The translations under genes and the position numbers were made by a program. From the NCBI GenBank assembly GCA_037576195.1, contig CM075104.1:15268211-15332210 (forward strand): a stretch of DNA of 64,000 bases, in the 5' to 3' direction. How positions within the stretch are numbered: position 1 is the stretch's first letter; each line of letters opens with the position of its first letter. The stretch is from Phytoseiulus persimilis. Its lineage: Eukaryota; Arthropoda; Arachnida; Mesostigmata; Phytoseiidae. Under the pieces are notes generated by a model, which was not told where the DNA came from, did not search any database, and saw only the letters and a list, made by a program, of their open reading frames with translations. Of the stretch, positions 1 to 64,000 are shown piece by piece.

Positions 1-2063
1 TCACGTTCAGCCAAGGACAGAACGAAAAGCGTACCATGCTCCGATCTGAATCTGGCTCAAGGAGATTCTGGAACGCTTCACTGAGTTGATCCTGAACGGG
101 GAGGCAAGCGGAAGTTAGGGGACTGTTGGGCTGGCGACGGACTACGGAACCGTCCCTTCGGACGAAAGCTTGACCCAAGGAACCTACTTGGCACTTCTTG
201 GTTCCTCCCAAGGCCATGCGAACGTAATCCTCGACAACATGTTGTTTTTCGGTCCCGCTGAAAAGGAAGGGTTTCATGAAGGGAACATTTCTAAGAATCT
301 AAAAGCTTTACTACGAACGTTTCACGAGACTACACCTCTACAGCTTAGGCTGCCTATTTCACGCGTAAGAAGCTCGACAGATCGAGTCGCGGAGATTCGC
401 GGTGGCTTTCTCTTCTATGCGACCGATTGGAGACAGTCGAACTCTAATCGTACTATCCGCCCAGCCCAGTCGTCTGCCTTGGGGGATAAATCGCTGCCGG
501 TGCTTGCAACGAGGAAAGAACAAATGAGGTCAACGCCGCGTGTGGATCAAGGGACACGAGGTTAATATCGAGGATGAGTGTGCGACTAGATGCCAACAGG
601 GCTCTGAGGAAGATATCCGACCGGAGAACTCATTCATGAAGTCCCTCATTTCCTTTACACGAGACAGTTCGGGAACTCGGAGCTCTGTTCCCTTCTCGAC
701 GCGAGGAGGCGCGCTCCGGAGATACAGAGGTAGACAAATGAGCAGGAGAAGGGACAGTAGGAAGTGGCCACCTCGGAATAACTGGTCATAAACGTGGAGA
801 ATCTCGGCAATAATGCTGCGAAAACCAAGTGCCTCTAAACGAACATGCTCGGAGCGCGGAGGCCCGTTTCGCTCCGCGCATCGTCCGACGGGGCCAAGGT
901 CTTCGCGAGAAGGTCGTCTTCGCCGTCGGATGTTCCCCGTTTCTTCTTTTTTCGCTGTGGGATCCTCCGAAGTGACCTCGATCAATAGCGAATTCCTCGC
1001 CCGAGTTCCGATGTCGAGAATGTCCTCGTTATGACAGACGTGCCTCGGTGCGCAAAGAGCTGCTCTGAATTCTCCAGGATAGAAAGGCCGCTTTTGATCG
1101 CCTCGGGAACGTTTCCTGAACCCAGACCACGTGAGCCACACAGTCGTCCTCCATCGGAACGGGTCCTAATTGGCTGCAGATCCACGAAGCTCGCTGATCT
1201 CCAGCGTTGATAAATTAGTCCTTCTTGAGTCTCTTTGATCTCTCCATGGGAATCCTCACAGTAACATAATGCCGTATTCCATCATACTCCGGCACTCGTT
1301 TGATGTCAATAAAAGTTGGAGCATAGCGCTGGTTTCAGCTGTCCACATCGGCGTTCTAGCGCGAGGGAAGCAGTGCCGGCTGTCATTTCCTTGTCGCCTG
1401 AGCCTTCACTCGATCATCTCTCACTCCACAGAGTCGATTCCTACATTTGTCGAACACGATTCCCGCCCCGCCATTGTGAGTTCTACTTACGACATCCCGT
1501 CGTGATGTTGGATAACTCCAAGGGCTCGAGCTACAAACAAGCAGAAACGAAGAAATTGTTAGAATATGATTCACTCATCCTGAGTTGCAAAACTTCAGGG
1601 ACAGAGTGCGTCCAATAAAGAGAGCTCCTGAATGGAATCTAGGGCTACCGTCGCGCTTTCTCCCTGAACTATGAGCTCCCTTCCCAGGTATGTTTCGCTT
1701 GAGTTCTGGGGCTCGTCGCCCATGTAGAGGGAAAAACTGCAAACTGTACGCCTTGAGGCGTTCGAGGAGCTCGGCTCCGAGACGGTGTCCCCTGGCTGTG
1801 TAATTGTGTCGTGCCATTAAGCATACTTGCTCTCATTTTTGTGTCCAGTTCCATCAGAGAAAATAGACGGAAAAAGAGCAAAAAACACAGACTACCGTCA
1901 TACATGAGAGCTGAACGATTAATTAGGTTTTTTTTCCTCCGACGACGAACACTCTCGGAGCGTTCCTAAAAGTCGCGATCGCACAAACGAGTATCGCTCT
2001 GAGAGGATGGTTGCGTTCATCAACTACAGGTCGAGTATTCATGCCGCCACTGTCTGGACTCAC
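1..2063. other. Downstream flank of mannosidase exon; no exon recognised
   Basis: The remaining C-terminal mannosidase exons should lie on the minus strand here or to the left. I looked for the HHD-x-VSGT motif and the beta-domain motifs and did not find them. The open frames here (for example minus 530-1141) have no recognisable similarity and overlap each other on both strands. I take this stretch to be intron or intergenic DNA. Confidence 0.5.
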
Positions 2064-5000
2064 CGAGAGTGTCATGAGCCTGCGAGTCCTTCGTGCGACC
2101 GAAAACTTCGAGCTGACGGCACGCTTGGAGAAATCCGTTCTGTTCTCTGCTGAAGAACTTGAAGTTCGGTCTCGACGTGAAGTATCCGGTCCAATACGCA
2201 TGAGGATTGTCGGCGTACGGGAAAAAGTCTTCTTCGTGGACGCTCCACGTGATGCGTTCGTCATGCAGTGCCTTCGAAATCGATGTTAAGTTTGAATCGT
2301 TCTGAGAACCCACACGAGCTAGCGAGAGCCTCGATGGTCGTTTCCGCGCGAGCGAAAACTTCCATCGGAATCCACGATGTACAAGTCTTGGGGTTCGTGC
2401 TGAGCATCCCGCTTCACCCAAAAAAGCTGTGGGCCGTTCCTAAACGTTCTTGCCGCCGCGTGAATGAGCGATATCATCATAATAACCTTCAGATAGCAGG
2501 TGGGCGTGGAGTAGAACACATTAACGCCAGGAATCTGGTTCATGTAATGAACGAGTTTGTCTAGATTGCGGAACCATTTGTTAGCGTCTTGGTAGTGGAA
2601 GTCTAGACCCATGGTGAACACCGTGTTGTTACTCTTGTAATGCTCAGCCTGCGTCCGGGCGAGCGTCATCAGCTCCTGGGCCCTCCTCCTTCCGTTAAGG
2701 GTCTGGAAGCAAGTTGACCGCCATGAGGAATCTCGTCCGAGCAGAAGGTCGGTTGGAACCCAAGCTCCCACTGGACATGTGATTGAACTCTTTCTCTCTC
2801 TCTCTCCCTCTCAGGGCTACCTGGAGGAGGCCGACGAGAAATGGCGGATATATTTCAGAATCGGCTTGACAGGCTCAACGTGACCAGCCGGGTGAGCGTA
2901 GCTCTATGACTTGACAATATTTCAATGCCGGATTCGGCGAGTGCCTCACCGTGACTTCCTCGTCGTTGCAGTACATGTCGAAGCAGAATCCTTTCGGCGG
3001 CCAGTAGACGTTCGGGAGTACACCAAGGAACAGTTCTCCTTCACGACCTTGCGTGGGATCTGTTTGCCACAACATTTCCATTTCTCGATGCTTCTCGCGC
3101 CATTCTTTTTCTTCGTAGTGGATTCGTCCCAGGAACATTCCGTCGAACCCCATCTGTTGAAAAGTGTCTGTTAGGAATCATTGAATTCCAATGGCGAGTT
3201 TAGACGAGAGATACCAGCCCACTGATCGCAGCCGTTTTGATGGCAGCACCGTAGTCGACAGCTTCCACGTAGCCGAATTTTCTTCCCCGATTCTATCTGA
3301 CAGGAGTACGGAGGACAGCCGCACAATCGCATCACTCGCCTCGAAAAGCAGAAAAAGTTCTTGGAATTCACCGTTGAACTCCGTCAAGGCTCTCCCCTGG
3401 CCGCGCTCCCAAAGAAAAGATTCTCCGTGCTGTCCGACTTGGTTTACGAGAGGCTCAGAAGTATCAGAGCATCGGAATATCAAGCTATTGCGAGCGAGGA
3501 ACTAACTCCGATCCGGACCTGACCCCGAATTCTCTTTTCGAGCTACGCACAGTCATGAGGGAAAACAGCGTTCTCGCACGAGAATGACTTCTTCAGCAAA
3601 AGTCCTCTATCTGGGACGACAACTCCATCAGAAACCCGAGGAATCTCAGGGGTAAGCCGTGGATGGTCACCCGAAATCGTCGGATTGACCCAAGCCCGGA
3701 TCGAGCGACCGTCGCTGTTGCGAGAGCACATGCAGCCGCCTATGTTATACGAAAATTACGGGAGATTCTAACGAAGTTGGTCTTGATCGTGGTGGAGGAT
3801 GTACGATACACGACAGAACATAATACACGAGCAGACCCTTTCCGGCGAAGCAATGTTCGCACCGAAAGAGGATGAACAGGAAATCATGAGAACCTCCAGG
3901 GTGAGAGAATGAATCAAAGAGCGCACGCTGTAGAATATTCATTGTATGATCATTCCTCTCCCGACTCCACGCGGAAGCGAGAGAGTATTCCGGACAAGAC
4001 TGAGCGTATGGAATTCACTCCTGAGCTCACGGGCGATCGGAGCTGAATCGCTGTTCGTGTTCTGCATCAGGATCACCGGTGCAACTGCGCATTGCGCACC
4101 TGGGTGAGCGGAAACGGCAATTCAAACCAACGCGTGAATTATGAGCGAAGAGCAGGAAGGAGAAATGGAGACGTTCGGCGCCGTGAAGTGGACGATACAT
4201 AGCAGACCAGGCCACTCAGGGCGCGAGGACAGGGGAGATGAGGAGCGAGCTTGTGTACTGCCCTCTGGAGATGAATCGATGGTTCTCAAGCGCATCGACC
4301 CAGGCGACCCAGTCAGAGTCTACAGTGGTGATTCTGGTAGGTCAAAGAGTAGTGTTTGATACTTTCCCATGTGTTTGGTCACACTGCCCGATAGTTCCAC
4401 CAGATCAATTTCGATTCTGGTTAATTTCGAAAACTCGCCATCGATGGTGATTGATTGCAATCTGCAGGAATATTAGCATCAAAAAGATCTCAAGGAAGTA
4501 TTAGGTAAGTCAAAAAGTTCGTAGCGTTTTTGATCCGGCATTTTTGAAATTCCCGCGCTCCGCACAAGAGCCGCCTACTACAGTGGTTGTTCGTTTACGT
4601 TCTTAGGCGGGCTCTAGAGTTCCTACCGGTGTATCGTTTCAGACTTTATCGTCGAGTTCGTAAAATCAGGAAGAATTTGCGATGGAGGACCAAAAGCAGC
4701 ATTTTCGACACATAATGTTGTTCTGCTACCGCGAAGGCTTGAATGCAGCGAAGACCACTCGAAGAATATCTGCAGTTTACGGGGAGAATGCTCTTCAAAG
4801 TTCTACGGTTAGAAAGTGGTTTACCCGTTTCAAGGCTGAAAACTTTAATCTTGAAGATGAGCCCAGATCAGGACGACCACAAGTTGTGGAACCCGATGAA
4901 ATCATTAGCCTGGTAACTTCAAACCCCGGCCTGACCATCAAAGAAATTGAAGACTCGACGGGAGTTTCTCATGGAACCGTTTGGAATCGCCTCCATCAAG

Positions 5001-8000
5001 CTGGCTTCTCAAACAAGAGGAATATCTGGCTGCCTCATGACCTCACCGATCGCCAGCTCGAAAGACGTGTGGATACAAGCCACACTCTTCTCCGGAAGAA
5101 TGCCAATGAACCATTTCTGAAGAGACTGATAACCGGCGATGGAAAGTGGATACTCTACAGGAACGCTACGCAAAGAAAAAGCTGGGTCCCCAAAGGTTCA
5201 CGGGCCGCAGCCGTCCCCAAACCCGAAATTCATCAAAAAAAAGTGATGCTGAGCTGTTGGTGGGACTGCAAGGGCGTTGTGTTTTTCGAGCTGCTCCCGC
5301 CGGGTCAGACCATCACCACCGAAGTCTACTGCAGGCAGCTTGAGGATTTGAAGACCGCAGTAGCAACAAAGCGCCCAGAATTGGCGAACAGATGGGGCGT
5401 CGTTTTTCAACATGATAATGCGAGACCCCACGTAAGTTTGCGCTCTCGGCAGAAATTGGCGGAGTTTGACTGGGATGTGCTGCCACACCCAGCTTATAGT
5501 CCCGACCTTGCACCGTCAGACTATCACTTGTTCCGGTCTCTTCAAAACTCTCTTGATGGAGAAATATTCGAATCTTTGGAGGGTATAAAAAATCACCTCA
5601 ATCAGTTTTTTGGAAAGAAGGAAACCAAGTTCTGGGAGAAGGGAATCTTCGATTTACCTGACCGATGGGCGAAGGTCATAGAACAAAACGGCCAATATAT
5701 CATTCAATAAAAAGACTCTTGTGTACAGGAATTCGGCTCTTGAAAAATAGGTAAAAAACGCTACGAACTTTTTGACTTACCTAATAGATATCTCATAACC
5801 TTGCCCGACTCAGATAGCCGCACACGTCAGCACTTCCCCCCGAACGTGCTCTTCGGGTGAAAGCTGAACCTTTTCTCCTGTCTCCATAAACTCCAAAGAA
5901 CCCGGAAAGTAGTGGCGATCGACACCGTTGGGGTCGGTCGTCAACCTCTGGGGTCGATACCGACCACTACGAGAACCACTTGGAGGACTTTGTGGGCCCT
6001 CATGCGTCTTTTTACAATAAACAATGAGCGCCAACCGAAACTGGAGAGAAATGTGGATGTATGTTGTTGAAGGTGAAAACCTGAACGAGAAGCTAGAGCC
6101 GCAACCTTTGGGACACAAAGCTATCAAACAAGCTCCTCAGATCGCTGTCGGCTGACGAATCGAACGCACACGCTCAATGTGCCGCAGCGACTGCATTACC
6201 TTTCGGAAAAGCGCCGCTTGCTCCCTAGAGTGTCCAAAAGGATCAATTTGCCAGCCGGCTTTTGGTCGTCCGCACTCTCCGAACGTATCGTTTAGCCACC
6301 GCGTGCCAAGAGTCATCTCATCGATGAGTGCTGAATAGTGAGTCGTTGCCTCGTCTGACATCGACCACCCTCCCGATATGAACTCAAGTCGACCTGAAAT
6401 CAACATAGATGGGTGTGAATAGACTCGTAGAGCGAGAAAGCAGAGACGGCCGAGTTTGAAGCGCAGGATATCTCCCACTCCAGAAAAACCCTTCGGAAGT
6501 TCTCCTCACACCGGCCCCAAACAGAAGACGGAAGTACTCATTCATTCCAAGCTCCAAGGATAGCAGTTATGCCCGAAGTAGTTCTGTAAGGTCTCGAAAT
6601 CAAGTTCGGATACCCTCGACCACCTTTCAGGGGAGATTCGGCCGGCTGACATTGGAGGCCTCGACAGTTTTGTTTACGATGCCATCAGTCCCGGCGCACA
6701 ATGCCATGTCCGACATGGAAAAGCAATCGATCTTGTACAAAATCGACGATGGTTCTCGCTGACGGTAAGTCTCAGAAGAGGCAGCTAGTTTCTCTACGGA
6801 GGACGACAGGTGTCATTGTAGAGGCGCACACAGCTTTATCAACTTCGTACACAGGAATGCGAGCGTCTGAATGTATGCAAGAACTGGCGGAGGAGTTCAA
6901 GAATTGGGAAGCTGCTCAGATTAGGACTTTAAATCCGGATCAATCAAAAGTTAAACATCCATCGGGGCTCAGAATGTCTTCATAAACGATCCGTCTTCAA
7001 CTGCGTATGAAACTTCGTCGACGAACCGACACGATCCATCACAAGAATCCAGCTCATGACAACATTACAAGGATTATTATTAGTGAGTTGCGGAAGGACT
7101 TCCTTCACTGAGCAGCAGACAGCGTTGTCTTCGTACCCGTCTGAAATATTCTTTCGCTCCCCACCTCTTTGAGCACGACGTTTGGCCGATCCAACCAAAT
7201 AATTCATGTCAGGCTCGCCCCACAATGTCAAGAAAGCATTGAGTTTCCCTGAAGGAATTCTCTATATTCCTTCCGGCCACCCGTCCCCGGCATCAGGATT
7301 CAGATGGCTTTGTCGATTGCTGGCGACCTAGCCACCTATATACATAGATGCTGCCATCTGTGTACCGAAGAGTCAGCATTCATGCCAGCATAACTGCCAG
7401 CGAGAGAATCCCTATGCGTTCCAGAGGCCCGTAGGAGTCATCATAAAAAATGCTGTTGAAAACCAGAACAGGAACGGGTTCACGTCGAGTCAGGCACCAT
7501 AAGGATGGAAGAGTTTCAAGTGCGCAACGTATGCTCCGCGGAGAGGATGAGAGTTGAGCTAGAAGCTCGCCACAAGTCGGAACTTGCATCTGAAATTACA
7601 TTTCCCTCGGGATGACAGAGCCTTGGGATATTCGCCTAATGACGGAACTTATAAGTGCAATCAAGTTCAAGCTCATTCGTTCCCCCAGGGGACAGACTTC
7701 TTCTTACCATTCTCGACCAAGTCCCGCACGGTGCTCTTCATCGCAGGCGTCTGATTGTCCCACCAACGACTGAAAAATGCTGTTTCGACGTAGATGAACC
7801 GGCGTTTCACGTCTTTTTGCAGCTCGTCGATGACGCTGTCGAGTATGAACTTCACATCTGCAATCGGAATATTGTTAATTTCAGAGACGGCGACACGACC
7901 ATTCACATCATACCCTAACGCAGCGTCGTTGAAGCGCGCGCACATCTGCTCTGATCTCAAGGGACTCCAAAGCTCTTATTGTGTAACGAGAGTTTCACAA

Positions 8001-11000
8001 GCAACGCTCAGACGGGAAAAATCGGATTTCGAAAGAACGTGAGCGTTTCCAACAAGCCGTGATGTCTCTCTCGCCGCATATAGTTGACCATTCCATGTCC
8101 TCATTTTTCCCCATGTCAGGCCAATCGAGCCTCCCAGTTTCGCTGTGGCTGTTGAATTTTCAGGAGCGTACTCTACGATCACTTCCTGCCCGAAACCAGG
8201 TTCAACGGTTCTCAATCAGGAGAACGGCACACAGAGAGAATCCCAGCGAAAATTGGATCGTTCTACAGAGGTTGGAGAGAGCGAGAATGAATACCAAAAC
8301 TATGCTGGTATAATGCCTCCCATATGCTGAACGCAAGGGGTGAACCATGTTCTCCGTCCTCCATGTTCAAAATCTTCCTCAGCCTGGGGCAACAAAAAGA
8401 ATCACTATACAACCAACCACCAAGCGTCCAAGGGCGGAGTCGCGCAATGAATCATCAAACACTCTCACACACTTATATCTATGCGGGATTCAGATTCCTC
8501 AAACGGCCGCCGCCCTTTCGATGCATCACGATACGTCCGAATCCGATTATAGGGTGTAGCCGACCGACAAATATTTGATCGAAGACATCACCTGAATCCG
8601 TGCCTCGACGGAAAATCCCGGCATTTGTCTCTCTCTCTTGTCGGAAGATTCGCAATCCCCATATTCGCCGTTCAGGATACAATCGTTGCTTTCGACATGA
8701 ACTGCCGATGAGTGCAAGGCGCGTGGCGCGTTCGAGCATCCCCACCGGCGCGCTACACCTAGGTAGCGTTCTGAACAGCTCTTCGCACACGGGATGGAAG
8801 CTTTCCAATTATTTGGTGGACGAAACGAGGCCCGAATCTATTCCGAGAGTTACACATTAATCGCTGGCCCATTCCCTGCTGGGCTGGAGCATGGGCGACG
8901 TCGATGAGTTGTTCCCGCATTGCACGACTTAAGAGGAACCTGCTGGAAGAGAGCAAATAATAGAACGAGCTCGCCTGCCCCGGTATATGAACCAGAGCTC
9001 GCTACCCATAACCAAGTCCTCCGGACGATGCCCGCACAAGGAGACACCTCGAAGTGTTTATCGCTCAAATTCTCCTGGGAAGGTCTGAGTCCAGGGCCAT
9101 GTGTAACCCTAGCAGGGTTGTCACAGGAATGTGACGGTCTCCACCAGAAATGACGCCTGCATTACCAATCTGTGACCTCTTAACGAGTGAGAGGTGATGC
9201 GAGGCGCTGGAAAGGGGGCCGGCCAGCAATCTGAGTCCGATCTGCGGGGCGGGGCTTCCCCACCAGTGGGTTAGCCCCGTAACTCAATTCAGACTACTCC
9301 GTCTGGAGGACCCATTTTATCGTCTACAAAACACTCGCCGCGTCATCATTTTAGACCCCCAAAGGTCAAGCGGCGTCTCAGTCACCCGTTCCAGCTGAGA
9401 GGAGTTTGAGAAGAAAAACGGAATTTTCGTTCCGCCTAGAGGTATGAATTCCTCAATCTGTTGGCCGGCACTGCGAGATCCTGTCCGCGAACTCATCGTT
9501 TTTTTTAGTAGATGTTTGATGTACGCTTTTCAGCCACCAGAGGCACCAGGAAGAACGCATCTTGGCCGCAACGGTCTTCGCAAGGCCCGTTGTCCGATTG
9601 TGAAAATGTTGACATCGCAGTCCTCCGAAGCTGACGAGCCTTCAATCCGATTCAAAAACGCAAGAAGTGCCTCTCAGTCATCAAGTGATTCCTCCATAAC
9701 TTCGGGAAGTCCGCGAGAGCTTTCCAAAGCTCTCGTCCAATATCCCATATTCCGGCGAATCTAATCCAGCAGGATGGCGATATCTCTGTATTTCCTTGCT
9801 GCAATGATAGACCGGTGCATATCTCGATTCCGTTCCGAATTTTGACCGGAGAAACGGCCGGGAGTACCGCTTATGAGTATATCTAGGTGTGGAGTCAGAC
9901 GACATGATTCCTGAAGGCCCGACTGGTCCTACGTTCCGTCAGTTCAGTTTGATGTTTATCGGCGATGCGCTCATGATTTTCCACGAAGCCGAACGGTGAT
10001 CGACTCCTGAGGAGCTAGATCAGAGAAGAAGGAGGCAGAGGGGGCTTGTTCCACGCAGTCAGTTAAAATTGCTTTCGGTTAAGGATTTCGAGTTCGTGCA
10101 GACTGCACGCAGTTCGAATAGCCTGCACGGCAGGTGGCGTGACCGCTGACTATGAGATCGTGCAGCGTGGCGTGCGCCCCTTGCGCACGATGCACCTCCT
10201 CCCTGAAAGGATTACAAAGGCCATACATACACAGGAAAAACTTCCCTTCCATCGAGTCGTTCAGTCAAGCTGGTGTCGGAGAGGAAAAAATCCTGGGTTC
10301 GGCCCATTCCGGTCATGATGCCACAGAGTCTGCAGCACGCACAACACACCGTAAGCTCCAGGTTTTCGAACGACGACGGACGGGACGACGGACGACGGAA
10401 TGTCGAATCCATTCGAGCTTTCATCGCTTTTTAACGATTTGGCATCTCGGGAGCATTTCAGGGCTTGACTCGTTTCATGTTCTAGTTCGAAAGATCGTGA
10501 TCCAATACAGAAAGGACATTCTCGAATCCCAGTGATGTTCCTTCGCATGCTTCTAGTTCCAGGCTTCCGGCCTGAGACAGAGCAAGGTTGGCAACAGATC
10601 ATCAGTGTGAGACCACGGTAGATGTTCCCTCTTTTTTCTCAATCTCATGAGTCTCACTCATCACCTTCCACGCTCTCCGGGAGCATATCGATGAAACTCA
10701 TTCGTTACCGGGGACTTTCCATCGACTAATGTGGGAAATGGTCTGCGTGAATGTCACCCGGCGCTCGGAGGACGCGTTCAGCTGTCCGTGCAACACGCTA
10801 CACACGTCATCGCGCTTCAAACGGTGGAATGGAGAGGCGAGGTGCACTCTTATGGAACAGCCCTGTCTGCACAGCTGTTGTGGAATGAGGTGGCAGTCAC
10901 AAAACTATGAACTGCCCTCGACAGCCACCCCCTGCGAATGAATCATTCGTGAAGATTACCCCAGTCGTCCTCCAGGTGGATCACTCGTTCCCAGATAAGA

Positions 11001-12604
11001 TCATACCGCCGAAGCCGTTCCTCCATCGCCCAGATCGCTCCTCCTGCTCAGAGAAGCATCTACATACAGTGCTAGCCCATCGTTCCTCCTCCTCTTGGGC
11101 GCAACAACGGCATTGGAGATCAGATCCGAGACGCTGATCGGCAGAGAAAAAAAGGGATCAGATCGCCTCCCGGTAAATGGTCCAATAGAGCCACGGAACG
11201 TTCATGGAATGAAATCAATTCGAAAGATGCGTCTCAGAAACAGCCGAAAGGGAATCCCTAACCGAGCACAAGGTCAATATAATTCGCACAGAGCCCGCTC
11301 TAATTTCGCCAACTGAGGAAAACACGAGAAACTACTCGGAAACGTCAACGAGACTCTCCGTCGACTCAGTGAATCATGGCATTCCTGATTACTGGCCGAC
11401 CTTTCCAGCATCGCGAAGCTTGTGTGCAGCTTGTCTGTTTTGATGAATCGCCGATGAATGAATTCAGGTTTCAAGGACTTTCAGTGCGAATCGCGATTTC
11501 CATCGAAGCCTCCGTTGTGGATATTAGTTGTTGTGTGCTCGGTTGCGGGGTGCGGCTACTTGCATATTCATTTCGAAGCGCCGCCAACCAAATTAGATGA
11601 GCAACTTGGAGCACCTCATATTCCACGTGTCAGGAACTCTATGTACCGTTGCCGTTCGAGTATTTGCTCGGCCCCCATCCTCTCGGCGAGCAACAAGACG
11701 GGCCGAACACAATCTCTAGCCGAAATACGCACGAGCAGCAAGAGCAGGCGCTGCTCCCAGTTTGGTCTTCTATGGACGCTGGCTGCGGAAATTGAAGTTG
11801 CTCCGATCACCCGTTTCTGCCCCGGAATGGACCGGGGCTGAAACTCAAAACTTGTTTCTGCCCTGCTGACTGAGGAGAGTGTAGCGTAAGTTGCCACAGC
11901 CGCGAGAAGCCGTTCGTCAGCCGAGAATGTAGCGACTCGGCATGCATGTAGGCGATGCTGTACTTTAGTGGCTCCGAGGAGCAAGCACACTCCGCGCACC
12001 GATATGTAAGCCGTCACCTGCAGACCCATCAGCGAGCCACGTAAGGGTTGCGCCGCAGCCAAGTGCACGTAAATACAGTGTTCACCCGAGCATCCAGCCC
12101 GCGACGGGACTCTCGTACAGGATATGCACCCCGAGGAACTCGCCTCTCTAGCCTATTCAGAGCTGTTGCACATTCCTGCGAAGTTGACTTTTTCACTTCA
12201 ATACAGCGCTGAGCATTCCAAGAGACAACAGAGAACAGCGCAACCGGCATCGAGAAGGAATGAGGGAGCTTTCTGGGCCCGATGTTTACTCCAACGCTTG
12301 CCTTCCGTTCTGATACAAACGGCTCGAGAAGAGTCATACAGAAGCACTCGTCCCACATGACGCTCCGACTTGCCCCTCCTGTATCCAATGCTCATTCGAT
12401 ATGTTCACAATTTCGGACCCATCAATCTCTTCGCTCGCTCGGAGACGAGTTCCCAGTCTACCGCCAGACTCCCCGGAATGCTCGAGAAGGATGAGACTCA
12501 CTGTTTTCGTAGTAAAAGTCGACCGTGTGGACCCATCCCACATCGTCGTGCGTGTGAGAAATAATGTGAATGTTCAACTGTCCTGGTTTGGGTTGGTGGC
12601 AAGC
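2064..12604 (-). CDS. LAMAN: Lysosomal alpha-mannosidase (partial, six exons found)
   Basis: Glycoside hydrolase family 38 enzyme that trims alpha-linked mannose from N-glycans in the lysosome. Exons in order of translation: 12604-12502, 7914-7708 (5' edge uncertain; 7857 is the alternative), 6393-6200, 3153-2950, 2702-2487, 2271-2064. All have GT donors and AG acceptors in matching phases. Exon 1 of this set carries the zinc motif HTHDDVGW. The 7.8-kb exon carries [16 protein letters not shown]. The 6.3-kb exon carries [20 protein letters not shown] and the nucleophile motif [11 protein letters not shown]. The 3.1-kb exon begins [10 protein letters not shown]. The last two carry [20 protein letters not shown] and [20 protein letters not shown]. 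The signal-peptide exon and everything after [10 protein letters not shown] (the HHDxVSGT region and beta domains) were not found, so the C-terminal part probably lies left of the window. Family identity is certain; the lysosomal subtype follows from the closest remembered homologues. Confidence 0.95.
2785..2815 (+). repeat. Pyrimidine-rich (CT)n tract in mannosidase intron
   Basis: A short run of alternating c and t within the intron between the 3153-2950 and 2702-2487 exons of the alpha-mannosidase gene. It is a simple sequence with no other visible function. Confidence 0.7.
4501..4531 (+). repeat. mariner left terminal inverted repeat
   Basis: 31 bp, an exact inverted match to 5754-5784, preceded by the TA target duplication at 4499-4500. 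Confidence 0.97.
4682..5710 (+). CDS. mariner transposase, 342 aa
   Basis: Cut-and-paste transposase acting on the flanking inverted repeats. The N-terminal half (about 1-110) holds the paired helix-turn-helix DNA-binding region, including [20 protein letters not shown] and [11 protein letters not shown]. The linker motif is LPHDL (117-121; usually WVPHEL). The catalytic DD34D triad is D153 (in ITGDGKW), D245 (in [10 protein letters not shown]) and D280 (in [13 protein letters not shown]), with exactly 34 residues between the second and third. The usual family motif after the first aspartate is DEKW; here it is DGKW. The length matches the family (340-350 aa). The stop codon TAA overlaps an AATAAA at 5706-5711. 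The closest resemblance I can recall is to Hsmar1-like elements; the subfamily was not determined. Confidence 0.96.
   Translation: MEDQKQHFRHIMLFCYREGLNAAKTTRRISAVYGENALQSSTVRKWFTRFKAENFNLEDEPRSGRPQVVEPDEIISLVTSNPGLTIKEIEDSTGVSHGTVWNRLHQAGFSNKRNIWLPHDLTDRQLERRVDTSHTLLRKNANEPFLKRLITGDGKWILYRNATQRKSWVPKGSRAAAVPKPEIHQKKVMLSCWWDCKGVVFFELLPPGQTITTEVYCRQLEDLKTAVATKRPELANRWGVVFQHDNARPHVSLRSRQKLAEFDWDVLPHPAYSPDLAPSDYHLFRSLQNSLDGEIFESLEGIKNHLNQFFGKKETKFWEKGIFDLPDRWAKVIEQNGQYIIQ
5754..5784 (-). repeat. mariner right terminal inverted repeat
   Basis: 31 bp, the exact inverted copy of 4501-4531, followed by the TA target duplication at 5785-5786. Confidence 0.97.
7915..12501. other. Long intron of the alpha-mannosidase gene
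   Basis: About 4.6 kb between the HTHDDVGW exon and the next recognised exon. No repeat family or nested gene was recognised. A GC-rich patch around 9200-9270 contains short inverted segments (ggggcggggcttcccc) but no identifiable element. Confidence 0.5.
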
Positions 12605-15600
12605 CTGAAACAACAAGAGAACACATTAGTACGCGCGGTATCGCACTCCCTTGACGTGTCCCCGCGCATGCTCCGTCGCTCTGAATATGAGTGAGGGAAG
12701 TTCCTTGAGTTCCCGACAGATTGATGCTCGGAGTTTCGCCAGAACATCTTGTGCTGCGCTTCCTGATATATAGTGAATCTCCGAACCAAACGAGTACGCG
12801 TGGAGCCGAACGTATCCGATTCGCTTGGGTCCTCTACTTTCTCTTTCGTAACGTCTCCCCCATTGCCGCGTCTCTCAGATTCACTTTCGTATTTCCAGCA
12901 ATGGGGATGACGGGACAGTTACGCAGGTCTCACTGATGCTCCTTCGGTCCGCCACAGTGATGCCTTGAGCGGAGGCAGTGACACGCTATTGCTGTCACGC
13001 TTGCGGACGCGCCGCGCTGGCCGCACTGGCGACACGCAACAGCACACGCTAAGCCGCAAGTCTGGACCAACGAATCAGGTTTCAGATTTCGGACTCTGGA
13101 ATCAGCTCCCTCTCTGTCCCACTGCCCGCGGGGAGGCCCAATCTTGTAATGATTGCTTCTTCTCGAAGTTACGTCCAAATGAACATCAACGGCTCCATGT
13201 TCTCGTTGTGGTCACGACCTCCCAGCGAGCGTTGGAATCTAACGACTCACGTCAGAAGATACGAACCCGCACCTGAGCCAGGACGAGACTTCTTCTGACC
13301 GCCCTGAATCCCAGTGCTTGGATTGGGAGAAAAGAGTCATCGAGTCGGTTGGCTACAAACTGATTTCTGCTCCAAGGAAGGAGCGCGGGGCGGAGGGGGA
13401 TTGATTCACATGAAAAGATCCGTTCTGCATAAGTCGTCGTTACACCGGCGCCAGAAAAGCGAATCGGAGCACCTCTGTGTCTATGGTTGCAATTCCCCAG
13501 CTCGCCATTCAACGAGAAGAGCGAACGATTCGTGGGTGAGTGTGCAACATTCTATCCTTTTATCTGTTTGTCTGCTTATCCAGAATCTATAGAAGCGGCG
13601 CGTTTCTTTTTTCTTTTGTGCCGGCGGCGGCATCCGAGCCAGAATCAGGGTTGAGAATGATGGAAAAAAAGGAGACGGGGAGGGCCGACTTAATTTCGAG
13701 CGAGTCTCCACGGACATGGCCTGAAGCCATTGTCTAACTACAAGAAACACGACGAAGCGTACTGTGGGCGAAACTCGGTGCGTAGAACGGGCTGCGGGAG
13801 TGATCCGGAGTTTTTTCGAATTTACGGAGCACAGGCTTCTGTTCTTCCCCAGTTTCGTTTTTTGCGCACTTAAGCGACGACACTTGAATCTTCTCTTCTC
13901 TGCGGGCGGTGGCGACGGATCCTCTCCCCTTCAGGTCCGGAATGATCCAAACTGATAGCTCGTAAGACGGGGGAAACATGCATCCGGACTTCGCCACTGC
14001 GAACCGAACTTCGCTCGAAAACAATCGTCGCTCATGCTGAAGGGATCTGAGAAAAATGAACGCGTATTCCTCCAGGAATACGACTCCAGGATGACGCGCG
14101 GTAATCATCGGGACCGGAACTCGAACTTTTGAAAACTTGACAGGCGCACTTCGCGTCTGTCTGTTTGTTTGCTCGTTCACAACGGTCTTCCGCAGTGCCC
14201 CGCCTGTTTCGTCGGTGTGCCCCTCCGCACAGTCGTCGTTCCGATGGGATTCACTTTGTCTTGGGCAGCTCGTTCAGTTTGTTTAATGCACCTCACTGCC
14301 CACTTTGACAAGCCCGCTCAAGAGCTCGTTTGATCATCTCACGTGACAAAACGGCTGACGGAATCGGTAGCTGCTCCCGCTCAGCCCTGCATCACCCGAT
14401 AAACCATGCTCCACTCGATTCGGCATTCTTAGAACGAGAATCAGACTCACAATCACGGCAGCATGGAACGTCAGAAAGCGAATCGATCCGCTATCTTGTC
14501 ATCCAAAACGAGTAATCTGAGACACCACCAAAGGATTCCGCCCAGTCAAAAACGTCAAAAGACGCTCGTCGGCCGTCACGGAATTTCTTCTGGCTTTCGG
14601 AGCCGGAGTTCTTCCCATACGATGTCTTCTCCCTCTGAGCGACAACGATTGTTTACATCTGTGTCGTGTAATGAATGGATCTCGGTCGAACAGTAGCCGA
14701 TCGGACTTCTCCCGGACTGTGGTCTACTTCCCAGCGGAATTAGTGCTGGGCTATCTCTAAGGGGGGAGGAGGGAGAACATTGTCCAGTGGAGTGATCGAT
14801 CCCTGAGACATCCAGGGACCGCATATTCATTGGAGAAGACGTAAGGGACACTCCGAGTCAACTCGAAAACGGAGAGCAGTGTTTCCAGAATCTGGCACCG
14901 CGCCGTCTGCGTTCTGGCGACAAGAATCGACCCGAAACAGTTCGAGCGAGTTTTCCTTGATCATTCCTCAATCGACACTCGTGCTTTGGAACTCTTCGAG
15001 ATCACTCTCCCTTTTCGGGGTAATTGATTGCCGCCGACGGCCGAGAAGAGAACCACTGGAAGCAGAAACCAGTGAATGCTATCCATATCTAGGGCACAGA
15101 GCACTCGATTTGATGCAGATTTCCCCAAGTTCCGTTCACTCGCGGTCATGTCTACCTGCGACTCCAACGAGACGCCGGAGAATGGAAGACTCTGAACCAT
15201 TGTGTAAGAATTCCCGATGCGCTCCGGATCCGACCCAAGGTCTTGCGTCGATGGGAAAGATTCTGCGGCATACTTCCACTACAATACATATCGAAATCGC
15301 GTACACAGGAGCGGAAAGTGCGGGCCTCGTAGTGTTCCGAATGATCGTCGCCGCAACTGAAAACACTGGAGCTCTCCGAAAGCACTGCTCTGAGAGGATA
15401 CGATGATGTGGCTGGCGACTCCTCATGATCCGTTCGTCGCCTCGCTTAGGTCATCTGGTCAACAGCCACACGACGGGATTCCGACACCGTGATGGCAACA
15501 CGGAGGGATGACGACTTCGCTTGTAGCATTGCTGCTGCGGCAGCATATTTGAAGCAGGAAACGAGCGCCCGAATGAACAAAGTCGAGAAGAGCAATTTTT

Positions 15601-18600
15601 GTCATTCTCAAACGGAGACAAAACGCAACTCGAACGCCGGATTTCTGTTCCGTCGGCACCGTGTCGAAAATCATACACTGCGCTGTTAAGTGCTTCATTC
15701 ATTCCGTCCACCGAAGGGAGCTCCTAGCTTGAGATCATTCTTCTTATTGGAGCTAATATCTCCGCGACGTAGGGCTCGCATCCCGCTCAGAGATCACGCT
15801 GTCGATGTGCTCGTATCAAACTCGGACGTTCCTGAGGCTTTGAATACGGAGCGCGCCGTGGGAAGACAGCTCGAGTGGTGAATGCGTGCCGTTTCAATAG
15901 CGATGCCAATATGGCGTTCGACGAACCCCGTCGTTTGCATTCTGATCGATAATGAGATCGAGTCCGGACCCATAGCAGCTGGAGTCGAAAGCAACGTGAA
16001 TGAGAACAGCTCCGGAAATTTCGATCAACCACTAAGTTTGGCGATGGCCCCAAGGTGGGTTCCGAGCATCCCCGGCCGATCAAACGGGAACGAAGGGCAT
16101 TCGGACAAACGTTAATCCATATTATATCAAGCAACAGAAATTGTTTTCAGCACCGAACGTCGGAGCACGGAGCAGTTTCCAACGCGGTTCCATCCAAACC
16201 CTCTTACCTGCCGCTATGGCATTCGAATTTGGAACCGGAGAGGAACGAAAACATTCGTGAATTTCGGATCTGCTGACTTGGTGGCCGTCCGGGTACCGTC
16301 GCTCGGGCGCGATCTTGGGGTCCTTCGCTCGGATCGATTGAAGACCCCTGCACCTGATGAAATCTCTCCGACGCCATTTATAGTCGATAGTTGGTTGCCA
16401 AGAGAGGGACGAAGTAAGGACACCGCCTGTCAACAGCCCATCCGCTCGCAACACGCGTGCCTTCATAGTCGTCATGGTGGTTAGGCTGCTCTGTCCCTTC
16501 CGTTTCGCTCGCCCGCCTAATCGTCTACCTGCCGGTCGGCCAACGGGTACTGGGGTGGCGTGGAGCTCATCGAGAGTACGTGGAGGCTGCCGAAAGTGGG
16601 CCACTAACACTTACTCGAACTCCGATCACGTAGCCAGCGACTTGAATACTCAGTTAGAGCTCGGTCTGCTGAACTGACAAGCAAACAAGCATCTCGACAA
16701 CAAACTCTTCGATGGGAGCGGCGACACAAGCAAAGGAAAAAAGGCAACAAGCCGTAGATCCAATTAGACTACCCTGCAGCTAACTCCGAGTGGATACCGA
16801 GTCTCCACCATGGGACGGACGAGCGAGAACGCACACCTGATGACCCATTTCATGATCCTCTCTCGGATTACCCCGTCAAGCCTTTGCGAGCACGTCATGA
16901 CAACATGGAAACAACGTTAGACGCCTACTTAAGCTTCGGTCGACCTTCGGTCTAGCCGCTCGAGAGCCAAACGAGTCTTGGTAACTCTTCGTCGAAGTTA
17001 CCGGCCTCCTGTTCCTTGCGCACGCTCCCAGGGGAAACTGGGTTCCGCAGCGGATACAAGCGATGTTCTGCGTCAAACTCCTCCGATGGCGACCCTGCTC
17101 GCCAAGGAATCTTACTGTAGCCCCCAGAACCAGTCGGTTTGAGACTGAATCTATCGAGACAGGCCAGAAGTTTCCAACAGTTTCTTGCAACAGCGGAAGG
17201 TTCCAGTGGACCTCCAAGGATTTCACTCGTCATATCGGACAGAGTACAGGAAGAGTTTGTGTTCTCCACGTACACAGCGCTTCCTACCTACGCAGCCGAT
17301 GGGCAGCTCGGAATCTGATGCTCTCGCGGCTGGAGCCGATTCGGTCTTCACGTTGAGCTAAAAGGAAAAGCTGCGTAGAAGCGGTTCCGTGATTCCGTGA
17401 TGACTACAGTGATTTGACACTGTCTATCTTCACTATCTGCGCCCTATCTGTTTGAAAAAGGCTCAAGTTACATGGCCCAGATTTTCGACAATGGTCGAGA
17501 AAGAATTAGCAACGCCAACGGGCCGGCGAGCAACCGAGCTAGAGAGCAAGCAATCCACATTCCTCGAGAAAACACGACAAAAAGCCGCATCCCACCAGAT
17601 CCAACATGAGGAATTTCGTTATTCGGTCACATGCAAGCGATTTCAGTGCGGTGGTAAATATTTTTCCCAACCAAACAACGTTGTTCGTGTTGTTCCGAGT
17701 CTTTCCGCGGTCGAGGTTCGACTGTCGGACTGCCTGACTGGCGCGGACAAAGCGAGGTTCGTCAGCAGGAGATGAGACCTCATACAAAACAAACTTCAGG
17801 CCGTCACAACGATCGGCAGCAACTCAACCGCGGAGAAGCGCGCCCTCAGTGTCTTTGGATGACTAGATGATAGTCGGCGTTACCAAAGCGGGGATTCGAA
17901 CACCGGGGAATAATTCACTCGACAATCTCGCTGAAGTTGCACTTCGTTCTTGTCAACTAGTCACAAAGTTGTCGTTCTTCGCGGTTCGAGGCAACCACTT
18001 TTGTTAGTTGAATTCTGAGGCGGAACGGAGGGAATCGTTCCGGTTGGGTCGGCATCTGCCCGAATGTATGCGGAGGCGCTCCGAAATGTTGATTTCAGAA
18101 TGATCGGGTGAGAGAGAGTGATCTCCCTGCAGAAACCGCGAACAGAATAGTTATGTAGACCTGCCGGGCGTTCCAAATGGAACATTGTCTGTTTGCGAAG
18201 TTTTCAGTTTCCTGAAGACTACAAGACGAACAAAAACGAACGCTTGTCCGACGAATCGAAAGTGATCGCTATTCCGAGCGCAGTTCTCGGGTCACAGCTC
18301 CATTTTCCCTCTGGCCTTCCCAAGAGCTACTCCGAGAGCAGATGTCAATATGGGAGCTGAGAAACGGTTCGTGATCTGCGGAAAGCATCGGGCGGAATTC
18401 CCATAAGACCTCACAAAACGTCTAGAACGAGAAATTCAACCTTCCAGCAACGGAAGTCGGGAGACCGACGGTCTGTCATCATATCGGGGCAGTGCGCCAT
18501 GCGTGGTCTTCGCAGCCGAAAGACTCGCGTGAACACCGCGAGTCGGCAACCTCATCCAAGATCGAAAGGACGCACCAGATCGCTCGAAAATTGAGGATCT

Positions 18601-21600
18601 CCATCGATCGCCGTGAGAGAGCGAATGTTTTCACCGGAGTCGATTGACCGAGGGAAGGTGAGATGGCGCTGCGTTCCAGCGCTCCTGGATATGTTTCTGG
18701 CGGGGATCTGAGCACTGATCGTTTCAAATCCAGAACCACCCGCTCGCCTCCGTGTTCCTTTGTGGGTGATCGTGATTAAAGAGTCGATTCGGGAAGGTCC
18801 ATCACATTACAGTCCACGCCCACACTTCAACTTGCGATGTTCCAAGTTCTTCTTTCCAGCATGAATATTGAATGTATATCATCAGTTGCGATGAGTGTCC
18901 GCAATGTCTTTTTTTGCAAGAAACCTACAACTTGAGAGACTTGTTGGCCACAGCGCTATCGCACAACCAGATGTGCCCGGACTGCGCTGCCTCCCCGTTA
19001 TACGTAAGATAGCCAGTACCAGAAATGGCTGGAGGAACAGAAGACGTCAGAAGGTTCGCAGAATGGGTCATCGACCCTTTTACGAGATGCACCACCGCAG
19101 GCGACAACAACGGCAGCAGCATCAAAAAATATCCAAAACGAGACCCAGAGTCACCGGAAAACGCTGCTGACATTGATCTTAGCTTGAGGCTAGACACGCA
19201 CCGTGATAAGCGGAGCTCTTCGAATGCGTAATGTTCGTGGACGCAGCGGTAACGACCCCGGCGATGTCGACCATGACCACACACCCGCAATCAAGACACG
19301 GATTCCGAGCGTGAAACAAAAGACTGAAAAAGAACCTCTTCTTGATTCCGTGCCGTTAGCAAAACCGCGGCCTTGGCGGAGCCTTGCGGAGAAAGACAAA
19401 GTGTTGTGACTTCCTCCTGCAAGCCGGGAAGATGATCAGCTGGTGGCTTCAAGCACAAGCCCCTCGGTCACAGAAACGAAGGAACGAGGCGAGAGCGACA
19501 GAGACCGCCACCGAATCGCTCTAGAGGAAAATCACTCGGAATGGGATCGACCGTGAGAAATGAATACGGCCGCACGAAGCAATCGCTTCCGAATATTAGA
19601 CGCAGGCTGGAGCGGAGAGACACCAGAACTCATGAAGAACTCGGAGTCCAGCTACAAGAATGGCTGGATCGAGCAACACGAAACTTGAGCTTCAAACACT
19701 ATCCGTCCAAGATCGTCGACCTCTTGCGGACAAATGAAAATCAAGCTCAAGTCTGAGCGAATTCATCGGAAAGGAAAATGATATTCACTTTGACCCGCTG
19801 ATCCTTCCCAGGAAATGTCCGATATCGATTATGAAACGGATCGATTTGATGCGACCATAATCACAAGCGATAGAACGTCATATTGGTCCAGCGCTGGCTC
19901 GCGTGACTTCACGTGGCTCGACAACTGGGGATGCATTTCAAACTTGCCGATCCCGATTCACTTCCAGCCTGGTCACCATAGGAGCAGGCAGGCATCTTCC
20001 GTTCCGGCATCTTTTTTTTCCTCTGCAAAATCTTCAATCAGAAAGAGCGCGGATTCAGCGGATGGATGGCGGATTGAAGGAATGCTGAAGGGGAGGCTGT
20101 GGCCACCCGACGCAACAGTTTTCCTCCTCGCCACATCATGAGAAAAGACGGAGCTCATTAAGATCTATTTCATAATCAGGAACAGCGAAAATCGCTCTTC
20201 ATTGTACTTTGCGATGGATTGAGGTTGACGATTCGTCGAAATTCCGTTCTCTGTGGAGCCCACACTAGGAATCAATTAAAGTGAGGACATTCACTGAGCA
20301 CTCCATTCCTCCCGTCGAAGACTCAGCGAATATTTCCCTCCTTCTTATCGATCGATCCTCTTCGTATCATGCTGGTCCACGTCAAAAAAGTTCGCCTAGC
20401 TGAAGGTGAAACGCCCACGCCATTCCTTCCGCGCTGTGTTGGCGAGCAGGCTAACTCCCCAGAACTGTGTTCGGATACATTTGTTCTGGCTGTGACGTCT
20501 TCACGGAAATTTCTCTTTCGAGCCCGAGGGCTCGGGGTCTCGGACCGATCACTGTCACGGTTTCTACTGATCCTATGAAGCGTTTCAGCCATACTTCGTA
20601 AAGAGGGCTGGTCCCGAGCCTCGGCCGACAGGTGCGTGGTCAAACTCGAGGGTCCTGCTTTCTCGAGTGGAAAGCTCAAAGAGGACAACTGAAATTCCAG
20701 TATCTATGTCGTGAATCCGGGGGTTCTCATGTCGAACTAGACACAACTTTCCCCTACTCAGCCCGAGCAGATTCCGTTATCAGTTTGCGTGGAGGTAGAC
20801 TCAGTCAGTGTCAGATCCGACGGCCGACTCGCGTCTCCGCCGCTTTGTCGATCGCTTTCGTCATGGAAGGAAAAGACTGCTGGTCATTGGTGACTGATCG
20901 TCCCTCCTGATAACCCGCGGGGTTGTTCAAACAACTGGACCTTCCCCATGAACCAATCGTCTCTGTGATCGGAAGAGTCTCAGAATGCACCTTTCCTCAA
21001 GCGCTTGAAGCGAAAATCCAGCGAGCCGCGGAAACTTGGAGAGCGAGCGAATCAAGAGCGTTCCCACAAGAGGAAATCATGTCCCATGATTCGAGAACGT
21101 AAATGAATCTGTGTCACGCACATTCTCGAAGCGCAAACGTCGAAGAAGTTAAGAAACTGTATGTGCCTGTTCTGTAGCCGAGGGGAGATTTAATAACATC
21201 TTAGCGCCAGCGGCTTGACGCCAGCGGCTATTGGTGCCGAGACGTTGAGCATCCGCGTTTCTGAAATAAGCAACAAAGTGGACCTGATTGGGATTCTTTG
21301 CTCTGCTCTCTGCAGCGACATGAAACATACGCGGTCCACGTGGACAGTACGACTGCATACAAATCTTGAGTAACGAGTCCAAGAGCTAATTCGAGTCATT
21401 CTGCATGGAACGCAGGGCACACGTCACTGGCCGATATCAGATTTCGATGAAGCATTTGTCTGCCTTACTTGCCGAGCCGCGTCCACGTACACAGGAACGA
21501 ATGTTCAGTGATCATCAGAAAATCATTCACTCAGCAATGAGGAGTGAGGCCATCCAGGTCGTGCCGCGAGAGCGGCAAGCCACAAAATATATTTTCTTCT

Positions 21601-24600
21601 CAGTCGTCAAGGGACGTGAACGTGACTGAAACTGAGTGACCGATTGACCATTGATCCACCGACGGACTGCTTCTCCGACCGACTTCAAGTCGGCAGCAGC
21701 GGAGACTTTCGATGAAGTAGCTTGAGAAAACTCCGTTCAAGCATCAATCTATTGTTTGCAAGACGGCTCTCACGATCAGCCGGATTGATAGCGGAAGCTG
21801 TCGTTGAAACAGCGCAATTGTCAACCCGGGTAGCTCAGGAGAGAACGCCTTGTCCGAACAGAACCTGACTTGAGCGATGATCGACTGAAGCGGCGGACAC
21901 CGGGTGCTCCGCGAAACCATTCTGAACACATCTATTCTTTGGAAATGACCTTCAGTGGCAAATATGTGTCAGCTCTCGAGAGGAATTGCAGGAGTGGGTG
22001 TGAACTGGTCGCCATGCACTGCAGGAAAGTAGCTTGATTTTGCCCGAATTCAATTTATAAAGTGCTCCGAGCTCTGGTGGGTAGCTTCACTCTTCTTTCG
22101 ATGAATACTTACGCCCAGCAACTGAGACATCAAACCGGCAACTCAGCTTGATTAAAAGCATGCGACGGTGAACACAGTGTTTACGAGGGAAGCTCCCTGC
22201 AATTTCCTCAAGTTTTCAGGTCTTAACTGCACAATATCTCGGACTCTCGCATCGTTTTCTGTGTCTCACATTGACCAGGGACAGATTTCGCCGAAATATG
22301 ATCAGCTCTTCCGAGCATCGATCCAAAACGATCGTGGAATCGACATGCTTCTAAAAACGTAGAGAGATTTCATCCCAAGCAGCCCTCAGATTCGCGATTT
22401 CCCGCGAATGTCTAGAAGTGATTGATCCGCGAGTAAACACTTCTCTGCCTACTTGAGTCTGGAGAATCTTCCATTCCACGCGACCACTTTTGGTCACTGG
22501 CATTTTTCGAAACCATGAGAAGCTCTTGGTTCACAACCGAAAGGCGGGTGCGTATCCTGAGCGGGACACTTGTTGCTCTGAATCCATATAGACCGGAGGG
22601 CAATAAATCTCAAGATCACTGAGACTGCCGAGTTTTCCTCGCGCGGTCATTCCGGCCCACCAGCTAATGAAGAACATGGGGGTGATGCAGTTCTCACGGA
22701 TCCCTTGGCCGAAAACCTGGCTTGTTGTCGACCCTTCTCAAATAGACTCGATATTGCCATCAGGTCGGCATCTGACCTCTCGAACCTCGGGCTCGGAAGT
22801 CATGGAGGGAACTTGTTGAGGGCCAGTGGATAAACTCACCGCGTAGTGACATTTGAGTCCTTCGTATGGGTTCCGAGGCGTACTTTGGTTCACGGTGGCT
22901 CCCGCCACGATCATAGAGAGCATAGAAGACAACAGCAACATGTCTACCTAGGAATTTAACGTCTTTGTTCTCAGAAACGCAGCTCGGTTCTCGGGCAGCA
23001 GTTTGCGGCCGTCAACGCACGACTGCGGAGCTCGCTCGACGATCACGCACCACGCGTGACTTGATTTCGCGAGGTATTCGATGCACCACTCCCGACGGCT
23101 GCTCTGACAGAACTGACACCGGCTCCGCGCTTGTAAGTTCAAACGTAGCTGCGAGGATGGTCGCCAGGGCGCGCGCTTAAACGGTGGCGACCTCTAGCTG
23201 GGCAAATATGAACCATCGATCAGAATACGCCATACAGAGGGGTGAGACCTGCCCCTGGAGACAAGCTTGCAACGAAGTAGCTACACGGGAGAATTTCTTG
23301 GAATCGTGGTGTGCCATGAGGATTGGTGAGATGTATCGAGTTCTCGAGCGAAACCCGACGACAAAATCCGAGGAAAACCCGAGGCTGATTGGATGAAAAT
23401 TCTAGTCGACCTTGTCACAGCGAACATTGGGAGCTTCGGAAAAAACAACTGAAGCTCACTTGCACTCCGCATTGCATCCTGCCTAGGGAAAGGAGCTAAA
23501 GTGAGAGAGCTCGCACATGAGCTCCCTTCAGCAGGCATCATTGTCATCACTACAGTCGTCCGTCAAGTCGTCTGCTGTTGAGGGGGATCAATGCCGACTG
23601 CCAGGGAAAGTTATCTAGACTTCAAATTTTCATGGCGAGAGTATTGAGAGGAAACGTTGGCTAACGAACACTGAGGTTGTAATCTGTTATTGTGAATTGT
23701 GAGGGCCAAGAAAATGATGGTAGTGATTTTTGCGTAGTCCATGAGCGACAAATAGGCTCCGCTTCAACTCCCTTTTGATATGAAACTTTCCAGCTATCGT
23801 AATCCCCCTGATCTGGTCGAGGATCGAGTTCGGAACTCAATCGGGGTCGTGATCCTGTCGGGGACTACGTCTTCGAGGCACAGTGTCCCATGACGACCCT
23901 ACGAACACGTAATAAGACCCGTAATCCTCCTGAGACTGACACGCCGCGATATTAAGTTTCACGACGTCACGCTCCGGAATACACAATAAAGCTCGTGATT
24001 CCGTATAGACGCTGAGAATGAGATTTCAGAGCAACGGATTCCGCGTAGGATGATGCTGAGCATGTAGTTTCGGAGCAACCGGTATCGAGACCATCCAAAC
24101 GAACAGAAGCAGCAATTGCACCACAATGTAGTCGCTGGTCGCGAGGCGAGTGATCGAAAACGGTGTATCCGCTGGGTAAAGACTCCGTAGACTTTCGTTG
24201 CTTTGGCTGCGGAGCTGCGAAGCGGCGGGACATCCGTTCTTATCCAGCTATGATACAGCGGGGTGGAAAACTGACGCCACCCGCCGGATGCAGGGTCGGA
24301 CTGAATGTTGACGCGGCCAAGCGTGCTTTGGCATAGGAGTTGACAATCTTGGAACCTCCCGCATATATGTACCTCGGAGGTGCATATTCCCGGGCATAAC
24401 CGCCTCTTCCCAGGATATTTCCATGCAGGTTTTGTCTTGAATGGATACTCCCGATGAAAAATCGTGATGTTGTCCATTGTATCGAACAGGGGCAAGTCAA
24501 GAGGTTCTAATCGCTGATGGTGACGCGACTGGCAGAACCCCTGCGATCTTTGAAAACGGGAATCAACTGCCCCTGGTACCACGCAATGTGGTCCTAGTGA

Positions 24601-26469
24601 TTCATCGCTACGTGATCGCAAGTTAAACCTGGGAGACCGTCTTCTGTGTTTACAACAATTCAGTAGCTTGATGGGGACTTTCAGTTGCATTATCTCGGTC
24701 CGTGCGGTCGTGCGACGGCCCAGAGTCTTCATCCCGGCAGATGCCACCAGAATGAAACGGATATTTTGACAGGTCTCCTACAAGCTTGCTTCGATGGGAT
24801 GTTCTGGCAGTTCCTGCAATGGGCGGGACGGATGGAGTCCCCAATTATGCTGGATACCTTCGGAAAGTTCGGAAACTGAGAGTGCGAGTGGCGAATGATG
24901 AGGGAATTTGAATGGTTCGGGTCGCATGCGCGGCCCTATGGTGCACCATATCTGTAGGTGGCGGTGAAGTGGCATCAAGTTCAGAGCCTGATCGTGATGA
25001 TGAAAATGGCGATTAGTTCCAAAGTATCCGAGAAACGTTGATCATAGCTCGTTCCCTCGAGGTGGGGATGCAGAACCCATTGCAGAGCTCGGCATACCAT
25101 ACAGCGTTTGTTTGCGCGATTCATTTCGCGAAGAAAGTTTCATACTTTGGTTCCACTTCGCTTTTGAATTCATCACCGCTAGTTTGATCTGATTGGTATC
25201 AACGGGTTCGAGCGAATCCGACCGAAGTGAGCGTTGTGCTATTGGAGTCGTCCCGAGTGTAGGGTCGTAAGTTTCCCTTCTACACATGCGATCCACTCAA
25301 ATATTTCGAAAATGCTGCCGATGGAGAGGACTCCTGACCCACTCTGACCTGGATCCTGTGTGGGTCAGCCCCTGATCTTTCTAATGAAGACTCGTCAGCG
25401 ATTATCTCGCACGAACTACACACTATTTCCGATAGGGAATTCCTCTCTTTCAGAGGTGTGTCGCGCGGCTCCGTCGGTTGGCTTGCCCAGGTTCCGTTGC
25501 TGGCGAACGCGGCACGACGGGCCTCATCAGGGATGGAGGGACGAGCCTCGGTTCAGGAACCTCTGGAGGTGGCATTCCCCCCGTAGGAGGGCTTATTTCT
25601 CGTCGTTTTGCTCGGACTCCCTCCCAGGGGCGACGCTCTACCTGACTGCGCCACAGATGTTCCCTCGGTATTGATAATGCCTTCTCTGTACTGAATCCAA
25701 GGAGAACGCAATGGATCTTTGCATGTGATGGATGAGTGAAACGTTCATGGATATGATGATCGGATATAGCTTTCCTCGACTCGTTCCGGGTTTCATCCCG
25801 AGGTCCCGAAGCAGAACTCAAATTTCCCGCGTGAGACCATTCTGATACGAAGACGCTGACTGTGGCACTGTGTGATCCGCTATCGCAGCAAAACAAATCG
25901 CATCGGCTCTTTTCGGTGTCTGCTCTACAGCCTTCGTACACGTGTGTAGCCAAATTTCAAGTTTTTCAAGTGAATCCATTAGCTTTCCAAGCTCGTTCCG
26001 TGCTAGAATCGTGGTTCTCGGATTTCATTAAAATCGGGGGCTCTGTGAACCATGAGTTGAGCTCGGAGATAAGTCTGTCATGGACGAGCTTTCCGGCATG
26101 GGTCATAGGCTCTCTCGTATGCTCGGAGCTCGGGCATCCACTCCAGCAACGGCCGATCAGTTCGACAGAGAATTAAGGAACCGGGGGCTCGCGGGGTGTA
26201 ACAGTTTCGAGTTGCATCACACCGTTTGACGCCCGTTTTCCATCGATGTCAGCCTTTGAACGCGGCTGAGAAACCCGTTCGGCGAAGAAGCCCAATCCTG
26301 GCAATACACCACTCGAGCTCGCACTCCGAGCTCATTAAATCCATAACTCGTACCAGTCCCGAACCTCGACAACCGAAGAGAAAACCTGTCATAACCTCCT
26401 TTGGAACCCTTGTCACCATCAATAATCTCAATCGGCTTTCAACTTTCAGCAGCAGTAGCAGCGGGAAAG
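12605..26469. other. Gene-poor 14-kb stretch
   Basis: No protein family was recognised on either strand. The 5' exon of alpha-mannosidase (signal peptide) should lie somewhere here but was not identified. The longest open frame is minus 24747-23959 (262 codons), with no recognisable domain. A second uncertain frame is plus 19025-19231, beginning MAGGTEDVRRFAEW, overlapped by an equally long antisense frame. Neither has supporting splice sites or a poly(A) signal that I could see, so neither is annotated as a gene. Confidence 0.45.
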
Positions 26470-27074
26470 ATGGCCTCGGCGGACTTGTGCTGGCAAATCA
26501 TGCGCGTTCAATCGTGCCACATCGTCAAAAAGCCCCAGTGTGCAAAGTGGTTCTCCACGGATCCCCTGAACCCGAAGAACGTTCACGTGAAGAAGTTCTC
26601 AGGGCTCTCGCAGAAGAAGGCTCTCACCGTGGCGGCAAACCCTAAAGGAAAGGGGGTTGTTCTGGTTGCCAAGACCAAGAACTTCAGGTTGAACAGGCCT
26701 GTAAAATCTCTCCAGCAGATCCCTCTGACCAAGCACATGAGGAGGATCAACAAGGCTATCAACGGTGAGGCGCAAACATGAATTACTTGTACTCCCCCAG
26801 GGGAATGAGTGCGAGCTCGGCGGAATTCTGTGATCAGAGCGATCCGCCTTCTGAGTTCTGATCGCGATGTCCGCCGACCCGTTCCAGTAATGGCAGATTA
26901 GTTTCTTCAGCAAATCCGAATCCGCTCAAAGAATGAACCGTGGGTCTCTCGGTTTCAGGAATTTCCAAGGCCTACGGTCGAGCCGATCTGTCTCTGACCC
27001 TCAAGAGACGCGCTACTGCTCTCATCAAAGCTCAGCAAAAGGCCGCCAAGTCTGGCGCTGTCAAGAAGGAGTGA
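26470..27074 (+). CDS. RpL28: 60S ribosomal protein L28 (eL28), two coding exons
   Basis: A structural protein of the large cytosolic ribosomal subunit. Coding exons are 26470-26764 and 26959-27074, joined in phase (AAC G|gtgagg ... ttcag|GA ATT), giving 136 aa, the usual length. It starts MASADLCWQIMRVQSCHI and contains the family hallmarks KWFSTDPLNPKNV, FSGLSQKKALTV and KGVVLVAKTKN. The second exon, GISKAYGRADLSLTLKRRAT, supplies the basic C-terminal helix, followed by ALIKAQQKAAKSGAVKKE. The sequence before the ATG (tttcaactttcag then cagcagtagcag) looks like a splice acceptor, so a non-coding first exon upstream is likely. The C-terminal third is divergent, but the overall fit is good. 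Repeat element X1 begins only about 210 bp after the stop codon. Confidence 0.92.
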
Positions 27075-27079
27075 ATAAA
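27074..27079 (+). terminator. Poly(A) signal of RpL28, overlapping the stop codon
   Basis: AATAAA shares its first base with the TGA stop (27072-27074) in the run gtgaataaac. If it is used, the 3' untranslated region would be only some 15-30 nt. No other AATAAA is evident before the repeat complex. Confidence 0.65.
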
Positions 27080-27286
27080 CTTATCGGCGTTCTGACGATA
27101 TGATTGTCATCCTTCCTGCTCGATGAACTTGAGAGCCTCATCTGAGTGCAGAGCTACGCGAGTTACTCAGCGGGGCTAATATTCGTGGGATTTCTCATCT
27201 CACAGATTGATTGTGCGACGTTGGGGGGTCTTCGCAAGAAGCTCGTAAAGATGACGTGACGAAACACGGGCTGTCCATGTATTTTG

Positions 27287-30200
27287 GACTAGCCGGCCTT
27301 CGGCCGACTACGCTGGCCGACCCGTCCCTTGCTTCGGGAGTCTACTGCTGACAGACACACATTGCTTTAAATGTAGTGTCATGAGACCTTCGAGAGTGGC
27401 CAACGATTCTCGATAGGATTCTGACCTGGAGTCGAGGCACTTTCCTCTCTCTTCACTTGGTCAGCATCATGGTTTCGAGAAGTATGGTCAGATTGGTGTC
27501 GTAATCACCCCTCCAGATTCGGAGAAGCATGGTCAGATTGGTCCCGGAATCACCCCTCCAGGTTTTGAAAAGTATGGTTAGATATGTCTCGAGATCACCC
27601 CTCCAGACTCGGAAAGTGATAGTCAGATTGGTCTCGGAATCACCTCTCCAGACTTGGAAAAGTATGCTCAGATTGGTACCGGAATCTTCCTTCTAGAGTT
27701 GGGAAGTGATGCTCAGATTGGTCTCAGAATCACCCCTCCAGAGTTGGAAAGTAATGACCAAATTGGTCCCAGAATCACCCCTCCAGAGTTGGAAAGTTAA
27801 GGCCAGATTGATCCCGGAATCACCCCTCCAGAGTTGGAAAGTAATGCTCAGATTGGTCTCAGAATCACCCCTCCAGAGTTGGAAAGTAATGGTTGGATTG
27901 GTCCCGAAATCACCCCTCCTGGGTTGGAAATCAATGCTCAGATTGGTCTCGGAATCACCCCTCCAGAGTTGGAAAGTAATGGTCAGATTGGTCCCGAAAT
28001 CACCCCTCCAGAGTTGGAAAGTAATGGTCAGATTTGTCCCGAAATCACCCCTCCAGAGTTGGACAGTAATTCTCAGATTGGTCTCGGAATCACCCCTCCA
28101 GAGTTGGAAAATGATGCTCAGATTGGTCCCGAAATCACCCCTCCCGAGTGAGACAGTAATTCTCAGATTGGTCTCGGAATCACCCCTCCAGAGTTGGAAA
28201 GTAATGGTCAGATTGGTCTCGGAATCACTCCTGCAGAGTTAGAAAATAATGCTCAGATTGGTCTCGGAATCACCCCTCCAGAGTTGGAAAGTAATGGTCA
28301 GATTGGTCCCGAAATCACCCCTCCAGAGTTGGAAAGTAATGGTCAGATTTGTCCCGAAATCACCCCTCCAGAGTTGGACAGTAATTCTCAGATTGGTCTC
28401 GGAATCACCCCTCCAGAGTTGGAAAATGATGCTCAGATTGGTCCCGAAATCACCCCTCCCGAGTGAGACAGTAATTCTCAGATTGGTCTCGGAATCACCC
28501 CTCCAGAGTTGGAAAGTAATGGTCAGATTGGTCTCGGAATCACTCCTGCAGAGTTGGAAAATAATGCTCAGATTGGTCTCGGAATCACCCCTCCAGAGTT
28601 GGGAAGTAATGCTCAGATTGGTCCCGGAATCACCCTTCTAGAGTTGGGAAGTTATGCTCAGATTGGTCTCGGAATCACCCCTCCAGAGTTGGACAGTAAT
28701 TCTCAGATTGGTCTCGGAATCACCCCTCCAGAGTTGGAAAATAATGCCTAGATTGGTTCCGAAATCACCCCTCCAGAGTTAGACAGTAATTCTCAGATTG
28801 GTCTCGGAATCACCCCTCCAGAGTTGGAAAGTAATGGTCAGATTGGTCGCGGAATCACTCCTGCAGAGTTGGAAAATAATGCTCAGATTGGTCCCGAAAT
28901 CACCCCTCCAGAGTTGGACAGTAATTCTCAGATTGGTCTCGGAATCACCCCTCCAGAGTTGGAAAATAATGCTCAGATTGGTCCCGGAATAACCCCTCCA
29001 GAGTTCGAAAGTAATGCTCAGATTGGTCTCGGAATCACCCCTCCTGAGTTGGAAATCAATGCTCAGATTGGTCTCGGAATCACCCCTCCAGAGTTGGAAA
29101 ATAATGCTCAGATTGGTCCCGAAATCACCCCTCCAGAGTTGGACAGTAATTCTCAGATTGGTCTCGGAATCACCCCTCCAGAGTTGGAGAATAATGCTCA
29201 GATTGGTCCCGGATTCACCCCTCCAGAATTGGACAGTAATTCTCAGATTGGTCTCGGAATCACCCCTCCAGAGTTGGAAAGTAATGGTCAGATTGGTCTC
29301 GGAATCACTCCTGCAGAGTTGGAAAGTAATGGCCAGATTGGCACCGGAATCACCCCTCCAGAGTTGGACAGTAATTCTCAGATTGGTCTCGGAATCACCC
29401 CTCCTGAGTTGGAAATCAATGCTCAGATTGGTCTCGGAATCACCCCTCCAGAGTTGGAAAATAATGCTCAGATTGGTCCCGAAATCACCCCTCCAGAGTT
29501 GGACAGTAATTCTCAGATTGGTCTCGGAATCACCCCTCCAGAGTTGGAGAATAATGCTCAGATTGGTCCCGGATTCACCCCTCCAGAATTGGACAGTAAT
29601 TCTCAGATTGGTCTCGGAATCACCCCTCCAGAGTTGGAAAGTAATGGTCAGATTGGTCTCGGAATCACTCCTGCAGAGTTGGAAAGTAATGGTCAGATTG
29701 ATCCCAGAATCACCCCTCCAGAGTTGGGAAGTAAGGCTCAGATTGATCCCGGAATCACCCTTCTAGAGTTGGGAAGTAATGCTCAGATTGGTCTCGGAAT
29801 CACCCCTCCAGAGTTGGGAAGTAATGGCCAGATTGGTCTCGGAATCACTCCTCCAGAGTTGGAAAGTAATGCTCAGATTGCTCCCGGAATCACCCCTCCA
29901 GGCTTGGGAAGTAATGCTCAGATTGCTCCCGGAATCATCCCTCCAGAGTTGGAAAGTAATGGCCAGATTGGTCTCGGAATCACCCCTCCAGAGTTGAGAA
30001 GTAATGGCCAGATTGGTCTCGGAATCACCCCTCCAGAGTTGGAAAGTAATGGCCAGATTGGTCTCGGAATCACCCCTCCAGAGTTCGAAAGTATTGGCCA
30101 GATTGGTCTCGGAATCACTCCTCCAGAGTTGGAAAGTAATGCTCAGATTGCTCCCGGAATCACCCCTCCAGGCTTGGGAAGTAATGCTCAGATTGCTCCC

Positions 30201-30558
30201 GGAATCACCCCTCCAGAGTTGGAAACTAATGGTCAAATTGGCACCGGAATCACCCCTCCAGAGTTGGAAACTTATGGTCGGATTGGTCTCGGAATCACCC
30301 CTCCAAAGTTGGAAAGTAATGTCCAGATTGGTCTCGCAATCAGCCCTCCAGAGTTAGAAACTAAAGGCCAGATTGGTCTCGTAATCACCCCTCCAGAGTT
30401 GGAAACTAATGGCCAGATTGGTCTCGGAATCACCCCTCCAGAGTTGGAAAGTAATGGCCAGATTGGTCTCGGAATCACCCCTCCAGAGTTGGGAAGTAAT
30501 GGCCTTATTGGTCTCGAAATCACCCCTCCAGGAGTTTTTATGATAGATTTTTATGATA
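27287..30558 (+). repeat. Composite repeat element X, copy 1
   Basis: A ~200-bp head (27287-27488) starts gactagccggccttcggcc and ends gtcagcatcatggtttcgag. It is followed by a 45-bp minisatellite array (27489-30531) and a tail with two successive copies of ttttatgataga. The head and terminal units match copies X2 and X3 closely, which defines X as one repeating entity rather than three unrelated arrays. No protein-coding module is present. It may be a non-autonomous mobile element or a segmental tandem duplication. The strand given is that of the A/T-rich tail. Confidence 0.8.
27489..30531 (+). repeat. 45-bp minisatellite, array 1 (about 68 units)
   Basis: Tandem 45-bp units starting cagattggtctcggaatcac and containing ccctccagagttggaaag. 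Read in one frame a unit gives GITPPELESNGQIGL. The first few units are the most divergent and the interior is more uniform, with higher-order blocks of 7 units (315 bp; for example 28031 and 28346) and 8 units (360 bp; for example 29041 and 29401). Two units carry an in-frame TGA (near 28148 and 28463), so this is not one continuous reading frame. The last unit contains the variant ccttattggtctcgaaatc, which also ends array 2 and, nearly unchanged, array 3. Confidence 0.95.
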
Positions 30559-33500
30559 GACTAGCCGGCCTTCGGCCGACTACGCTGGCCGACCCGTCCC
30601 TTGCTTCGGGAGTCTACTGCTGACAGACACACATCGCCTTAAATGTAGTGTCATGAGACCTTCGGGAGTGGCCACCGATTCTCGAAAGGGTTCTGACCTG
30701 GAATCGAGGCACTTTCCCCTCTCTTCACTTGGTCAGCATCATGGTCTCGAGAAGTATGGTCAGATTGGTGTCGTAATCACCCCTCCAGATTCGGAGAAGC
30801 ATGGTCAGATTGGTCCCGGAATCACCCCTCCAGGTTTTGAAAAGTATGCTTAGATTTGTCTCGGAATCACCCCTCCAGAGCTGGAAACTAATGGCCAGAT
30901 TGGTCTCGGAATCACCCCTCCAGAGTTGGAAACTAATGGCCAGATTGGCACCGGAATCACCCCTCCAGAGTTGAAAACTAATGGCCAGATTGGTATTGGA
31001 ATCACCCCTCCAGAGTTGGAAAGTAATGGCCAGATTGGTCTCAGAATCCCCCCTCCAGAGTTGGAAAGTAATGGCCAGATTGGTACCGGAATCACCCCTC
31101 CAGAGTTGAAAACTAATGGCAAGATTGGTCTCGGAATCACCCCTCCAGAGTTGGAAAGTAATGGCCAGATTGGTCTCAGAATCCCCCCTCCAGAGTTGGA
31201 AAGTAATGGCCAGATTGGTACCGGAATCACCCCTCCAGAGTTGGAAACTAATGGCCAGATTGGCACCGGAATCACCCCTCCAGAGTTGGAAACTAATGGC
31301 CAGATTGGTCTCGGAATCACCCCTCCAGAGTTGGAAAGTGATGGCCAGATTGGTCTCAGAATCACCCCTCCAGAGTTGGAAAGTAATGGCCAGATTGGTC
31401 CCGGAATCACCCCTCCAGAGTTGGAAAGTAATAGCCGGATTGGTCTCGGAATCACCCCTCCAGAGTTGGAAAGTAATGGCCGGATTGGTCTCGGAATCAC
31501 CCCTCCAGAGTTGGGAAGTGATGGTCAGATCGGTCCCGGAATCACCCCTCCAGAGTTGGAATGTTATGGCCAGATTGGTCCCGGAATCACCCCTCTAGAG
31601 TTGGAAAGTAATAGCCGGATTGGTCTCGGAATCACCCCTCCAGAGTTGGAAAGTAATGGCCGGATTGGTCTTGGAATCACCCCTCCAGAGTTGGGAAGTG
31701 ATGGCCAGATTGGTCTCGGAATCACCCCTCCAGAGTTGGAAAGTAATGGCCAGATTGATACCGGAATCACCCCTCCAGAGTTGGAAAGTAATTGCCAGAT
31801 AGGTTCCGGAATCACCCCTCCAGAGTTGGAAAGTAATGGCCAGATTGGTCTCGGAATCACCCCTCCAGAGTTGAAAACTAATGGCCAGATTGGTCTCGGA
31901 ATCACCCCTCCAGAGTTGGAAAGTAATGGCCAGATTGGTCTCGGAATCACCCCTCCAGAGTTGGAAAGTAATGGCCAGATTGGTCTCGGAATCACCCCTC
32001 CAAAGTTGGAAAGTAATGGCCGAATTGGTCTCAGAATCACCCCTCCACAGTTGGAAAGTAATGGCCAGATTGGTCTCAGAATCACCCCTCCAGAGTTGGA
32101 AAGTAATGGCCAGATTGGTCTCGCGATCCCCCCCCCCCAGAGTTGGAAAGTAATGCTCAGATTGCTCCCGGAATCACCCCTCCAGAGTTGGAAAGTAATG
32201 GCCAGATTGATACCGGAATCACCCCTCCAGAGTTGGAAACTAATGGCCAGATTGGTCTCGGAATCACCCCTCCAGAGTTGGAAAGTAATGGCCAGATTGG
32301 TCTCGGAATAACCCCTCCAGAGTTCGAAAGTAATGGCCAGATTGGTCTCAGAATCCCCCCTCCAGAGTTGGAAAGTAATGGCCAGATTGGTCTCAGAATC
32401 CCCCCTCCAGAGTTGGAAAGTAATGGCCAGATAGGTACCGGAATCACCCCTCCAGAGTTGGAAACTAATGGCCAGATTGGCACCGGAATCACCCCTCCAG
32501 AGTTGGAAACTAATGGCCAGATTGGTCTCGGAATCACCCCTCCAGAGTTGGAAAGTGATGGCCAGATTGGTCTCAGAATCACCCCTCCAGAGTTGGAAAG
32601 TAATGGCCAGATTGGTCTCGGAATCACCCCTCCAGAGTTGGAAAGTAATGGCCAGATTGGTCTCGGAATCACCCCTCCAGAGTTGGAAAGTAATGGCCAA
32701 ATTGGTCTCGGAATCACCCCTCCAGACTTGGAAAGTGATAGTCAGATTGGTCTCGGAATCAACCCTCCAGAGTTGGAAAGTAATGGCCAGATTGGTACCG
32801 GAATCACCCCTCCAGAGTTGGAAATTAATGGCGAGATTGATACCGGAATCACCCTTCCAGAGTTGGAAACTAATGGCCAGATTGGCACCGGAATCACCCC
32901 TCCAGAGTTGAAAACTAATGGCAAGATTGGTCTCGGAATCACCCCTCCAGAGTTGGAAAGTAATGGCCAGATTGGTCTCGGAATCACCCCTCCAGAGTTG
33001 GAAAGTAATGGCCAGATTGGTCTCGGAATCACCCCTCTAGAGTTGGGAAGTAATGGCCAAATTGGTCTCGGAATCACCCCTCCAGACTTGGAAAGTGATA
33101 GTCAGATTGGTCTCGGAATCAACCCTCCAGAGTTGGAAAGTAATGGCCAGATTGGTACCGGAATCACCCCTCCAGAGTTGGAAACTAATGGCGAGATTGA
33201 TACCGGAATCACCCTTCCAGAGTTGGAAACTAATGGCCAGATTGGCACCGGAATCACCCCTCCAGAGTTGAAAACTAATGGCAAGATTGGTCTCGGAATC
33301 ACCCCTCCAGAATTGGAAAGTAATGGCCAGATTGGTCTCGGAATCACCCCTCCAGAGTTGGAAAGTAATGGCCAGATTGGTCTCGGAATCACCCCTCCAG
33401 ACTTGGAAAGTGATAGTCAGATTGGTCTCGGAATCAACCCTCCAGAGTTGGAAAGTAATGGCCAGATTGGTCTCGGAATCACCCCTCAAGAGTTGGGAAG

Positions 33501-33564
33501 TAATGGCCTTATTGGTCTCGAAATCACCCCTCCAGGAATTTTTATGATAGATTTTCATGATAGA
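30559..33564 (+). repeat. Composite repeat element X, copy 2
   Basis: The head (30559-30760) is nearly identical to that of X1, including gactagccggccttcggcc, cttgcttcgggagtctactg and the first diverged units. The array is 30761-33536. The tail is ggaatttttatgatagat followed by tttcatgatagat, and it runs directly into repeat Y1. It abuts the tail of X1 with no unique DNA between. Confidence 0.8.
30761..33536 (+). repeat. 45-bp minisatellite, array 2 (about 62 units)
   Basis: The same 45-bp unit as array 1, but dominated by the aatggccag variant and with many ggcaccgg and ggtaccgg units. Higher-order blocks are visible at 3 units (135 bp, near 31041 and 31176) and at 8 and 7 units (the aaccctcc variant near 32761, 33121 and 33436). 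A homopolymer run of cytosines around 32128-32140 changes the register of the array by a length that is not a multiple of 3. Confidence 0.95.
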
Positions 33565-33879
33565 TGTACAGGAGAGGAGGCGGGGAAGGATATCCGATGA
33601 CGATGGGATGAGTCTGGCTGGCGTCATAACGGGGCGGTGCACCTTATCGTCAGAATTTGGATGCGGATGACAGTATGGAGGGGGTCAAAGTTGGGGTAAA
33701 TCGCGAGGGGGGAGGAGGGGAGGAGGAGGGGGGGAGGGGTGGGTGGCCTATGTCCGTCCCGGAGAGCCGCCCTACATTATGCAGTTTGTTCCAAGTCGAT
33801 CCGATCAATACCAGAGGAGCCTATTGAGGACATACAAACAAACAAACAAACAAACAGACCCTGGATTTTTATATATATA
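33565..33879 (+). repeat. Repeat element Y, copy 1
   Basis: About 315 bp. It starts gtacaggagaggaggcgggg, then has cgtcataacggggcggtgca, a purine-only tract (33705-33739), a conserved block gccgccctacattatgcag, a (CAAA)n run (33834-33855) and the tail cctggatttttatatatata. Four copies occur in this region. The microsatellite followed by a TATATATAGAT-like end is typical of 3' ends of RTE-type LINEs and SINEs that use them. That assignment is an inference; no reverse transcriptase is present. Confidence 0.8.
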
Positions 33880-35524
33880 GACTAGCCGGCCTTCGGCCGA
33901 CTACGCTGGCTGGCCCGTCCCTTGCTTTGGGAGTCTACTGCTGACAGACACACCTTGCCTAACATGCGGTGTCATCGGGACACCTTCGGGGGTGGCCACC
34001 GATTCTCGATAGGATTCTGACCTGGGATCGAGGCACTTTTCCTTCTCTTCACTGGGTCAGCATTAAGGTTTCGAGAAGTAATGCTCAGATCGGTCCCGGA
34101 ATCACCCCTCCAGAGTTGGGAAGTAATGCTCAGATTGGTCTCGGAATCACCCCTCCAGAGTTGGGAAGTAATGCTCAGATTGGCCCCGGAATCACCCCTC
34201 CAGAGTTGAAAAGTAATGCTCAGATCGGTCTCGGAATCACCCCTCCAGAGTTGGGGAGTAATGCTCAGATTGGTCTCGGAATCACCCCTCCAGAGTTGAA
34301 AAGTAATGCTCAGATCGGTCTCGGAATCACTCCTCCAGAGTTGGGAAGTAATGCTCAGATTGGCCCCGGAATCACCCCTCCAGAGTTGAAAAGTAATGCT
34401 CAGATCGGTCTCGGAATCACCCCTCCAGAGTTGGGGAGTAATGCTCAGATTGGTCTCGGAATCACCCCTCCAGAGTTGAAAAGTAATGCTCAGATCGGTC
34501 TCGGAATCACCCCTCCAGAGTTGGGAAGTGATGCTCAGATCGGTCTCGGAATCACTCCTCCAGAGTTGGGAAGTAATGCTCAGATTGGTCTCGGAATCAC
34601 CCCTCCAGAGTTGGGAAGTAATGCTCAGATCGGTCTCGGAATCACTCCTCCAGAGTTGGGAAGTAATGCTCAGATTGGCCCCGGAATCACCCCTCTAGAG
34701 TTGGGAAGTAATGCTCAGATTAGTCTCGGAATCACCCCTCCAGATTTGGGAAGTAATGCTCAGATTGGTCTCGGAATCACCCCTCCAGAGTTGGGAAGTA
34801 ATGTCAGATTGGTCTCGGAATCACCCCTCCAGAGTTGAAAACTAATGGTCAAATTGGCACCGGAATCACCCCTCCAGAGTTGGAAAGTAATGGCCAGATT
34901 GGTCTCGGAATCACCCCTCCAGAAATGGGAAGTAATGCTCAGATTGGCCCCGGAATCACCCCTCCAGAGTTGGAAAGTAATGGCCAGATTGGTCTCGGAA
35001 TCACCCCTCCAGAGTTGAAAACTAATGGTCAAATTGGCACCGGAATCACCCCTCCAGAGTTGGAAAGTAATGGCCAGATTGATACCGGAATCACCCCTCC
35101 AGAGTTGAGAACTAATGGTCAAATTGGCACCGGAATCACCCCTCCAGAGTTGGAAAGTAATGGCCAGATTGATACCGGAATCACCCCTCCAGAGTTGAAA
35201 ACTAATGGTCGAATTGGCACCGGAATCATCCCTCCAGAGTTGGAAAGTAATGGCCAGATTGGTCCCGGAATCACCCCTCCAGAGTTGGAAAGTAATGGCC
35301 AGATTGGTCTCGGAATCACCCCTCCAAAGTTGGAAAGTAATGTCCAGATTGGTCTCGCAATCAGCCCTCCAGAGTTAGAAACTAAAGGCCAGATTGGTCT
35401 CGTAATCACCCCTCCAGAGTTGGAAACTAATGGCCAGATTGGTCTCGGAATCACCCCTCCAGAGTTGGGAAGTAATGGCCTTATTGGTCTCTAAATCACC
35501 CCTCCAGGAATTTTTATGATAGAT
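33880..35524 (+). repeat. Composite repeat element X, copy 3
   Basis: The head (33880-34085) begins gactagccggccttcggcc immediately after the tatatatag tail of Y1. The array is 34086-35508. The tail ggaatttttatgatagat joins Y2. The head is slightly more diverged from X1 and X2 (for example aacatgcggtgtcatcggga in place of the aaatgtagtgtcatgagacc form), so X3 is probably the oldest or an independent copy. Confidence 0.8.
34086..35508 (+). repeat. 45-bp minisatellite, array 3 (about 32 units)
   Basis: The same unit family. The first two thirds are dominated by the gggaagtaatgctcagat variant arranged in 4-unit higher-order blocks (180 bp, for example 34201 and 34381); the last third resembles arrays 1 and 2. 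A one-base loss near 34802 shifts the register. It ends with the conserved ccttattggtct terminal unit. Confidence 0.95.
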
Positions 35525-35889
35525 GTATAGGAGAGGAGGTGGGGAAGGATATCCGATGACGATGGGATGAATCTGGCTGGCGTCATAACGGGGCGGTGCA
35601 CCTTATCGTCAGAATTTGGATGCGGGTGACAGTATGGAGGGGGTCAAAGTTGGGGTAAATCGCGAGGGGGGAAGGAGGGGAGGGGGGGAGGGGTGGGTGG
35701 CCTATGTCCTTCCCGGTGAGTCGCCCTACATTATGCAGTTTGTTCCAAGTAGATCCGATCAATACCGGAGGAGCCTATTGAGGACAAACAAACAAACAGA
35801 CAAACAAACAAACAAACAAACAAACAAACAAACAAACAAACAAACAAACAGACCCTGGATTTTTATATATATAGATTTTCATGATAGAT
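35525..35889 (+). repeat. Repeat element Y, copy 2
   Basis: About 365 bp, starting gtataggagaggaggtgggg. It is longer than the other copies because its (CAAA)n run (35785-35850) is expanded to about 66 bp. The purine tract is at 35664-35693. The tail tttttatatatatagat is followed by a short tttcatgatagat as in X2. Confidence 0.8.
35785..35850 (+). repeat. (CAAA)n microsatellite
   Basis: About 16 units of caaa with one caga interruption, inside repeat Y2. The equivalent runs in Y1, Y3 and Y4 are 20-31 bp. Confidence 0.9.
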
Positions 35890-36207
35890 GTACAGGAGAG
35901 GAGGTGGGGAAGGATATCCGATGACGATGGGATGAGTCTGGCTGGCGTCATAACGGGGCGGTGCACCTTATCGTCAGAATTTGGATGCGGATGACAGTAT
36001 GGAGGGGGTCAAAGTTGGGGTAAATCGCGAGGGGGGGAGGAGGGGAGGAGGAGGGGGGGAGGGGTGGGTGGCCTATGTCCGTCCCGGAGAGCCGCCCTAC
36101 ATTATGCAGTTTGTTCCAAGTCGATCCGATCAATACCAGAGGAGCCTATTGAGGACATACAAACAAACAAACAAACAAACAGACCCTGGATTTTTATATA
36201 TATAGAT
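35890..36207 (+). repeat. Repeat element Y, copy 3
   Basis: About 318 bp, nearly identical to Y1 along its whole length, with a purine tract at 36029-36064, a (CAAA)n run at about 36160-36180 and the tail tttttatatatatagat. Directly abuts Y2 and Y4. Confidence 0.8.
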
Positions 36208-36533
36208 GTATAGGAGAGGAGGCGGGGAAGGATATCCGATGACGATGGGGTGAGTCTGGCTGGCGTCATAACGGGGCGGTGCACCTTATCGTCAGAATTT
36301 GGATGCGGATGACAGTATGGAGGGGGTCAAAGTTGGGGTAAATCACGAGGGGGGGAGGAGGGAAGGAGGAGGGGAGGAGGGGTGGGTGGCCTATGTCCTT
36401 CCCGGAGAGCCGCCCTACATTATGCAGTTTGTTCCAAGTCGATCCGATCAATACCAGAGGAGCCTATTGAGGACATACAAACAAACAAACAAACAAACAA
36501 ACAAACAGACCCTGGATTTTTATATATATGGAT
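36208..36533 (+). repeat. Repeat element Y, copy 4
   Basis: About 326 bp, starting gtataggagaggaggcgggg, with a purine tract at 36347-36382, a (CAAA)n run at 36477-36507 and the tail tttttatatatatggat. It forms the right-hand edge of the repeat complex; unique DNA follows. Confidence 0.8.
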
Positions 36534-39500
36534 GGGGCTCTGGCACGGACTGGTGACTGAAGCGGTGCTGAGATCAAGAAGCATTCCTTCCAGATGAGTC
36601 CCTAGCACATGAGCTTGAATTGAAAACGCGGAGGATAAGGAGCTAAATTAGATGCTTGTTTATTATGTATTTTTTCATCGGGTAATTTTCGGATGATCAA
36701 ACTGCACTCGCAGCTCTCCTCAGTTATCTCTAAGGAATCTTTAAACGATCAATCGATGCCTACGGTATCTTAACGATCCTTGGCGACGTCGTTCCACCAA
36801 CGCCGGAGTGTGATGTTCAGTCCTGTTCACCGACCTTTCAGTGGCAGCCCTTCGTCGAACCTCTCTCTTTGGAATAATCATGACACGAAATGGGTGATGG
36901 TAGCGTTCGATGGTGTTCTGTTCTTCGTGTCAATGATCAGAATAACTCTTGGGTTCTTCATGCTGATGTTGTTCGAAGGTTTTGGTGGTAGCGGTTTGGG
37001 AGAGAAAGAGGACGACGGAATATACGGCGGGAATCCATGTCGTCCATAAGCGTCCTAGCTACTGCTCCGCCCGATCCGAGGGGTGCGTTTACGGTCGCCA
37101 TTGGGATAGACAAAACGATGGTATGAAGTCTGGATAATGGAGAGGGTTGTCGGGATGACCGAAATGCGCCCGTGTGGATTGGGCGCGAGCGCTGGACTAG
37201 CTAAGCCACCGACTGTGAGTAGCGGTAGGCTACGAGAGACTATAAACTAATGTTCAGCTTCAGTTCTGGTCGATGGTATCCACCGTTTGTGTTTGATGTT
37301 AGATTTCTCGAAGTAAAGTGTCCCTTTGGCAAGACCACTGCGGGTTGGCGCCGGGGGTCGGACGTCTCCAATTCTTCCACTCGTTCTTCACTGTTCGTTC
37401 GGCGTAACTGCTGACTTGAGGCTAGTGAAACTACGAATGCCGATCTCATGCTCCACGTCCAAATTTTCAACTGTGAGTTTGGACAGCGCTTTCCTGCTCG
37501 ACTCTTCTATTCGGCTATTTTCCGATAAGTCTGACTGCTCCAACTCGTGCATCGTTCTCACTGTTTGCATCTAACGCCTCAACTTCCAGAGGTCGTGTAC
37601 GCACGCTTCTGTGTGATGAAGGTGCGCATATAATGTGTTCGGCATTCTGCGAAACCGCATCCTTGCATGGTGATAATGTATCGATAAAGATCATGGTATT
37701 AGGTTCTGACGAGACACGAACCGCATCGCCCGCGTGCAGTCAATATGTTCTATCAAAAGGCAGTGATCTTCCACGTTAACCCTTCACACGGTTCACTTCT
37801 TCAGCTCCCAGCGATTCTCCCGATTTGCTCTCCTACTCTCCCCTTCCCGGTTGCGGAACCAAGCGTCGACAACCCTGATGAAATCAATAATCATGAAGTG
37901 GGGCGAACAGGATGGCTGACACGTGGGACAATGGGGCTCGTTGGTAAAATCACTTGTCAAGAATGAAGCTTTGCCTGCGCTCACTCATAAATAAACAGCA
38001 GACTCGCGCCGAAACAACGCCGACTCCATGTCTGTCGGCAAGGACCTTGATGCGTTTTGTTTCAGTGGAAAATTTAATCGATTCCTCTCTGATCATATCT
38101 CCGTAGTCCTCGCCGACGTCGATGAGATCGACCGACAACAAGAACTCATCAATAGAATCGAACAACTACCAAACGACAACCAACGAACACAGCGACGATC
38201 AGTCAATCTGCGAAGCCAACACAGGATATGGACGAGCCTCTGGATACCTGACTGCGGTTACAGACAGGTCGGCTCGGCACTCTGTCAAGCCAGTTACCGA
38301 CTTTGAAAGAAGTGTCGCGCGAAATCAATAAATATGAATCTCCGTGCAGTCATCAAGCCGAGCCTAATACATCTAGTTCCCGTCGAAACTGCGGTCGAAG
38401 CTCTCGCATCAATCGTTGCAGCAGTTTCAGTCGTGATTGCTCTCGTTCGACGCACTAGTAGTCAGTAGTTTCTCATGTGATACTCATGATGCGGAATGAA
38501 TGTACAAGAAAGGGTGTGGGATGGAGTGTTCAAGAGAAACAGTCCTTGAAAAAATCTCTCCACACTTTCAGGACACCTTTCTACTAAGGAACGATAGTCG
38601 ATCATGCTCTACCTGCCTGAGCTATCATTTCGGCAAGAGAACATCAGCAGCTTGTAGCGGAAGCATCGTGTAGAATTGAATCCACAAGAGTATCGTTCCG
38701 CTTGTGTGAAACTCTTCGTTTGCACTCGATAGGGAACCAGGGAATTTCCTGCATTGATTGGGGAGCGGCCAGCAAAGCTGTCAATCGATCCATTGGGCGA
38801 ACGGCGGAGCGGCCTACCCATGCGCGAGCGACCACTCGATCAATGAACAAAACCATTTCAGCGTACCAGACGCAAAAATATTCTCCTTTCCTTCTTCCAA
38901 GCAAAATAAGAGAGACATTCCAATGGATCTTGGAGAGCGCATGGAATGAAGTACAGCATCGGAACACCTTACGGAGCCCATCCGAAGCGAGACTCGAGAG
39001 TGATTCCCTTGATGCGACTGAGACCCCAGGAATTTCTGCTTGCGATTTGGCATCGTGTGACGTTGTTTCCTCGGCGTGTCGTTTGAATACATCTGGCAAG
39101 CTGGCGCGATCTGACTTTGGAGAGAATATGGAGTTCTCGAGCACTAAGCTTTCGGCAGAACGTCTGGATTAATCGAAACAGGCCGTCCTGGTTCAAGCCG
39201 TTAGCTGGCGAGACGAAGAGAACAAAACGCTGGCGCTCCAATAGCCGTTCACATCCGAATAGTTTTCTCGTCGAACTCTTATAGGTTGATAGGAGAAATC
39301 GCTCGAGCGGAGGCTTGACTTCGACGCGATCAGTGCAATAGCTCCGTCGCGACCGAGCTCCGCATGTTGCCTTCAAGTGCTCACTAAATCCTCTAATCGT
39401 TGAGAGACCGTTGGTGCACGGTCTCTCCCGTCAGCGGAATGCACGGATCTTCGAGTGGTTCATCGTTACTGTCATGACGCCTGCGCGACTCGACCACGAA

Positions 39501-39713
39501 TATAGGTCTGTCTGTAGGCTAGGCAGGGTAGCGTTTAGGAAATCGTGGCACTTTTCGGTGAGAATCGATGATGGAACTATCAAAATGGAATAGAAGCTTC
39601 GCAAGCGGCGTGATTATATTGTACGACCCTCACGTGGTACGCCTATCGTTTCTAAGTCTCTGAAGGCTGATCGTTGGATGCATCGCACAGGCCTAAACGG
39701 TGCCTGTCTTCTT
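36534..39713. other. Intergenic stretch between the repeat complex and Rop
   Basis: About 3.2 kb. It includes the expected 3' flank of Rop (minus strand). No protein family was recognised. Open frames such as plus 36780-37049 and minus 37570-37388 lack recognisable similarity. Confidence 0.5.
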
Positions 39714-42700
39714 CTAGTTGTTGGTGATGTCTCGTAGATCAGAGAGGAAACCCTCTGGAGTGACGATATGGTCCGAGCCCACGATCACCTCCCAGTTCTT
39801 AGCGTCCCTCGTAACCTCGTACGCTGCACGCATCTCGGAGTACGTACAACCACCTGGAGAAAAAAACGATCTCAGCACGCAGAGAGCATGGCGCGAACGT
39901 CGATGCTCCTTCCAAAGCAGACTAAAGCGGAGCTGCTTCGCCAGACTTGCTTCCATGTCTAAGAATATTCCGTAGCATGGAGCGAACAGAGGTAGCCGAT
40001 GCAAAACTTTACCTATGATGAAGACGATCAGTCTTGGTACGTTCTTCAGGTTCGCTTGTTGATTCCGGTCTTTATGCCATTGACCGTAACGTTGTGAGGT
40101 GGGAGCCGCCCGAGCATAAGCGCCGTCGCGACGGCCCACGAAGGGGTAGTGCTTTTGATCCAATTTGTCTTCAATGGCATCCTGAAATGGAAGCATCGGT
40201 TTGTCAGGTCGCGATGCGAACTAAAACCTCGGTATCCGATCGGAGCAAATCGCTCCTTTCCGAGACGCCCCTCGATAACGCTTTTCCTCAACGAGATCCA
40301 AGAGCTACCTCAATAATGTCCTTCATGATAGGAGTCCACCGAGACATCTGGTATGTTTGCTCTGTGATTCGTTCTTTTCGGTGAGCTTGATATATCTTCT
40401 TGCGGCCACTCTGCAAGGATCGGTATGCCATAAGTCGATTGAGTGAAAACGGACAAGTAGTTCAAGGAACCGACACCAGTGGTTAGAGCCAAGCTGTTAC
40501 CAGCGCTGGGAGGGAGCATCTTCTGGGTTAACGTCGGGAGCGTGCCGCGAACCGCCCCAAAAGCAACTCCCACAAATTTTTGCGTGACCTACGATTTTAT
40601 CTTCCAATGACGATTCACTCCAACGATTCGATGACTTCAAAACCCCATGAAGAAAAAGTTTATAGTATGTGTGCGTATTTTACACCAACGTATCGCCATA
40701 CAAAAATAGACGAATGTTAATAATTACGATCACAGAAAAGGGAGACAGATCAGAATTGGAAGTCTCCAAACTTAGCATCTAGCTGGAATCTAATCGCTGG
40801 ACAGTCTTTAGCTCGGTTGATAATTCGAACGATCACTCACATCGGTGACAATATTGACTCCCAAATGTGCCATGTTTGTTATTATGCCTTTCTCCGATGG
40901 TGGGATCTGCGCATGCTGGATCAGCTTGGAAAGGTTCTCCTCTGAGATGCCGTTCTTGCTGAGAATGTAGAGCAAAATGATCCGGATCTTGTCGTAGTTG
41001 GTGACTGCTGTATCCAACAGTATGGGCACGATGTTCCTCATCGGGTCCTTGATCTTTTCGCCCTCGGCGTCTGTGCCCATCGCCAGATCTTGTTCAACCT
41101 GGGATATAACGTCATCATACATGAGGGAACGTCATGTGACCGAACGCAGGTGCCGCCGTCAAGTCATCGTCTAATTCTGTGTCATTCTAGCACACTTCTC
41201 CATGGACAGACTGCCCGTCCGAAACCGACTATGAGTAGAGACTCGTCCGTCAACTATTTTATTCACGGTCCATTTCGGACTCACGTAACATTCTTGAATC
41301 TGAAGTACAGGGAATCTTTGCGCAGACCTACCTTGCAGAGCCTGTCCACGTAACCTTGGTAGCACTTCATGCAGTCCTCGGCCAGATGGAGGTGAGTGGA
41401 ATACTTATTCAGCTCTTTTTGGTATTGAGGCATTTTCTTGATCATCATCGTTAAATCTTTAAGGCTTGACTTGTCTCCGCCGCCAGTTGCCATTCTTTTC
41501 GATTCGACGAACTTCTTCATCTGTTTTGTGACCTGTTGTGACACGACGGCGATGTGCTGATGGCGCAGCTCAACCCACAAATCATCGTTCTCATCTAGCA
41601 GTACCTGGAAGAGGTAGTTTCGATCCATTAGTTTGTCGCTCGCCCATACAGTGAGCTTCGTTGCGGTATACGCTACTGTCGGAACTCACTTCTTTCTCGC
41701 GGACGTCGTTGCCTGTCGCCGCTTCAAACTTGTAGACATCGTTTTCTATGGGGAGCAGATCGTAGGCCATAGCTTGGAAGGTTAGTTCGTGCAACAAGGG
41801 GGAGACACAGTCAAACCCACGGTCCAGGATCAGCAGTTGGGAGCGCAGCTTCTCCGGACCTTCACCCATAGTCGGTTCGTCTGCTTTGTAAGCATCAAGC
41901 TTCTGATTTATAAGCTGTGAAAGCTCTAAGTTCAGTTCGAAATCCCTGCAATGTAAATCCAGTCAGCCCGCGTTTCTGCTAAAGAACTTACTATTCCAGA
42001 TGGGGATATACAAACGCCTCGTGTTCGAATGGAATGATGGAACCTTGAACCGCATCAGAATTTCCGCGAAGCGGTGTCACTGCGATTTTTGAGGCTTCGG
42101 ATCAGAACGAGTGATTCTGATTGATGGCGGAGTCTCTAACGTTCCATATTCTGCTCCAAGCTAAGTCGGAGGCGTTGTTAGCAACGATCTAATCCAGCTC
42201 GGTCAGATGATTGGTACTTGCAATCCCTCCACGAGCAGACGATTCGGCAAGGCTTGTTTTCCAAGCATCCCCGCAGATAACTCCGAATACCCATCCGATC
42301 GTCGGGAGCGAATTTGCCTCTGTGTCGCCCCAGACTTAAGATTGGACCAGCACTTGGACCGTCTACACTTCTGGGAGCAGCTCCCATAGAAACAGATGAA
42401 ACAACTGTGACTCACGCTCTATATCGAATCGAAGGATATTCTCCGAGCGTTGCACACAACGTGGCGACCTGCTCCGCGATCCGTTCTAGGTTCGCGGCCC
42501 TCTCCGCAATCTTGTTGGGGTTGTAGTAGCATTGGAACGTGCGCACCGAGTCAAGAGAGTAGATTTGACTCTCGTAGGGCAGAAACGCGATGTTAACTTC
42601 CTTCAGGGTTTTGATGCTTTTTGCGATGGGCGACTTACACAGATCGGTGAACAGTTCGTCGGGACACTCTGGAAACAATTTCATCAATGAGGCCTCCGAT

Positions 42701-43166
42701 GTCGCCTTCCGCATATCCTCCACAATGAGAATTCAGAAACGATGCGACGTGAACGGGGAAAAATGCCACGAATTGCTGAGGATTGAACTCACTTTCAGTA
42801 AAGAAGATGTGAGCGCACCGGTACATGTGCATACCCAGACGGAAGTCATTCATCAAGAGGCGGATAGAATTCTCTGTCGGTGTTATTAGGTACACCGCCT
42901 CAACGTCGGGCAGAGGTTCCCTTTTCTTGCCGAGATCCTCGACGATGGTCATGCCCTCGGCTGCCAGCTCGTGCATTTTGCAGCACGCACTTATCATGCG
43001 CATTCCTGCAATGATGCGCCCAGAGTTCCTGATACGATTCTTTTCAACAGTCACGATCGCGGACCAACTATGAATACGAGCAACATCGACTCACCAAGTT
43101 GGTCTACTACCAGGACCTTCCAGTCCCCCTTCTTTCTGACAGTCCTAACGACATCGTTTAGGATTT
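39714..43166 (-). CDS. Rop: Syntaxin-binding protein, Sec1/Munc18 family (Rop/unc-18/STXBP1), nine exons
   Basis: Sec1/Munc18 protein that binds syntaxin and SNARE bundles and is needed for synaptic vesicle docking and fusion. Exons: 43166-43095, 43005-42793, 42668-42416, 41945-41690, 41604-41332, 41098-40841, 40410-40309, 40181-40013, 39853-39714; all junctions are GT-AG and in phase, giving about 577 residues. Landmarks in order: [207 protein letters not shown]. It ends LRDITNN and TAG. Only the first ~10 residues (family start MALKALVGQ) are missing; that exon must lie upstream of 43166 and was not found. Family length is about 590-600. Confidence 0.97.
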
Positions 43167-46100
43167 CTGGAAGAAAATTCTCGTTAGAGGTGACGTTCCC
43201 AGAGTTGTCGTCCACTTCGAGCATCTCATCCAAATTTGAATGCGGTCCCAAGCCAGCGCCGCATCGAAGTTTGGCGAGGGATCAACTCGGGAGCATGAGA
43301 TGACGTAAGCCGGATCGACGTATACGAACTCTTGTACCCCTAGATGGCTCAGCTCGAGATGCGATTCTTGACGAGGAGTCACAGGAGAAAATGAGACCCA
43401 ATCCGTTCAATGTCTCGAAGCGATATCATCCGAATGCAATAACCTCATCATGCGCTCGTTCTCGTTGGACATATGATGGGATCGCATCTGGGCAGTCCGA
43501 CATTTCAGACCGCCGATGTACTTCCCGTTATTTACTATCTCAACTGGAAGGATCAACTCCCGCCTGATGCTCTGAGAGAAACACATAACAGAAAAGAAAA
43601 CGATTGTGGAGGGAGCCCTACGCCCATTGACGTGACGTCTACTCCCACTCATTGCAGCAGCGGTTCGAAAGGGCGCTCCGCTCAGCTGGCGCTCCGAAAA
43701 TTCGCAGAAAACCCCTAATGACAGCTCAACAAACTACTGACTGCGAAATTTTTCCTCCGGGAGCAGTGATAACTTCGCCTAAGGCTGTTCCACCATCTAC
43801 TCACTCTGTCCGACAAGTTGTTTCAGCGACATGGTTTGTTGATCCTGTTTTTCTTACTGTAAGTTCGAGAAAGCTTTTGTTTCGGTGGTGATTTCGGGAG
43901 CGTGTGGAAGAAATACCAAATGATTGGCTTGCACTGCACTGCACTACGAAGAATTCTCTGTAACGCTTGGTCAGATTGTCGGATGACGAACACAACAGAT
44001 AGATAGATTGAGAGCCCGTTTTAGGCTGTGATGGTTGCTGGTGGTGCTACTGCTGTCAGAGCCAACAACCAACAACCAGCCAACTCTCCACGAACAGCAG
44101 CAGCAGCGGCGGCTCCAGCAGCCAGCAGCTCGATGTCGTTTTACCGTGTGCTACACAGCGCTGACTCGGAGGGCTGAACAACTCGCCGCTCACACTCATC
44201 AGGCGCGCCAAATTTCGAATCGAAGAGCCTTCAGCGAGGAACTCTGCGCGGAGCAGCAGTGAATATTGCCGGTACCGCAGTCCAGAATGGTTCCACGAGC
44301 GCGAAGTGAAGTCGAAAGGTCGGATTCCGCACTGTAATTCGTCTAGGAGCTGAGTTACTGCGATGGCAATCCTGAGGTCGACAATAAGATACAGGTGTTC
44401 GTTTTGCGTACTATAAATTCGCCGGAGGGTTCAGGCATCCGGGCGATGTGTCGATTCCCTGCTCCACCAAGCAGAGGCAGAGTGGATTTTTTCTTCCACT
44501 GATCCCCTGGCTCTCTCCGGCCCCGAATCCTTCCAACCGCGCTTCCCCGTTGCGTCATATCTCCCAGGAGCTCATTGGCGAGTTAGTCCGTCCGAGTGCG
44601 CAGACATCCTGAAAATCTCGCCAAGTTCGGCGGCTGTCGGAGACCATCCACGCCCCAGAGAGGAGTTAGGCCACCTTGGGACGTTCTCCGCGCTTTCCTG
44701 TGCTTTGCTTCCTGCGTCAATGCCCTTTCCGCCGCTGGGCCCTTGTCCTCGCCTAGGTTCTAAGTCGATCCACTGGGCTATCTCCCAGAGGGCGCTCCTA
44801 GCTCCGTTCGCGCGGAGAAATAGCTTTCAGCCCCGATCTCGAAGCGAGAGAAACTTTCTTGTTCAGTTCGCGATATTACCTCGAAGGTTGCGACCCAGTC
44901 GGGGGCTACGTTCTTACATCGAAGGGACATGGTCGTTCCATGACAAAGAGGTCGAAGCCCGGGGTAGACGGAGAGCAAACGTCGGGGCTCACTACGGCTT
45001 CGCCGCGCCGAGCGACCCCCGAACAGTGTGGATGCAATCAATAACCGACTTAAAACTTCAACCGGCACAATATCCTTCAGCTGCTCATTTGAAATACAGG
45101 TTGAAAGCTCTCATTCGAAATCTGAGGAGAGGAACGTCGCTAGTAGATTGAAAACTGGAGCTAACTCGAAGAGGGCGCAGAGAGACTTACTCGTTATATC
45201 ATTCGCAAACTTCTCAGCCTTCATTCAAATATTCGACCAATTTACTGAGCTTGAGGGCGTAGCGTGTGCAACCATTCGGTGCCGGCGCCCTGCCCTCCAA
45301 GATGCGTGAAAAAGCGGCTCTTGAGTCAGGTAAGTCAGTCCACATGAGTGCAAGAAAGACCCCAGTAGACATTGGATGGCCATGAAAGAGACCGCGTAAG
45401 AAACTACGGGAACTATTACGAGTCACGGCGCACAATAATCATATTGCGCGGTATACACTCGGATTACCTCATACGATGTGCAAACAGGTGTTTGAGAGAT
45501 AAGTGATCCTCGCGTCCTGCGCTTTTATTGGGAGACAAAGTGAAAAGTTTTATGTGAGACAGCATTTTGAGTCATCCAACCATCTGAACTTGCGATCGAT
45601 TCCCTCAGGAGCGCCGGGGCCGAAGACAAATATATACCACCGATCAGATCTCCAGGTTGGATGGCATAAGTCCTGGAAAGTGAACGCAGACCGACTTGAA
45701 ACAGTCGAGTCTGTGTTTGCGAATCCATTACGATAGTCCTCGCATGTTTCGCTCAATGTCGTGAGTATGGAGCTAATGACCATCTCGTATCAGAGTCAGC
45801 TGACCTCGCGAGTCATGAGTCGGGGTTCTGAGGAAGCGTATATCGACCTTGAATACCCCCCCCCCCCCATTGCACATTGCAACGCTCATTGATGTGGACA
45901 CTGACCCGAAAGCGCACGCAGTCGGGTCTCCCAACCGGGGTAAGAACCTGAAGTGTTGCTCCTATTATGTGAGGTCTTGTGGAGTTCCGAATTTAAACAT
46001 TATTGGGTTGCTTGCCCTGATGCATGATTTTACTTATGATGATCTTTCGATTTCCGTCAAGGGGACAGCAGTCATTTTCGTCGCGTCGAAGAAATCCGTC

Positions 46101-48538
46101 CCGAAGGGACGCAAGTAGCATAACTCCGGATCTGACCTCACTCATCGTTCTATTCCTACCATTATTCATCCAGTTGTTCATTCAATCCATCCAACTCCAT
46201 GACTTCTTCAAGCTATTGGCTGTGAATCATATAGGGTGGAACCTCGTCAAAACCGAATTTCTCTACAGCGATCATATTTTCGACGCTCGTTCGGCTTTCC
46301 AAGAGCCAAGAGTGGAAAGCTCTGGTTTCACCGATCTCGGTATTGCCAACCTCAGCGCGTGGCCGCGGCATCGGAAAAGAGCCTTCAAAGCTGTTGCGAG
46401 TATTGCTCGTCTGGCACAAGCTGAATCGTTTCCACAATCGAGTCGGACTGAAAGTTCATGCCACTCAAGACTTCACGGTTGATACCATGTAGGGGAATTT
46501 CGGCGGTACGATTAACGCTTCAGCTAGGTCGACTCACTTTTCGGTGGCCATTGAAATCATGGATCCTGTCCTCTCTTTGAGACAATGAGACCCGGAATAT
46601 TCTGGCGGTGGAACAACCGGTTGTCGCTTCCCATACAAATTGGGGTCACAAGCTACAGCAGGACCACAAGGAGAGCAAATTCACCTTCCCCACTTCCCCT
46701 CTGCCTGTCCCATGTCGGAGCTTACGCCTGCGTAGGCAAAAACTCCATCCTGCGTTTGCCGCGACTCTATCATCGAGCACCCATTCTAGACCCGCGGCAT
46801 CCAATTGGACCTGATAATACTCAAATGGAACAGGTGATGGAAATACGGAGCCAATGCCACCACTAAGAATTTTGCCGTGATGTTGAAGTCAAGAAACTTG
46901 ATCGAGAGGATTCGAATTTATTTCGAGGACCAGTTCTGGTGTCTCATGTTACATGAAAGTTCTATTTACTCGTAAAACATCTTCATTTTCCAGTCGGCTC
47001 GTTCGAAGAAGGTTCGTCTACACACAGGGTGATCTATAAACGTTGACTCCAAAAGTGGGTTATCGATAATTGGTTTTCCAGGGGTTCGCCTCAACCTTCG
47101 ACGGGTTTAAAAGGATCTCCGAAAGATTTGGGGCGTTGTCGAACCTCGCTTCTGACCATGAGCTGATCAGTGTCGTTTCGGGTTCGGCGCTGTTCTTAAG
47201 TTGACGAGGTTATTTAAAACCAGGCCATTATTCTCACGCGCCGTACGGAGACAGACGGCTGCGAGTGTCGTCATTCAGAATTGTGTGTACAAATAATCTA
47301 TATTGGATGTTCTGATCTACAGCTCAGAGCTGACTGCGTCACTCGAAAAATAATGCGCTCGGAGCCCGTCCTCGGAAAACATTCGATCGCGGCTCTTCCT
47401 GAGTCCCGCGGTCCGTTATTTTCAGCCAACGAAGCTAACGGCTCTTTTCAATTTATTTCATCCAGTCACACGATGTTTTCCCTCAGACTATTCAATACCG
47501 TCAAGTTTACGGCGTGAACATTGCCCTTCGTATGGCTGAAACTTGGACCTGAGTCAGCACTGCGCCTCCGTGTTCCGACCGACGGACTCTTCTACTTGTC
47601 ATGTGGTCTGTTCCCAATACTTGACAGGGCCTTCCTGCGAAAAGTTCGGACGTAAGAGCGGCTTACGTATATTTTCGTCTCCGTGCTCATGCGAGATAAT
47701 CGTTCACGGGACTAGGACGAACTCCGAAGCGACAACGAAAACGTTTCACAATAGCGGGCTCTGGAATCTAATTTTATTGCAGAAGAAAACACGGAGAACC
47801 TTCAAAAATCGAATTCGGCGAATTAAATTATTGGCAAAGTCGTGAACTCAATTGGCTGACGGCTCCCGAGTGCGAATTCCCCGACTGAGAGCCAACTCAC
47901 AATCGGAGACACCAACACCAACTTTTTTTCGCGAATTCGATGAGTCAGCATTAAATATTCATTGCTCGGTTTGATCCTACGCTAGAATGTGGCGAAAGCT
48001 AGGAGCGCTCTGCAACTGAGGAGAGATACGCCCGCCTCACTCGGAGCGTCCAGCGAGTCTACTTGCAACGGTTCCAGCCAAAGAAGTCGCGTGGCACTTG
48101 CCCTACGGTGTCGTCGAACAGTCGGACTGTCTGTCGGAGACGTCGACGACGGGGAGTTCCACGTCAGCATCGCTGAAAGCAGCTCTGAAACGTGCTGGCC
48201 ATGGCTCAGAAGTCTAATGCTCCGCTCGATCGTCCAATGAAAGATACCACTGAACGGAAGAGTCGCTCCGCAGCGTCCACAGCCTAAGGATGCAATGGTG
48301 GGGGATGGTAGCGGCATGACGGCGAGCGTCACGACACGCCTCAAAGTTTTCTGAAGAGATGCCACGGCGGATAGAGAGCGGCGAAACACACGACCGACGT
48401 ACGAAACGGCAGAGATCCACGGTGAAAGGCTTCAATGGATACACGATCGGCTGATTTCGTATAAATAAGACGTCGCGGTAGCCGATTCGATGCGTTCCAT
48501 GATCGATTGAGAGACAGTGCAGATGTGGAAACCACGAT
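43167..48538. other. Region between Rop and frequenin; should hold the Rop first exon
   Basis: About 5.4 kb. The Rop start exon, which must end in phase 1 before an AA-ATC junction, is expected on the minus strand here. I searched by eye for an MAL(K/x) start followed by a donor and did not find a convincing one. A CAG/CGG-rich patch (44092-44135) and a 13-base C run (45856-45868) are the only simple repeats noted. Confidence 0.5.
45856..45868 (+). repeat. Poly-C run
   Basis: 13 consecutive cytosines in intergenic DNA. It is a possible assembly or length-variable site. Confidence 0.7.
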
Positions 48539-51500
48539 TTAAGCAGAATACAGCGAAAGGGCCTGAACAATTTTCGGATCTTGTCGAGATCCCTCCTTGA
48601 ATTCATCCAACGTCAGCTGGTTGTCGTGGTTCTGAAATAGATTGGGAACGAGTCAGACCGGTTCACTCCCCCCATGTGTACCGTTCCACATCATTTATTG
48701 GAATATTGACGCGGGGGAAACTCCGCGCGCCTGTTCATCACAAAGTCAGGAACGCTCGAACGAAAGGTCGCTGAGGAATCGTCTCACGAGAGTATTGTTC
48801 CTAAACGCCGTGTTCTTCTCAGAGCGTCCATGATGCGCCGCCCAGAACGCAGGGATTGGCGTCAGCTAGCTTCATATGAAACGAGTGCGTACAAGGATCA
48901 CAATATAAGGTTAGGGGACACAGCCCTCGCGGTCAAGAGGGTGTACAATGGAAGCGGCCGTCACGGGACGTTGAGCAGACCCGCGATTCGTCTTGGATTT
49001 CGCCAAGAAAAATGCCTCTACAGGAAGAAATAAGAGCGTCTCCTGCGTTGCGGTCAGCTCAGACCTCAACGCAGATCCGCGCACTGCGACAAGTGGAGCC
49101 GGGCGACACAAGTATGAGGACCCATCCTTCTGACTGCACGGTCCGCTCTCCGGTGACCGGGTGATCCTGTTTTTCTACGCGATCATGGGTATACGGCTGC
49201 GCCGTGATCGCTTGAGCTTGGCGGGCTCCAAACTCAGTTGAGCCTAAAAATGGCGCGAGGAGGAATCTAGTGGAAAAACCGAACGCTCCTCTGTTGACTT
49301 CTTGATAACCAATGAGATCGTTATTATTTGTGATTTTTCATGCGGATCGGACCGCGTATTGAGAGCTCGCACTTCGGAATACGGAAAGAGTTTAGGAGAA
49401 CACAGTTCCTCGTCTCGGAACTCCAATCTCGAGGACCGTCCTCCTCTGAATGACGGTGTGATATTTTCGGAACTGCTCCTTCTTCTCAGATTCTCATTCC
49501 TCAGATTCTCGCCAGTCTGCTCCAGAGTACGTTCATCCGAGGTAAGCTCCGACCAGGTCCGGGACCCGAGAGCCTCGAAGGTCCATTCCAACTTCCAGGA
49601 GCATGGCCGCTGTCGAACGATGGCGCCGACTCGGAGGAATCCTGTTACTGTCGAGATGGAAGTCATCCAGCGCGTAGCAATAGCGGCGGAGGCGCGCTCG
49701 CTAAGTTCTGGAGTCGGAGCGAATGAGCCCACATCGAACATATCATCAAGATTGCAGCATGTCACGTGATTCTTTGTCATCTGGCCGTCACACTGTATCG
49801 ATAACGCCTACGGATGCAAGGGCATTCTCACCACCAATTCAGCTCCGAATCGATGAGAGAGAACGAATGTCTTGTTTGCTCTTCCTCCGCCGTTTACTCC
49901 TATCCTGCATCGAGTGACGACAGCGAACCTAACGTTGGATTCGATAACTTCGGAAGCCGTAGGATCGCTAGATTAGGGGGGTGCGCACTCAAAAGCAAGA
50001 CGGTTCCTCGGAGCGGTCGCATTGAAAAAATCTGATTGAGGGCCTCGGTTCCAGGATTTGCGTATGTTCGTCTTGGGAACGATTCACCTGGTGAACTATG
50101 AGACAGAGAGAACGATGTCTCATTTGATGAGAACATCGCCGAGAGTGACAAACTCGAGCTCATACGAGTCGTTAGTACTGTAGGTCTCCGAAATGCAGCT
50201 TCTCACTGTGACGTCGTGAATCGCGAGAGGTAACGACATGCATTTAGAACTATCTCGGAGGGCTGCTTCCTCGCGAACGTCGCGCGGCATTATGGATGCG
50301 AGAAAGACCCCGAGAACGATCGTCCTAGCAAACCATTCCGGGTTATCGACCGGCCTCGCTGTCTGGCAGATTGCGTCGCTTCTCGGTCCGACGGTTTCGA
50401 TTCTCGTACCAACCCCATGGGCCGCGCATCTTGTCTTCCTGGAATCTATTCGCGAAGTCGGGAATCGATCTCATCCACTTTCGACTAAATTACCGGACTG
50501 GGAGATATGGGAATCCAATCGGAAGTCTAGAATCCAAAGCCAAAACTTCCCGGTTCCCTTTGGGACAAGAACTACCCAATGGATCCGACTGAGGTCGGAA
50601 CTAGGACAGACCGAAATGAGTCTCGATCCGAGAAGTTCTCCGAGGAGGAAATTCGAATTTCGAACTCTGCTGTTCGTTCCTAAAAGTTGAATACATTCGC
50701 ATGGATCGAGTTACGACGGTACTTTTTCGCCTCTCGTATCGATTCTGAGGCACGGTGAATTTCCGTGTCCTGTCGTGACCCCGGTTTACAGCGGGCGCTG
50801 CCCCGAGCTTCACGGTCGGAATCACCATTAAGCCGGATCGACCTGGTGCGATTGCGTCGCTTCGACACAAGCTCCACGACGAAGCTCGATATTTGCCTGC
50901 CGTCCCTGTCGGCGGGATAGTAGCTCAAAACTGGGACCGATGGGTCGAGAAGGATCCCTGCACAAGTGATCGCGGCAGCCCATCGAACCCGAATCGACCC
51001 ACCTTATCGAGCTGCTCGAAAATCTTGTCAACGCGTTCCCGGGGACTCTCCTCGTCGCTGTTGGCTTGGCTTCCCAGCATCTGGTAGATGGCGTCCACAA
51101 TGTTGTACATCTCTTCTCGTGTGATGTAGCCATCACTGTCCACGTCGTAGAGCCTGAACGCCCCTGTAAGGGGAGAAAAACAAAGGTTTGCAGTTGTTAC
51201 TAACGAATGGCAAACATCCGCGTTAGGTGTCTCACAAACGAACAGTTTGGCCGACCAGCGGTGCCAGCTCTAACGGCACGTCTGAGACGGCCATGGGGAA
51301 AAACAGAGCTGCCTGCTTGCTGCTGGCTCATCGTTATTTCGACCCTGATCTAGTCGTCAAACTTTCGCCGAGGATCGGGCTCTGGGCAACAGCAGATACC
51401 CACTCCGGTTGTTGATGAATGCGCGAGCCCATATTCAACCACGACGTCATTCTCACACCGGATCAGACTGTTCCGAAGCGGTCGGTGAGCTGGCATCGGG

Positions 51501-54065
51501 AGCGATCTCCCGCAGCATCGGGGACTCCGTTCGGTCTCAATTGCCCTACTCAGTCACCGAGTATGGTCCGTTCAGTTTGCGCTTCGAAATCGAACTTCTC
51601 GGATGATGAATTCCGGGCGGCTCGTGCACTCTCCGACTCTCGACCCGCCAAGCCCTGCCGTCGTTAGCGGCAATCAAACATTCCCAGACTCGGACATCGC
51701 TGCCGTTTTTGTCGCAGATACGGCGTCGGAGGAGGACTCTCTGATTTTCAATACCGGCGTTCCGATTCGCCCTCCTTTCGGACGATTTTTCAGCGAATAT
51801 TCGACCATCTGGGTCGAGGAACGTGAGGTTTAATCGCGCGGAAAACTCCCCATTCCGTTTGGTTCAGGCTGTTAGAGCCGTCGCAGGAATTTTCTGTTTT
51901 TCCGATTCATAAAAGTGCTCGGACTCTCATCGCGTCTACTGAGTGGCCTCTGTTCTGGGCTTTGGCGAGGAAGGAAATCGATCGCCTATGCCACTGTGTC
52001 TACCGGGATGGATGCATGAAAGGAGTGAGATTGAAAGACTTCAAGCGCTCGAGTAAGAGGGGTGTTGAGCGCCGTCGGCGATTCGACGGTTAGAAATTTG
52101 TGTCCTTGAAATCCTCGTAAAGCAACCGAAGCCGGGTGCTGGTTCCTCTTTCGACAAATGGGCTGCAGCCTAGACCTCGGTACTCCGTCATGGTCCTGAT
52201 GACGACCGAAATTTACAAATTCAACATTGTTCCTGCGGAAGCCCGCTTCTGTGGTTGCCGATTCCTACAGGGTGATTGAATTCCATCAACCGTGTCGGAG
52301 AAGGATCAGGTTTGCGTTCAGGATGGAAACATTTGAGCACGCGCACAGGTGCAAACGGACAGGCGCGGGCGGGGAGATTCTCGAGAGAAGAGGCGGCTGT
52401 TCCTCGTGGTTGAGTAGGAACTGACTGGAGAGGGGATCGGAGAGAAACTTTTCGAACAAGGTAGTTAAGAGGAAGAGCCCGATCGAGAGCGACAACTCTC
52501 TGTCGAGCTGGATTCACTATGAAACCATGCTGCTGGTTGGAGCGGCGGAATGGGAAGGGATTATCCAAAACAGGCCCAAGTTCGTATGTTTCCCCCAAAT
52601 CAGGCGTAGACCCGAAGCAGAAGGAACTGTTCCCAGCTGTCTGTCTTGAACGTCCGGGTTCGGCGTCTGATACGAAGCGAGGTGTTCGCCAAGTCCACCA
52701 TACCCCCGAGGAATGACAGCAAAAGAGCGAAATCGGAATTTTCTTGTAAGGACTGATGGTTTAATCAGCAGCGATGCATAGCAAAATATGCTCACGGTAG
52801 CTCGTGGTCGACATCTACCCCCTTCCTCTAGGCGTGAAATAGCTTGTAAAGGGAGAGAAGCAACGAGCAAAGCTGTGCGAACCTCAATAAGGAGGCCGGG
52901 AAATGACATGCACGGGAAGGGCTGTCGACGACAGGTTCTGTAGCGAAAGTGAGCTAGCTCGCACGCGAATAGGCGACGTGGAGTTCTTCCGGGAAAACGA
53001 ATAAAGCGGGAGAGTCTGATGTCCGGGAAAAGTTGCTGAGCTATTTTACAAGTGAACACCGTGTCCTGACAGGGCAGGCGACGGGCCTGTTGGCTCGTAA
53101 CGTGCTCTAGTGCGTCGATATCGTGCAACACACTGGTCGATACGCGTACAAAGCGTGATGTTCTAATCCGGAGTGGCTCGATGAAAAGTTGTCGAGCGCC
53201 GAGCTTGAGATCTTGGCCCACTTCTGGTGGGAATCAGACTCGCGTGAGAACGTGATCCTGAGACAGAGGAGAGAATGACAGCGGAACGCGACAATACCCT
53301 CCACCGACGGGAACCGGAAACCTCAGGAATGTGGGAGAAGAGCTGGGCGTTGGAAAATCTCAGTGTACGGAGAGGGAACATCCTTGAGACAGTCGAATCT
53401 CTTCTAGGGGCCAAATGAGACGTTATGGATCCGAGGGTCGGAGTCTGATATTCGTCGACGCTTTTCAGTTGAAATATGAGCGACCATTGGTACTCGACTT
53501 CGTGAGAGCGAGTTTGCCGAGTGATATACAGCTTTCGCTTTCCTCTGAGTCAGCGAATTCTATTCTCATCTGCTCTTAGAAGATTTCTGGCGAAGTCTGA
53601 CATCCCGCTTGCGTATAATCTTGATATTCAGAGAACGACAAGCCGATCACTGGTCGAATCTCGAGTTGGAATTTGCATTCGGCTTCAGGATCTCTGCGCT
53701 GATTCTAGTATTTCGGATATCCCAATGGATGCTCGAATGCCGAGAGAGCCTTCGATTCAGTTTGCGGGGATCCTCCCTACCTCGAAACGGCCGCCCAACG
53801 GCCCGGGGCTGAGAACACTTACAGTCAAGTTTCTCCTCGACATTTCCTCGGGAAGTGACAGACAGCGCTCGAATGAACTCCTCGAACTCGATCGCACCGT
53901 CCTTGTTCTCGTCAAACACCCGGAAGATGAGCGATGTAAATTTCGACGGATCACCTTTCGGGAAGAAAAGCTTGTAAATCCGGAGGAAACCTTGTTCGGT
54001 GAGGTGTCCTGAGGGACAGTCTTTCACGAAGCCCTTATGCCATTGGCGAATCTCTTTCTCCGTAA
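48539..54065 (-). CDS. Frq: Frequenin / neuronal calcium sensor 1 (three exons; start exon missing)
   Basis: EF-hand calcium sensor of the recoverin family, which tunes neurotransmitter release and phosphatidylinositol 4-kinase activity. Exons: 54065-53823, 51163-51003, 48631-48539, all GT-AG. The first opens in the middle of a Phe codon (x|TT ACG GAG; family TYFTEKE) and carries [12 protein letters not shown], the degenerate first EF hand (KDCPSG) and the second EF loop [12 protein letters not shown]. The next exon has [20 protein letters not shown] (third EF hand). The last has [14 protein letters not shown] (fourth) and ends [14 protein letters not shown]. The total is 165 residues; with the missing ~22-residue myristoylated start the protein would be ~187, the family length. 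The family start MGKxxSKL was not found between 54066 and 57014, so the first intron probably spans mRpS17. Confidence 0.96.
48632..51002. other. Frequenin intron (last)
   Basis: 2.4 kb between the third EF-hand exon and the last exon. Overlapping open frames on both strands at 49244-49780 have no recognisable similarity and look like chance frames. Confidence 0.6.
51164..53822. other. Frequenin intron (second of those seen)
   Basis: 2.7 kb. It contains a 234-codon minus frame (53221-52517) with no recognisable domain, an opposing plus frame, and no splice or repeat evidence. It is taken as non-coding. Confidence 0.55.
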
Positions 54066-57014
54066 CTGCAAAGAAAGAATAATTACGTCAGCTCGAGCGA
54101 CAACGATTTCGTTTTTGTTTCCAACAGAACAAGGCGTTTGTCACAGCGGCGGAGTCAGTAACCGAATCTACGAAGACTCTCCTGAGAGAGAAAACATTCG
54201 CCCTCGAGCTGAATGGGCTCTAATAACCAGCGCCATTGTCTCATAGCGGACGCATACGAAGATTTCTCCTCCAGCCCTCATTCTCTGATGTATCGGCTGC
54301 AACGCTCCTTGAGCGGAAGTAAGATCCGGGAAAACTTCGGGGATTAAGAAACACTCAACCTCCGTTCGATTCGCCCAGCAAAGATGTCTGTTGCTGAAAT
54401 TTTCCGGTCAATTCAGCCTATCCGCTATCCCGAGACTCGTCTTTTTTGCACTGCCTGCGTGGCGGATGGTTCGAAAGGCTGGGAGAGGGGGGAGTCCCAC
54501 GGAAGGGCAGTGAATTTTCTGGAAAAAGCAGGGGAACGCTCTCAAAGGCGGGATGAATAACATAGAAGGCCATTCAGATGTATTTTGATGAGAGTTCAGA
54601 GGGCCTGCCGCGAATCCGCATCGTTGACGCTCCGTTCCCCCGCCGTCGAACAGCGGTGAACGTCACTCAGGGTTCGAGAATCAAGTACTACCCGCTATTC
54701 AGAAACTGGATCTATGAGGTTCGTCCGGCTAAAAAACGGGCTTCCCGAAATGTGTTGATCAATCTACTTTTGAGGTCTTCTGTTCATGCAGGGCTCTCAC
54801 CAGCGACACCTATTGCATCTGAAAGTAGCAGAGGGCTCTTCGAGACAGGATTCGGAACGGGGATCGAATACACAAGTGGCGACCTCCCCACTATGGCTTC
54901 CACCATCAAAATCCAAACAATCCGGGCGTCTCGAATGTCATTGGGGAGAGTTCATATAGGAGATGGATAATGTTTTTCTCGCGGAAGCGCTGCCAGAACT
55001 TCGTCCTGCTCATTAGGGCAGAATGATAATCTTGATAAGATCTCGTCGTGTATGTGTCCATTCAGGCGATAAACTTGGATAGCTATCTACATGGAAGCGC
55101 CAGCACTTGTGTCCGTTCCGTTCACACACAGAAGGCTTCATTTCGCCTCGAGTCATCTCTGATTGAAATTTTGACCGCCGAGCTCAGGTCTAAAACCACC
55201 GGAAACACTGAGCTCCTCCGATACCGGGCCGCACATTTGAGCAACAATGAATATTGACCCGAGGCCATAACACGTAGCACGGTACCACTGAGATGGCGCT
55301 TCATCGTTAATCAGGCAGCCGATGAATATTTCTGCCGACGGTTTTATGAATGATGCTTGTCCAGCATAAGCAGACAGAAATATGATACGGGACGGGATCG
55401 AAATCTGGGTTGGAGGGCAGCCGCTTCGCGACTCGTCAGATATTCATTACGAGCCGACACCCCCTTCCAGGCATTAACGAAACTCTTACGTTTCCGTTGG
55501 CCGTCCCCTCTTCACTTGTGTACATTCCTTAGGACGTAGAGTGGCCGTTAATAATTAACGAGACATCCCTCCTTGTTTCGGAGCACCTTCTCCAAGGGAA
55601 GCTACCCAAGAATTTCGAACAAGATGTGTCACGTAGCCGCCCCAATGGGGCGGATCTTGTTCTTAGTGGTTTCGACAGTCTGCCTCCTCAAACTTTTTAC
55701 TTATCACACGCCTTCCTGTTGCGATCACATGTTCTCAGTTGATCCGATCAAGTTCACATGAGGCACCCCAAACTCTGCAACATAGGAAATGATCCTTTGT
55801 CAAGACCGCTCCGTCTGGACAGTCTGTGCCAATCCATCAGGACATGTGGTGCCGCGGCGAAAATGAGCTGAATTTCTCACGGCGTGGGGTGCTGGCAATG
55901 CTATCCAGCTGATCGGGACGGCTCTGGATCTATTTACAGATCTCCCAGCTCATTCCTTGAGAGCAGGCTACCACTGTTCCGAATGAGTCACCTGAAGCTC
56001 ATCTGCGGACGAGAACGATCCTCAGATACGGTTTCGGTCGATTTAGAATCGATTCCCCGCTTCCCTTTCGGAAGCTAGTAGAGGATGGCTCCTCGGTCCA
56101 TGTTTCGGGCCAAACCACCTCTAGAATGAGATAGAGATCGGCGAACGATTTTCCGGAAACTTCAGGCTGGAAGAAAGTTCCCGTCCGTATCAGGTGGTGC
56201 TTGCAGACGGCCGATCTCGTGAATCGCGATGCACGCGGAATAGACGTCGGGCCACGTCTCAAAATGGATATATCGATCGCGCACGGAAGATCCAAGGACT
56301 GATCCAGCGGCAATCCTCCTTCGCTACTGACCGGAGGTGATTCAAAACAAATTCAGCGAGTCAACGGCTCACGGGGTTATCCGAGATTCCGTTTCGTGGT
56401 TCCGGTCAACGAGACAAGGAAGTACCAGGCGGAAGGGGTCGTACAGGGCTCGAGCAAATGTACTTTCCGTGTCGAGAGCAAAATTTTGAGCAATCCTCGC
56501 CAAAAAGGCGTTGGCATCGCTCGACCTGCTGTGCGATGCATGTGGCGATGGCGTCACGTCAGCACCATGCGGCCGAATCTTACCCGAGGGTGATATTGCA
56601 AGTGTGGCGCAGAGTAAGTTGCGGACCTCGCGTCGAGCTCAGACGTAGAACACCCGTATGTGAAAAGTTGTACATGGATATCCTCGGATCGCCATTCTCA
56701 GAGTCGACCTCCGAGAAGAACACCTACCACTTAAAACTCTTCTTTTTCTGTCCATGAAAATGAGTGGTTCTCTGTTTCTATCCCTCCGAACCGTCGATCT
56801 CGTATCGCAAGCGACACGCTAACGCTTTTCGTTACGACGCCGAACGAGTTGGGATCGCGTTTCGCGAAACGATGAACATTTACGAGGTTCAGCCCCTAGC
56901 CTATACCGGCCCCGTGTCCCGCCGGAACTGAGTCTGTATAACAAAACATGGACTTGTGTTTGCTTCAATAACTAGGTTTTATTGAGTGTACAGCATGGAA
57001 GAAACTAACGATGA
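54066..57014. other. Probable first intron of frequenin, left part
   Basis: No gene recognised. No ATG-GG start compatible with the frequenin N terminus was found on the minus strand here. Confidence 0.5.
56978..56983 (-). terminator. Poly(A) signal of mRpS17
   Basis: AATAAA on the minus strand (tttatt on the plus strand), 32 bases beyond the stop codon at 57015-57017. The distance is normal for a compact 3' end. Confidence 0.75.
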
Positions 57015-57398
57015 CTACTTATTTTTCACAGCTTGAAACTCTTCAATGCGTTGAGTCAAAGTCTTTCCTTTCAACAGGACAGCTTCCCGTTCGATATCTT
57101 CTTCAAAGTCAGTTTTGACGCATTTCTTGCCGGTGATTGGATCGATTATGTTTCCTGATATCCAGACGAGCTTCTGCACTCTGTGCTCCACCGTGAGGCT
57201 GTGCTTCTCGGGAAGTTTCTCGAGGAGTACCCAGTCCCCGGGTTTAGTTTGAAGCTTTTCGTCCAGAGCTTCGTAGTTTGTTCTCTCTTTGAAGTGGCAC
57301 GTGAAGAACTTGTCCAAAACATAGCGAGTCACTTGGACATTGACCCTGGACTTCGTTGCGGAGGTCAACACTTTACCCAAGAGTGGTCGAGCTGACAT
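57015..57398 (-). CDS. mRpS17: Mitochondrial ribosomal protein S17 (uS17m), 127 aa, intronless
   Basis: Small-subunit mitoribosomal protein with the S17 OB fold that binds 12S rRNA. The frame starts MSARPLLGKVLTSATKSR and contains VQVTRYVLDKFFTCHFKER, GDWVLLEKLP and the signature SGNIIDPITGKKCVKTDFEE, followed by a charged tail ending FQAVKNK. The length agrees with animal MRPS17 (about 130). The frame is open for another 54 codons upstream to an ATG at 57560, but the conserved start is the ATG at 57398. An AATAAA follows 32 bases after the stop. It is on the same strand as frequenin and probably nested within that gene's first intron. Confidence 0.93.
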   Translation of the reverse strand: MSARPLLGKVLTSATKSRVNVQVTRYVLDKFFTCHFKERTNYEALDEKLQTKPGDWVLLEKLPEKHSLTVEHRVQKLVWISGNIIDPITGKKCVKTDFEEDIEREAVLLKGKTLTQRIEEFQAVKNK

Positions 57399-60300
57399 CC
57401 TGTCGGACCAGATTACGAGGCCGCTGGGAAAACTCAGGTAGCCTCTGTGCACCGGTTCGAACTCGGATAACGTTGGAAACAAATGGAGAATACTCGCGCA
57501 CAGCGTGGCGCCATATTGGTTTGGATGGATTCTGAGGGCGGTCGAGCGACTCTCGCGCACTCTTTGTGTCAGCCACAGAAAGCATGTCTGCGGGTTTTGT
57601 GGACACCGTCACTTGGTTCGATAGGAACTCTGAACTCGCCTCATTACTGGAGGGCATCGATCTCGATCGATGTCAGAGGATCCGACCGAGTAGAATCAGC
57701 AGAGACGTCAAGATGGCACCTGAGGCGCCGTCTGTAGGAGGAAGCAGCATACTGAAGCCAGTTGAAGGATAGACTCGGAGGTGTCGTTTGCGCTGAGCGG
57801 CAAAACGGTTTCAAACAGCCCTACTACGCTGTCCAAATTGATTCCCTCCCCCCCGCAAACTCTATCTTCTTTTTCTCCGTCGGTGATGAATGGTGACAGG
57901 TCGTTTTTGCGAAAATTTATTAGTTCCGAAAGCATTATTTCTGTGCCGCAACGATTCCGGTAGCAAAAGATTGACACGTTTCGCTCCTTCTGCTTCCTTG
58001 TGTTGCCTCCTCCTCCTCCTCCTGAAAGGAAGCGTTGGTCCATGACCGCTTTGGAACGCCCGACAACGCCCGCCATTACCGATGATGACGACGAGGAAGT
58101 GGAAGCAGCGAAAACGGCGTTGAAAATCGCAACCGAGCCAGAATACACAGACTGTCAAGGAGCCTGCAGAAAAGGCGCTCCGTGTGATTTCGTACTTTCG
58201 TAGTTTCATTGGATATGCGTGAGGAAACTATCGGCATGAGAAGGGACCCTCCGACAAAAATGTTGTGTCCTTTCTATGGATTCAGCGAGGGCACGGGGCC
58301 GACAGACGCAGTTTCCTCGCGGGAGGCAGCGTTGCTGAATCCCCCAATTGATGACAAATGGTTCGGTAGCCCTCACCAATGTACAGAGAAGACAGGCGCC
58401 GCCGTGGACTGTGTAAAATTTGGCGGTAGCGTCTCAAGCGGTGGAACTCCTATCTTGATCATGCTTTCCTGCTAGAGCATAGCTTGATCAGGATCGATAC
58501 ACGGCTCTTACCAGATATGTCTCCTCCCACATCTCCTCGCACGACAGTTCAAGGGCCACGTATGAGCTGTTCACCAGTTTGACTGTTAAATCAACCGAAA
58601 ATGACAACAGAAAATCACAGCGAACACAACAGGAAGAGCAGGTGATTTCTTTCACCGAGCCGCCCTCTGGTTGACAGCGCTGTTTGGGACGTTGAACATT
58701 CGATGTGAGCCAATTCGTTGGCCGATCAGATCTTTCGCACAGAGATTGAGTATCTAGATTGGAAGTAGGCGAGCTAGGAGATTGAGCTATTCCCTGAATT
58801 CGTTCCCATCGCATCGTACCGGGAAATCGAGGGAGTCGGATTGTAGTTCGCGTTCTCAGTCGCCCTGTTCAGTCGCTTATACGAACTTGCGGTGTCAGCC
58901 CATGCAGGTCATAGCACAACTCGATACAATTGACGAAGAATCAGAGCATAATTGTTCTCGACCGCCCGGATTTTTTTTTAAATTCCACTTCCTTGCGCGC
59001 CCATACTGAAGTGACCAGGCCTCGTGTCGAAGTCGCGGCTATCGATGTCTTGACATATGTGCTACTGAAGCCTCCCGAACCTACTTCAAGCTCTTCAGAG
59101 ATGGCGCAAGCCATTCAGATCGAAGGAAAATTCAGCGTCCAGATATTGGTCAGGGATAATGAAGTATCCTAGGGCACGTTCAGCAATCGAATGCTGTGGA
59201 GCCCATCCTCTCGCGTGGGTACAATGTAAAGAATAGATGCCGAACTCTCCTTGTTGACGGGGATCTGCTGAGACGGACACTCCTTCCTGCAAAACTTCAG
59301 CGGGCCTTGGAAGATGAATGCATCATGAAGCGTTACATGTCTCGTACATCAGCAGGCCTCATTCATCATTTCGCTGCTCCGAGCGGAGCAACTCAGGTGC
59401 CAACGGAACATCAAAACTTATTTGTTCTCCCCCGAAGCGTGAGAGTACGACAATTAAGCTCATCATGAGCAGACGACAATCAAGCTCATCATGAGCGCCG
59501 AGGGCTAGATTGATTCACACTCCCGAGATGTCTTCTTCCAGATTCAGTTTCCGTCTTTCAGGCTTGAAATTTTTCTGAAGACTCACAGCGCTCGCTGATT
59601 CCTTTCGAAGTATCTCCAATGGAACGGGCCGAAGGTCCCGACCCCTGCCATTCTCATTTCCCTCGAGTAGATTATATATCGAGTCCATCGGAAATGGGGG
59701 GATCGGGCGAACGATGAGGAGCTCAGTTTGGAGCAGCTCAATGCTCCGCTCGAGGTATGGTCTCGAGTCGCAACCACGTTTCTGATCCGAGGAACAGTGA
59801 AGGCGGAACGACCTGGAGTAGCCAACATTTCCACAAACTTCGACCATTCAGGTCTTGGAGAGACTCTATCTCCTCCGACGCATTCGGCCCCATTTCGAAT
59901 TCCACCAGGACAGGATGGGTCGCCGAGGAACGAGGTCTCAAACTTTGGAAACTCATCTCTCCGATGAACGTCACCGAGAAGACTTGCTCGGCGATTAAGC
60001 TCAGTCAGCCTCCCGTTATTGGCGTAGCACAATGTTTGCGTGCCTAGAGGGGTTGTCTGGTTCCGAGACCGTCGCTGGTGCACAAACATCGAATAGGTCA
60101 TCTCGAACTGATCGTACCTGGCTTCCAGCGTTGGCGATTTTAGAGTTTCCCGAACTGCGCAATGAACCGGGTATGGAACCGAAGCTGCTCGAAGACATTG
60201 CAGGAACGGCAGATCATCCTTCGCGGGGAACTGAGCTCCGTCGCTTCTGAATATTTGAACAGTGTAGGCGAAGTGAGCCCCCGGAGTCTATACGTGATGA

Positions 60301-63300
60301 TGATACGACTCGGAACTCCAATCAGCAACTCCGCCGACGCCTACGCTCTTGAGTCGAAACCTTATCGTATGATCGCTTTTTTCAATTTGCTGACGCAATG
60401 CAGCTCACAGCCCCGGGATGACGCGAGTAATTCGAGCCCTGGCACGAGCAGGAACGAACATCCTACGCTGCAGTTCCTGTTGTTTGCGAGCACTTTACAT
60501 GGCGGCAAAAAGCCCGATCTGAGCTCTCATTTCGGAAGTTCCGACTGGAAACATCCTAGCGGGCGGCTTCCCCTATCCCGACATGATCTGGCCGGGAAGT
60601 CGGTTACCGATGCCCGCCCGGAGTGTAAACCACAAGGTCCGCCTGAGCTTCCCATGTTCCCTCTCGGAGACTGGCGTATTCTCGGAATGGCTTTCAAGAT
60701 GATTCGTAGTAACCTCAAGGGCGGAAACTCATCTCGTAGAATTAAGAAATAATTCGTTCGCTCCAAACTGTGGGTTGATCCCTCGCGGCTTGTTGTAATC
60801 CGCTATTTTTGAGAGACGCTTTCTGTCTGCAGAGAAAGGTTAAGCAATCTCGAGCGCCGCCTATCTGAGTTTCCATCTGTCTCCGCACCAACGCACAATT
60901 CGGGGAAGCCAGCGGAAGAATGAGGCGGCACGGGGAAATCGAAAAAAGAAACCTCGCCCTCAGACAGTCTCGTGGTGTTGCTCTACCGGGAGCTTCGTCC
61001 ACGCCAATCTTCGGTTGGCCGTGAGTGTCCGAAAGTCGGAACGCTTGCGCATCTGGACGCTCGGACTCCGCGGTGACCTTTACGAGCGACCATAACTCTG
61101 CTTAGGTTTCAAACTGGTCTTCCTTGTTTTCAATTTAGAATCTGCGCTTGTGCACTGCCGGGAATCGTACATTCCCCTCTCCCAAACGTGGCCATTGAGG
61201 TTGATTACACGCGATTCCGCGGTTTAGAGCAGCCTAGGGATTTCTTTAGGGTCGATAGCGGCCGCTGGAGCCCGTCTCGATCATTCAGAGGTTCGGTTGG
61301 GAAGTCACCCGGCTGCGTGCAAGGTCCATCCTGCAGGAACGATCTACAACGAGAGATACCTGAGGGCCAAGGCCTGTAGGGAGGCTTTGACATTGCCTCC
61401 GTTTCCATAGCCGCTGTTGAGGACGCTCTGAGTACAGCAAAATGCAGTCACGTGGCATCCATTGTCACTAGGGCTCCATTTACTGCAGACTCACTCAGCG
61501 CGGGCATTATTCTCGTTTCGGCAGCAACCTGTTAGCTGTGTTCATGGATCTTCCACACGAACAGGAGTACACCATTGGACCCAGAGCGGTGGGAACGAAG
61601 CGAGTCACGTGAATAGAAACCAGAAGAACACCTTAATTTGAGTAGCACTCTCATCGCAATCCGTATTCCAATGCATGATGACGACCTGCAGTGGAGTCCT
61701 TGGAAAGGAATTAGATTTTCCCATAGTTGATTGTGTGCTCGATTTCGAGACACAGAATCCGTTACGAAGGAACGCGGGCTCATTCCTTCGGCGAAGCTTA
61801 TCTCATTCCCGAGAAGGTCTCATGATCGACGATTCGATTTGACCACTTTGGGGACCACAAGTCCATTGGATTCCGCGGCGACGATTGCCAGTGAACTCCT
61901 CTCCACAAGCTCCTGAGCTTCGAGTACATTGCGAGAAACTCCAAGATGACTTCGTTTGTCAACCGCGGTTGCGGGGTCAGAATCTGCTGTCACTGTCACC
62001 CTACGCGTCGAATCGGTCATCAAGCCATACAAGTGTGGTCGATCACCCAGTTCAGTTCCAGAAGCTGTCCCTAAAGAAACCAGTTTGTTATCCCCGTGCA
62101 GATCGTGACACGAAAGAACTCCACCTGTCGTCATCCACTTCTTCGCCTTCCCATTCTCGCTGATAAATAGATTTCGACACTCTGAGTGCGCTTTTCCGTT
62201 CGTTGTGCGTCGTTACCACACTGAGGCTGCCACCGTTGGCTTTGTGGCCGTTGTTTCCAGAGGTTTCGACATCTTCAGCGAGAGGAACGAATGGAGGCGT
62301 TTTATCCCGCGTACTCTCCTCTCTGGGCAGAAACGGGAGAGGAGGTTCTGAAGGATACACAGTGCAAATCCTGATATACCTGGTTTCCACCCTCTCACGG
62401 TTGAGCAGAGAGTAAGCCCGTATAACAGGATCGAGTTGGTTAGCGTGAAAAAAAAACGCGGAGAAGTCGACGCTCAGCTGACAAGATTCGGAAGAGTGGT
62501 AAAGCAGCGTATAAAAAAATATGGCTCGGCAGCAGATGAGAGTCATTCCCTGTGTCATCAAATCGCGGCTCTTCATTCCAATCTACGGAATCCCCGTTTC
62601 TCAGACTCGGGACACAACACTATCAAATCGCTCTGCGATAGCAACGATTCCTCGAGTTTTGAGCTTTACGACGAACTCGCTCCGACAAAATCAACAGTCA
62701 CACCTTGCGCTCAAAAACCTGGAGAATCTACCAAAGCAGAGTCGGCGGTCTTTGAAAGTTCCAGGAGGATTCTAAATCTGGAAGTAATGCATTCTTAGGC
62801 AGAGAGGATCAGGAACGTTCACGTTTGCGCTTCTCCAGCTCAAGGATGTTTCCGGAACGGGATGTATGGCGTTGATCCACGTGAGCGACGGATGTTGGCT
62901 ACCGTGTGTTTTCCAGGCTGACAGCGCACAGTTTAGGATGATTAGTCTGACCTACTTTCAGGAAAACGAAAGCACGCGTATGCAGGTCCCACATCGCAAG
63001 CTGCGAAAACGCTATTCAGGAAGAATGCGACTATGAGGCTCGTGGGAGGCTTTTTCGTCCACGAACGCGGGAAGGTATCTAGCATACGTTCTTGGCTCCC
63101 AGAAAAGGTTCAAGAGTCTCGATGATCACTCCTGAATGTTCTGATGAGGCACGCGAGAGTGGGATGATCACACACTCTCCGTCCGAAGCACGTCAAAATG
63201 GCGACTGAGGAGGAGGAGGCCGAACAAACAAGTAGCGCTTCATCGACTTGAAGCTGCGCGTGCGTGTAAAATTCAGCCTCCTACTAGCGCCCACAGATTG

Positions 63301-64000
63301 CTCGAACATCCTTAACCACGATGTTCGTTTCATCCCTATAGCGAGCGAGCTCTTCGGATACGCCTCGCAAGGAGCCACTGACAGTCTCGAGACAAACGAG
63401 GGCCTTGATCATTGATCACATCCCGATTGGCGACCATAATCCGAATAAGAGTTCATCACAGCGAACATATCGGTGGCAGTGGGATTCCAATGCTCTGCCG
63501 AATGTTCGGTGCGACGAGGACTTCTGGCACAATAGTTTAGCTCCACTGAAGACCATTTCAAGAGCTCCGCTGAAATGCTCGACTTTCTCTACACATCGGA
63601 AGCGTCCGGTAGAAATGGAAAGGTTGTGCGGTGATGGTATGTTTCCTCGTTTCAGACAGTTATGTCATGAATACTTCCAGGTACATCGCAAACCCGGTGC
63701 TGGGTCGAAGTAGCGGTCAATTATCAACCGTGGACACATAAGAGAATAGAGAGTTGCAACATGGTCATCGAATGCAATGGTTTTCGGCATTTTTTCCTCG
63801 GAGTAGAGGGCTCGACACAAGGGGGACGGCCGATATCCGCGCAGAGCAATCTCCGCGAGGCCAACTTCCGCGCAGGGCCGATTTCAGCGCGAAGGAGCCT
63901 TGCGCGTAGGACCATGTGGTACGAAACGGCGTTCGTAACGTTCTCCATGATGATGAGATGAGAGAGAACACGTTCCTGAGGCTAATCGAGAGCTTTTTTG
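57399..64000. other. Right end of window; no gene firmly recognised
   Basis: 6.6 kb. Possible coding stretches that I could not name: minus 62400-62180 (reads PSEPPLPFLPREESTRDKTP, then HKANGGSLSVVTTHNE), minus 62134-61820 (NVLEAQELVERSSLAIVAAE), plus 60162-60752 (196 codons). None has a recognised domain. The frequenin first exon is expected here or further right. A 15-nt periodic patch lies at about 63825-63905 and a 26-bp tandem duplication at about 59449-59494. Confidence 0.45.
59449..59494 (+). repeat. Short tandem duplication with a palindromic core
   Basis: Two copies, about 26 bp apart, of gacaatyaagctcatcatg and the following agc. Each contains the inverted pair gctcat-c-atgagc. No function is evident. 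Confidence 0.6.

Follow-up and report, generated by a model that had tools for sequence, protein, structure and literature searches.

Structure of the repeated block and its 45-bp array

The window, i.e., the whole 64,000-nucleotide stretch of DNA that was analysed, contained, in the block at 27289–36532, three copies of a repeated element (here called X), which was dispersed genome-wide and had no protein of its own. In minus-strand order, X contained 5'-TCTATATATA, a tail of about 320 bp, an array of 45-bp units, a head, a terminal hairpin and CTAG-3'. The following features were found in the block.

27289..36532, minus strand: the whole composite insertion, probably of a Helitron, with the host A at 27288, the host T at 36533, the 3' CTAG at 27289 and the 5' TCCATATATATAAAAATCC at 36532
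27289..27480, minus strand: head of copy 1 (X1), the 3'-terminal region with hairpin and CTAG-3'
27481..30536, minus strand: 45-bp array of X1, about 68 units
30537..30560, minus strand: inner 5'-end motif of X1, TCTATCATAAAAA, present twice; its site between A and T is occupied by nested insertions
30561..33881, minus strand: copy 2 (X2), a complete nested copy with head, array of about 62 units and tail
33552..33881, minus strand: tail of X2, including the second inner motif; its minus-strand end is 5'-TCTATATATATAAAAATCC
33882..35875, minus strand: copy 3 (X3), of a divergent subfamily, with head (about 87% identity), array of about 32 units and tail
35876..36206, minus strand: additional tail (T2') with 99.4% identity to that of X2
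36207..36532, minus strand: displaced tail of X1; X2 and X3 stand between the array and the tail of X1

The three heads were found at 27289, 30561 and 33882, each beginning at the C of CTAG. The preliminary description had placed the block at 27287–35524; the first base is 27289, since 27288 is the host A, and the last is 36532. It had also described copies with a common head, the same diverged first units, the same special last unit (ccttattggtct) and an AT-rich tail after each array of about 32 to 68 units. Three heads, each with an array, were indeed present, all three copies contained the special last unit, and the measured arrays (about 68, 62 and 32 units) were in agreement. However, the head of copy 3 was only 86.5–87.0% identical to those of copies 1 and 2, the diverged first units were absent from copy 3, and copy 1 had no long tail beside its array, the tail being displaced to 36207–36532 because later copies inserted between the two.

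Successive units were spaced at exactly 45 bp in all 67 steps of the copy 1 array, in 60 of the 61 steps of copy 2 and in 30 of the 31 steps of copy 3. The length of the unit, a multiple of three that was kept in 157 of the 159 steps, and a longest open frame of 599 codons in the region would suit an array that encodes 15-residue repeats, with X being a gene or a captured gene. The mean variability by unit phase was 0.112, 0.083 and 0.055; with hand-assigned phases, the third codon position of the open plus frame (0.083) was less variable than the second (0.112), and that of the open minus frame (0.055) was the lowest of the three. All frames of the three window arrays were interrupted by stops (at least 5). 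By phase variability and stops, these arrays contained no coding signature, which makes a coding origin highly improbable and agrees with the initial view of a non-autonomous element devoid of coding capacity. A search of Rfam over 26900–38500 (E up to 10) gave two weak matches, both outside 27289–36532; a ribozyme or structured RNA inside X was rejected, as no Rfam match lay within the block.

Distribution, insertion sites and terminal hairpin

The genome contained 299 exact copies of the 18-nt 3' end of X, and the reversed control pattern gave 0 matches. A nematode origin of the DNA was rejected, since SL1 gave no exact match. Forty head matches, scored at 97–100%, were found on contigs C1–C4. 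The examined loci were picked by the best head matches, so the set is biased to young copies and clusters. Head, array and tail co-occurred in a single order, with variable unit number, in the window and in 18 of the 20 fetched 10-kb loci. The exceptions were locus L019, where the array (at least 173 units) extended past the fetched stretch, and locus L036, which contained a head, about 11 units and a different end. The flanking DNA of the copies was dissimilar from the first base outside the ends. Some clusters, such as L031 and that at C3:22.59 Mb, were locally duplicated, but the number of 3' ends, the spread of the heads over four contigs and the differing flanks refute a purely local segmental duplication at the window locus, the probability of which is practically nil. 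The occurrence of head and tail at this locus only, which had been named beforehand as the finding that would speak against an element, was not observed. The target-site duplications that had been expected at the dispersed loci were absent, as is to be expected of a Helitron (see below).

In 31 complete copies, the array ranged from 7.7 to 94.6 units, and one copy (in L022) was interrupted. The minisatellite is, as had been proposed, a fixed internal part of a defined element and varies in length. Over 2,449 bp of head and array, four dispersed copies were 99.2–100% identical. By sequence comparison, the array can be copied intact between some loci; its length varies over longer times.

The base following the 18-nt 3' end was T in 298 of the 299 exact matches genome-wide. 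Sites in the overlapping loci L018, L020 and L022 were counted once by coordinate, and the L031 host sites with identical flanks were counted once. Among the 39 distinct 3' ends in 23 sequences, 12 adjoined the inner 5' motif of X and 8 the outer 5' end of X; T was the next base in 18 of the remaining 19. At the 5' end, A preceded the fixed offset of the script in 14 of 20 rows. Three of the six other rows (L027, L032 and the window) contained the A and TC two bases earlier, two were self-junctions of L025, and L017, without A before the 5' TC, was a real exception; by eye, with three L025 self-junctions left out, A preceded the 5' end in 16 of 17 host sites. Two L025 joins carried an additional TC. 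Filled and unfilled internal sites differed by the insert alone at exact matches. Judged by these junctions, X insertions lie between a host A and T without target-site duplication.

The 3' ends of X and of a RepHel-bearing partner element, described below, each contained a 9-bp stem, with a loop of 3 nt in X. The X hairpin was only modestly better than chance (z -1.66; 9 of 200 shuffles folded equally well) and its centroid retained 5 of 9 pairs; the partner hairpin gave z -3.35, with 1 of 200 shuffles equally good. X has the palindrome near the 3' end that is typical of canonical Helitrons. However, the stem ended 1 nt from the 3' terminus in both elements and took in most of the CTAG, which weighs against the Helitron reading, whereas the hairpin usually lies 10–12 nt from the 3' end according to a passage of PMC5148889, and 11 nt from it in Helraiser according to a passage of PMC4778049. 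This distance was treated as a descriptive and not a defining character.

Relationship of X to Helitrons

The class of the element had not been recognised earlier; X is most probably (about 0.95) a non-autonomous Helitron, i.e., a rolling-circle transposon, read on the opposite (minus) strand, and the window would contain a nest of X1 opened by X2 and X3. The evidence at sequence level consists of the fixed TC and CTAG ends, insertion sites between A and T that show no duplication, the 3' hairpin, the dispersal over four large contigs, the intact copying of the array between some loci and a RepHel-encoding element of this genome whose 18-nt 3' end is identical. X contained the 5'-TC (TCTATATATA) and CTRR-3' (CTAG) ends of canonical Helitrons, and its insertion site was also of the canonical kind.

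The same genome contained a Helraiser-like RepHel element with terminal 18 nt identical to those of X. Its protein at locus L040 matched PF14214 (7.2e-61) and Helraiser (7lcc; 3.8e-179), and also the start of PIF1, below the PIF1 cut-off. Locus L050 contained a helicase C-terminus and then a 3' end with the last 18 nt of X, adjoining an X 5' end. The gap between L040 and L050 was 1,125 nt, the sequence between them not being read, and 1,113 nt are expected from Helraiser. The 44-aa helicase C-terminus had no match in Pfam or NCBIfam and matched Pif1 helicases and Helraiser weakly (E 0.009–0.018). Taken together, L040 and L050 provide the RepHel transposase of an autonomous partner. The putative 5' end of the partner is TCATAAAAATACAGC in L049. 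Identity between X and the RepHel element was 23/30 over the last 30 nt and 36/60 over the last 60 nt; exact sharing was limited to the terminal 18 nt, which weighs against the Helitron reading.

X shares 5'-TC, CTAG-3', insertion between A and T, the lack of duplication, the 3' hairpin and a Helraiser-like RepHel partner with canonical Helitrons (Helitron1; bat Helraiser/Helibat), but differs from them in lacking a RepHel gene and in consisting mainly of the 45-bp array. Conserved ends flanking internal tandem repeats in a non-autonomous element are also found in HINE/DINE-1, DINE-TR1 and other central-repeat Helitrons and Helentrons, according to parts of PMC12628747, PMC4067079 and PMC6947457. 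X might be a HINE/DINE-like non-autonomous Helentron, of the endonuclease-bearing rolling-circle group, a type with central repeats known from the mite Metaseiulus; a section of PMC4067079 describes HINEs with possible central tandem repeats and a 3' palindrome, known from a predatory mite. However, HINE and DINE-1 have TT or T-rich target sites and subterminal inverted repeats (PMC4067079, in part) of 11–15 bp, whereas X inserts between A and T and its longest exact inverted match was 4 nt (X2, first 60 against last 120 nt). In L050, the helicase frame closed about 240 nt short of the 3' end, which leaves no space for an endonuclease domain behind the helicase. Helentron membership of X is disfavoured by its target and the lack of these repeats, and is very improbable.

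Self-insertion and nesting

The three window copies are nested or tandem self-insertions and not, as had been assumed, equivalent consecutive copies. Newer copies were placed between A and T, either at a 5' end or within an older copy, where its array and tail meet. The 3' ends of X were joined exactly to X 5' sites in 61 of 299 cases (27 + 34). At the internal site, exact counts genome-wide were 34 filled 3' sides, 36 filled 5' sides and 151 unfilled sites. A filled 5' side was found within 12 kb, on the correct side and strand, for 20 of the 34 filled 3' sides (mean of 0.08 under random placement), and these 20 pairs drew on 17 distinct partners. The nesting account leaves unexplained the 14 of 34 filled 3' sides without an exact 5'-side partner. 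Nests that transposed again would leave unpaired filled 5' sides, and 19 of the 36 lay outside all 20 pairs.

Tandem copies could also be rolling-circle concatemers formed by bypass of the 3' stop. CTAG-TC joins are the expected outcome of bypass, plant Helitron tandem arrays of this kind were reported by Xiong et al., as told in a passage of PMC12628747, L031 contained two tandem segments of 2,151 bp with 99.8% identity, and 8 of 27 head pairs less than 7 kb apart were 99.5–100% identical. The other 19 pairs showed just 86.5–97.0% identity, no closer than heads overall (median 97.0%), and the displaced tails that accompany 20 of the 34 inner joins are not predicted by concatemers. Bypass is unlikely as the general origin of the tandem copies; it may account for L031 and for a part of the outer joins.

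In the Helitron reading, the RepHel protein would nick X at the 5' TC, one strand would be peeled off through tail, array and head until the hairpin and CTAG halt it, and the freed strand would be joined to a target between A and T; array length would change later by slippage or unequal exchange. X would commonly take its own kind as target. Where a resident copy is entered at its 5' end, between A and TC, a CTAG-TC tandem join would result; where it is entered between A and TCTATCATAAAA, at the boundary of tail and array, the new copy would be nested and the tail of the resident displaced. A nest that moves again from its outer 5' end would be halted by whichever 3' end it reaches first, which would yield single copies bearing at least two tails. 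One such nest would be that of the window, in which X2, and X3 together with the extra tail, opened X1. The extra tail at 35876–36206 requires one further step in this account; it would be a second 5' terminus that travelled together with X3.

Extrapolation from 54.4 kb of non-X sequence in the window gave about 216,000 comparable target sites, and X sites are expected to be about 0.1% of targets against the 20% observed; motif similarity alone was therefore rejected as the cause of self-insertion. Tentatively, and with somewhat less than even probability, we propose that the 5' terminus of X fits the host target (A and T with AT-rich positions +5 to +14) and that the transposase or the 5' end attracts insertions up to about 200 times the motif prediction, which would produce nests, displaced tails and composites of stacked 5' ends that move as units. 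Since local repeats and outer joins of possibly concatemeric origin are among the 61 ends, the factor of 200 is an upper estimate.

Self-insertion has been proposed for the composite FoHeli Helitrons of Fusarium, with several 5' ends and one 3' end (PMC5148889, in part). X resembles these but differs in terminal type, and its genome shows the filled halves and the unfilled site together. Since internal arrays and self-insertion were already described for Helitrons (in parts of PMC12628747, PMC4067079 and PMC5148889), X is a new family within a known kind. Frequent self-insertion is its most interesting feature, and nesting is unusually clear in this family. A repeat annotation without the Helitron context would show an unexplained 45-bp satellite. 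The nearly or fully identical 2.2-kb minisatellites at dispersed loci separate the spread of the array by transposition from later length change, and with the filled and unfilled sites and the displaced remnants all in one genome, the proposed route to composite Helitrons becomes traceable event by event.

Architecture and dispersal of X

The X element was present in the window (C4:15268211–15332210) as a nested composite:

27289–36532, minus strand: X composite (heads and 45-bp arrays, three of each; four tails)

In minus-strand orientation, a complete X contained TC, an AT-rich start and a tail of ~320 bp with a TTTG microsatellite, followed by the inner TCTATCATAAAAAT motif, the 45-bp array, a head of ~190 bp, a hairpin and CTAG. 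The preliminary description had proposed a defined element that carries its own minisatellite, and separate head and tail searches of the 181-Mb genome bore this out. Both were dispersed on the four large contigs (C1–C4), with at least 40 head matches at 97–100% identity (best 40 of 718 candidates scored) and at least 56 tail matches (40 of 529 candidates scored). Head, array and tail occurred together, in a single order, in the window and in 18 of the 20 fetched 10-kb loci; the exceptions were L019, which runs past the fetched stretch, and L036, which has a different end. The terminal 18 nt of X occurred exactly 299 times in the genome versus 0 for the reversed control. The window also contained a nuclear RNase P RNA gene at 9020–9307 on the plus strand (144.1 bits), which identifies the genome as eukaryotic.

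Helitrons with internal tandem arrays are called common in the accessible part of a review (PMC12628747), and the central repeats of predatory-mite HINEs (non-autonomous Helentrons) are described in the portion available of PMC4067079. HINEs have a different target and different ends from those of X, and what sets X apart from the bat Helitron Helraiser, as far as the available text of PMC4778049 describes it, is its hairpin flush with the 3' end. No published account of the X family was found among the titles and abstract openings listed, a search without the X sequence as query and with subscription literature mostly outside it.

Some loci contained possible relatives. A 1.3-kb segment between two X copies (L018, ~8001–9345) opens with TCCTTTGATATT right after the CTAG of X and closes with a small hairpin plus CTTAA, immediately adjoining the TC of X; it is possibly another Helitron family. 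Short 45-bp-array stretches in L017 (1037–1100), L023 (1060–1132), L028 (2085–2250) and L036 (7328–7808) end in different sequence resembling ACTAAGCCGATTATAT, which suggests a related, perhaps older family; that of L036 has the X head and the other three look like remnants.

Ends, targets and self-insertion

Judged by its termini and insertion sites, X is a Helitron. A T directly followed the 18-nt 3' end in 298 of 299 exact copies, and the host borders in the examined loci were, in window orientation, A/CTAG and GA/T. In a scripted check, A preceded the 5' end in 14 of 20 rows; three more had an altered second terminal base, with A/TC read two bases earlier, and the rest were two self-junctions in L025 and a real exception, L017. 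The internal site CCTATACA/TCTATCATAAAA was unfilled at 151 places, a built-in control for X insertion, and its halves adjoined X ends 36 and 34 times with no base gained or lost, except for two L025 joins carrying an extra TC.

The A+T content at +5 to +14 was 82% in 15 independent host 3' flanks versus 47–52% further out, a value reached by 0 of 10,000 resamplings, and ATAA or TAAA was found at +4 to +16 in 11 of the 15 versus a background of 7%. No A+T enrichment was found on the 5' side at −5 to −14 (51%). The 5' ends of X itself fit this A+T-rich target.

An outer X 5' end was joined exactly by 27 of the 299 3' ends and the inner motif by 34. Target similarity alone was rejected as the cause: with ~216,000 comparable sites in the genome (extrapolated from the window), it predicts ~0.1% of insertions into X versus the 20% observed, so extra attraction, local hopping or, for the outer joins, concatemer formation is needed.

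Self-insertion giving several 5' ends has been reported (PMC5148889, available part). Insertion at the inner motif would be expected to produce a further scar, in which the tail is joined to the new 5' end, and 36 exact scars were found. For 20 of the 34 inner joins, a scar was located on the expected side at a distance of no more than 12 kb, versus 0.08 under random placement, a rough contrast, as random placement ignores clustering; locally repeated runs account for five of the 20, which have two partners between them, giving 17 distinct partners. At exact match, 14 inner joins and 19 scars were unpaired. A nest transposing again from its outer 5' end would stop at the first 3' end and leave a scar without an inner join, a route drawn for the composite FoHeli Helitrons of Fusarium in the same available part of PMC5148889. 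The scars without inner joins fit this re-transposition; one was found in L023, with one head and two tails. The 14 scarless inner joins are unexplained; changed bases or deletions may be responsible.

Among head pairs less than 7 kb apart, 19 of 27 were only 86.5–97.0% identical and 8 were 99.5–100% identical; simple concatemers may therefore account for a few clusters but not for most of them. Two tandem 2,151-bp head-plus-array segments in L031 (579–4880) were 99.8% identical, from either unequal exchange or a rolling-circle concatemer.

A probable RepHel partner

A PF14214 profile search of the genome gave 101 Helitron-Rep matches at E up to 0.001, some of them scoring under the family threshold and some representing parts of a single gene. 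Similar Rep-bearing loci (L037, L039, L040, L042, L044 and L048) formed one group. The L040 open frame (1,183 residues) matched Helraiser residues 13–1071 with E 3.8e-179. L050, 1,125 nt downstream, contained the C-terminal part of a helicase, weakly matching Helraiser 1442–1466, then a stop codon, ~240 nt and a 3' end that has the same last 18 nt as X and directly abuts an X 5' end. The unread 1,125-nt gap fits the Helraiser expectation of 1,113 nt. We infer the 5' end of the partner from L049.

The RepHel proteins of the six grouped loci start with a coding minisatellite of 69-bp units, which encode 23-residue repeats; the QQRA spacing was mostly 23 or multiples, and L040 matched Pfam STPR repeats below cut-off. 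The repeat number may differ between copies, the fetched loci cutting the array. At C3:235556–257032, the Rep-bearing copies L040 and L048, almost identical to each other (99.8%), were interleaved with X joins, and this cluster is probably nested and duplicated. Upstream of a different RepHel gene, L045 (3406–3494) contained the last 89 nt of X at 95.5%, diverging afterwards and continuing toward the gene as CTAG/TCTTCTCTATTATATAAATG.

Variation of the 45-bp array

Unit spacing was exactly 45 bp in 157 of 159 steps, and units inside one array differed by ~11–14% (random pairs). A coding array was rejected, as the per-position variability, with phases assigned by hand, fitted neither strand. 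The 31 complete copies had arrays of 7.7 to 94.6 units, and the L019 array had at least 173. Head plus array, 2,449 bp, was common to four dispersed copies at 99.2–100% identity, and such near-identical segments at dispersed loci indicate that transposition can copy the array intact. The differences in array length arise over a longer time scale, presumably by slippage or unequal exchange.
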